From a virus, in IMG/VR virus record IMGVR_UViG_3300043446_001708, positions 1-35,965 of that record: a stretch of 35,965 nucleotides of DNA; one strand, 5' to 3'. A model generated the notes under the pieces. It was not told the DNA's origin, ran no database searches, and worked only from the letters and a program-made list of their open reading frames with translations. Positions 1 through 35,965 of the stretch are shown here, one piece after another. Both the position numbers and the translations under genes were made by a program. Each line of letters opens with the position of its first letter. The first letter of the stretch is position 1.

Positions 1-910
1 CACCAGTGGGAAGTTCTAACGCGACAACACCAGTGTTCAGCGTGGCGTTATCTTGCAAAGTGATTTTATAGATGAGCGACTTCTTACCCGCATATCCTGC
101 TGCATACACAGCGTTCTGCCCTGTCGCCACGCCAACCCAACGGAACGATTGGTCGGTTGGAGTGACCACATCTGCTGGACTTCCTCCACTGCTGATAGAC
201 CGCAATTTGTAATCGTGCGCTCCGAACATATAGTTCTTCGCGAACCCAAGCATGTAGTACGAATCGCTGGAGTTGACAAACTTCGATGTCGAAATAGTCC
301 CAGGCGCAGACGCTGGAGTAATCGTGCGAACACCATCACCACTGAAACCCACGAACACAGTCGTGCCATCAGTTGCCATCGACAACACAGTCGTTGCAGA
401 AGGTCCACCCGTACAAGTAGACCAAGTAGGACTCGCAGCAAACGGGTCAGTCGTGTAGCGGATAGCAGTGTCAAGACCCGCATACACATAGCCGTCATTA
501 ATCAACAAATGCTGAGTCGTTGATGCACTGGACAGCGACAACTTAGTGTCATTAAGTAGCGTCAGTTTGCCACGATTCCAAACATTGACACCCTTGCTGG
601 CATAGAAACGGTAGTCGCTTGACTCCGCAACATCGGCGTAGCGTTGCCCCGCCCCACGATGCCATGACACCTCGCCACGCCGCCACAAACCACCAGGGTT
701 AATAGCCGCCTCACCAGGCGCAGTAGACGAATCTTGCGAATCACGCACCCTTTGTTCAAACCCTCGAACAAACTGTCCAGATTTCTGGTCCACCATGTAG
801 GGTCGCCCATTGATAGCAACAGGGAAAACATGGGGAACAAGTTCCGTTGATGCGATACCCGTATAGAACGGGGGTGTGTCAACGAATGGGATTGTGAAAG
901 TGAGGGACAT
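1..910 (-). CDS. Tail protein, N-terminal part (gene continues across the window join)
   Basis: The reverse-strand frame opens at ATG 908-910 and runs off position 1 with no stop. Read on from 35965 the frame is kept (303 codons plus one base here, two bases there), giving a 535-residue protein that ends at 35268. This part has an N-terminal stretch with the segment GGLWRRGEVSWHRGAGQ, then short repeated beta-strand units (VYAGLDTAIRYTTDP, TTVFVGFSGDGVRTI, NAVYAAGYAGKKSLIYKI) that look like propeller blades. Such proteins are common near the end of late operons of actinophages with short tails; a tail-hub, tail-needle or receptor-contact role is inferred from that position. It starts 3 bp after the connector-like gene at 913-1800 and is probably translated with it. 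Confidence 0.75.
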   Translation of the reverse strand, partial: MSLTFTIPFVDTPPFYTGIASTELVPHVFPVAINGRPYMVDQKSGQFVRGFEQRVRDSQDSSTAPGEAAINPGGLWRRGEVSWHRGAGQRYADVAESSDYRFYASKGVNVWNRGKLTLLNDTKLSLSSASTTQHLLINDGYVYAGLDTAIRYTTDPFAASPTWSTCTGGPSATTVLSMATDGTTVFVGFSGDGVRTITPASAPGTISTSKFVNSSDSYYMLGFAKNYMFGAHDYKLRSISSGGSPADVVTPTDQSFRWVGVATGQNAVYAAGYAGKKSLIYKITLQDNATLNTGVVALELPTG

Positions 911-912
911 GG

Positions 913-1800
913 CTAGACCCTAGACATGAATGTGGGGTATTCCCTTGCGAGGCGTGCCGCCTCTGCTGTAATACGGTCACGACGCATACGCAGAAGATTA
1001 TTGATAGAACTGGCAACAGAGCCAGCCTGAACCTCATCACTGCGGCGGGTATCACCTTGCGACTCTGTGAAGTTACGCTTGATTTCACGAGGCGACACCA
1101 AACGAATCTGCGCACCAATCTGCAAAATATCCTCACAAGAGGAAGGCAACCCTGCAATGTTTTGCAAGTTCTGAGACTCTGAGGTAATGTTGGTGAACGG
1201 AGCCTTGTATACGACACGGATGCGTCCAGCCCGCACAGGTTGCTCAAACTTGATACCAAACCCTGCAGTGAAGTCATCATTCGGAAGGTCACGCACCAGT
1301 TTGTATCTACGAATCTGCGGATAATCAACCGAGGTATAACGCAACTGCACCGTGATGATGTCAATAATGGATTGCACTGACGACAGGTTCACCAGTGTGT
1401 CAGTTCCGTTGTAGTCGATGTCAATAGTTTTGACCTGGAACAGTCCGTTCATTGGGCTGGAAAGGTCGTCCAGTTCGGCATTGATTGCTTCAAGAACTTG
1501 GGCGCGAGGAAAACGCGGGTCCGCTGTGACGATTGCCCCCGTTGAATGAGTCGCCGCAGTCGTGCCGTTCCAGCCTCGTTCAACAGTCAGGGTCTTACTA
1601 CCTGAATCAGCAGCCCAAATATACATGAGTTCGCTGTCAATTTGACAGACGATACCTGCACGCAATCCACCAATGTCGTAAGACAGCACAACAGAAGTTG
1701 CCGATGCTGTGACAGCAGCCGACAACTTGTTGCGTTCTTCTACAGTTCCCGACAAAATCTGTCGAAGTGTCCTGTCAACAATGGTGGACGCGGCAGACAT
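913..1800 (-). CDS. Connector-like (head-to-tail attachment) protein
   Basis: A 295-residue protein. The N-terminal third has a short beta domain (LRAGIVCQIDSELMYIWAAD, then TVERGWNGTTAATHSTG) followed by PRFPRAQVLEAINAELDD. The C-terminal 60 residues are helical and strongly charged (IKRNFTESQ, then SINNLLRMRRDRITAEAARL), as in podophage head-tail adaptor proteins whose terminal helix packs on the portal. The start is the ATG directly abutting the TAA of the upstream small gene, so translation is probably coupled. The adaptor role is an inference from shape and position; it could instead be a baseplate or tail-hub component. No catalytic motif is visible. Confidence 0.6.
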   Translation of the reverse strand: MSAASTIVDRTLRQILSGTVEERNKLSAAVTASATSVVLSYDIGGLRAGIVCQIDSELMYIWAADSGSKTLTVERGWNGTTAATHSTGAIVTADPRFPRAQVLEAINAELDDLSSPMNGLFQVKTIDIDYNGTDTLVNLSSVQSIIDIITVQLRYTSVDYPQIRRYKLVRDLPNDDFTAGFGIKFEQPVRAGRIRVVYKAPFTNITSESQNLQNIAGLPSSCEDILQIGAQIRLVSPREIKRNFTESQGDTRRSDEVQAGSVASSINNLLRMRRDRITAEAARLAREYPTFMSRV

Positions 1801-1923
1801 TTACTTCTTTTTCTTGCCCTTGCCTTTGGAGCCGTATTCCTTCATACGCTGCGAAACAGGTTCAGTCTTCTCATGCTTCATCATGGCTTTCTTGGACTTG
1901 TACTTTTCGCCCTTGACGCTCAT
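1801..1923 (-). CDS. Very small Lys-rich basic protein
   Basis: A 40-residue, strongly basic protein (MSVKGEKYKSKKAMMKHEKT at the N-terminus, KGKGKKKK at the C-terminus). The start was chosen because its ATG overlaps the stop of the next upstream gene (ATGA at 1920-1923), a pattern used throughout this genome; a GGAAAG stretch lies further upstream. Three such small basic proteins sit in tandem between 1801 and 2272. Basic tails suggest binding to DNA or to acidic virion surfaces, but no function can be read from the sequence. It is short enough that it might not be expressed. Confidence 0.55.
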   Translation of the reverse strand: MSVKGEKYKSKKAMMKHEKTEPVSQRMKEYGSKGKGKKKK

Positions 1924-2087
1924 TTCTTTTTCTTCTTTCCTGATTTGGCTTTTGCCATCTCGCTCATTCCAATTGCAATTGCTTGCTGGCGAGACTTTAC
2001 CACTGGACCGCCTTTGCCAGAATGAAGAGTTCCAGACTTCCATTCGTGCATGACTTTTTCCATTTTGGTTTTCTTTTTTGCTGCCAT
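1920..2087 (-). CDS. Small basic phage protein, DUF6496-like
   Basis: A 55-residue protein beginning MAAKKKTKMEKVMHEWKSGT. The core LHSGKGGPVVKSRQQAIAIG followed by MSEMAKAK closely matches the pattern of the small DUF6496 proteins found in many phages and bacteria (established pattern from memory, not searched). Its function is unknown. Both ends overlap neighbours: its ATG shares one base with the TGA of the gene at 2087-2272 (TGATG), and its TGA overlaps the next ATG (ATGA). That tight coupling argues that it is real despite its size. Confidence 0.7.
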   Translation of the reverse strand: MAAKKKTKMEKVMHEWKSGTLHSGKGGPVVKSRQQAIAIGMSEMAKAKSGKKKKK

Positions 2088-2272
2088 CACTTTATCTTCT
2101 TCTTGACTCCGCTGACCTTCTTCAGACGCGGGTTGGCTTTCACAGCAGATGGTGAGGCTTTGCGTGCGCCAGCAGCAAGAATTGCGCCTGCTCGTTCCAT
2201 GCTGACACCTTGTTTGCTGGCAATCTTGGCTTGAACAGCCTTGAATCCTGGGTGCTTCTTCTTTGCTGCCAT
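2087..2272 (-). CDS. Small basic phage protein (KHPGFKAVQ family)
   Basis: A 61-residue protein starting at the ATG preceded by AAGGAG seven bases upstream, an excellent ribosome-binding site; a longer upstream extension in the same frame lacks one. It has a helical, Lys-rich sequence: KHPGFKAVQAKIASKQGVSM, ERAGAILAAGARKASP, and a basic tail. The middle ERAGAILAAG resembles a short helix-helix unit that recurs in uncharacterised phage proteins. It is translationally linked to the DUF6496-like gene that follows. The function is unknown. The three adjacent basic proteins may be minor virion or DNA-condensing components, but that is speculation. Confidence 0.7.
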   Translation of the reverse strand: MAAKKKHPGFKAVQAKIASKQGVSMERAGAILAAGARKASPSAVKANPRLKKVSGVKKKIK

Positions 2273-2315
2273 AGGGGTTCTCCTTCTGAGGGGTGGTTCT
2301 AGCCTACCAAAGTGG

Positions 2316-2540
2316 CTATTCGGCAAGTTTGGCGAGTTCTTCTTGGTGCAAGTTGATGGCTTCTTCAAGGATGGTGAGGGCTTGATTGGCTTGTTCGATG
2401 CCGTCGGCGTTGCCTGTGCGGGTGGCAAGGTCGCGGTTCATTTGGTGTTGCCATGCTTCGGCAGCGAACTGTTGAAGTCGCTGTTCAAGGATGGCTTTCT
2501 TCTGTTCAGAAGAGAGTAGGTCGCTGTAGTTGATGGTCAT
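2316..2540 (-). CDS. Small helical protein, function unknown
   Basis: A 74-residue protein, almost entirely alpha-helical by composition, rich in Gln, Glu and Ala (SSEQKKAILEQRLQQFAAEA; ALTILEEAINLHQEELAKL). The second half has heptad spacing and could form a coiled coil. AAGGAAA lies about seven bases before its ATG. It lies between the Mtd/C1q-like fibre gene and the small basic genes, so a role as a fibre chaperone or minor tail component is possible, but nothing in the sequence proves this. Confidence 0.65.
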   Translation of the reverse strand: MTINYSDLLSSEQKKAILEQRLQQFAAEAWQHQMNRDLATRTGNADGIEQANQALTILEEAINLHQEELAKLAE

Positions 2541-2561
2541 TGGGTTTCCTTCGTGTTGAGG

Positions 2562-3167
2562 TTATGCGCCGAGGTAGACGGCAGAGAGCGAAGTATAGGT
2601 TCCTGCAAGTGCGTTGAGTGCGCCGCCACTGTCTTGAAATCCGTACATTTCTACATAGTCTGTGGCGGTGAGGGATAGGACTGTGGAGGCTGTGAGTAGG
2701 GTTGCGGAGAGGGCGGCAGCATTGGCAGGTGCGCGTGTGGATGCGTCTAGTACACCGTTCTTGTAGATGGCACAGTATCGGTTTCCTGTTGCTGAGGCGG
2801 CAATGCCGATGGTGGCGGTGATGAGGTATTTGCCTGCGAATCCCGAAGGGATTGTGATACGGCTGGAGTTTGTTGATGGGTCGTGAAAACTGTTGGTGTC
2901 AAAAATTTCGGTGTCGCTTGTTCCAAACAAAATTGCTGTTACAGTTCCGCTGGTGAGTGATTGTGCTACTCCTTTTTCTAGTTTGCAGCCAATCACCGAG
3001 GATGATGCGGCGATACCGAGGGCTGTCCATGTGGAGGAGCCGTTGCCGATTTTGAGGAGGTTGTTGGTGGTGTCGAAGCCAAGTTCTCCTGCGGCGAGGG
3101 TTGGGTTGGTGGTTGACCAGTTTGTTGCGGTGTCGCGTCGTATTTGGATTTTTGTTAATGCGGGCAT
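2562..3167 (-). CDS. Tail fibre protein: Mtd-like N-terminus plus C1q-like domain
   Basis: A 201-residue protein. Residues 5-55 (IQIRRDTATNWSTTNPTLAA, then GELGFDTTNNLLKIGNGSS) match the N-terminal domain of the major tropism determinant family, a trimerisation and attachment module at the base of fibres. Residues 85-201 look like a C1q/TNF-type jelly roll (ITIPSGFAGKYLITATIGIA, RYCAIYKNGVL), a frequent receptor-binding head. Its ATG overlaps the stop of the long fibre gene (TAATG). Host-receptor recognition is inferred from the domains. No variable repeat or reverse transcriptase is nearby, so there is no sign of diversity generation. Confidence 0.75.
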   Translation of the reverse strand: MPALTKIQIRRDTATNWSTTNPTLAAGELGFDTTNNLLKIGNGSSTWTALGIAASSSVIGCKLEKGVAQSLTSGTVTAILFGTSDTEIFDTNSFHDPSTNSSRITIPSGFAGKYLITATIGIAASATGNRYCAIYKNGVLDASTRAPANAAALSATLLTASTVLSLTATDYVEMYGFQDSGGALNALAGTYTSLSAVYLGA

Positions 3168-5266
3168 TATGCAGTTCCCCCGTCAATAGATGTGAATTGT
3201 GCGTTACCTGCGGAATCAACCTTAGCGATGATTGTGCCGGATGAGTTTAGCCATTGTTGAAGGTCGGCGGTCGGCGTCGCCGCCGTGTTCTGAACACGGA
3301 AAGCAACATTTCCTGCCGTGCCAGTCCTCAACTCAATACCAGATGTGGAGAATTTAATTAAACCATGTGCGCTGTTTGAGTTGTTGGATATTTGACTGGA
3401 TGACGGAAGTTGAAAAGTTGACGCAAAAAGCGTTCCGTTTGCCGACATTGAGCCGATTATTGTGCCGCTGGTGTCTTTCCATTCGGTGAGATTTCCTGTC
3501 GGGGTGGCGTTCGTGTTCTGCACCGTAATCGGAATGTTTGCTGCCACCGAGGTCGTGAACTGTGCGCCCGTGCTAGCAAAAGCAATCTGAAGGTTCGCCG
3601 CCGCAGAAACCTGCACAATATTTGAAAGGCGAAGTGTTCCTCCAGAGTTCATTGACGCAACAAGTGTTCCAGAAGAACTTTGCCATTCCTGAAGGCTCAC
3701 TTGTGATGATGCGGCTGCCCTGACAACCAACCCAACAGTTCCAGCAGACCTTGCCGTGACGCTTGCCTGCGTTGGAACGCTTGTCGTACCCGACACCGTT
3801 GAAGCACCGAGGTTGCTTCCTGAGGTGGTGACCGTGTAGGTCGTGGAACCAGTGACGGTTGCAATGTATGTACCGTTATAGCCAGATGGAGTCATGCCTG
3901 TAATAGTGACCAAATCACCTGTGGCAAGTCCGTGCGCGGATGCAGTGGTGAGGGTGGCAGTAGTACCTGAGGATGTGCCGCTTGTTGCGCCACCTGTCGC
4001 AACGGTGATTGGTGCGGTAGAACCTGTGTATGTTTGCCCGATTGCGTTAACACCAGCCAATGCGGAAGCACCAGTTGTTTCCCACACCATCAAATCAGCA
4101 ATTTGATTGCTTGTTCCCCTAACAGCAAGTCCGATAACTCCCGTGTTTCCAGTGTATGCAGTTGTGCGGCGACCACTCGCTACTGCGCCACTTAATCCTA
4201 CGGAAGTGTTGAAGGTTGCTTGTCCGCCAACATATAAAGTTCCTGCGCTGCCGATATTAGCGAGAACGGTTCCTGCGGAGTCTTGCCATTCTTGAAGGTT
4301 CGCGGTCTGCGAAGCCGCACCGCGAACGACGAAACCAACAGCAGAAGCACTTTGACCAAATACGCTGAACAACGCAGGGTACGAAGTCGCCGCTTGACCC
4401 CAAACAACAGAACCCCCAGAGTTCATCATCATGCGATAAGCACTTGCCGTGAAATCGTAAATGTAGAAATAGGTGTCGTAGTTTCCTGTCACACCAGAAG
4501 TGATGTTGTAGGTACGACTTGTGCCTTGAAGTTGAACAGCATTGGACACCAACATTCGTCCGTCGTTCTTGATGCTTGCAAGAATGGTTCCTGTTGAGTC
4601 CTGCCACTCAGTCAGGTTGGCTGTTTGACCAGCCGCACCCTTCACAATCAAACCCTTCGTCGCCGCCGCACCAGTATTCAGCGTTTGCGGACCAGTCGTA
4701 AAAGCGTTAGCCGCACCCAACTGCGCATAACGAGCATCATTTGTCGTGTTCTGTGCCGTCTGGTCAAACGCGACCGTCTGCGTACCAGAGTTGTAAGTAA
4801 TCGGAGAAGTCGCCGCGACCACACCTGTTGGACCCGTCGCACCAGTCGCCCCTGTAGCACCCGTAGCACCCGTAGCACCCGTGTCACCTGTTGCCCCTGT
4901 TGCGCCCGTTGCACCAGTTGCTCCAGTAGGACCGATTGGACCAACATCACCTTGCGGACCTGTTGCGCCAGTGTCACCTTTGACACCTTGCGGACCTGTC
5001 GGACCAACAGAACCAGTATCACCTTTTACACCTTGCGGACCAGTGATACCTTGCGGACCTGATGGACCAGCAGGACCAGTCGGACCTTGTGGTCCTTGCG
5101 GACCAGCCGCAGACGAACCAACAATCGTAATAGCAGGACCAAAACTTGCTGTCGTCACAACAGGGGTGAGAAGCGCACCAACTGTTTCCACTGTTGAAGT
5201 GACAGTGATGTCAAATGAATCGAAGTCTGTGCTTCCCCGATTGACGGTAATGAGCGTAGTCGCCAT
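3167..5266 (-). CDS. Long tail fibre with collagen-like region and degenerate beta repeats
   Basis: A 699-residue protein. Residues 1-50 form a beta-rich base; residues 55-148 are uninterrupted Gly-X-Y collagen-like triplets ([14 protein letters not shown], then GATGATGATGAT). The remainder contains about six copies of a degenerate unit of the form V-x-A-x3-Q-T-A-N-L-x-E-W-Q-D-S-x-G-T-x-L-A-S-I followed by Gly-Thr-Leu, separated by variable inserts. One insert ([20 protein letters not shown]) is a small beta module often seen in phage fibres. Collagen triplets in phage fibres form rigid trimeric rods, so this is probably the main extended fibre. It starts 3 bp after the Ig-like gene and ends in a TAATG overlap. 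Confidence 0.8.
4823..5104 (-). repeat. Collagen-like Gly-X-Y coding repeat in the fibre gene
   Basis: This segment encodes about 94 residues of Gly-X-Y triplets. The end proximal to the N-terminus uses GPQ, GPT and GVK triplets; the distal end is a run of GAT triplets encoded by near-identical 9-base units. Low-complexity DNA of this kind is prone to slippage, so the triplet number may differ between related phages or within an assembly. Confidence 0.8.
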
Positions 5267-5269
5267 AAC

Positions 5270-5608
5270 CTACCGTGTTACATCGGCTAGAACCGTGACA
5301 GTCCCCGCGAGAAGAGTGGAAATGACACCACTAGCATTTTCTTGCAAATCCCAAAAATAGTTGCCAGCAGACAACAATGCAGAATTAGCAGCAGACAAAG
5401 TGCAAGTGACTTGACCGTTGCTTCCACTGGTAACAGTGCAAGAAAATGATGCCTTGACGGTGGATGAATCTGGAGTGGAACGAATCTGAGCAGTGTAGGT
5501 GCGCCCCGTGATATTGATGGGTGTGGTTCCATCAGAGGTGATAGTCAACACCAAAGTTTCCGTGTCTCCACGGGTAATGGTGAGGTCTTGGTCAGCGGGA
5601 ACAGCCAT
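5270..5608 (-). CDS. Ig-like / BppU-N-like tail-associated protein
   Basis: A 112-residue all-beta protein. The opening [20 protein letters not shown] and the later [18 protein letters not shown] fit the N-terminal domain of upper-baseplate (BppU-like) proteins and related Ig-fold phage proteins that plug fibres into the tail. A strong AGGAGG ribosome-binding site lies 5 bases before the ATG. It lies directly upstream of the long collagen fibre gene, so a fibre-attachment role is the best inference. The fold assignment comes from pattern only; a decoration protein is an alternative. Confidence 0.65.
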
Positions 5609-5617
5609 AATTGCCTC

Positions 5618-6739
5618 CTAGAGTATCATGCCAGCGTCTTGCAAGACATCCCGCACCCCTGGAAAAACAGTCTGAGTTTCGCCTTTTGCCATACGAATAT
5701 GAAAGTTACCGATGTCTGCCTCAACTTTTCTTGCCGCTGTTACCTCCACTCGTGCCGTGTTTGCTGGCTGCCACACATCCATAGATACAGTGCCTGTTGT
5801 CGGTTGGATAGTTTTCAATAGTTTGTCCGTGGCTTTTGTCCAAGAGAATTGACGGGCAAAGATAGAGGCAGCCAACCCTTTCTCTTTGGCTTTGTCACGA
5901 TTATCCAAGACCCAGGAGATTTCATTTTGGAGGGATTCAACAATCGGGCTGTCCCATAATCCGTCACAGTAGAACTTGTCGTATGTGGCTGGTTCTTCAA
6001 CTGTTTCAATGATGCGGGTGGCAAGATGGCTGAAGACACGATGACCAGAGGTGTCCGTCATTAAGACAGGAATCCCTGCGCACATAGCCTGCAATGGCAT
6101 CAATCCCCATCCTTCGCCGCGAGAAGCAGCAATGAAACAATCTGCAGACCGATATAAGCCACGCTCCTCCTCCATTGACATCCATTCTTTATAGACAAAA
6201 ATAGATTTGTGGTCTAGTTCTGGTATCCCACCAATCGTATCGGGAGTACCTTTGATGACAAGTTCTGCGCCAGCAGGATTCAACTGAGTCCACGCCTCCA
6301 CCACAGCATCCAACCCTTTGCGTTTCCAATGCGACCCACCAGCCAGAAACCTGAATCGTTCATTCGGTTCTCGTTCAACTGGTTTCCAAAATTTCTCATC
6401 CACGCCCAATGGGACAACTGCCACATTGTCGTGATACTGCGCAAACAGTTCACGGTTATGTTCACACGGCACAAGCACCTGGTCGAACATGGGGATGTAT
6501 TCATGGTATGTGGCAGGGAGAACATTGGTTTCCCACATCGTAAAAACTATTTTGCGTTGCCCTTGCCACCAGCCGTTTGCCATATTCGGAATGAGCATGT
6601 CAATGGAAACTTCCGCATTGTCTACAAGGTCAACCTTTTTGGACAGATGTTGGACGAAACTTGTGTGCATCCTTCCGTAGCCAAAAGTTGTGCCACCTGG
6701 ACCGCGAACAGTTAGATAATTCCTGTCTCCACTTGCCAT
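5618..6739 (-). CDS. Glycosyltransferase, GT-B fold, GT4-like
   Basis: A 373-residue protein. Residues 1-120 form an N-terminal Rossmann-like half, and the C-terminal half carries the nucleotide-sugar site: HWKRKG near 138-142 (phosphate-binding basic residues) and RGEGWGLMPLQAMCAGIPV at 207-225. In most GT4 enzymes that stretch is the E-x7-E motif; here the second Glu is Gln (position 217), which could alter activity. The last 55 residues are an extra tail (MDVWQPANTARVEV onwards) beyond the usual fold. The ATG has AAGGAAG upstream and overlaps the preceding gene by 28 bp. Lying between capsid and fibre genes, it may glycosylate virion proteins or modify the host surface (inference). Confidence 0.8.
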   Translation of the reverse strand: MASGDRNYLTVRGPGGTTFGYGRMHTSFVQHLSKKVDLVDNAEVSIDMLIPNMANGWWQGQRKIVFTMWETNVLPATYHEYIPMFDQVLVPCEHNRELFAQYHDNVAVVPLGVDEKFWKPVEREPNERFRFLAGGSHWKRKGLDAVVEAWTQLNPAGAELVIKGTPDTIGGIPELDHKSIFVYKEWMSMEEERGLYRSADCFIAASRGEGWGLMPLQAMCAGIPVLMTDTSGHRVFSHLATRIIETVEEPATYDKFYCDGLWDSPIVESLQNEISWVLDNRDKAKEKGLAASIFARQFSWTKATDKLLKTIQPTTGTVSMDVWQPANTARVEVTAARKVEADIGNFHIRMAKGETQTVFPGVRDVLQDAGMIL

Positions 6740-6999
6740 GCTTCCTTCGCCTTCCTTTCGACCTCTGCCGCCCCATCAATTCGTTTAGGCTGCAATCCGT
6801 CCTGACGAAGCCGTTTATATGCGGGCATGTCCCGATTCCAGGCTTTTTCCGTGCGGTTGATTTCGTCAACCTTGCCGCCACGAGTAGTAGTCGTATTAGC
6901 CCCCATGCGCACATTAGCAACACGACATCCAAAACATCCTTCAACATTTAAATCTGGGTGTGTTTCTCTATGCTTCAATGTAATCGCCGTACCCCGCAC
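6712..6999 (-). CDS. Conserved small phage protein with CxxC motif
   Basis: Up to 95 residues. Near the N-terminus it has KHRETHPDLNVEGCFGCRVA, a His/Cys cluster (CFGC) that could bind zinc, and the C-terminal half is charged and helical (YKRLRQDGLQPKRIDGAAEV). This arrangement recurs in actinophage late operons downstream of capsid genes (from memory, not searched). The start given is GTG at 6999 without a clear ribosome-binding site; a TTG at 6978, just before KHRETHP, gives 88 residues and is equally possible. It overlaps the gene before it by 32 bp and the glycosyltransferase after it by 28 bp. The function is unknown. Confidence 0.6.
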   Translation of the reverse strand: MRGTAITLKHRETHPDLNVEGCFGCRVANVRMGANTTTTRGGKVDEINRTEKAWNRDMPAYKRLRQDGLQPKRIDGAAEVERKAKEAWQVETGII

Positions 7000-7225
7000 C
7001 AGTCAATATCGTTGCTTCCGATTCAGAAATCAATGTCCTGTGTCCCCCATAATACACGGTGGAAACAGACGACCACGACGCTGGCTGATTTTCTGTGACA
7101 ACCCCATCGGTGGTGATGAACACATTAACTCCGCGTGATGTTGGAGCAAGATGATTGAAAATGTTTGTGCCGTATTCATCCAAATACACGACATCGTTTC
7201 GTGTTGGTGGTGTGAAATACGGCAT
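6968..7225 (-). CDS. Small conserved protein following the capsid gene
   Basis: An 85-residue beta-rich protein: MPYFTPPTRNDVVYLDEYGT, then SRGVNVFITTDGVVTENQP, YYGGHRTLISESEA and a C-terminal LTGAGYGDYIEA. Similar short proteins sit directly after the major capsid gene in many actinophage and environmental phage genomes; a head-completion or decoration role is possible but unproven. The chosen ATG is the first one after the terminator hairpin at 7240-7271. It has no Shine-Dalgarno sequence, so it may be read from a leaderless or weakly initiated message. Confidence 0.6.
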   Translation of the reverse strand: MPYFTPPTRNDVVYLDEYGTNIFNHLAPTSRGVNVFITTDGVVTENQPASWSSVSTVYYGGHRTLISESEATILTGAGYGDYIEA

Positions 7226-7239
7226 AAAAGAACAATAGC

Positions 7240-7271
7240 AAAAGCCCCCCTGCCTTACGACAGAGGGGCTT
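7240..7271 (-). terminator. Hairpin terminator after the major capsid gene
   Basis: Read on the reverse strand, an 11-bp stem (one G-U wobble) closes an 8-base loop and is followed by TTTTGC. It starts 19 bp after the capsid stop codon and probably ends or attenuates the capsid transcript, making capsid mRNA more abundant than the downstream tail genes. The upper stem and loop read CTGTCGTAAGGCAG on the reverse strand, a one-mismatch copy of the palindrome dispersed over this genome. Confidence 0.75.
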
Positions 7272-7290
7272 CTACTAGCAGTAGTTGAAA

Positions 7291-8262
7291 CTACGAAGCG
7301 TTCGTGCCGATTGACGAAGACGATTCGATGCGACGAAGGCTTGCCTCGCGGAAGCGACCATAGCCACCCAACCAGTACCAACCCAACGGCTGGAGGCGGT
7401 TCAAGTAGTCAGTCGTGTTCCCACGAACAATCTTCGGCACTGCGCCGTTTCCGTCCTGGATGCTGTGTGCCTTCGCAAGAGCCTGACGACCCATGACATG
7501 CGTGCAGTACACATCGATGGTTCCCGTGCTTCCCGAACCGTTCGAGGCGTTCGTGAACACCTTTGCGCGAGGAGTCTCAATGAAACGAACCGACTCAAAG
7601 AGTCCAATTTCGCCGTTGTAGATTCCCATGCCAGCGGTGTAGTTCTGCGGGGTGCGCCATGCTGCCGCGTCCGTGGAACTACGGAAGTCGTAGGACACAT
7701 CAGGGTGGATGTAACCCATGTACGAACCGTTGAAGGTTGCAACATTTGCGCCGCGCAACTGTGCCACGACCTTGCGAACATCGTCTGCGGAGATGATGTC
7801 TGCTGCCTTGACAGTCGTGCGGCTCGTCGGGTCGGTGGTTCCGCCCGTACCGTACACAACATTGGTTCCGCCTGCGAGGACATCACGGACAACCTGGTCC
7901 ATTGAGTCACCAGCGTTGTAACCGATGATGTTTGCGGCTGCTGCGTCAACATCAAGGAACGCGGTTCCGCGCAACTTGGCTGTCGTGACAACGGCGTTGC
8001 CGTATTCGTTGAGGGTAACCGTGACCTGGCTGTCCGAAAGGGCAGTTGGGGTGACATCGGTTGTCTCGCTGAGGGTGGATGTTGCGGCGGCGATGTCAGC
8101 GAAAATCGTGAAGGTCACGCCCGAACCAGGCATTGCCTGCTGCGTCGGCTGAACATCTGCTGCCTGGTCGAACAGGAGTTCTGAACGCAACGCGAAGTAA
8201 GCGAGGCGGTCAAAAGCAACCTGGTCAACCGAAAGGGACGAGGTGGTTGTCTCGTTTGCCAT
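7291..8262 (-). CDS. Major capsid protein, N4-gp56-like
   Basis: A 323-residue protein with the features of the N4-gp56 capsid family: SETTDVTPTALSDSQVTVTL, then an Ala-rich EYGNAVVTTAKLRGTAFLDV segment, DDVRKVVAQLRGANV, the YMGYIHPDVSYDFRS stretch and GEIGLFESVRFIETPR. The length suits an HK97-fold shell subunit. AGGAAAAAATC precedes its ATG. It lies between the scaffold gene (8291-8731) and a strong terminator, the classical position. It is the most securely placed structural gene of the window; the family name is from recall of the pattern. Confidence 0.9.
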   Translation of the reverse strand: MANETTTSSLSVDQVAFDRLAYFALRSELLFDQAADVQPTQQAMPGSGVTFTIFADIAAATSTLSETTDVTPTALSDSQVTVTLNEYGNAVVTTAKLRGTAFLDVDAAAANIIGYNAGDSMDQVVRDVLAGGTNVVYGTGGTTDPTSRTTVKAADIISADDVRKVVAQLRGANVATFNGSYMGYIHPDVSYDFRSSTDAAAWRTPQNYTAGMGIYNGEIGLFESVRFIETPRAKVFTNASNGSGSTGTIDVYCTHVMGRQALAKAHSIQDGNGAVPKIVRGNTTDYLNRLQPLGWYWLGGYGRFREASLRRIESSSSIGTNAS

Positions 8263-8290
8263 TTTGATTTTTTCCTATCTGGAGAAGTGG

Positions 8291-8731
8291 TTAAAGTTGT
8301 GTCCGTGCTTCTGCCATGATTGCTTCTACTTCTGCGGGGGAGGAGGCTTCAGCGATTCGTCTTGCCCAATCAACAGGTGGTTGTGCGGTTTGGCTTCCAG
8401 CAGCGACAGAGTTGGTTCTCTGCCATGCGTCCGCTTCCGTGTTCACCACTGGTTGAGGGGGACTAATCAATTGGGCTTCCATTGCTGCCTGCTTGATGGC
8501 TTCTGGGTCAAGTTCACCGTCGTAGCCTTTGACGAAATACTTTGCCATCGGATTTGACGGGTCGATGCCCGCCTTCACGAAGGCTAGTTCTCGTCTGGCG
8601 GCGGCTGCCTCAGCGACCTGCTTGCGCAGTTCTTCGGCTTCCTTTTCCAGTTGCTTCATTCGCTGCCGAACGGGGTTCGGTTTTGATTCCACAGGTTCGC
8701 TGTCCTCATCGAAGTAATCAATGTCTGACAT
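8291..8731 (-). CDS. Capsid scaffolding protein
   Basis: A 146-residue hydrophilic protein with an acidic N-terminus (MSDIDYFDEDSEP), a coiled-coil segment (RQRMKQLEKEAEELRKQVAE, residues about 23-45), a proline-rich linker and a short charged helix at the C-terminus (DWARRIAEASSPAEVEAIM). This composition, and its place immediately before the major capsid gene, are typical of phage scaffolding proteins that direct shell assembly and then leave. AAGGAG lies nine bases before the ATG. A candidate promoter with the dispersed palindrome over its -35 box lies at 8848-8881. Confidence 0.8.
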   Translation of the reverse strand: MSDIDYFDEDSEPVESKPNPVRQRMKQLEKEAEELRKQVAEAAAARRELAFVKAGIDPSNPMAKYFVKGYDGELDPEAIKQAAMEAQLISPPQPVVNTEADAWQRTNSVAAGSQTAQPPVDWARRIAEASSPAEVEAIMAEARTQL

Positions 8732-8883
8732 ATGGCACTCTCCTTGCTACCCACACCACGCTGGAGGGACGCGGTGGCTGTTGATTTGTCACCCCTATGT
8801 ACGCTGTGCTTACGGGGGTTTCCGCACAGGTTCCAGTCCGAAGACTTCTTATAGTGAATAGTAATACTGTCGTAAGACAGTTT
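8732..8883 (-). other. Leader region of the scaffold-capsid transcript
   Basis: This 152-bp gap between the helical virion protein gene and the scaffold gene is the longest non-coding stretch inside the late block. It holds the candidate promoter at 8848-8881, a complementary ACCCC/GGGGT pair (around 8791-8819) that could fold the leader RNA, and the scaffold ribosome-binding site. It probably allows separate, stronger expression of scaffold and capsid. Confidence 0.45.
8848..8881 (-). promoter_or_regulatory. Candidate capsid promoter overlapped by a 16-bp palindrome
   Basis: On the reverse strand a -35-like TTACGA (8870-8875) is followed after 16 bp by TATAAG (8848-8853). The -35 lies inside the perfect palindrome ACTGTCGTAAGACAGT (8866-8881), which contains an exact copy of GTCGTAAGAC. 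A protein bound there would block RNA polymerase, so this copy could be an operator. The promoter call is by eye only. Confidence 0.4.
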
Positions 8884-9723
8884 CTACTGGCTGGCTGAGG
8901 TCAGTCCTGTTACGCCACGCTGTCCTGCTGCGAATGTTCCACCTGCGGCAAACTCTGCCTGACGCCGACGAGCGCGGGTTGCAACCCTCTGTGCAGCGGC
9001 GGCATTAGTTCCAAACACTGCACCAATCTGCTCCTGTTGAGTTAGTTGGTCTTCAGTGATGTTGCCACCAAGCAAGTCTTGTTGCTGTTGAATGGTGCGG
9101 AACCCTGTGGCAGCATCGCTGGCGGACACTCCCTGACGAGCAAGGCTTTCTGCTTCGGTGCTGGACAGTTGAATACCTGCCTGTGTCTGGGCTTGCGCAG
9201 CAATTTGCGCCGCCTGTGCCTGCCGTTGCAATGCCATCTGGTCCAATTGCGGACGCTTGCGCTCAGGGTCAATGAAGTATTCAGCAAGGTCTGCTTCCGT
9301 AACACCATACAGTTGTTTCATTTGACGGATAACTTCAGGGTCGGCGTTTGCAACCTGCTGGTAGGCGTTTCCAATCCTATTGCCAAGTTCGACAGGGGAA
9401 ACATCATTGCCAATAAAACGGGCAAAGTCAGCAGGGGTGTCATAAAACCCTGGACTTACACCCAAGTTTCGAAGTTGCTGTTTGTAACTTTTCTCAGTGG
9501 CGAGGTATTCTGTTTCTGACAAGACAGGCAGCCCACGCTTGCGGCGTTCCTCGTTGCCTTTGAATCGTTCCTGATAAATCGGATTTGTTCTGATTGCCCT
9601 AAACAATGCGTCAGGGTTTTGAAGCAGCGACTCATCATTGACGACTGCTGCGTTCAACTGGTCGAATAATCCTTCCAGCCCATATTCTGCGAGGACGGAA
9701 CGGAGTTCATCGGCGGCTGCCAT
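8884..9723 (-). CDS. Helical internal virion protein candidate
   Basis: A 279-residue protein, Gln/Ala-rich and helical, with a long run of the type QRQAQAAQIAAQAQTQAG near residues 160-180, then SSTEAESLARQGVSASDAAT. The start is the ATG overlapping the upstream stop (TAATG), with GGAAAGG nine bases before; a longer in-frame extension upstream has no support. It is the third of three consecutive helical proteins that follow the giant virion protein and precede scaffold and capsid. In short-tailed phages such sets are often ejection or internal core proteins. That function is inferred from context only. Confidence 0.6.
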   Translation of the reverse strand: MAAADELRSVLAEYGLEGLFDQLNAAVVNDESLLQNPDALFRAIRTNPIYQERFKGNEERRKRGLPVLSETEYLATEKSYKQQLRNLGVSPGFYDTPADFARFIGNDVSPVELGNRIGNAYQQVANADPEVIRQMKQLYGVTEADLAEYFIDPERKRPQLDQMALQRQAQAAQIAAQAQTQAGIQLSSTEAESLARQGVSASDAATGFRTIQQQQDLLGGNITEDQLTQQEQIGAVFGTNAAAAQRVATRARRRQAEFAAGGTFAAGQRGVTGLTSASQ

Positions 9724-10637
9724 TACTGCACCTTTCCAAATGCGCGAACAATGGTTGAAGCAAGGTCGCGGTATGTTTGTTTGGCGGCGTCGGTGTTTTG
9801 CCACTCATTCGTACTACGCAAGAATTGACCCCATTCGGTTGCGTTCATTAAACGATTTTCGTTCGTGGTCGGGTCTTTATACGACAACAACTTCCCCCAC
9901 TTGTTCGGGTCTGTGAAGTCAAGAGAATCAGGGTCAACGCCCAGAGTTGTTGCTGCCATCTGTCGATACACCGATGTCGCCTGGTCAACAGTGCGCCCCT
10001 TCTCTAACTCTGAACGCAAAGAAGGATAAAGATTCATGGCATCTGATTTCATCATGTCTTGCAACTGTTCGGTGGTCATGGTTTTTTCAACCAAACCTTG
10101 AACATATTTGGATTTGATAGCATCAGTTAATCTCAAACCATACGCCGAGGCGTACTGGTCTACGGTTGTGGCATCGGTTCCTTCCGAAACAACACCACCA
10201 CTAGCCGTTGTCCCCTTCTTGTAAATCTCTGCACCGACATAGCGTTCAAGTTGCGTGCTATCCCACCCATATTTGATGGAGTTTGTTGCCAAAGCAGAAA
10301 TGGAATCTGCGCTTAGTTGATAGCCTCGTGTTCCGACAAGTTGCGTGATAGCCAATGTTTGCTTCTCAATGTCGGATTTGAGGGTGGCGGGGTCTGATAC
10401 TTGCCGTTCCGTGTATTGACGCTGTGCAGCATCCTGTGTTTTCCACCATTTCGTGGACTTGACAGAACTAACAAATCTTTCTGCGCTGTACTTTTCCTTG
10501 ACAGCCGTGTCGATAATTTTTTTCAGTTCTGGAATTGCGTCATACAGTTCGACATACCAGCCGTATGATGCCCGCGCAGCATCTTTCCACGATGTCTTGG
10601 TTTTTGGGGATGTCTTCGTTCTTGATGTCGTTGCCAT
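9723..10637 (-). CDS. Helical internal virion protein candidate
   Basis: A 304-residue hydrophilic helical protein (WYVELYDAIPELKKIIDTAV; YTERQVSDPATLKSDIEKQT; ESELEKG-type charged stretches). It has no signal peptide or membrane segment. The ATG at 10635-10637 with GGGTGG upstream is chosen; a GTG at 10646 overlapping the previous stop would add three residues. It has a Lys/Thr-rich start (TTSRTKTSPKTKTSW). It is part of the same translationally linked group as its neighbours. An ejection-protein or core-protein role is inferred from position; nothing enzymatic is visible. Confidence 0.6.
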   Translation of the reverse strand: MATTSRTKTSPKTKTSWKDAARASYGWYVELYDAIPELKKIIDTAVKEKYSAERFVSSVKSTKWWKTQDAAQRQYTERQVSDPATLKSDIEKQTLAITQLVGTRGYQLSADSISALATNSIKYGWDSTQLERYVGAEIYKKGTTASGGVVSEGTDATTVDQYASAYGLRLTDAIKSKYVQGLVEKTMTTEQLQDMMKSDAMNLYPSLRSELEKGRTVDQATSVYRQMAATTLGVDPDSLDFTDPNKWGKLLSYKDPTTNENRLMNATEWGQFLRSTNEWQNTDAAKQTYRDLASTIVRAFGKVQ

Positions 10638-10638
10638 A

Positions 10639-11364
10639 TCAGCCACCCATCATCTTAGACAAAGCATCAATATAGTTTGTGTACTCCACTGCCTTCGCCT
10701 CCATTGGGGCTGCCTTCTTCGCCTGTTCGATGCCATAGGTTGTGACATCTGGAGGGGCTGTCGTTGTCCCGCCACTGACTGCCTTATACTGGTAGGACTT
10801 TTCAAGAGAGTTGTATGACTCTGCAAGTTTTGCCAATTCTTGGTCCGAAAGGCTCCGTCCGAGGGTTTGTTGTGATGCTTTTTGAAAGACAATCTTTAGG
10901 TCGTCGGGGTTTGTGAGGCGGACCGACACAGTGTTGCGGTATGTTTTCGTTGCGGCGGCAGGGTTCTCTGCAAGATATGCCAGCGTTTTTTGAATGTCTG
11001 CTCCACGAAGTGGGCTGTTCGGGTCTGCTTGCATTTGGTTGGCGCGGGCTAACGCCTTTTTGAATTGTGCGATTGTTCGAGAATCAGTTTTGTCGCCTAC
11101 GATTCCTGGTCGAAACCCTGGAAACGCTTTCACAAGCAACGCCTGAATGTTTGTCACTTGGTCGCGAGGCGTGTAGAGCAACAGTTGCCAGTCATCATTT
11201 TGCCAAAGGTATGGTTGATTTGGGTTGCCAAAGACGCTGCTGGAAGGAGGTACATACGATGTGACCCCACCAGCGTATTGAGAAGATGTCTCAAATGTCA
11301 CATCGCTGGATGAGTCATCCTGCCCAGGAATTGTGTTGTTGCTTCCGTTTTGTATTTTTGCCAT
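10639..11364 (-). CDS. Virion-associated protein, function unknown
   Basis: A 241-residue protein with three parts: a low-complexity N-terminus (residues 1-45, Ser/Asn/Pro-rich), a middle part resembling a small peptidoglycan-binding-like helical unit (RPGIVGDKTDSRTIAQFKKA), and a conserved-looking helical part (TVSVRLTNPDDLKIVFQKAS, then QTLGRSLSDQELAKLAESY). The start ATG lies just after the stop of the 1828-residue gene, whose last codons supply GAGATGGG as the ribosome-binding site. The LTNPDDL...TLGR pattern recurs in environmental actinophages, to my recollection. It may help penetrate the cell wall at entry. Confidence 0.6.
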   Translation of the reverse strand: MAKIQNGSNNTIPGQDDSSSDVTFETSSQYAGGVTSYVPPSSSVFGNPNQPYLWQNDDWQLLLYTPRDQVTNIQALLVKAFPGFRPGIVGDKTDSRTIAQFKKALARANQMQADPNSPLRGADIQKTLAYLAENPAAATKTYRNTVSVRLTNPDDLKIVFQKASQQTLGRSLSDQELAKLAESYNSLEKSYQYKAVSGGTTTAPPDVTTYGIEQAKKAAPMEAKAVEYTNYIDALSKMMGG

Positions 11365-11366
11365 GA

Positions 11367-14300
11367 TTACTGACCCATCTCTGGTGGTAGAAATTCTTGC
11401 GAAAGAACAATAGTCCACAAAGCCTTGAACTCTGGGTACTTCGCCACAAGTTCCTCGCCTTTTTTACGAAGTTTGTCCCGCAACGGGGCAGTATTGATTG
11501 ACTTACGCCAAACATTATTACCAAACTGGGGGTAGTCGCTGGTTACTTTGTCAATCTTTGCCGTTCTGAAATCCCAGTATTCTTTCAATGCTTTACCAGC
11601 AGGCTGAGACAAGACCTTTTTGTCTTTGACCATACGGGAAATCTGGCGTATTTGGTTGTCTAGTTCTCGTTCGTTTTCTCCAGCGGTAGCAGCAGGGTTC
11701 CATGATGGATACAGTTTCTTCAACTCATCAGATTTTTCACGCATCAACTGCTTGAATATGCTGCTGTTTTTGACCTGCTTTTCAGTCAATCCCTGCTCAG
11801 CACCTTTGGCTATGAGGTTGTATTTCCGTTGGTTATAGAGCGTCCATGCAAGGTTTGCGAGGGCTTTGTCTTGACGAAGCGTGATATCTTTCGGGGTTCT
11901 ATATCCGCTGGCTCGTTGTTCAGAGAAGGCTGTCGGGTCGAATTTCCCATCTTGTGGACCAAGATAACCTCCAACAAGGGAGTATTTATCGACCAGCGAA
12001 CCATTACTGCGCATCCACGAGGCGTATTCTTTTGACGGAACCATCCCAGGGTATGCGTTTGATGCACCAGATAGATAAATCCATGCACCGTTTCCATACT
12101 TATCCAGAAGTTTTTGCACTGCCTCGCCGTATGTTTTTGATTCGCCCTGGAACTTGCGAAGGTCGTCCATCACCGCACCAGTGGTGACATTCTCAATTTT
12201 GTTTTCGACATAGTATTTCGTCAATGAAGCAGCGGGAAGAAAGATTCGTCCGATTCCCTTCAGAAGAGAAACATAATTTGCTTTGTCGGCAGTATCATTC
12301 AATATCTTTTGTCGTTCTTCTTCCGTCGTGGGAACAATGCCAGAGTTGGCAACATAGTTTGTAAGAACGGCATTGAGTGTTCCACCATCAACAGCAAGCG
12401 ACTGGTCCGTCGTCAACATTGCTTGAAGGAACGAAACAAAACCATTCTTTGCCAAAGATGGGTAGTTGCTGGTCAGCAAACCAGTTGCCCCTCCGACAAG
12501 TTTTTGCGCCCACGCTGGAGAAACATAGTCAGCGATTTTTGTTTTGGGAAGTTGGCGACCATACGGGAACAAGACATTATTGACACCCATGAATGTTGCT
12601 GTTGTCGGAACGGCAATTTGTGCAATCATTGTTCCGATACCAAACATGCCAGGAAGACCCTGACCAAGCAAACTCATATTTTTTGTAGAAATTTGTTCTT
12701 CGGCATTGAGTCCCAGGAACTTATAAACCTGACGACTGAATGGAAGTGCCCACATATCTTGTCCAGTGTCGGGGTCTTTGAAAAGAAAACCTCGTCCTGG
12801 TTCTCCACCAGCCCATGATGGAACTTCTGCGTTGGAAAGTCCTTCTTTTGCCAGTCGAGCCTTTTCAAGAATTGTGGGGTCCATCGCCATTGCGCGAGTC
12901 CAAACAGACCACTGTTCTTTCCATGCGTCAAAGAACGCAAAGAACAATGCTGTCTTATGACCAAAGTATGATTTGTTGTTGAAATTGTAAAGCAGTCTGT
13001 CTTCTTCGCGGACAGCGTGCATCTCTCCAAGAATTTCCGCCTGTTGGCGTGTCACGGTTCCTACGGCGGAATCAACGCCTTCGCGAATGTCATCCTTCAA
13101 CCATTGTGGTGCATCGGTCTTGTCAATCGACGCAGCCATCTTTGCTGCTTCTTCTTTGTCCATGACTGGCATAAGTTCAATAATCTTTTGCCACTTTTGG
13201 TATGAACGATAAGGATTTCGTGCATACTTTTCTGAAGCATTTCGATACAACGAAAATGCTTTTGTCAACAATCTGTCTTTTTGTTGGATTTCCGCTTCAT
13301 ACTCCGTCGCAAAATGCAGTATTTTTTGTGCAGAGCGAGGGTTGGGAAGAAGGTTTTCTTTCACCCATGCACGGAATTCTGCCGTTGGCAAGTTCAAATC
13401 ATAAGCATGACCTGAACCTATTTTGATGTCACCAAGTTTTCCAGTGACAATGGCGTTTAGTGCCGTTGTGTCTCCAGCGGTGCGTCCCATGATGTTGTCA
13501 ACTATGACGGCAACCATTGCGGAAACCGTGTCTGGACGATTCAATGGGAAGTCTGGGCTTTCTGTGCCGATTGCTGTTCGATATTCGTTCAACATTTCTT
13601 TCAAGTCGCCGTCAAGGAAACGCGGAACAAGATTTGCTACCTCGTTTTTGTCTCCAGTAAGAAGTGCTTTTGCCACTTCTTTGAACATTGGAGTGGCGTT
13701 CATCTTCACAAGGTCTTGCGCTGTGGCATCAACCCATTGTTTGGGGTGGACTGACTTATCAACCGTAACACCAAAACGGGAACGCGAATACCTGACGACA
13801 CGCGGGTCATCCATTTGATTAGACATCAAGCCCTGAGAAGTTTCAGCAAGTTTCCTGTTTGCTCCAGGCAAGGATGTTTCCATGCGCCTGTTGTAAAGGT
13901 CGCGTTGCGCTTTCATTTCTTTAAGCGTGCCAAATTCTTCCTCAATTTTGCTAATTTTTTCACGCAACTTTTCTGCAAGTTTGATATCTTCAAGCATTTG
14001 GGCACGACGCAACTTTGGATACAAATTGTTTTCAAGGTGGTCAATCATGGGAACAATTTTTTGCAACTGCCTGCCGAGAATTATTTGTTCTCCATGAGTT
14101 GTGTAATTGACATGACCAGTAATAGCCAACGCTCGCAACGATTCTGGCGACACTCTCTGCGTGACAGCAACACGAAGTATTTCATCTGGAACGACCCTTG
14201 TCACCATTCTGATAGGAAGCGGCGCACCCATAGCAACTGGTTTCAGCCATGAGTGTTGCACTTTTAGCAACCAGTGCGCAACACCCTTATCTTCAAACAA

Positions 14301-16853
14301 TTTTTGAATTGTCGGGTTTGTGGACCTTTTCAGTGGTGCAAGAACTTCATGTGTTTTGCTTACTTCGCGCAAAACGCGACGAAGATTGTCTTCGCCGCCA
14401 ATCATAAGGAAACCATGATTCAAAGCATCTATTGTTTTTAGAATGTCTGCCGACCCGTCAATTAGCCACGGCATCGGGTAGTCATTTCCAAGTGCATCTA
14501 CTTGAAGTTTGTGAACACCGTCTGTCCACTTGCTCCAACGGGTTACTGTCTTCGCCCATTTTGGGTCCACATTTGCTGCTTTTAGGCGCGGTCCAACAAT
14601 TGTGGACATCCATTCATTGGCAAGTTTGAATTTATCTTTTGAATTTCCACTAACGATTGCACGCATTGCCATGTCAAGCATGGAATGTCGCTGTGCTGGT
14701 TTTACGCGCAAAAGAACCATCATTCTGTTCATGTCATTGATTGAACTAATTGGGTCTTCGAATGAGAAAAAGACAGAGTTGGGCATGGAACCAAGCATCC
14801 GCCAACCAGAACGAGCAGACCAGTAGGCTGCTGTTTTGCCTGTTTCGTTTAGGACTTGACCGACAACACCTGGGACGCGGGCGACATTGTAAAGAGGGTC
14901 ACCAGACATTGCTCCTTCAACAAGAAGTTTATGAATTTGATGAATGTCTGCGGTTGTTCCTGCCTTGTTTGCCGCGTCAACCACATCTTGAATTGCTACT
15001 GCCGTGCCAAGCGGGATGTTGCCGTTGAAAGCATCATAAAGTTCTCCAGCATTTTTGAATGATGAAAGTTTGTTCAATGCTCTCTGACCATCGCGGGTAT
15101 ATGGCATTTGGTCAATAGCCATCGGATTTGGTCGGAGTATTCCACTTCCATCTTCGGTCAACAATCCAAGATTGTTTTTTGCTGATGTTCTTGTTCCAGC
15201 CGTTCCAGTGTACGGTTCAGGCAAAGGTGGCTTGTCAAGGCTGGAAAGAACTTTTCCTTCTATTGATTTGCGTGCAAGATTTTGTGCAACTTGTTCTGCT
15301 TCTGGCGGAAGTGCTGTTCCAGTGGGAAGCATGCCAGCAAATGGCGGGACATCTTCTGCTGCTGATGGAGCATATTTCCAAACTTTATTTGTTTCGTCCC
15401 ATACCATTGTGAGCGCATCTTCGTACTCTGTTGACAGATTTGCTGCTTTGCGTTCTGCCGCCCACCCTTCTCGAACGATGTCTGCGGCTCGTGAGTTCAA
15501 TAGTTTTGTTGCCCCCATTTCGGTGAGGTTAAACGCTTTCATCAATCCTTCTACTGGATTGTAAAAAAGCCCTGGGTCAGCAAGAACTGTTGCTGTTGCG
15601 TCAACAAGCCCAGATATGACGGAAGCGGTGTATCCATCTTTGTCGATGTACCCTTCCTTCACGAGTGGTTGAATGACTGCACGACCAGGTGTCCATGTTT
15701 TTCCATCAATTTTAGGCAAACCCAAATCATGGCGCATACGGGCATCGTCCATCGTTTTTCCTTTGGGGAAAAATCCTGTTCCAATGTCTACTTTGCGACC
15801 ATTTGCAAGGTCGGACACAACCTGCGAAATAACATTACCCCTGATGACGGTGTTGTAAAAATCTTCGGTGTCTCCCGTTGGGGGTAGAACCAGCAATCCG
15901 TTGCTTTGATTGTGCGTCATGGCATAATCAAGCATTGCTTTCCCAAATTGTTGTGCGCCAGTCAACGCGGTTCCTGCGCCGCGAACAGCACCCCTTGCCG
16001 CTGCACCAATACCTTCGATGGATATGCGTGATGGTACACGAATAATTCCAAGATTGATACCACCAGCAGGACCGATATGGTCTGGTGTCAACAATCCCAA
16101 GAACTTAAACGGAAGACCAGCGATATGACCAACGGTGTTCATCAATTGGGTTGATTCTTCAATAGTCCCTTGAAACGCTCTGTTCCACCCTGTTGGCAAT
16201 CGGTCCAATCCCATCAATGTTTTCAAAATGGGAAATTTTTCTGGAAGGTCTTGTGTTGGGTAAAACGAACCTGGCAGACGATTGCCTTTTTCGTCAACAG
16301 CATATCCGTTGTCTCCGCCACTGCCTTCGAGCATCCCTGGTATTTGCGCCCATTGTTCTGGCGTCATTGTCATCCATAGTTTCGCAATTTGCATTTCGTC
16401 CCATGACAGCAAATCGCGTGCAGTGGTCACTTTAGGGAGTTGAAGGTTTCTCCATTTTGCACCAGGGTCTACCTGGTCCCACCAATCTGGCTGCCTTGAC
16501 GGATGGACAGCCCAATTGTCTGGACCCATTCGCATAAGCGTGATGATGTTTGCATCTTTTGGAAGCGGAACATACGGTGCATCTGACCATAGTTGTTCGT
16601 GATGGTCAATGAGTTGCGCGTTCTTACGCAACTGTGACTGAGAGTTTCTGTGGACAGCCTGATAGTCAACTGGAATACCAGACAATGCCAACGATGCGGT
16701 TAATTCAGGGTTTGTTGCATATGACCCTGCTGTTGCTTTTGCAATGTTGCTTGATAATTCTGGTGTGAGGCGTGGTTGAATATCATTTTTTGCCTGTTGA
16801 AAGGCTGTTTGCCGTGCCTCAATTTGGTCCAGTTCGTCTGGGGTTTGGAACAT
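11367..16853 (-). CDS. Giant (1828-residue) virion protein, probable internal/ejection protein
   Basis: By far the longest gene, 15% of the genome. The product is largely helical with several Ala/Gly-rich and moderately hydrophobic stretches (for instance GIGAAARGAVRGAGTAL near residue 280 and LGQGLPGMFGIGTMIAQIAV near 1395) and charged coiled-coil parts (KLAEKLREKISKIEEEFGTL near 950). No hydrolase motif was found. Its ATG overlaps the upstream stop (TAATG). A tape measure is unlikely, because it lies before the capsid gene and no tail-tube genes exist. A T7 gp16-like or other DNA-ejection protein is the more natural reading, from size and context only. Confidence 0.65.
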   Translation of the reverse strand: MFQTPDELDQIEARQTAFQQAKNDIQPRLTPELSSNIAKATAGSYATNPELTASLALSGIPVDYQAVHRNSQSQLRKNAQLIDHHEQLWSDAPYVPLPKDANIITLMRMGPDNWAVHPSRQPDWWDQVDPGAKWRNLQLPKVTTARDLLSWDEMQIAKLWMTMTPEQWAQIPGMLEGSGGDNGYAVDEKGNRLPGSFYPTQDLPEKFPILKTLMGLDRLPTGWNRAFQGTIEESTQLMNTVGHIAGLPFKFLGLLTPDHIGPAGGINLGIIRVPSRISIEGIGAAARGAVRGAGTALTGAQQFGKAMLDYAMTHNQSNGLLVLPPTGDTEDFYNTVIRGNVISQVVSDLANGRKVDIGTGFFPKGKTMDDARMRHDLGLPKIDGKTWTPGRAVIQPLVKEGYIDKDGYTASVISGLVDATATVLADPGLFYNPVEGLMKAFNLTEMGATKLLNSRAADIVREGWAAERKAANLSTEYEDALTMVWDETNKVWKYAPSAAEDVPPFAGMLPTGTALPPEAEQVAQNLARKSIEGKVLSSLDKPPLPEPYTGTAGTRTSAKNNLGLLTEDGSGILRPNPMAIDQMPYTRDGQRALNKLSSFKNAGELYDAFNGNIPLGTAVAIQDVVDAANKAGTTADIHQIHKLLVEGAMSGDPLYNVARVPGVVGQVLNETGKTAAYWSARSGWRMLGSMPNSVFFSFEDPISSINDMNRMMVLLRVKPAQRHSMLDMAMRAIVSGNSKDKFKLANEWMSTIVGPRLKAANVDPKWAKTVTRWSKWTDGVHKLQVDALGNDYPMPWLIDGSADILKTIDALNHGFLMIGGEDNLRRVLREVSKTHEVLAPLKRSTNPTIQKLFEDKGVAHWLLKVQHSWLKPVAMGAPLPIRMVTRVVPDEILRVAVTQRVSPESLRALAITGHVNYTTHGEQIILGRQLQKIVPMIDHLENNLYPKLRRAQMLEDIKLAEKLREKISKIEEEFGTLKEMKAQRDLYNRRMETSLPGANRKLAETSQGLMSNQMDDPRVVRYSRSRFGVTVDKSVHPKQWVDATAQDLVKMNATPMFKEVAKALLTGDKNEVANLVPRFLDGDLKEMLNEYRTAIGTESPDFPLNRPDTVSAMVAVIVDNIMGRTAGDTTALNAIVTGKLGDIKIGSGHAYDLNLPTAEFRAWVKENLLPNPRSAQKILHFATEYEAEIQQKDRLLTKAFSLYRNASEKYARNPYRSYQKWQKIIELMPVMDKEEAAKMAASIDKTDAPQWLKDDIREGVDSAVGTVTRQQAEILGEMHAVREEDRLLYNFNNKSYFGHKTALFFAFFDAWKEQWSVWTRAMAMDPTILEKARLAKEGLSNAEVPSWAGGEPGRGFLFKDPDTGQDMWALPFSRQVYKFLGLNAEEQISTKNMSLLGQGLPGMFGIGTMIAQIAVPTTATFMGVNNVLFPYGRQLPKTKIADYVSPAWAQKLVGGATGLLTSNYPSLAKNGFVSFLQAMLTTDQSLAVDGGTLNAVLTNYVANSGIVPTTEEERQKILNDTADKANYVSLLKGIGRIFLPAASLTKYYVENKIENVTTGAVMDDLRKFQGESKTYGEAVQKLLDKYGNGAWIYLSGASNAYPGMVPSKEYASWMRSNGSLVDKYSLVGGYLGPQDGKFDPTAFSEQRASGYRTPKDITLRQDKALANLAWTLYNQRKYNLIAKGAEQGLTEKQVKNSSIFKQLMREKSDELKKLYPSWNPAATAGENERELDNQIRQISRMVKDKKVLSQPAGKALKEYWDFRTAKIDKVTSDYPQFGNNVWRKSINTAPLRDKLRKKGEELVAKYPEFKALWTIVLSQEFLPPEMGQ

Positions 16854-17257
16854 TAGAGAGGCTGACTTTCCAGTTCAAGAAGAAGTTGAAGAATTGCAGT
16901 ATTCGGATACTTTGTGTACGCCTGACGAAGTTGCGCTATCAAAGTTTCTTTTTGCGTTAAAGAGGAAACACCAGGAAGCGGTGCTGCCAATGCTTCTGGT
17001 CCTGGTCCTGGACCAAACGGGCTGCCTGCTGTGACGGGTTCATTCGGGCGTTCTGTTGGTCGGTCCAACGGACCCATTGCTCCTGGCGGAATCATTGGTT
17101 GAGGGGCTGGAACATTATCTGACGGTGCGCCGCCCATCGGTACTGCTCGTTGAGAAGCAAGTTGTTTTCCTGCTTCTCCATAGGTTTGTCCAGTTGCGGC
17201 TTTTGCTGCAAGTTTCTTTGCTGGATTGTTCAAATCGGTTCGATTTGCGTATGCCAT
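16853..17257 (-). CDS. Pro/Gly-rich protein next to the portal
   Basis: A 134-residue protein with a basic helical start (NPAKKLAAKAATGQTYGEAG), a central Pro/Gly-rich and probably disordered stretch (APQPMIPPGAMGPLDRPTER, residues 50-100) and a short helical end (ETLIAQLRQAYTKYPNTAIL). It is coupled to both neighbours by TAATG overlaps, and GGGAGGAC precedes its ATG. Proteins of this shape often follow the portal gene in related phages. It may be a portal accessory or internal protein; no function can be assigned. Confidence 0.6.
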   Translation of the reverse strand: MAYANRTDLNNPAKKLAAKAATGQTYGEAGKQLASQRAVPMGGAPSDNVPAPQPMIPPGAMGPLDRPTERPNEPVTAGSPFGPGPGPEALAAPLPGVSSLTQKETLIAQLRQAYTKYPNTAILQLLLELESQPL

Positions 17258-19083
17258 TATTGTCCTCCCAACCGACTAGCAAGGCTGAGAACACTTCCTG
17301 GAGTTCCAGGTTGTGCGGATGCTCCTGCTTGCGGATTTAGGTTTGCAAGAAGAGATTGCAGCGACGGTGGACCTGTTGGCGCGGCAACGGGTTGTTCTGC
17401 GCCCATACCTGGCGGTGCAAGACCTGGCATTGTTTCTGGTGCGCCAGTCGGAGCAGGAGTTGCCTGTCGTTCTTGCGCACGCTTCTGAGCAGCCATGATT
17501 GCCTCAGGGAGAGACATCTTATTTGACTGCACCTGCGATGCGATAAACGCCAAATCGTCTGGTTGATATGGTCCTTCAGGATTTGCTGCCTGCTGTTGAA
17601 TGGAGGAAAGCAGCGCGGCTTCGATTCCTTCCGCAACAATGCGGTCCCGTTCCAACTCTGGGTCGGAAATAAGTGGGTCGGATTCGCGAGCAGATTCCTT
17701 CGAAATAAGTCCTGTCCCAAGACGCTGACCCAAACCAACGATGAGGGCGTTCACATCGGAACCAGCGGCGGGATAGGAGACATAGTGGAAGTCTGTTTCC
17801 CACAGTTTGTTCGGGACATAATCTTTGACAGGTCCGTTCCGTCCACCAAAGAAGAACGACTTGGAAGCGTTACCCCAATATGCTTTTTCGATAGCGATAG
17901 CCACTTTGTCTTCTTCAAGGATGGAGGATTCGAAGATGGCTTGGGATTCCTGCACGCGGAAGTCGATAGTGGCTGCGATGATGGATTCGCCGCGACGACC
18001 TGTTCGAATGTTCGTTCCTGATTCTCCACCAAACTCTGCAGGAATTGCACCCTCTAGACGCTCTTGGCGTTCGAGGCGGTCAAGGGCAACATCGGTTTTG
18101 TATCCAGGGTTTTGTTGCAACTGTTGAATGTCGCCGCCTTTGACGACACCAAGTTGTCCTGTCTTACCATCGGCAATTTGGATGATTTCGGGGTTTTCAC
18201 CTGGTCGGGCGATGAGGTATTCGTCGGGGAAGATGCCGCGTTCGATAGCGATTTCGGTCAATGCTTGCAGGCGGGCGCGGGTGAAGTATGGTCCAATCAT
18301 TCCGTCGAACTGTCCGCGTGGACGGTCCAGGCTGATGCGTTGCGGGACAATAGCCAGCGGTACACCTGCACGGTTGACGATTCGTTCTAGTTCAACAGCC
18401 TCTAAGCCAAGTCCTGCAACTTCGGTCATCCATTCTTTGCGTTCTTGTCCCAATGCGACCATGACGATTTCGTCGGCGCAAACATATTCAAGGATAGTGA
18501 AACGGGTGTCGTGGGTGATTTTGCCCATGAACAGTCTGCCTGCAACAAGCGGACCGTAATGCTTCATCAGCCATTGTGCAGACTTCGTATAGATGAAGAT
18601 GCAGTCGTGCGGAACAGGGTCATCGGGGTCATCCATTGGGGAGGGGAAGGTGTCCAATGGGTTGCGCACATGCCAGGTGGGGGTGAGGGTTTTGAAGTCT
18701 GGTTTGATGACAACAGGGCTGGAGGAGTATGCGAGAAGGTGGCGGGCGCGGCGGCGCATTTTCATTGCCATGCGGTTCTTATCCCAGATGGACAGCATGG
18801 CTTTGCGGCGGTCTGCCGCCAACTTCATTGACTTGTCTTGCCCTTCGCGCAGTGGCGGGAAGTATGGGGCGGGCATTGTGGATGCGACACGGGTGGACAT
18901 TTGGTCCAATCCCTGTGTGATGAGGGATGCGACATTGGAGCGTGCGTTGCGGTCCAGTTCGTTGAGGGGGATGATTTCGTCACCGTTGACATGGCGGCGG
19001 ATTTCGTGCATCTGTTTAAGAATCGGTCCGCGTTCCTCTACCCGTTGACGGTATAGTTCGTGGATTTCTTCAACAGTAATCAT
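17257..19083 (-). CDS. Portal protein
   Basis: A 608-residue protein. It opens with a helical ELYRQRVEERGPILKQMHEI segment and has the portal-like core VASLITQGLDQMSTRVASTM, HVRNPLDTFPSPMDDPDDP, then GPYFTRARLQALTEIAIERG and GESGTNIRTGRRGESI. A long flexible Pro/Gln/Gly-rich C-terminal tail follows (after about residue 520), which often contacts packaged DNA. Its size and place between terminase and the giant virion gene fit a podophage-type dodecameric portal. The start ATG has only a weak GGGG ribosome-binding site. Identification is by pattern and synteny. Confidence 0.85.
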   Translation of the reverse strand: MITVEEIHELYRQRVEERGPILKQMHEIRRHVNGDEIIPLNELDRNARSNVASLITQGLDQMSTRVASTMPAPYFPPLREGQDKSMKLAADRRKAMLSIWDKNRMAMKMRRRARHLLAYSSSPVVIKPDFKTLTPTWHVRNPLDTFPSPMDDPDDPVPHDCIFIYTKSAQWLMKHYGPLVAGRLFMGKITHDTRFTILEYVCADEIVMVALGQERKEWMTEVAGLGLEAVELERIVNRAGVPLAIVPQRISLDRPRGQFDGMIGPYFTRARLQALTEIAIERGIFPDEYLIARPGENPEIIQIADGKTGQLGVVKGGDIQQLQQNPGYKTDVALDRLERQERLEGAIPAEFGGESGTNIRTGRRGESIIAATIDFRVQESQAIFESSILEEDKVAIAIEKAYWGNASKSFFFGGRNGPVKDYVPNKLWETDFHYVSYPAAGSDVNALIVGLGQRLGTGLISKESARESDPLISDPELERDRIVAEGIEAALLSSIQQQAANPEGPYQPDDLAFIASQVQSNKMSLPEAIMAAQKRAQERQATPAPTGAPETMPGLAPPGMGAEQPVAAPTGPPSLQSLLANLNPQAGASAQPGTPGSVLSLASRLGGQ

Positions 19084-19128
19084 TCATAACCCCGTGCAGT
19101 GGACATTCGTGCCACAAAAATAGCACAT

Positions 19129-21105
19129 TCAGCGCGACAACCATGAGGGTCGCCACTGTCGCGGCGGAACCTTCACCGCAGACAGGTTCGGGATATTCAA
19201 CACAGCCATCCAAAGACTCATCACAATGTCTGTACCGTTCTTCTTGTCACGGGTCCATTTTGTGAGTTCTTCAACAGCAGCCAATGTTTTCCAATTGCCA
19301 CGCATGTGAGGGAAGCGCATCGCTCCTGACCGAATAATTGGGGGGATGAGAGCCTCCACACCCATCTTTTCGTCCAGTTTGTTACGGGAGGTGGTGTGGG
19401 GAATGACATTGGTTTGGTGGCGTGCCTGCCATTTGCGCACAAAGTCATGTGCCAGAAGGAATCGTTGCGCGGCGTTGATTTCTACAATCCAATGCGAGAT
19501 GGGGTAACCGTATGACATGGCACGGTTTGCCCATTCTTCCATGATTCCAGAGTATTCCGCCGTTGTTGTGTTGTATCCGAGCAGTTCTTCCGCAGTCAAC
19601 TTCACACGAGCAATGTCAATGACATGGTAAAGGTTCAGGTGCGGCTGGTAGAGAATCCAGGTTAATGCCCAAAACATTGTTGGGGACGGGTCAATAGACA
19701 CCACCGATAGAACAGGTGGGCTGAGTCCGTGTGGAACCTCCCCATGTCCCCGTTCATGGTCAATGCAGCCAGGGTAATCCACCCCATCGGAGCCGATACC
19801 GCCATTAATCCACACCTTATCGACCAGATATGCGTCAAGGTTCACATCCCCCTGCTGATACACGACCTCGAAAACATCTGGTTTGTTGTATCTGATGAAT
19901 GAGAGGTCTTTCCAGGGGAGGCGTTTCGGGTCCAGCAACGGACCATCAGGATAGGGCGGGGCATCAAACCTGCGCGATTCCTTACCAGTGTCCAATTCAG
20001 GGTAGTACGCCTTATAGATGATGTGACGATATTTCGACTTTTTAAGGGGTTCTAGTTCCTCTTGCTGTTCAGGAGAGGTAATGTCGGAGCCGTCATAGTT
20101 TTCTTCGATGTCATCGTAGGTCACTTTGCTGAGGCAATGAGCGTAAATGTCTCCTGGTCCTAGTCGCTGTCCTACGACAGCAAGCAGTCCGCCTGGGTCG
20201 CAGCGGGCTTCAGCCACATTATCCCATCGTTCAATCAGTTTGTCACGGGACACAGATTCGCGGCTGTTGTCAGGGGAAGCCACATCGTCAAAAAGGCAGA
20301 GGTCTGCGCGGTGACCAATGAACTCTGATTCAATACCATACGCACGGACGGTAGGTTCCTTGTTGTCCAAACCGTTGCCGTCTAATTGTTCAACAACGAA
20401 CTCTTCAGCCCGCCACAACGCACCCTTATCGGAGGGTTTGAACCTGCCGTAGTCCACTGCAAGACATCCTTCAGCGTTCAATGCCAACCCTTTGGTGACA
20501 AGTTGGGGGTCTGGTTGGATGGGCATGGGGCGTTCGAGAGTTTCACGGATTCGGCGGCTGTACTGCTTCGCCATGTTCTGTGAAACGGAACCAATCATTA
20601 CGCGAATCTTGCGGTCCCGAACAATCGCCCACACCGCGACATCATGGAACAGTGTTGACTTCCCCGCACCAGGGGGAACATTCAACACCACAAACTCTTT
20701 CTCTTCCGATTCAAGAAGTTTGACTAATTCTAACGCCGCCTCAACCTGCCACGGCGACGGAACTCTTCCAAGATAATGGCGTCGAAAAAAATCAAAATCA
20801 ACCAAACCACGCTTCGCATTGTCCCCCAACTGGTCGTATCCTTTTGCTGTGGGGAGTTCAATCGCTTCCAAAATCGCATTGTATTCATCTCTCTGTTGCC
20901 CACCCTGATTACGATGATGTTTGTCTACTCGTTCTTTTGCCACCTTTGATTCTGCTTCAAGGTGTTTCATTTTTTTCACCCAATTAGAACCAGTGTTCAC
21001 ATGGATGCCAGCCACACGAGAAGCCTCGGTGATGGATTTGCCAGACGAATACGCCGCCCAAAACACGGCTTTGTCCTCATGGCTTACTTTTCTTTTCGTA
21101 CCCAA
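19129..21105 (-). CDS. terL: Terminase large subunit with N-terminal helix-turn-helix
   Basis: A 658-residue DNA-packaging motor. The ATPase shows Walker A PPGAGKST (144-151) and Walker B LCLFDDV (269-275). The nuclease half shows the RuvC-like acidic set: D472 in SVVSIDPSPT, E542 in HWIVEINAAQ, and a likely D626. Residues 20-48 (SGKSITEASRVAGIHVNTGS) form a helix-turn-helix like those of small terminase subunits, so recognition and motor functions may be fused; no separate small subunit was seen. The reading frame begins with TTG at 21105, eight bases after GAGG and 4 bp past the endolysin stop. An internal Met at 46 would remove the helix-turn-helix. Confidence 0.88.
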   Translation of the reverse strand: MGTKRKVSHEDKAVFWAAYSSGKSITEASRVAGIHVNTGSNWVKKMKHLEAESKVAKERVDKHHRNQGGQQRDEYNAILEAIELPTAKGYDQLGDNAKRGLVDFDFFRRHYLGRVPSPWQVEAALELVKLLESEEKEFVVLNVPPGAGKSTLFHDVAVWAIVRDRKIRVMIGSVSQNMAKQYSRRIRETLERPMPIQPDPQLVTKGLALNAEGCLAVDYGRFKPSDKGALWRAEEFVVEQLDGNGLDNKEPTVRAYGIESEFIGHRADLCLFDDVASPDNSRESVSRDKLIERWDNVAEARCDPGGLLAVVGQRLGPGDIYAHCLSKVTYDDIEENYDGSDITSPEQQEELEPLKKSKYRHIIYKAYYPELDTGKESRRFDAPPYPDGPLLDPKRLPWKDLSFIRYNKPDVFEVVYQQGDVNLDAYLVDKVWINGGIGSDGVDYPGCIDHERGHGEVPHGLSPPVLSVVSIDPSPTMFWALTWILYQPHLNLYHVIDIARVKLTAEELLGYNTTTAEYSGIMEEWANRAMSYGYPISHWIVEINAAQRFLLAHDFVRKWQARHQTNVIPHTTSRNKLDEKMGVEALIPPIIRSGAMRFPHMRGNWKTLAAVEELTKWTRDKKNGTDIVMSLWMAVLNIPNLSAVKVPPRQWRPSWLSR

Positions 21106-21109
21106 AGGG

Positions 21110-21676
21110 TCAGCCTCGGTTCTTCAAAGCCTCAACATAGTTTTTGACAGCAGCCTGCACAATAGCGGGCGGGTTATCTCCAAAACAATACTGCCAATGC
21201 CATGCCTCAAACTCTGGATGAGAAGGGTCAGAGCCTTGTAGATAGAACCCATACTTCGGGGCGTTTGCGCACAACCATGCAAGAACTTTCGGGTCTTTCA
21301 CTTCAAGGTCGATAGCCAAGCCAAGCCCATGATTTGAAGTTCCTGGAGTAGCCGACGGCGACTTCCTCTTCTTCAAATACCACACCTTGCCTTCAAATTT
21401 GCGAATCACCTGCGGTTTGCGTCCCTCATCAACCAGCGAATAACGGTCCTTAAACATTGCGAGTTGTCGCGCATATGGGCGATAGTCGCCTTCATTTTTG
21501 AAAACAATCCCATCTTTCTTGGCAGTATCAAACATCATATTGAATGACAGTGCAGCCCATTTCCACATCTTGCCACCACACTTGATGTTCGCAAGCGTGC
21601 CTTCATCAAGGCGACCATTCTCAACAGTTCTCAACTCTTTCGGAATAACAAGAGTTTTCGATGGATACTTCACCAC
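21110..21676 (-). CDS. Endolysin, M15-type D-Ala-D-Ala carboxypeptidase
   Basis: A 188-residue zinc peptidase that should cut peptide cross-links of peptidoglycan. The M15/VanY signature is complete: SNHGLGLAIDLEV with H116 and D123, then FEAWHWQY with E157 and H160. There is no signal peptide, so it needs a holin for export, or acts from the virion. Two GTG starts are possible, 21676 or 21673; the second overlaps the upstream TGA (GTGA) and has AAGG at ideal distance. Endolysin next to terminase is a common order in actinophages. The second wall enzyme of the phage is at 29499-30095. Confidence 0.85.
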   Translation of the reverse strand: MVKYPSKTLVIPKELRTVENGRLDEGTLANIKCGGKMWKWAALSFNMMFDTAKKDGIVFKNEGDYRPYARQLAMFKDRYSLVDEGRKPQVIRKFEGKVWYLKKRKSPSATPGTSNHGLGLAIDLEVKDPKVLAWLCANAPKYGFYLQGSDPSHPEFEAWHWQYCFGDNPPAIVQAAVKNYVEALKNRG

Positions 21677-21936
21677 TTCACCTTGTCAGCCCAATACGCA
21701 GCCGACATCTTCCCCTTTGCAATGTTTGATGCATGACGAGCCTTGAACGCTTTGTTGCGAGCAGAGCCGTCAGGGGAACCTTTCACACCCTGCTGACCAA
21801 AACGAATCAACTTCACCTTATCGCCCTCCTTCGCCACAACGACATGCGACTTCGTTGGATGGTTCGGGGTGGCTTTTGGTTTGTTATATCCTGACACACC
21901 AGCCTGTGCAAGTCTGGGGTCTTTTTTTGCTGCCAT
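21670..21936 (-). CDS. Small basic conserved phage protein (DUF5872-like)
   Basis: An 88-residue basic protein: MAAKKDPRLAQAGVSGYNKP, SHVVVAKEGDKVKLIRFGQQ, then FKARHASNIAKGKMSAAYW and WADKVKW at the end. This pattern matches a family widespread in environmental phages (I recall DUF5872; not checked). Its function is unknown; the Lys/Arg content suggests nucleic acid contact. It is the first gene of the late block. Neither this ATG (21934-21936) nor the one at 21960, which would add eight residues, has a clear ribosome-binding site, so initiation may be leaderless or unusual. Confidence 0.75.
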   Translation of the reverse strand: MAAKKDPRLAQAGVSGYNKPKATPNHPTKSHVVVAKEGDKVKLIRFGQQGVKGSPDGSARNKAFKARHASNIAKGKMSAAYWADKVKW

Positions 21937-22082
21937 AGTTGCAAAGGATACAACATTCATGTATCATTCGCACGCAACCTATCCACGCATGGTCGTACCC
22001 TCGTTGCACAGGGCGGGACAATCACACCAGGGAACTGGGGTAGATGAACCTTGCACCTGAGACAGTATCCATGACCGAACCT

Positions 22083-22121
22083 GTTCGTAAGTGCGTAAAT
22101 GGTTTAAGCAGCGTTACGAAC
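22083..22121. repeat. Inverted repeat GTTCGTAA ... TTACGAAC
   Basis: Perfect 8-bp arms at 22083-22090 and 22114-22121 are separated by 23 bp, next to the candidate late promoter. It could be a two-site operator or an RNA hairpin at the start of the late transcript. Confidence 0.5.
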
Positions 22122-22126
22122 GACAT

Positions 22127-22154
22127 ATCGTAGATTCTTTTTAAAAGGTGTCGG
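22127..22154 (-). promoter_or_regulatory. Candidate late promoter
   Basis: On the reverse strand CCGACA (22149-22154) is followed after 16 bp by TACGAT (22127-22132), ahead of the late block that starts at 21936. The -35 is poor and the call is by eye; it is the best match found upstream of the late genes. Confidence 0.3.
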
Positions 22155-22649
22155 CTAGAAATCTTGGCTACGGCAGACCTTCCAGTATTGTTACTGGTGA
22201 ACTGTGGGGGGAGCATAACAACCTGTTGCGATATCGTTTATAAACGGGGCTTGCACTCCCGCGCTTCGCTTGGGTTGCGCATCGCCTGACGGCTCGCGCC
22301 ACAAACCCAACCCTTCTCCTTCAAGAGCCATCCAAGTCCACACGACATGAAGGAACAAGTCGGCATTTCTTTTTCTCTTTTTTCTTTGCTCTCTATGAGA
22401 ACCCGCCAACATCTGTAACACACAAGATGCACCACAGAACAAAAGAGTGAAAACATCTCTCTCCAATATCCACCCCCTACACCCCCTACGGGGCTCGGCA
22501 GACCCCCCGTTGCGCGCCTGTGGGGCTTACGGGTCACGGTGTAGGGCGTGAATGGGACATAACGGGCATTATGGGCATAGGTGTCACGCACCCCCACCCC
22601 CCTCACGGTACCGTTGCAACACGAAACTATCTGCCCTCGATACTAAGAA

Positions 22650-22667
22650 TGTTAGGGACACCTAACA
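22650..22667. repeat. Palindrome TGTTAGG-N4-CCTAACA, copy 1
   Basis: Perfect 7-bp arms with a GACA centre lie 64 bp upstream of the CRP-type site of promoter P1. A second copy with the same arms but a different centre (CGTA) is at 25019-25036, 2 bp from the CRP-type site of P4. It is probably a protein-binding site. Confidence 0.6.
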
Positions 22668-22731
22668 GCGGTGACACCCTGTGACCCCTGCCTACTGCTT
22701 GCAATAGTTAGCACTTTGCTTGCTGTTGTTG

Positions 22732-22786
22732 TGTGACAAGAGTCACATGAAAAAGACTTCCAATGTCCTAAGACTTGTGTTACGCT
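22732..22786 (+). promoter_or_regulatory. Promoter P1 with CRP-type site, drives the SprT-like gene
   Basis: The palindrome TGTGACAAGAGTCACA (22732-22747) is followed by a 10-bp gap, then a -35 TTCCAA (22758-22763, the weakest of the five promoters), a 17-bp spacer and TACGCT (22781-22786). The spacer includes TGTCCTAAGAC, a variant of the dispersed palindrome. The leader has a GGTGAC/GTCACC hairpin (22798-22814) directly before the CAGAAAGGGA ribosome-binding site. Confidence 0.75.
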
Positions 22787-22833
22787 TGCTTCAGCAAGGT
22801 GACAGAGGGTCACCACAACAGAAAGGGACAGAA

Positions 22834-23604
22834 GTGGAAACACTAGAGAAAGAGGGCGCGAGCCTCGCGCCAATCGTGGAGGCGTTGCAGAGTGCCTACG
22901 CGATGCTCTCAGAGCATACGGAGAAAGTGACAGGCAAGGCACTCCCGCCCGCTGTCATGGTGGTGAAGCGAGACTCCCGCGCATGGGGTCATATCACGGT
23001 ACGCCCCGCATGGCAGAGTGAGCGAGAGGAACTAGACCTAGAGTATGGCTACGGTCATATCGCGGTAACGCTCGGTCTGGGTCATAAGACAGTAACGGAT
23101 TATCACCACGAGATTATGGTTTCGGGCGAGAACTTGGCGCGTGGCGCGGTGGCAGTATTCGGCACTCTTGCGCACGAGGCGGCGCACGCCGCGAACATCT
23201 CTAACGGCGTGAGAGATGTAGACCTAAACGGACGACATAACAAGAGGTTCAAGGAGACAGCCGAACACTTGTTCGGTTTGGAGATTTCAGAGTATGCACC
23301 TAATCATTGGGCAGGATGGACTAAGACGGAAGTGCCGTTTGCCTGTCGTAAGACATGGAAAGAGGCTATCGCTCTCATTGATGAGGCGATGAGAACGCAC
23401 GCAGGGAACCCCCCTACTAGCGGTGGTGGTTCTCGCGGTGGCGGTATCTCTATCGGTGGCGGTATGCCGATAGGAGGGCGCAATAAGAACGGAATAAAAG
23501 CGGAGTGCGGGTGCGGGTCAATCATTCGCACGAGCCAAAAGGCTCTAGATAAGGGGATTATCTGCGGAGAGTGCGAACAGGTGTTCGTGGGGGAGGGGCG
23601 ATAA
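22834..23604 (+). CDS. SprT-like zinc metalloprotease with C-terminal zinc ribbon
   Basis: A 256-residue protein from GTG 22834, chosen because CAGAAAGGGA sits just upstream and because an earlier in-frame ATG lies inside promoter P1. The catalytic helix is TLAHEAAHAAN (HEAAH, 114-118), with a third ligand likely at H135 in GRHNKRFKETAE, the SprT/Spartan arrangement. After a Gly-rich linker (196-216), C225, C227, C244 and C247 form a zinc ribbon, as in SprT-family proteins. Spartan relatives cut proteins cross-linked to DNA; a role in clearing phage or host DNA-protein complexes, or host takeover, is inferred. It is the first gene of the forward arm. Confidence 0.82.
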   Translation: METLEKEGASLAPIVEALQSAYAMLSEHTEKVTGKALPPAVMVVKRDSRAWGHITVRPAWQSEREELDLEYGYGHIAVTLGLGHKTVTDYHHEIMVSGENLARGAVAVFGTLAHEAAHAANISNGVRDVDLNGRHNKRFKETAEHLFGLEISEYAPNHWAGWTKTEVPFACRKTWKEAIALIDEAMRTHAGNPPTSGGGSRGGGISIGGGMPIGGRNKNGIKAECGCGSIIRTSQKALDKGIICGECEQVFVGEGR

Positions 23605-23619
23605 GGGAACAGATGTTCG
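23574..23619. promoter_or_regulatory. Two LexA-type boxes at the end of the SprT-like gene
   Basis: CGAACAGGTGTTCG (23574-23587, inside the last codons) and GGAACAGATGTTCG (23606-23619, just past the stop) fit the Gram-positive/actinobacterial SOS box CGAAC-N4-GTTCG; the second has one mismatch at its first base. They are spaced 32 bp centre to centre and lie about 100 bp upstream of promoter P2's -35. Confidence 0.55.
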
Positions 23620-23659
23620 GGGTGAGTGGCACGGCTCAGGGTTCGACCCCCTGACACCC
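23620..23659 (+). other. 40-nt tRNA-minihelix-like element, copy A
   Basis: A GGGTG/CACCC outer stem encloses a 12-nt segment beginning AGTGGCAC and a canonical T-arm: stem CAGGG/CCCTG with the 7-nt loop TTCGACC. The layout is identical to copy B at 26446-26485, with the T-stem changed on both sides. There is no anticodon arm, so it is not a complete tRNA. It lies in the 3' region of the SprT-like message, before a 7-bp stem hairpin. Confidence 0.6.
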
Positions 23660-23663
23660 GCTA

Positions 23664-23681
23664 GCCTGTCGTAAGACAGGC
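23664..23681. repeat. Palindrome GCCTGTC-GTAA-GACAGGC
   Basis: Perfect 7-bp arms lie around GTAA; it contains an exact GTCGTAAGAC. As RNA it would be a hairpin with a GNRA-type loop. It lies 3 bp before the CRP-type site of P2, so it could be either an operator or a transcript 3' end without a U-tail. Confidence 0.65.
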
Positions 23682-23684
23682 GAG

Positions 23685-23739
23685 TGTGACAAGAGTCACA
23701 TACAAAACACTTGACAAGGGGTCGGGGTTCCGATACTCT
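23685..23739 (+). promoter_or_regulatory. Promoter P2 with CRP-type site
   Basis: TGTGACAAGAGTCACA (23685-23700), a 10-bp gap, a perfect TTGACA (23711-23716), a 17-bp spacer and TACTCT (23734-23739). The leader begins with a GTAG-GCAA-CTAC hairpin (23746-23757) followed at once by the CAGAAAGGGA site of the gene at 23771. Confidence 0.82.
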
Positions 23740-23770
23740 GTCAAGGTAGGCAACTACAGAAAGGGACAGT

Positions 23771-24031
23771 ATGAAGGTAGTCAGCAAGAGGGAAGCGCAA
23801 CAAGTGTTCACTATCTTTCGTAAGCAATACGAGAGCATGGGATACGACACGAGCGAGGCTAGTCTTGTCGAAGGTTGGTCAGAGGGCGGTCACCCTGCTA
23901 TATGTTGGGAGGGTGGTGACGCGCCGTATGAGTGGGCGTACTCGTGGGATAATGACGCGACGAAGGGTGTCGCTTTCTGTGAACCGTACTACTCTTGTGT
24001 CTTGGTCATCTATCCTGCGTGGGTAGCGTAA
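23771..24031 (+). CDS. Unknown small protein of the forward arm
   Basis: An 86-residue acidic protein with many aromatic residues (MKVVSKREAQQVFTIFRKQY; AICWEGGDAPYEWAYSWDND). It has a helical start and a probably beta-rich end (YYSCVLVIYPAWVA), no zinc motif and no membrane segment. AGAAAGGGACAG precedes the ATG by a few bases, and the gene has its own promoter P2. The shape (short helix, then a Trp-rich sheet) is common among small phage proteins that bind host targets, but no function is assigned. Its stop codon lies in the loop of a 6-bp hairpin (24023-24037). Confidence 0.7.
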   Translation: MKVVSKREAQQVFTIFRKQYESMGYDTSEASLVEGWSEGGHPAICWEGGDAPYEWAYSWDNDATKGVAFCEPYYSCVLVIYPAWVA

Positions 24032-24104
24032 CGCTACTCTCCCCCACTCCCTTTAGGGGTGCGCTCGTCATAGGGCAAGTGGGGACTACTGTCATAAGAC
24101 AGTA
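24023..24104 (+). other. Three consecutive stem-loops after the 86-residue gene
   Basis: First, GTAGCG-TAA-CGCTAC (24023-24037) with the gene's stop codon as its loop. Second, a 7-bp CCCCACT/AGTGGGG stem (24042-24084) closing a 29-nt interior. Third, the perfect palindrome TACTGTCATAAGACAGTA (24087-24104), a GTCATAAGAC variant of the dispersed motif. There is no U-tract. The gene at 24126 follows without a promoter that I can see, so these may tune read-through or processing. Confidence 0.5.
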
Positions 24105-24125
24105 ACAACAGAAAGGGAAAACATA

Positions 24126-24479
24126 ATGGAGAAAAAGGTACGACCCGCATATCGGGAACCGTGGAAGCATGGGGCGAAGGCATACGCCGAAGCGGACACG
24201 CCCGAAGCATTACGCGAAGGCATGAAGCGAAAAAGGAATATGCAATATGTTCATCTCAATCACGAGGGGTTTGGGCATATGCCATGCGCAAAGTGTGGGA
24301 TAGCAGTAGGCGACCCATACCCTGTGAACGAAGGCGATACTTGTCTTAGGACAGACACTTGGGCGACAGGCAAATATTACCCCAGCAAGAAGGCACTCGT
24401 CGCAATGCACTACTATTGCTCGTGGGGCGCGTTGTTGGAAGATGTCTTTCGTCTTGGAAGGGTACTCTATTTCGGGTAG
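24126..24479 (+). CDS. Unknown protein with possible zinc site
   Basis: A 117-residue protein: a basic N-terminus (MEKKVRPAYREPWKHGAKAY), a helical part with TPEALREGMKRKR, then FGHMPCAKCGIAVGDPYPVN with a CxxC pair, a later C (GDTC) and an HYYC segment. Together these could bind one zinc ion. The ribosome-binding site CAGAAAGGGA lies 10 bases before the ATG. No own promoter was found, so it is probably transcribed from P2 through the stem-loop region before it. The function is unknown. Confidence 0.68.
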   Translation: MEKKVRPAYREPWKHGAKAYAEADTPEALREGMKRKRNMQYVHLNHEGFGHMPCAKCGIAVGDPYPVNEGDTCLRTDTWATGKYYPSKKALVAMHYYCSWGALLEDVFRLGRVLYFG

Positions 24480-24492
24480 TAAGACAGACACC

Positions 24493-24539
24493 CCCTGTCC
24501 GTAGTGTAAGGCTACCGACTGCTCACGACAGAGACAGGG
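24493..24539 (+). other. Structured element closed by CCCTGTC/GACAGGG
   Basis: A 7-bp outer stem (24493-24499 with 24533-24539) encloses a GTAG/CTAC hairpin (24501-24515) and about 17 unpaired bases. It lies in the 3' region of the 117-residue gene, just before a LexA-type box and P3. It resembles the minihelix elements in position but lacks a T-loop. Confidence 0.4.
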
Positions 24540-24544
24540 ACTAG

Positions 24545-24558
24545 CGAACATATGTTCG
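24545..24558. promoter_or_regulatory. LexA-type box CGAACATATGTTCG
   Basis: A perfect 14-bp palindrome matching CGAAC-N4-GTTCG, four bases upstream of the CRP-type site of P3. It is the best-conserved SOS-type box of the window. Confidence 0.6.
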
Positions 24559-24562
24559 TGAG

Positions 24563-24617
24563 TGTGACAAGAGTCACATAAATAATACTTGACAAACTAT
24601 CGGGGGCGTGTTACGCT
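24563..24617 (+). promoter_or_regulatory. Promoter P3 with CRP-type site
   Basis: TGTGACAAGAGTCACA (24563-24578), a 10-bp gap, TTGACA (24589-24594), a 17-bp spacer and TACGCT (24612-24617). The leader has a GTAG/CTAC hairpin (24625-24638) close to the expected start of the RNA and abutting the CAGAAAGGGA site. Confidence 0.82.
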
Positions 24618-24654
24618 TGCGGGAGTAGGTCAAACTACAGAAAGGGAAAACAAA

Positions 24655-24999
24655 ATGAAACACACAAAAGAAGAAATAGAGAACGCTCGGAAACGGCTCG
24701 AAGAAGTAATCTTCTACGGTCTGCCCGAAGGAAGGCGACCAACTATCTACACTATCTGTCGGAAAGTTTCGCCAAGCGGGGCGACGAGGTGGCTGTCGGT
24801 CAAGGTCGTAGGACAGGACAGAGAACTAGTAGATGTGACCTACTATGTCGGGGTCGTCCTCGGTTTGCAGATACAAGACACAGGGCAACGCGCTGTAAAG
24901 GTTGTCGGCGGAGGCATGGACATGGGCTACCACTTGGCTCACTCTATTATCGGAACGCTGTGCGGACATAGCAAAAAGTTTCGTCACGAGTGGGCGTGA
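24655..24999 (+). CDS. Conserved phage protein with GGGMDMGYH motif
   Basis: A 114-residue protein. After a charged helix (TKEEIENARKRLEEVI) come TIYTICRKVSPSGATRWLSV, a beta part with DVTYYVGVVLGLQ, and the motif KVVGGGMDMGYHLAHSI. The same order (S-x-S-G-x-x-R, then G-x-G-M-D-M-G-x-H) recurs in many uncharacterised phage proteins from diverse hosts, to my recollection; its function is unknown. The start was chosen from CAGAAAGGGA nine bases upstream; an earlier frame start lies inside P3. This is a single gene with its own promoter. Confidence 0.78.
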   Translation: MKHTKEEIENARKRLEEVIFYGLPEGRRPTIYTICRKVSPSGATRWLSVKVVGQDRELVDVTYYVGVVLGLQIQDTGQRAVKVVGGGMDMGYHLAHSIIGTLCGHSKKFRHEWA

Positions 25000-25000
25000 G

Positions 25001-25036
25001 GTCGTAAGACAGGAACAATGTTAGGCGTACCTAACA
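25001..25036. repeat. GTCGTAAGAC copy plus palindrome TGTTAGG-N4-CCTAACA, copy 2
   Basis: GTCGTAAGAC (25001-25010) begins directly after the stop of the previous gene, and the 7-4-7 palindrome (25019-25036, centre CGTA) ends 2 bp before the CRP-type site of P4. The dense packing of three palindromes ahead of one promoter suggests combined regulation. Confidence 0.6.
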
Positions 25037-25038
25037 GG

Positions 25039-25093
25039 TGTGCCAAGAGTCACATAGAAAGAACTTGACACGATAAAAGAACCGTGTTACAGT
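25039..25093 (+). promoter_or_regulatory. Promoter P4 with variant CRP-type site
   Basis: TGTGCCAAGAGTCACA (25039-25054, one change in the left arm), a 10-bp gap, TTGACA (25065-25070), a 17-bp spacer and TACAGT (25088-25093, the best -10 of the set). The leader has a perfect GAGGG-GAAA-CCCTC hairpin (25106-25119) with a GNRA loop. Confidence 0.8.
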
Positions 25094-25136
25094 AACAACA
25101 ACAACGAGGGGAAACCCTCACAACGAAAGGGAAATA

Positions 25137-25703
25137 ATGAAAAAGGCAGACATCGAAAGGTGTATCCAGACGAGAACATTCGTTCGGAAGGAAACAGGGT
25201 ACGGGCAATCGTACACCCTCCTTCCCATCGAAATCACCACCAAAAAGACCAACAGGCACGGCAGCGGCGTAAGCGCGGTCAAGTGCGAAATATGGTCGGT
25301 CTACAAGGGGGAGGCGACACCTCAAATCCACCACGCGACAGGGCAAATCTGCACGGAGGTCTACGGTCTGAACGAAATCTCAGGCGAGCAGACAGCGTGG
25401 TTTGATAGCAAGTGTCACGGTCTTACGACAGAGAACATCGTCGAACTTGTCCGCAAGGCGCACGAGGAGAAAGAAGACAGGGCAATCCAAGCGGAAATCT
25501 ATCGCACCCGCACTATCGCCACAGGCGATGACCTTATGACCCGCTTGCAGGCTCTCACAGGGATTACAGCGCGACGAGATGTCCACAACCGCAGAGGCTA
25601 CGAGACAGACATCAGCAAGGTGTCAATCACAGTAGACGAACTTGCAACGCTGGTCGAACTGTTGGAGAGCGCGGGTCTTATGGCAGGAAAGGTAGGTGCG
25701 TGA
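25137..25703 (+). CDS. Unknown protein of the forward arm
   Basis: A 188-residue protein. Residues 1-90 look beta-rich (YGQSYTLLPIEITTKKTNRH; VSAVKCEIWSVYKGEATPQ), and residues 95-188 are helical (TENIVELVRKAHEEKEDRAI; VDELATLVELLESAGLMAG). There is no recognisable enzyme motif. The ribosome-binding site CGAAAGGGAAATA precedes the ATG. It is the largest unknown of this arm and the first of three consecutive genes under P4, since 25705 and 25908 follow within a few bases. The helical second half could be a dimerisation or partner-binding domain. Confidence 0.72.
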   Translation: MKKADIERCIQTRTFVRKETGYGQSYTLLPIEITTKKTNRHGSGVSAVKCEIWSVYKGEATPQIHHATGQICTEVYGLNEISGEQTAWFDSKCHGLTTENIVELVRKAHEEKEDRAIQAEIYRTRTIATGDDLMTRLQALTGITARRDVHNRRGYETDISKVSITVDELATLVELLESAGLMAGKVGA

Positions 25704-25704
25704 C

Positions 25705-25911
25705 ATGAAACAGTATTTCAGGACTGTTTATCTTGGCGACAGAGAAAACCCAAGTCGCTACCACATTCGGCAAGGCGACGGTTGGGCATTGGTGCGGACA
25801 AAAGGTAATCGTATGGCGCGATACCAAACGAACGGCGGGTGGGCAGGATACAAACTGCCAGCACACATTCGTCAGTTTGTCGAAGCAACAACACACGAGG
25901 TCACGGCATGA
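25705..25911 (+). CDS. Small basic unknown protein
   Basis: A 68-residue protein starting one base after the previous stop; AGGTG lies eight bases before the ATG. It has a compact beta pattern with Arg/Lys and aromatic residues (YFRTVYLGDRENPSRYHIRQ; GWALVRTKGNRMARYQTNGG) and a short helix at the end. Such small WW- or SH3-like sheets often bind nucleic acid or partner proteins, but this is only a resemblance. Its stop overlaps the next gene's start (ATGA), so both are likely to be made together. Confidence 0.6.
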   Translation: MKQYFRTVYLGDRENPSRYHIRQGDGWALVRTKGNRMARYQTNGGWAGYKLPAHIRQFVEATTHEVTA

Positions 25912-26162
25912 ACAGCAACCTTAGATACCGCCGACAAGTGGTGGCACAGAAAGCGATTGCTGACAGGCTTGCCCGCAAGAAAGCGCGACAGGCACGACAA
26001 ACCCGCCGACAGGCGCGAGGATACACAGGGCGTAGGCTTGCGGTCATCGCGTTGAGTCTCATCACGGGGATTTCGGCAGACCCGTCACACCCGTTCGGTG
26101 TTCTCATCGCAGGCGGGTGTCTCGTTCTTGCCTTGTTCACTATCGGAGTAGCGGAGAGGTAG
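25908..26162 (+). CDS. Small membrane protein with basic N-terminus
   Basis: An 84-residue protein. Residues 1-43 are extremely Arg/Lys/Gln-rich (RLARKKARQARQTRRQARG); residues 44-82 are hydrophobic with two short segments (LAVIALSLITGISA and VLIAGGCLVLALFTIGVA) joined by a DPSHPFG turn. It is probably an inner-membrane hairpin protein with a cytoplasmic basic arm. Its ATG overlaps the preceding stop (ATGA). Membrane-active early proteins can exclude other phages or change the host membrane potential; that is speculation here. It lies away from the lysis genes, so a holin role is less likely. Confidence 0.6.
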   Translation: MNSNLRYRRQVVAQKAIADRLARKKARQARQTRRQARGYTGRRLAVIALSLITGISADPSHPFGVLIAGGCLVLALFTIGVAER

Positions 26163-26183
26163 TCATGTCTTACGGCAGGGATA

Positions 26184-26212
26184 CGAACACTTGTTCTCCG
26201 AACATCTGTTCG
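26184..26212. promoter_or_regulatory. Tandem LexA-type boxes
   Basis: CGAACACTTGTTCT (26184-26197, one mismatch) and CGAACATCTGTTCG (26199-26212, perfect arms) lie 15 bp apart centre to centre, about 27 bp upstream of the CRP-type site of P5. Tandem spacing suggests cooperative binding. Confidence 0.55.
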
Positions 26213-26238
26213 TGTCTTGCGGGACATGGCTTGGAGGG

Positions 26239-26293
26239 TGTGACAAGAGTCACAAAAGAAATACTTGACAAGTCTCTACGAGTGTGTTACGCT
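26239..26293 (+). promoter_or_regulatory. Promoter P5 with CRP-type site
   Basis: TGTGACAAGAGTCACA (26239-26254), a 10-bp gap, TTGACA (26265-26270), a 17-bp spacer and TACGCT (26288-26293). The leader has a GTGGG-GAAA-TCCAC hairpin (26301-26314, one G-U closing pair) before the CAGAAAGGGA site. Confidence 0.82.
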
Positions 26294-26334
26294 TGTAGGA
26301 GTGGGGAAATCCACAACAACAGAAAGGGACAACA

Positions 26335-26439
26335 ATGACACTACAAGGATACAACCGCATGGCGCGGGCGTTCTTGGAAAAGCGGGTCGAAGCACGACCA
26401 ACGACCAAGAGGAAACGCACGAGCAAGCGGGTCAAATAA
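26335..26439 (+). CDS. 34-residue Arg/Lys-rich peptide
   Basis: Starting at the ATG five bases after CAGAAAGGGA, this codes for a 34-residue peptide: a short helix (TLQGYNRMARAFLEKRVEAR) and a strongly basic end (KRKRTSKRVK). It directly follows promoter P5 and its leader hairpin, so it should be well expressed, which argues for a real peptide rather than a chance frame. It could bind nucleic acid or an acidic host protein. It is followed by minihelix copy B. It might also act as a leader whose translation controls the gene at 26533. Confidence 0.55.
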   Translation: MTLQGYNRMARAFLEKRVEARPTTKRKRTSKRVK

Positions 26440-26445
26440 TCCGCA

Positions 26446-26485
26446 GGGTGAGTGGCACACATCGGGGTTCGAGTCTCCGACACCC
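26446..26485 (+). other. 40-nt tRNA-minihelix-like element, copy B
   Basis: It has the same plan as copy A: GGGTG/CACCC, a 12-nt segment starting AGTGGCAC, and a T-arm with stem CGGGG/CTCCG (one G-U) and loop TTCGAGT, with a single A before the closing strand. The stem pairs differ from copy A but pairing is kept, which points to selection on RNA shape. It lies 7 bp after the stop of the 34-residue peptide. Confidence 0.6.
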
Positions 26486-26488
26486 ACG

Positions 26489-26504
26489 ACTGTCATAAGA
26501 CAGT
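26489..26504. repeat. Palindrome ACTGTC-ATAA-GACAGT
   Basis: Perfect 6-bp arms; this is the GTCATAAGAC variant of the dispersed motif. It directly follows minihelix copy B, just as the GTCGTAAGAC palindrome follows copy A. Confidence 0.6.
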
Positions 26505-26532
26505 TACAAACGCCGAAAGGGGCAAAACAAAA

Positions 26533-26970
26533 ATGGAAACACAGGAAATGGTTGTGATTTATCACGACCCCGACGCACACAGCGGACTGCGGAAAGACCC
26601 CGCATGGTTCGTAGACGGGTACGGGCATAACCTCGTTGCCACAGTAAAAATCAACAGAGATGAATACATTGACATTTATTGTGACGGAGAGATGAAAGCC
26701 AATGTGTACCACAAAGACAGGGCAACCGATGGTCGGGACACGGTAACTGATTGGAGTGGTTGGCAACAACACGGTATTACGACAGACACAGAACTACATA
26801 ATGCTATTGACGCAGGCAAAGTAGAGTTTGATATGAACTCTTGGTTTGACTTGTATCAAACAAGTGTGGAACCGTTGGCTGAGAACGGCTGGCTGGACTG
26901 CGTAAATCACAGTCTTGACGAGGCTATTGAACAAGCAAAAACTATTCTTGCGGAAGCGATGGACAAGTAA
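26533..26970 (+). CDS. Unknown acidic protein
   Basis: A 145-residue acidic protein with CGAAAGGGGCA as ribosome-binding site. The first half is beta-like (METQEMVVIYHDPDAHSGL; TVKINRDEYIDIYCDGEMKA) and the second helical (SLDEAIEQAKTILAEAMDK at the end). It is the first gene of a run of six tightly packed genes up to 28356. No promoter is visible upstream, so it is probably reached from P5 through the minihelix and palindrome. Acidic proteins of this size can mimic DNA, but the charge pattern here is not extreme. Confidence 0.7.
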   Translation: METQEMVVIYHDPDAHSGLRKDPAWFVDGYGHNLVATVKINRDEYIDIYCDGEMKANVYHKDRATDGRDTVTDWSGWQQHGITTDTELHNAIDAGKVEFDMNSWFDLYQTSVEPLAENGWLDCVNHSLDEAIEQAKTILAEAMDK

Positions 26971-27248
26971 TGGGAACACAGACGGATTACTTCACCGAAT
27001 GGTGGGACAAGTATCAACCCGATACAGACGAGGACGGGTGCGTGTCACGCCTGTACGAAACCTACGGCGATGACCTTGCCACAGTCAAAGCAACCCCAAT
27101 GGGTCGCGTGTGGACTGTCATCGAAGGCGACGGACAACAGTTCATCGTCAGCGGTATGCATTATGTGAACCGTGTCGGATACTTCATCACCCGCAACGAA
27201 TGGGAACATGACAACATCATTGTCCCGCTGGAAGGAGGCGACCAATGA
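26970..27248 (+). CDS. Unknown small acidic protein
   Basis: A 92-residue acidic protein; its ATG overlaps the previous stop (TAATG). It opens with YFTEWWDKYQPDTDEDGCV and contains a beta-type stretch (VWTVIEGDGQQFIVSGMHYV, then RVGYFITRNEWEHD). It belongs to the packed group 26533-28356. A similar W-x-V-x-E-G-D...F-x-V-x-x-G-x-H-Y-V-N pattern appears in unknown phage proteins that I cannot name. No enzyme residues stand out. Confidence 0.68.
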   Translation: MGTQTDYFTEWWDKYQPDTDEDGCVSRLYETYGDDLATVKATPMGRVWTVIEGDGQQFIVSGMHYVNRVGYFITRNEWEHDNIIVPLEGGDQ

Positions 27249-27670
27249 AACTGATTATCCACGCAGGAACAGGGACAGTAATCCCTGCCGATGACGAAGT
27301 GTTCATCGTAGATACAGACAACCTGACAGACGAGGAGAACGCACTCATTGAGTACGGCTCTGACTCCAATGCAGGAGAGGTAGCACGGCGAGCAGGAACA
27401 AACCTTGCCACACCATACGCAAACGAGGAGGAAGCATTGACCCTGTATTACGACATGAAACAAAAGTTTGGTTGGGTCGGGGTCATCTACAACGATGAGG
27501 ACATTGACAATGTTCTCCCAGAAGGAACACAAATAGAAAGAGAAGCGATGAAAAACAAAATCAAAACAACCCGTATGTGGCAAAAGCACATGGAAGACGC
27601 CCTCTGCCAAGAGGGAACAGCGTGTCTGCATGACGCAATGGACGAAGCCACAGAAGGAAACGACCAATGA
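27245..27670 (+). CDS. Unknown acidic protein
   Basis: A 141-residue, strongly acidic protein, ATGA-coupled to its predecessor, with GGAGG in the previous gene's last codons as ribosome-binding site. The first part is beta-like (MKLIIHAGTGTVIPADDEVF, IVDTDNLTDEENALIEYGSD). The last 45 residues are helical with a CxxxxxxC pair (EDALCQEGTACLHDAMDE). The start LIIHAGTGTVIPADDEV recalls short phage proteins of unknown function often found in strings. It may be a regulator or anti-host factor, but the sequence does not say. Confidence 0.68.
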   Translation: MKLIIHAGTGTVIPADDEVFIVDTDNLTDEENALIEYGSDSNAGEVARRAGTNLATPYANEEEALTLYYDMKQKFGWVGVIYNDEDIDNVLPEGTQIEREAMKNKIKTTRMWQKHMEDALCQEGTACLHDAMDEATEGNDQ

Positions 27671-27831
27671 AAACATTTACCGTAGTAGTAACGCTTGTTT
27701 ATCGTGTCGAAGCAGACAGCCGAGACGCCGCAATAGATATTGCCGCCACACAAACCGACAGAGGTGAACCGCTGGAGGGAACAGAGTTCCTATCAGGCAA
27801 CTACCTGACCATTGAGGGGGAGTACGAATGA
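27667..27831 (+). CDS. 54-residue unknown protein
   Basis: This 54-residue gene is coupled by ATGA at both ends. The sequence MKTFTVVVTLVYRVEADSRD, then AAIDIAATQTD, reads as strand-strand-helix, as in small ferredoxin-like modules where a D-A-A-I helix follows a V-x-V-x-A strand. A ferredoxin-like dimer is a guess. Its tight overlaps with both neighbours make it a convincing gene despite the length. Confidence 0.65.
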   Translation: MKTFTVVVTLVYRVEADSRDAAIDIAATQTDRGEPLEGTEFLSGNYLTIEGEYE

Positions 27832-28073
27832 AACTGTACGAAATCGCAATCGTCGCAAAGGGAGAGTTTGTGGAACGAACTGTGTGGGAAGTAGACGGGA
27901 GAGGAGACAGACACAACCGCCTGCCTCGGCACCTCATTGACATGGCTCACACCATTGCGAAAGCAGTCGGGGGTAATGAGGTGCGTATCTATCTCACCAC
28001 ACTTGGTCGCCTCACAAAGACGGGACTGACCCCACAAACAGGATACGAGGTGTATAGTGCGCCTGTCGTATGA
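27828..28073 (+). CDS. Unknown small protein
   Basis: An 81-residue protein, ATGA-coupled to the gene before. The pattern is strand, linker, helix, strand (MKLYEIAIVAKGEFVERTVW; RLPRHLIDMAHTIAKAVGGN; EVRIYLTTLGRL). It is basic overall. GGGGAG lies six bases before its ATG, in the previous gene. The function is unknown; its place next to 28057-28356 (17-bp overlap) suggests that both act at the same stage. Confidence 0.65.
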   Translation: MKLYEIAIVAKGEFVERTVWEVDGRGDRHNRLPRHLIDMAHTIAKAVGGNEVRIYLTTLGRLTKTGLTPQTGYEVYSAPVV

Positions 28074-28356
28074 CCGAAAGATACAGTTGGCAAAGGTGGT
28101 AGACCGACTGACCCCTCGCCCATATCGTCCTCGCGTGGTGTATGTGATACGCCGAAAGTTTCGAGGGAAGCCAATGCCGAAGGAGTATTGGTGCGGTGCG
28201 TGGCGATACTCAGGGGTTGGCTGGACTGACGAACTGAAACGAGCGTACCCATTCTCCTCATACGCGACAGCACAGTCCACCCTGCGGACAACTGTTTACC
28301 TATACGGGTATGAGACAGGTATCGAACCTCATCTTATGGCACGGGTTAGGTCGTAA
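28057..28356 (+). CDS. Basic unknown protein at the end of the forward arm
   Basis: A 99-residue basic protein from GTG 28057, overlapping the previous gene by 17 bp; an ATG nearby is in a dead frame. Key segments are PRPYRPRVVYVIRRKFRGKP, EYWCGAWRYSGVGWTDELKR and AYPFSSYATAQSTLRTTVY. The F-S-S-Y-A-T-A stretch followed by hydrophobic residues resembles a recurrent small phage family of unknown function. The stop codon TAA lies within a GTCGTAAGA copy of the dispersed motif. A strong terminator follows at 28377. Confidence 0.65.
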   Translation: MRLSYDRKIQLAKVVDRLTPRPYRPRVVYVIRRKFRGKPMPKEYWCGAWRYSGVGWTDELKRAYPFSSYATAQSTLRTTVYLYGYETGIEPHLMARVRS

Positions 28357-28376
28357 GATTTATTAGACTACTCACC

Positions 28377-28420
28377 GAGCCTGCCGTGTCTGTTCCTTCC
28401 CAGACATGGCAGGCTCTTTT
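28377..28420 (+). terminator. Terminator ending the forward arm
   Basis: A GAGCCTGCC/GGCAGGCTC stem extended by TGTCTG/CAGACA, with an 8-base loop and then TTTT. It lies between converging genes. The U-tract is on the forward strand, so it mainly stops forward-arm transcription; its 3' edge overlaps the last bases of the whiB-like gene. Confidence 0.85.
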
Positions 28421-28682
28421 ATTTGTAGTCGTAGGTGTCGGAGAGGTTGGCGCGTTCGCGCGGATTTAGACCCCCGAACACCCCAAACCGATACGGCAAC
28501 TCTTTCTCTATCTGCATCGCCTCATCTAAACATTGCTGTCTTACGACACATACTTCACAGAACCGTTTAGCCTGCTGATAGGGGCGGTCTGTCACATCGC
28601 CTACAATCTCAGGGAAGAACACTTCTAATGGTGCGCGGAGACATTCTGCTTTATCTGTCCATGCGTGAGGACTTTGCCCCAT
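28419..28682 (-). CDS. whiB: WhiB-family iron-sulphur transcription regulator
   Basis: An 87-residue protein with the four WhiB cysteines C14, C42, C45 and C51 (spacing 27-2-5) that hold a [4Fe-4S] cluster, followed by the turn GVFGGLNPRER (usually G-V/I-W-G-G) and a short C-terminus. WhiB proteins bind the principal sigma factor and occur in actinobacteria and their phages; phage copies can interfere with host WhiB proteins. The start at 28682 overlaps the previous stop (TAATG) with AAGGTG upstream. The codons for V-V-R-Q include an exact GTCGTAAGAC. It lies last in its operon, against the bidirectional boundary. Confidence 0.9.
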   Translation of the reverse strand: MGQSPHAWTDKAECLRAPLEVFFPEIVGDVTDRPYQQAKRFCEVCVVRQQCLDEAMQIEKELPYRFGVFGGLNPRERANLSDTYDYK

Positions 28683-28930
28683 TACACACCTTGCGGTCTG
28701 CGCCACAAAGCGGGAGAGAAGTTTGCCTCTACTGCTTTACGGGTGGCGACATCTCCATAGACGCGCATGATGAACAGGCAGGGGTCTGCCCCGTCGCTCC
28801 ACAGGTCGTCCTCTGTGGAGGTGGACGGGACACCATCGTGTGTGTAACACACGGACGGACTAATCCAACTGTTCCGCAAACCGATTTCGTACCATTTGTC
28901 GAAATCAAAGTCTGCTATCGGGTCGGACAT
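28682..28930 (-). CDS. Conserved small actinophage protein
   Basis: An 82-residue acidic protein: DFDFDKWYEIGLRNSWISPS, VCYTHDGVPSTSTEDDLWSD, then GADPCLFIMRVYGDVATRKA and a final SPALWRRPQGV. The C-x-T-H-D-G-x-P-x-T...D-P-C-x-x-x-x-R pattern is familiar from many actinophage genomes as a protein of unknown function. The two Cys and the His might bind metal. It is TAATG-coupled to the SSB gene before it and to WhiB after it, so it may belong to the same regulatory or replication stage. Confidence 0.72.
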   Translation of the reverse strand: MSDPIADFDFDKWYEIGLRNSWISPSVCYTHDGVPSTSTEDDLWSDGADPCLFIMRVYGDVATRKAVEANFSPALWRRPQGV

Positions 28931-29313
28931 TAGAACATTTCCTCTGCGCCGAGCGTGTCCTTCACATTGCGGATAACTTGACCTGTGCGGTCTTTCACCC
29001 ATGCGTTCCAACGACACGACATTGCAACCTCGTCGGCAATCAACTTGATTGACTTGCCCTTCGTTCCGTCCTTCTTCGTGAACTCGTCCTGTTCCAAACG
29101 ACCCACGATAACTACCGTGTCGCCTTTCTGAATGGACGCTGAGGCGTTCTCTGCGGTCTTGCCAAAGCATACGACATTGAACCATGAGGTTTTTTTCTTA
29201 TCGTCCTTGCCTGTGGTGCTGGCAACGGTGAACTCTAGGACGCTCATGTTGCTGGTCGTGACACGCATCTCTGGTGGCTGTCCAACATTTCCGCTAACTG
29301 TGATTGTGTTCAT
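28930..29313 (-). CDS. ssb: Single-stranded DNA-binding protein
   Basis: A 127-residue OB-fold protein: MNTITVSGNVGQPPEMRVTT, EFTVASTTGKDDKKKTSWFN, VVCFGKTAENASASIQKGDT, VVIVGRLEQDEF. These are the standard SSB segments that bind single-stranded DNA as a tetramer. The end DTLGAEEMF is a short acidic tip like the partner-binding tail of bacterial SSBs, but the long disordered linker is missing. AAGGAAGG precedes the ATG. It works with the annealing protein and exonuclease further upstream. Confidence 0.92.
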   Translation of the reverse strand: MNTITVSGNVGQPPEMRVTTSNMSVLEFTVASTTGKDDKKKTSWFNVVCFGKTAENASASIQKGDTVVIVGRLEQDEFTKKDGTKGKSIKLIADEVAMSCRWNAWVKDRTGQVIRNVKDTLGAEEMF

Positions 29314-29467
29314 TGGGTTTTACCTTCCTTGTCAGGGGGATTGTTTTGTTTGCTCGGAGTGAGCAGACATGGGTTGGGGGTTCTGTCATTGTCACAAAGG
29401 TTGTGACTGTCTTAGGACATGATGGGCAGAACCAGTCTTGTCGTAGTGAGATACCTTTCCCGACCAT
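29294..29467 (-). CDS. Possible small zinc-finger protein
   Basis: This 57-residue frame overlaps the SSB start by 20 bp. It contains WFCPSCPKTVTTFVTMTEPP and THVCSLRANKTIPL, that is CxxC, then H-x-C, typical of small phage zinc-ribbon proteins with a C-x2-C...H-x-C-x-x...K pattern. The ATG at 29465-29467 has no ribosome-binding site, and a longer frame upstream looks non-coding. TGTCCTAAGACA (29408-29419), a variant of the dispersed palindrome, lies within it. It is real only if expressed from an unusual start; the zinc motif is the main support. Confidence 0.45.
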   Translation of the reverse strand: MVGKGISLRQDWFCPSCPKTVTTFVTMTEPPTHVCSLRANKTIPLTRKVKPNEHNHS

Positions 29468-29498
29468 GCGGAAAGGGTACAGGAGGGGTGTGTGAATG

Positions 29499-30095
29499 TC
29501 AATGTTTCTTGCAGTTTTTCTTTGCCCATTTCTTGGACGGTTTATATGTTCCTTGTGTGCCGTCTTCTTTCTGTCCGCAAGGGTTGCCGACAATGTGGGC
29601 AGCGCACCCCCACCCGAAGTATCCTCTGCCGTACTTGTCGTACCAGAACTTTGCTGGCACGCCTTTCTGTCTGGCTACCTTAGGGTCTAGGTATTTCCAT
29701 GTGCGGAACCCGAACTTGGCGATACGATTAGCGACCACGATTTGTTGCACCTTTGTTGCGCGGTCAGGGCTGGCGGCGTAATCTTCCCCACCCCATCTTT
29801 CCCATGTGCCACGCTGTTTTGAGTGGAATGTTCCTGCTGTCATTATTCCTAGACCACCCGCGAACTTGCCTGTGTTTGCCCAATCGCTGTTTGTTTCGCA
29901 TCGAGCGAGGGCTTCCCAATACGCAAGCGGTGCGGTGCTTGGGTCAAGCATCTGTTTATAGAGTTCAAGTTTTGCCCTTTCTTCCCTGCGTTGTTGCAGG
30001 GTGATTATTCGCGCATTACTTTCTTCTTCCGCTAATGCGCTTGACGGAAATGCTAGAAGGGATAGGACGATTGAGGTTGCAATAAGTTTTCGCAT
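29499..30095 (-). CDS. Secreted Rpf-like lysozyme / transglycosylase
   Basis: A 198-residue protein with a clear Sec signal peptide (MRKLIATSIVLSLLAFPSSA, likely cut near residue 22). It has a short coiled coil (30-50) and a resuscitation-promoting-factor-like domain: LAYWEALARCETNSDWANTG, with the catalytic Glu at 67 next to Cys66, then GGLGIMTAGTF, WGGEDYAASPDRATKVQQI and VANRIAKFG. Rpf proteins cut peptidoglycan glycan strands. The C-terminus is basic with Cys residues. AAAGGAG precedes the ATG. Secretion by the host would let it weaken the wall from outside, alongside the M15 endolysin. Confidence 0.88.
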   Translation of the reverse strand: MRKLIATSIVLSLLAFPSSALAEEESNARIITLQQRREERAKLELYKQMLDPSTAPLAYWEALARCETNSDWANTGKFAGGLGIMTAGTFHSKQRGTWERWGGEDYAASPDRATKVQQIVVANRIAKFGFRTWKYLDPKVARQKGVPAKFWYDKYGRGYFGWGCAAHIVGNPCGQKEDGTQGTYKPSKKWAKKNCKKH

Positions 30096-30171
30096 GATGC
30101 TCCTTTGTTTATGGGACAGGGTTAGTTATCTTCCATACATCTCCTAACTGTGTTACGGGTCGTTCTTTAGT

Positions 30172-30588
30172 CTAGTCGTAATCTTGATTGTTCATCATGT
30201 CTTGAATATCTGCGGGGAATAACAGAAATCCTTTTGATGGGTTTTCTCCCCGCGCAAGGTCACGCTTCTGTAACACATGGTTGTTGAGGCGCAGATAGTT
30301 TTTCAGTCTTACGACAGACACCACAATGAACGATGATGGTGAGAACATGTATACCCACCATGTTGCGGTGGTTACATTTATCCCAGACTTTTTCCATTCT
30401 TTTCCGCGAGGGCATTGGTCTGTTTCGACAGCCATGCGTCCGTTGCGGTAGCGGTCAAACTTTACTTCGAATGACCCTGATGAGATTGCGTCTAGGAAAT
30501 CTTTGACGATGCTTTCGCCTGCTTCTCCATGTGCTAGGTCTTTTGTGAAGTCGTATTGGGGTATGTCGTAGCGTGGCTCGTATCCCAT
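30172..30588 (-). CDS. PD-(D/E)XK-like nuclease candidate
   Basis: A 138-residue protein with HGEAGESIVKDFLDAI (Glu25), then GSFEVKFDRYRNGRMAVETD (E41-V-K43, D45), followed by KEWKKSGINVTTATWWVYMF. An early Glu helix, an E-x-K strand and a W-x-x-S-G-x-x-x-T-x-A-x-W-W strand are typical of small phage PD-(D/E)XK proteins, probably DNA nucleases involved in recombination or host DNA degradation. Its ATG shares bases with the previous stop (TAATG). An exact GTCGTAAGAC copy lies in its codons (30306-30315). The assignment is by motif only. Confidence 0.65.
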   Translation of the reverse strand: MGYEPRYDIPQYDFTKDLAHGEAGESIVKDFLDAISSGSFEVKFDRYRNGRMAVETDQCPRGKEWKKSGINVTTATWWVYMFSPSSFIVVSVVRLKNYLRLNNHVLQKRDLARGENPSKGFLLFPADIQDMMNNQDYD

Positions 30589-30764
30589 TAGCGTTGGCTG
30601 TTCTGTTGGGCTTGTAAGCGCAGGTTTTCTGCCCGCAGATTTTCCACAACTTCTGTTTGATAGGCAATCAGTTCACCAAGTTTGGTGACTTGTTGATGTA
30701 CCTGTCGTAAGTCTTGTTCCATGCGTTGCATGATGACATCTAGGATGCCGACCATTTGGTTCAT
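30588..30764 (-). CDS. Small coiled-coil protein
   Basis: A 58-residue protein, one long helix with heptads (VGILDVIMQRMEQDLRQVHQ, then VENLRAENLRLQAQQ). The start at 30764 was chosen because its ATG overlaps the preceding stop (ATGA). It is probably an oligomeric adaptor or a small regulator with no catalytic part. It sits in the chain of tiny overlapping genes at 30588-32006. Confidence 0.6.
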   Translation of the reverse strand: MNQMVGILDVIMQRMEQDLRQVHQQVTKLGELIAYQTEVVENLRAENLRLQAQQNSQR

Positions 30765-30856
30765 CGGTTTCTCCAAATATCCCATAACACGATAGGTAAG
30801 CAAATTCCGATGGTGATGAAGCAGGCGATGAGGGTTTTCTTGTCTGTGCTACTCAT
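30761..30856 (-). CDS. 31-residue single-pass membrane peptide
   Basis: The peptide MSSTDKKTLIACFITIGICL, then PIVLWDIWRNR, is a single transmembrane helix with charged ends. It is coupled by ATGA overlaps at both ends, which makes a chance frame unlikely. It might be a small antiholin or another membrane regulator; nothing specific can be said. The last codons overlap the next gene's start. Confidence 0.55.
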   Translation of the reverse strand: MSSTDKKTLIACFITIGICLPIVLWDIWRNR

Positions 30857-31074
30857 AACACAACTCCTTGCGCTTGCAAATAATCCTGTACGGAGGGGGC
30901 ACAGCAATCCCAACAAATTTTCTTGCCGTAGCGAGGACATGCCAGCGCATGTAGTGCCCAAGTCTCCAAGCGTATTAGGTCTGCTTGTAGGCGTTCAATC
31001 TCATCGGCGGCTTCCGCATGACGATTGAACCTTGTCTGTGACAACCTCAAATACTTCACAATGTCGTCACTCAT
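30853..31074 (-). CDS. Small helical protein with Cys cluster
   Basis: A 73-residue protein: helical RLSQTRFNRHAEAADEIERL and QADLIRLETWALHAL, then ACPRYGKKICWDCCAPSVQD with four Cys that could bind zinc. The E-A-A-D-E-I-E-R-L helix is common in small phage proteins. The start is the ATG inside the 8-bp overlap ATGAGTGA with the previous gene's stop. The function is unknown. Confidence 0.62.
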   Translation of the reverse strand: MSDDIVKYLRLSQTRFNRHAEAADEIERLQADLIRLETWALHALACPRYGKKICWDCCAPSVQDYLQAQGVVL

Positions 31075-31390
31075 CGTCGCTCTCCATCCAGTCAGACATG
31101 GCTTCGTCCATGTTAAGTTTGATAATTGTCTGCTGAGAAGATTCATCTGGTTGGTAGGCACGGGCAATCGCACGGAACACAACCACAGGGTATGCGCCTT
31201 CATCGTTAAAGTGGATTTCTTCGGAACGGGAAATATCGGTCTTTGTCACAACAAACTTGTGTTTTGCCGCTTCACGCTCAACCGACCTATACAAGTCGTT
31301 TATCACAATAGCAACAAGGTCGGGCATGTCTCCCGATGAAGGGCTGACTACTGTTTCCACCGCAATAGTGCGAAGCAAATGCTCACTCAT
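31067..31390 (-). CDS. Unknown small protein
   Basis: A 107-residue protein, alpha/beta by pattern (MSEHLLRTIAVETVVSPSSG; PDLVAIVINDLYRSVEREAA; YPVVVFRAIARAYQPDESSQ), with an acidic end SDWMESDDE. The start overlaps the stop of the 56-residue gene before it by the same 8 bases (ATGAGTGA) used at its own end. No motif is recognised. It lies in the chain of tiny genes between the Cys-rich proteins and the coiled-coil gene. Confidence 0.65.
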   Translation of the reverse strand: MSEHLLRTIAVETVVSPSSGDMPDLVAIVINDLYRSVEREAAKHKFVVTKTDISRSEEIHFNDEGAYPVVVFRAIARAYQPDESSQQTIIKLNMDEAMSDWMESDDE

Positions 31391-31553
31391 CGTCGCTCTC
31401 CTCATCTTCGCCCATAGACCCGTCGCAATAATCACACGGCTCAATACTCGTCGAACGACAACGGCAACGCTGTTCTCGTTCGTATTGTTCCTCTGCCACG
31501 ATGTCGTAGTAATCGTCAGGTAAATCCCTATTATCTATAAATCTGCTTCTCAT
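31383..31553 (-). CDS. 56-residue acidic Cys-rich protein
   Basis: A very acidic small protein: RDLPDDYYDIVAEEQYEREQ, then RCRCRSTSIEPCDYCDGSMG and an EDEESDDE end. The C-x-C...C-x2-C set suggests one zinc site. AGAGGAAAAAG precedes the ATG, and ATGA overlap links it to the gene before. The C-terminal codons are in the 19-bp repeat shared with the end of the next gene. The function is unknown. Confidence 0.6.
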   Translation of the reverse strand: MRSRFIDNRDLPDDYYDIVAEEQYEREQRCRCRSTSIEPCDYCDGSMGEDEESDDE

Positions 31554-31726
31554 CTTTTTCCTCTGTCATATAACCACGCCTGATGACACATACAGGCGCA
31601 CTCTTTCACTAACTGTTGATGGTTCCATACAGCAAGCGCACGAACAACTGTCCCGCAGTGGTCGCACAACCCGATGGAACTTTTGGTGAATATCAAATCA
31701 ACTCTCGGTTGTTTTCGCTTTGCCAT
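31550..31726 (-). CDS. 58-residue probable zinc-binding protein
   Basis: A small basic protein: MAKRKQPRVDLIFTKSSIGL, then LCDHCGTVVRALAVWNHQQL, then VKECACMCHQAWLYDRGKR. The C-x2-C...H...C-x-C-x-C-H pattern looks like a treble-clef or ribbon zinc finger. AAAGGCGAAGA precedes the ATG. It overlaps the preceding gene by 29 bp and the next by 4 bp (ATGA). A DNA- or RNA-binding role is possible. Confidence 0.62.
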   Translation of the reverse strand: MAKRKQPRVDLIFTKSSIGLCDHCGTVVRALAVWNHQQLVKECACMCHQAWLYDRGKR

Positions 31727-32006
31727 TCTTCGCCTTTGTTGAAGCGCGGGTTGCAGTGTTCTTTGCCTGTGATGCCTTCACAAAACTGAGGATTGCTCCG
31801 TATCCTGGGGCGTTGCGGTCAGGTTCGATATGTGATGGATGCCATGACATCATCGCATACTCTCCGCAAAGCCATTCGTTGCGCACCATTGGAAAGAGAG
31901 CGAAGTCTCCGTCCTGTGCCGCGACTGGTGGCAGGCGACGACAGAAACCATGCTCGGTGTATTTATCGGTGAAGAACCATTTACAGTTTGAACAAACGGG
32001 AGCCAT
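31698..32006 (-). CDS. Small Cys-rich conserved protein
   Basis: A 102-residue protein. The N-terminus MAPVCSNCKWFFTDKYTEHG, then FCRRLPPVAAQDGD, and NEWLCGEYAM together give four Cys (C-x2-C...C...C), a common zinc-knuckle protein layout (C-x2-C-x-W-F...F-C-R-R-x-P-P...W-C-G-E) seen in many phages. The second half is helical, with a Lys-rich tail. Its ATG shares one base with the stop of the nuclease gene before it. The function is unknown; probably metal-binding. Confidence 0.7.
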   Translation of the reverse strand: MAPVCSNCKWFFTDKYTEHGFCRRLPPVAAQDGDFALFPMVRNEWLCGEYAMMSWHPSHIEPDRNAPGYGAILSFVKASQAKNTATRASTKAKNGKAKTTES

Positions 32007-32347
32007 CAGTAACCCACTTTTTTCAACAGGTCAATCATTGTTTCCAGTCGTAAGACCGCATACTGGTCGCCTGCGTCACCATATCCTGTGCGTTTGACGA
32101 CAAGGATGCCGTAGTCGGCGTTGGCGTTGGTGCGTTCCGTTTCAGTTTCTTTCAACCATCCTGAGAAGTCGTGTGCTTTCTTTGCTTTGCACTCAAACAC
32201 GAGAGGTCCACATCCTGTGATGTCACCTTTGTCTAGTGTGCCGTGAAGAGCGCGGCGTTCCGCATGGGGGAAGCCGTGTTCTTTCAACCAGCGCACGATG
32301 AGCGTCTCAAAGGCTGTGCCTTTTGCTCTACTTTTTGACACGCTCAT
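32006..32347 (-). CDS. Holliday-junction-resolvase-like PD-(D/E)XK nuclease
   Basis: A 113-residue protein: SRAKGTAFETLIVRWLKEHG (E14), ERRALHGTLDKGDITGCGP (D42), LVFECKAKKAHDFSGWLKET (E52-x-K54), then ILVVKRTGYGDAGDQY. E, D, E-x-K and a helix with a following V-V-K-R strand are the Hjc/phage resolvase arrangement. It should cut branched DNA formed by recombination, and it lies two genes after the annealing protein and exonuclease. GGAGGAG precedes the start, which overlaps the RHH gene by 20 bp. VRR-NUC relatives are the main alternative. Confidence 0.75.
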   Translation of the reverse strand: MSVSKSRAKGTAFETLIVRWLKEHGFPHAERRALHGTLDKGDITGCGPLVFECKAKKAHDFSGWLKETETERTNANADYGILVVKRTGYGDAGDQYAVLRLETMIDLLKKVGY

Positions 32348-32507
32348 ACTCCTCCGTGATGAGGTTGCGTATCAAGATGGACTTGCTACATCCTCGTAGT
32401 TGGGCAAGTTCTTCGATGCGTTGTGCCTGTGTTTCCGTGACTCTGAGGGTGAGGAACTTGGTAGACGACTCCTCTCCTGTGGGGTCTACGGTTCGTGGCG
32501 CGGTCAC
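32328..32507 (-). CDS. Ribbon-helix-helix DNA-binding protein
   Basis: A 59-residue protein from GTG 32507, overlapping the annealing-protein stop by four bases (GTGA). After a disordered start comes the ribbon KFLTLRVTETQAQRIEELAQ, then LRGCSKSILIRNLITEEYER. The ribbon-helix-helix pattern (beta strand, then L-x-x-R-G-x-S-K-S-x-L-I-R) is complete, so it should dimerise and bind DNA as MetJ/Arc/CopG proteins do. It is a plausible binder for one of the palindromes of this genome or an autoregulator of the recombination operon. It is easily missed because it is short and starts with GTG. Confidence 0.75.
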   Translation of the reverse strand: MTAPRTVDPTGEESSTKFLTLRVTETQAQRIEELAQLRGCSKSILIRNLITEEYERVKK

Positions 32508-33154
32508 TTCTCGTCCCTCATTGCCTTGAATGTGCTACGCAACACGGGCAGGTCGGACTGTCTCAACTTGCCGTTCTGCAGCCCTGACCTATCGATGACA
32601 TCTTCTGGGTACAATCCAGCGGCTACGACAGTCTTGTTGAACTTGTCTATCTGGTCTTGTGAGAGGGGTTTATCCGCGTCCTGCGGGCTTCTGACGGGCG
32701 TTGGCGCAGGTTTTGATGGTGTACCGCCCAGGTCTTCCCATTCGTTCTTTGTCCATAGTGCGAGGCAGATGCCGAAGCGCATGGCGGCGTTGCGAAGGAA
32801 GTCTGAGATGAGTTCTTTCACAATGTCTGGCTTGTTATGTGCCACGGAACCGACGCCGATGCGTGACACGCCATGCACGGTCAGGCGACCAGCCATGTGT
32901 GCCATGCCATTCTCCACACGATACGCAGGCAGACCATCGCTATCAAAAGCGACAGGTTCCCACGACCACAGCGGGTCAATCTCAATGAGTTGGCGAGTGA
33001 TGTCAGCGTGACCTACGAAGTCCAGCGTGATGCCACCCTTCGGAAGTTTGCCAACGATTGACGGGTCGGGTACTGCATACTTTTTCAGTACATCCAATAG
33101 TTGCTCTTTCATAGTGTCCCTTTCTTGGGTTGTTTGAATTGTGATGGTGTCCAT
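32504..33154 (-). CDS. Single-strand annealing protein, Rad52/Erf-like
   Basis: A 216-residue protein: LPKGGITLDFVGHADITRQL, EIDPLWSWEPVAFDSDGLP, AGRLTVHGVSRIGVGSVAHN, then ELISDFLRNAAMRFGICLAL W. This is the Rad52/ERF-type core: G-H-A-x-I-x-x-x-L, then W-x-W-E-P, G-x-L-T-x-x-G-V-x-R-x-G-V-G, and a terminal A-A-M-R-F-G helix. It anneals single strands during recombination-dependent replication and works with the exonuclease gene 2 bp upstream. There are two possible starts: 33154 with AAGGAG, and 33112, which has the AGAAAGGGACA ribosome-binding site used in the forward arm. Confidence 0.8.
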   Translation of the reverse strand: MDTITIQTTQERDTMKEQLLDVLKKYAVPDPSIVGKLPKGGITLDFVGHADITRQLIEIDPLWSWEPVAFDSDGLPAYRVENGMAHMAGRLTVHGVSRIGVGSVAHNKPDIVKELISDFLRNAAMRFGICLALWTKNEWEDLGGTPSKPAPTPVRSPQDADKPLSQDQIDKFNKTVVAAGLYPEDVIDRSGLQNGKLRQSDLPVLRSTFKAMRDEK

Positions 33155-33156
33155 TG

Positions 33157-34104
33157 TTATTCTCCTTTCAGTCGTAAGACACGACTGGTGCTTCGCTTCA
33201 TATATTTTTCTGCGACCTTTGGGTTCTCCGCCTGAAACCGTTTCACATCGAACGATTCACGACTGTAACCCTTCCATGTGGCAACGACATCACCGTTGAT
33301 AGTTGCCATCTCATAATGCCCGATGATTTCGCACAGTTCAGCCTTCAACTGATTCTCCAACTCTGCATAGGATTTCAGTTCAGACTTCACATGCTTCAGA
33401 CGGGTGATGAGGTCTGCGGCAGTGGCGGGAATTTCCTGCGCTTCTGGCACAGTCTTTTGATAGCGGGTTGTGATTGTCTCGTAGGAGTAGCGGATGCCAT
33501 CGGGGGTGACACCGAACTCAATGGCGGATAGCCAGCGTTCTACGGCGGCGATGTGTTCCACTACTTCCTCTGAGGTGACTTCCTGCTCATAGAGATGCAA
33601 GTCCATTGAAGGGTCGAACACTGCCCATGTCACCTTTGCGGCGTTCGCACAGATGGATTGTTGCACACCCTGGATACGCCAATAGTCGGGAAGTTTCCCT
33701 GACCATTCACGGGTCGTAGTTTTTACTTCAAGGATGTGGCGTTCTTCTTCGTTCCATCCGTCCAATGTGGCGATGAGGTGACAGCCATTGTCGTTGTCGT
33801 AGCAGAACAATTCTTCAGGGGTGATGAAGTTGATGCCAAGTCTGTCGCCCGCCCATTCAATGATGGTCGCTTCCAAACGGTTGCCTCGTTCCATTGCTTT
33901 GTTGGGTGGGATTGGTGTGGGGGCTACCCCTGACAACAGTTCGGCAGCATAAACATCTGCTGGTACGAACGGGTGCAGACCGTAGATTGCTGCGGCTGCT
34001 GACGCCGAAATTCTGCGGTTCCCTTCCTCATCTTGATACCGCTGGTTGAGCCATTCTTGGCTGCCGTGCGGCGCTTTGGGTATGCGATAACGCTTGTGTC
34101 CCAT
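33157..34104 (-). CDS. YqaJ/lambda-exonuclease-like recombination exonuclease
   Basis: A 315-residue protein from ATG 34104 (GGAAGGACAGG upstream); a further in-frame ATG 30 bases earlier lacks such a site. The YqaJ signature is visible: SASAAAAIYGLHPF, MERGNRLEATIIEWAGD, LIATLDGWNEE (D115), HILEVKTTTREWSGK (E126, K128), then YWRIQGVQQSICANAAKVTW (Q-x-Q). The C-terminal 100 residues hold a coiled coil. It degrades one strand of double-stranded DNA to feed the annealing protein. Together with SSB and the resolvase it forms a full recombination set. Confidence 0.87.
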   Translation of the reverse strand: MGHKRYRIPKAPHGSQEWLNQRYQDEEGNRRISASAAAAIYGLHPFVPADVYAAELLSGVAPTPIPPNKAMERGNRLEATIIEWAGDRLGINFITPEELFCYDNDNGCHLIATLDGWNEEERHILEVKTTTREWSGKLPDYWRIQGVQQSICANAAKVTWAVFDPSMDLHLYEQEVTSEEVVEHIAAVERWLSAIEFGVTPDGIRYSYETITTRYQKTVPEAQEIPATAADLITRLKHVKSELKSYAELENQLKAELCEIIGHYEMATINGDVVATWKGYSRESFDVKRFQAENPKVAEKYMKRSTSRVLRLKGE

Positions 34105-34158
34105 TTCCTGTCCTTCCGTTAGGTTGTGTATCACTCTACAGAATAGGGGACAGGTGTG

Positions 34159-34485
34159 TCAAGGATTTAGAAAGAAAGTTTCTCGTACCATTCCGACGGG
34201 AATATGGAAAGGGTGGATGCCGTCGCCATCACAGATGGTCTGCCAGAGGGTCACATGCCCCCGCTTGCCACCCTTCTTCTCTTCTGGGACAAGGAAGCCG
34301 ACAGAGGTGATGATGTATTCGCCACCATCGCTGTAATCGTCCAGGTCAAGCCAGCCTCCAACGCCTGCGTGAGCGTCAGCCCACTTGACAAGTACCAACG
34401 GGTATTGGGTTTTAGGCGGCGCGGGATTTGGTTTGGATGGCTTCGATGGTTCGATTGATGGTTTCGATTGCTTCGATGAGGGCAT
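34159..34485 (-). CDS. Conserved phage protein of unknown function
   Basis: A 108-residue protein. After a low-complexity Ser/Lys/Pro start (PSSKQSKPSIEPSKPSKP) comes a compact domain: YPLVLVKWADAHAGVGGWLD, DYSDGGEYIITSVGFLVPE, GHVTLWQTICDGDGIHPFHI, PVGMVRETFFL. The V-K-W-x-D-A-H...S-V-G-F-L-V...G-H-V-T-L...P-x-G-M-V-R order recurs in many uncharacterised phage proteins. GGAGGAGGAAC lies directly before the ATG. The odd N-terminus arises because it overlaps another frame (34412-34555). Confidence 0.75.
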   Translation of the reverse strand: MPSSKQSKPSIEPSKPSKPNPAPPKTQYPLVLVKWADAHAGVGGWLDLDDYSDGGEYIITSVGFLVPEEKKGGKRGHVTLWQTICDGDGIHPFHIPVGMVRETFFLNP

Positions 34486-34555
34486 GTTCCTCCTCCCCTC
34501 GCACTACTACTTTAGTCAGAAAATGTCGGATGGTGAGAAGTTGGCGAAGGGTCAT
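34412..34555 (-). CDS. 47-residue helical protein overlapping the next gene
   Basis: A frame MTLRQLLTIRHFLTKVVVRG, EEEHALIEAIETINRTIEAI, ending TKSRAA, overlaps the start of the gene at 34159-34485 by 74 bp in another frame. It has a regular amphipathic helix pattern with heptad Leu/Ile and good charge spacing, which suggests a real small protein. No ribosome-binding site is visible before its ATG. If real, the repetitive Ser-Lys-Pro start of the other protein is a by-product of this helix. Confidence 0.42.
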   Translation of the reverse strand: MTLRQLLTIRHFLTKVVVRGEEEHALIEAIETINRTIEAIQTKSRAA

Positions 34556-34605
34556 AGGGTTGATGACTATACATCGTCACGAACCGTCATACAAAAGTGC
34601 CACGA

Positions 34606-34839
34606 TTAGACTTTTGGTTTTGTTACCAATTCTTCAACATCACACAGGCGGCGTTCAATACGGTCAATTGCGTCACGCAACGATTTGCCGCCATTGTTTA
34701 TCAACTGCTCATGCACAAAGTCCACAGCAGTTTCCAATTTCTTTCCCCAACGCAGAACAGGGCTAAAAACAAACCTGTAGATGGCAGCCCATGCCGTGAC
34801 AACGGCTCCTGCCGTGATGCTCCATTGAACGGCGTTCAC
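34606..34839 (-). CDS. Membrane-anchored coiled-coil protein, lysis cassette candidate
   Basis: A 77-residue protein from GTG 34839, overlapping the previous stop (GTGA). It has a membrane segment near residues 7-25 (SITAGAVVTAWAAIYRFVF) followed by a charged helix (KKLETAVDFVHEQLINNGGK, SLRDAIDRIERRL). The N-G-G-K-S-L-R-D-A-I-D-R-I-E motif is familiar from actinophage membrane proteins near lysis genes. With the two other small membrane genes next to it, it may be a holin, antiholin or spanin-like component; which one is not clear. Confidence 0.6.
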   Translation of the reverse strand: MNAVQWSITAGAVVTAWAAIYRFVFSPVLRWGKKLETAVDFVHEQLINNGGKSLRDAIDRIERRLCDVEELVTKPKV

Positions 34840-34937
34840 GGCTGAACACTCTTGCCTAATTCCCAGATGGCGTACAGGATAGAGCCAACAAAGCCGATGC
34901 TCACTCCCATGAGGAATACTGCAATCAAACGAAACAT
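34836..34937 (-). CDS. 33-residue single-pass membrane peptide
   Basis: The start at 34937 is supported by GGGAGA seven bases upstream; earlier in-frame starts have none. The sequence MFRLIAVFLMGVSIGFVGSI, then LYAIWELGKSVQP, is one transmembrane helix with a short charged tail. It is GTGA-coupled to the next membrane gene. It is probably part of a holin/antiholin set or a membrane regulator of lysis. Confidence 0.6.
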   Translation of the reverse strand: MFRLIAVFLMGVSIGFVGSILYAIWELGKSVQP

Positions 34938-34959
34938 TGGTATCTCCCGTGCCATTGTT

Positions 34960-35017
34960 GGAACAAATGTTCGATAACAATAACACGGTTGCATAACCAC
35001 TGGCGAGATGCTATATT
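34960..35017 (+). promoter_or_regulatory. Forward promoter with LexA-type box
   Basis: TTGCAT (34989-34994), a 17-bp spacer, and TATATT (35012-35017) form a good forward-strand promoter, although all surrounding genes are on the reverse strand. GGAACAAATGTTCG (34960-34973), a LexA-type box with one mismatch, lies 15 bp upstream of the -35. The expected RNA start, near 35024, is the first base of the hairpin at 35024-35071. Confidence 0.5.
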
Positions 35018-35023
35018 GCTGTG

Positions 35024-35074
35024 ACCCCCTGATGCGGCGCACGGTCCCCTTTCCCTGCCGTATCGGGGGGTTTT
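35024..35074 (+). ncRNA. Candidate ~50-nt hairpin RNA, antisense to the membrane-gene intergenic region
   Basis: A 15-bp stem (35024-35038 with 35057-35071, two G-U pairs) with an 18-nt loop is followed by TTTT on the forward strand. With the promoter just upstream, the whole transcript would be one self-terminating hairpin. Read the other way it has no U-tract, so it would not stop the reverse-strand operon well. It could be an antisense or decoy RNA, or merely a terminator guarding the tail genes from stray transcription. Confidence 0.45.
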
Positions 35075-35075
35075 A

Positions 35076-35258
35076 CTATTCCGCCCCTCGTCCGAAAGAC
35101 GGGTCGTTGGGATTGAGCCAACGAATCAACGGCGGAAGCACAGCGACAACGCCAGCCTTCACGATTGCTTGCCAATTTGTTTCTCCAGCAAGAACAACTG
35201 CAAGTGCGGCGGCAAGAAATGCTCGAAGGTATGAACTGATAACGGGTGGGATTTTCAT
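35076..35258 (-). CDS. Small membrane protein, holin-like
   Basis: A 60-residue protein with two hydrophobic stretches (YLRAFLAAALAVVLAG, residues 10-25; IVKAGVVAVLPPLIRWL, residues 32-48) and a P-N-D-P-S-F-G-R-G end. Proteins with the pattern M-K-I-P-P...R-x-F-L-A...N-P-N-D-P-x-F-G-R-G recur in actinophages in lysis regions. It is likely to be a two-helix holin-like protein, the first of the small membrane genes after the junction-spanning tail gene. The hairpin at 35024-35071 lies just after its stop. Confidence 0.65.
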   Translation of the reverse strand: MKIPPVISSYLRAFLAAALAVVLAGETNWQAIVKAGVVAVLPPLIRWLNPNDPSFGRGAE

Positions 35259-35267
35259 GGTCGCTCC

Positions 35268-35965
35268 TTATGCGGCTTCGTAGGTGACGGAGAACGAAAT
35301 TGTGTCACTCAAAGCAATTCCAACGGTAGGGTTGGCTCCATAAAAACCACCAATTGCGGAATACAAGGCACGGAACGAAACATCCGTGGTGCTGGACAAC
35401 ACTGCCGTGGCAACATAACGACGTTGGTTTGCATCCAAATAAAGGTCTGCGCTACCAACAGCAATGTTTGACGATGATGCAGACGTGACGGGAAGGCTGA
35501 CTGTCACCGCGTTACCTGCTGTTCCGCCTGATGAACCTATCGTCAGTAGGACGTTGCAGTGAACGGTCTTTCCCAACTTGATGTATTTCGCATAGTTGAC
35601 CGTCACGTTTGAAATAGCCGAAGGTTGTTTCACCGTCGGTGTGTACGAAGTCCATGCTTCTGCTTTGATTTTTGCGGCAGACACGGCGGCATCAACTATC
35701 TTTGCTTCCGTCACCGCATTGTTTGCAATGGTGACTGCGCCACCTGCGGCAATCGTAGTGTCACCCGACATGGTGACAGCAGTTGGCACACCGCTGGAAT
35801 TGTGAACAATCACCTGACCAGATGTTGCGGTTGCCAACTTTGACAATGCGATAGCGGCAGTACCGCTGATGTCGGCATCGACGATGGTTGCGTCTGCAAT
35901 CTTTGCCGAGGTGACTGCACTGTCGGCAAGTTTTGCTGTCGTAATACCGAGGTCTTTGACGCGCA
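35268..35965 (-). CDS. Tail protein, C-terminal part (gene continues across the window join)
   Basis: The frame is open from 35965 to a stop at 35268. It starts with VKDLGITTAKLADSAVTSAK, a repeat-rich tail-fibre type stretch (further copies AKIADATI, TEAKIVDAAVSAAKIKAE), and ends in a C1q-like beta domain (NYAKYIKLGKTVHCNVLLTI, VTVSLPVTSAS). The frame joins exactly to that of 1-910. A TTG near 35846 is not the start, because the coding pattern runs right to the window edge. It is probably a receptor-contact region of the tail. Confidence 0.75.
   Translation of the reverse strand, partial: RVKDLGITTAKLADSAVTSAKIADATIVDADISGTAAIALSKLATATSGQVIVHNSSGVPTAVTMSGDTTIAAGGAVTIANNAVTEAKIVDAAVSAAKIKAEAWTSYTPTVKQPSAISNVTVNYAKYIKLGKTVHCNVLLTIGSSGGTAGNAVTVSLPVTSASSSNIAVGSADLYLDANQRRYVATAVLSSTTDVSFRALYSAIGGFYGANPTVGIALSDTISFSVTYEAA

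Follow-up and report, generated by a model that had tools for sequence, protein, structure and literature searches.

Five promoters in the forward gene arm of an uncultured actinophage each carry, a short way upstream, a palindrome of the type recognised by CRP and GlxR in actinobacteria. This raises the question of which protein reads these palindromes and to what effect. The window (the whole stretch of DNA analysed) comprises 35,965 bases of a virus record, has 50.6% G+C and contains no tRNA genes. The same layout is shared by many related phages, which suggests that a whole gene arm is switched on via a master regulator of the host. We consider it likely that host CRP/GlxR activates the forward, probably early, arm of the phage through a standard cassette of site and promoter.

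Sites and promoters of the forward arm

The features concerned are:

22732..22747, plus strand: CRP-type palindrome copy 1 (TGTGACAAGAGTCACA)
22758..22786, plus strand: promoter 1, weak -35 TTCCAA, 17 bp, -10 TACGCT, before the SprT-like gene 22834-23604
23685..23700, plus strand: CRP-type palindrome copy 2
23711..23739, plus strand: promoter 2, TTGACA-17-TACTCT, before gene 23771-24031
24563..24578, plus strand: CRP-type palindrome copy 3
24589..24617, plus strand: promoter 3, TTGACA-17-TACGCT, before gene 24655-24999
25039..25054, plus strand: CRP-type palindrome copy 4 (TGTGCCAAGAGTCACA)
25065..25093, plus strand: promoter 4, TTGACA-17-TACAGT, before gene 25137-25703
26239..26254, plus strand: CRP-type palindrome copy 5
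26265..26293, plus strand: promoter 5, TTGACA-17-TACGCT, before gene 26335-26439 and later genes to 28356
28419..28706, minus strand: WhiB-family regulator gene (Pfam PF02467, E=5.5e-15), an actinophage marker
29499..30095, minus strand: transglycosylase-like (Rpf-type) gene (PF06737, E=2.5e-11)
34133..34162, minus strand: recombination-arm promoter, TTGACA-18-TAGAGT, without palindrome, listed for contrast

All five palindromes named in an earlier, sequence-only reading of this DNA are present on the plus strand, four as exact copies of TGTGACAAGAGTCACA and one with TGTGCC. The arms TGTGA-N6-TCACA are thus exact in four copies and match at 9/10 letters in the other, and the window holds no further arm-type palindrome at 9/10 or better. 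Elsewhere in the window nothing resembles TGTGACAAGAGTCACA within three mismatches; in shuffled windows, matches at up to three mismatches averaged 0.58 and never reached five. The spacing first described, a 10-bp gap, a -35, 17 bp and then a -10 (TAnnnT), is exact for all five copies. The claim that each -35 is strong holds for four promoters (TTGACA) and fails for the first, where the hexamer at 22758 is TTCCAA, with 3/6 matches to TTGACA. Two other perfect promoters, on the minus strand at 29502 and 34162, lack the palindrome. If transcription starts 7 nt beyond the -10, the centre of the palindrome is predicted at about -53.5, a position derived from the -10 and -35 and hence relative to a predicted start.

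Several other elements were observed in the window and its relatives. A 40-nt intergenic element (GGGTGRCTGGCAGACATCGGGGTTCGAGTCCCCGACACCC) at 23620-23659 and 26446-26485 (plus strand) has the shape of a tRNA acceptor stem plus T-arm. It is also found in loci L073, L094, L027, L384-L390, L395 (phage Lika), L396 (phage Rope) and L397 (phage Predator), hence in actinophages that otherwise differ, some of them cultured phages of Mycobacterium and Streptomyces; phage Predator has three copies, with stems differing by paired changes. ARAGORN and Rfam gave no match for this element, which resembles a minimal RNase P substrate and is a possible mRNA processing signal. The LexA-box-like GAACANNTGTTC occurs seven times in the window (23263, 23575, 23607, 24546, 26185, 26200 and 34961; about 0.03 expected) and 26 times in 811 kb of relatives (0.8 expected), and some copies, such as that at 24546, abut a CRP-type site. 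The palindrome GTCNTAAGAC has 17 copies in the window, on both strands, against about 0.3 expected (23081, 23345, 23668, 24091, 25001, 26492, 28538, 30306, 32047, 33171 and others), often within CTGTC-NTAA-GACAG, a hairpin with a tetraloop. A third palindrome, of the TTAGGNNNNCCTAA type, precedes CRP-type sites 1 and 4, at 22652-22665 and 25021-25034. In loci L278, L282 and L283 the SprT-like gene has a different palindrome upstream, GGTGATATATAACGGATATATCA, which replaces the CRP-type site and precedes a TTTGACC/TACAAT-like promoter.

Recurrence and conservation in other phages

An IMG/VR scan with the gap fixed (TGTGA-N6-TCACA-N10-TTGACA) returned at least 120 stretches and at least 132 sites with many different centres. 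When TGTGAC-N4-GTCACA and TTGACA were instead paired at any gap from 0 to 30, the gap was 10 in 36 of the 90 pairs listed (binomial p about 6e-30), followed among these by gap 21 with 8 pairs and then a class of 5; loci fetched with gap 10 fixed were left out of these counts. From 76 loci of terminase relatives (72-82% identity), all promoters of the form TTGACA-16..18-TAnnnT were collected as a palindrome-blind set. The palindrome stood at exactly gap 10 in 44 of these 71 promoters (0.03 expected) and at another gap within 35 bp in a further 9, while six draws of permuted arms produced no gap-10 match. All 53 site-bearing promoters lie on one strand and are directed away from the packaging genes. 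The five-site layout is far more than chance. Gap 10 is dominant, and the small extra classes at 0, 20 and 21 lie about whole helical turns away, which points to a protein contacting RNA polymerase from one face. Site and promoter are thus helically phased, as expected of a CRP/GlxR-dependent promoter.

The window has no DNA relative in the phage collection, which thus yielded no cultured phage of this design, and short promoter queries gave chance-level matches only. Gene-by-gene footprinting showed that a given promoter is not retained across orthologues of the forward-arm genes; the cassette is therefore tied to the arm and not to particular genes.

Judged by their gene content, the cassette carriers are actinophages. 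WhiB matches in the phage collection come nearly all from named phages of Mycobacterium, Microbacterium, Gordonia, Streptomyces, Mycolicibacterium and Tsukamurella, and the Rpf-type transglycosylase gene is a second pointer to an actinobacterial host. WhiB is present in 29/44 cassette records, many of them short fragments, versus 10/48 background records (p 2e-5), and in 28/40 carriers with other centres; it thus co-occurs with the cassette but is also a general actinophage marker. In 31/31 loci it lies on the strand opposite to the sites, about 2-7 kb past the nearest one, so that the arm with the cassette and the arm with WhiB run towards each other, as they do in the window. A small protein of no known family, encoded at 28682-28930 (minus strand) and overlapping the WhiB gene, has relatives in 29/68 cassette-bearing loci, nearly as many as WhiB.

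Conservation within the site was followed over 140 distinct sites, for which at least 9/10 arm letters were required. The arms stay constant in relatives, mostly including the inner C/G, while the 4-bp centre drifts and its bases vary among copies even inside a single phage (mostly RAAN). Other prominent features of the 140 sites are purines, chiefly A, in the centre, a gap rich in A/T and a C ahead of the -35. The sequence-only reading took the inner C/G and the AAGA centre to be conserved, which is true within the window phage; in relatives the centre varies freely and differs between copies, so the identical AAGA of the window is local. The suggestion of a different regulator based on AAGA was dropped on this ground. 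A Rex operator (TTGTGAA-N4-TTCACAA) does not fit either: Rex-type sites require A/T inside the arms, and C/G occupies the inner positions in 5/5 window copies, with C at position 5 in 72% of the 140 sites. The centre is also oriented. Counted over distinct C-type sites, among which kinship is possible, A stands at position 8 in 47/58 and its mirror-position T in only 12. A symmetric dimer leaves this orientation unexplained, and it is the main loose end for the CRP reading.

The protein that reads the site

TGTGA-N6-TCACA is the recognised CRP/GlxR motif in actinobacteria (PMC4218801; PMC7999487), and the inner G of the phage sites also appears in GTG(N)6GNCAC, the Crp motif of Streptomyces (PMC10033298). 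The predicted centre was at first thought unusual; it is in fact ordinary for actinobacteria, as CRPMt sites in Mycobacterium tuberculosis are concentrated between -60 and -40, and genes whose expression drops in the crp mutant carry them at -44.5, -54.5, -57.5 and -59.5 (PMC4117774). Compared with these M. tuberculosis values, a centre at -53.5 would fit the activator position for actinobacteria (-40 to -60).

No carrier record (0/44, many being fragments) encodes a Crp-type helix-turn-helix above the PF13545 cut-off. A scan of genomes for the full cassette gave only 18 places, two of them in actinobacterial MAGs, upstream of orthologous genes for a secreted 3D-domain protein. Both MAGs have a strong Crp-domain match. 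In the MAG analysed in full, the Crp protein scores 143 bits to M. tuberculosis CRP, and its recognition helix is near-identical (ASRERVNKSIAAF versus ASRETVNKALADF). Among small actinobacterial genomes in general, only part have a clear Crp domain. From the identity of the motif, the CRPMt positions and these MAGs, which combine the same layout with a CRPMt-like protein, we infer that CRP is the binding protein. The original proposal of host CRP/GlxR control of the arm thus gains from the conserved arms with drifting centres, the 10-bp phasing and the lack of a phage CRP; the reservations drawn from AAGA and from -53.5 do not stand.

Under this proposal the five palindromes would be binding sites for host CRP/GlxR in an activating position. 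From about -53.5, a CRP dimer would touch RNA polymerase whose housekeeping sigma sits on TTGACA and TAnnnT, and the contact would raise transcription of five consecutive forward-arm units, probably early genes. Control by cAMP is less certain still: according to work cited in PMC4218801, cAMP raises the affinity of mycobacterial CRP only about 2-fold, so cyclic AMP need not be the switch. A bolder version, which we hold only tentatively and put somewhat below even chances, is that a wide range of actinophages share, by convergence or by descent, one cassette in which host CRP is a structural co-activator with a fixed -53.5 position and an oriented centre, and through which the forward arm reads the cAMP/energy state of the host at infection.

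Two further points weigh against CRP as a regulator acting in this way. A promoter with a consensus TTGACA and a fair -10 should have little need of an activator. The inner-C/G palindrome and the gap-10 layout are rare in host genomes, which speaks against a simple host-regulon picture: the exact palindrome occurs in 2/49 small actinobacterial genomes, and across the phylum it lies within 30 bp of TTGAC in 14/396 genomes, with gap 10 in only two. In Streptomyces-size genomes TGTGACTTGAGTCACA recurs with a gap of 14 to TTGAC, which is another geometry.

This contrast between phages, where the geometry is common, and hosts also favours a rival activator of the forward arm that recognises the TGTGA-N6-TCACA arms, either a host regulator other than CRP or a non-Crp protein of the phage itself. 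The orientation-dependent purine bias of the centre would suit such a protein, as would the fact that most forward-arm proteins are of no assignable family. Yet Pfam scans of the forward and right-arm proteins revealed no helix-turn-helix domain and no DNA-binding regulator besides WhiB, which is also the only regulator among the window protein families shared by carriers and sits on the opposite arm. At a WhiB-dependent promoter, WhiB would be expected to act at sigma on the -35 and not through a palindrome, and it is not known to bind palindromes. Rex as the other regulator would need A/T inside the arms, where C/G prevails in the phage sites. We regard this rival as unlikely, though the strongest of the three considered.

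Repression is less probable again, and we give it little credence. CRP or another protein at -53.5 would then hold strong promoters down until infection conditions change, in keeping with the high basal activity suggested by a consensus -35 in four of the five promoters and with the ability of CRPMt to repress at other positions (PMC4117774). The site lies upstream of the polymerase footprint, however, the gaps of 0, 10 and 20 keep step with the helix, which activation would predict, and in M. tuberculosis the crp mutant shows lower expression of genes whose sites lie at -44 to -60. It is very improbable that the palindrome is an RNA hairpin, a processing or termination signal of the upstream unit, and not a DNA element: its RNA folds as a 7-bp stem with a 4-nt loop (-8.8 kcal/mol, z -4.2) and most forward-arm sites are intergenic, but the arm sequence itself is conserved beyond pairing, the spacing to the -35 does not vary by even one base, no U-tract follows the palindrome, and other site classes lack the inner pair.

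Significance and comparison with known systems

If host CRP does drive these promoters, many environmental actinophages would place one gene arm, probably early, under a global host regulator, and the infection program could depend on the nutritional state of that host. With 140 distinct sites in the sample and one fixed distance, the layout also offers a clean natural data set for the contact between CRP and RNA polymerase, whose geometry in actinobacteria differs from the E. coli spacing rule, and the cassette may help to mark actinophage transcription units in metagenomes. Motif and type of position are already known; for CRP sites in actinophage promoters, and for their fixed, phage-wide deployment, no report was found in the literature searched, the coverage of which was incomplete.

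The CRPMt (Rv3676) promoters of M. tuberculosis, such as those of Rv1592c (-54.5) and PE22 (-44.5) (PMC4117774), share with the phage TGTGA-N6-TCACA upstream of a promoter at -44 to -60. Their expression falls without CRP, whereas the phage promoters are known here from sequence alone; and unlike them, the phage has five copies in one arm, a fixed 10-bp gap to a consensus -35, and phage genes downstream. The GlxR-activated ldhA gene of Corynebacterium glutamicum has the same motif as the phage sites, and a better match to it raises promoter activity (PMC7999487), although ldhA is a host metabolic gene with a single site. The class I and class II CRP promoters of E. coli resemble the phage promoters in having an activator palindrome upstream and steps of about one helical turn, but their centres lie at -61.5 or -41.5, as against about -53.5, with rare classes at -43.5 and -63.5, in the phages. 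Like the phage sites, the stoperators of mycobacteriophages (PMC9283540) are many copies of one regulator site per genome; they lack symmetry, bind a phage repressor and occur genome-wide, whereas the sites described here are palindromic, linked to promoters and confined to one arm.
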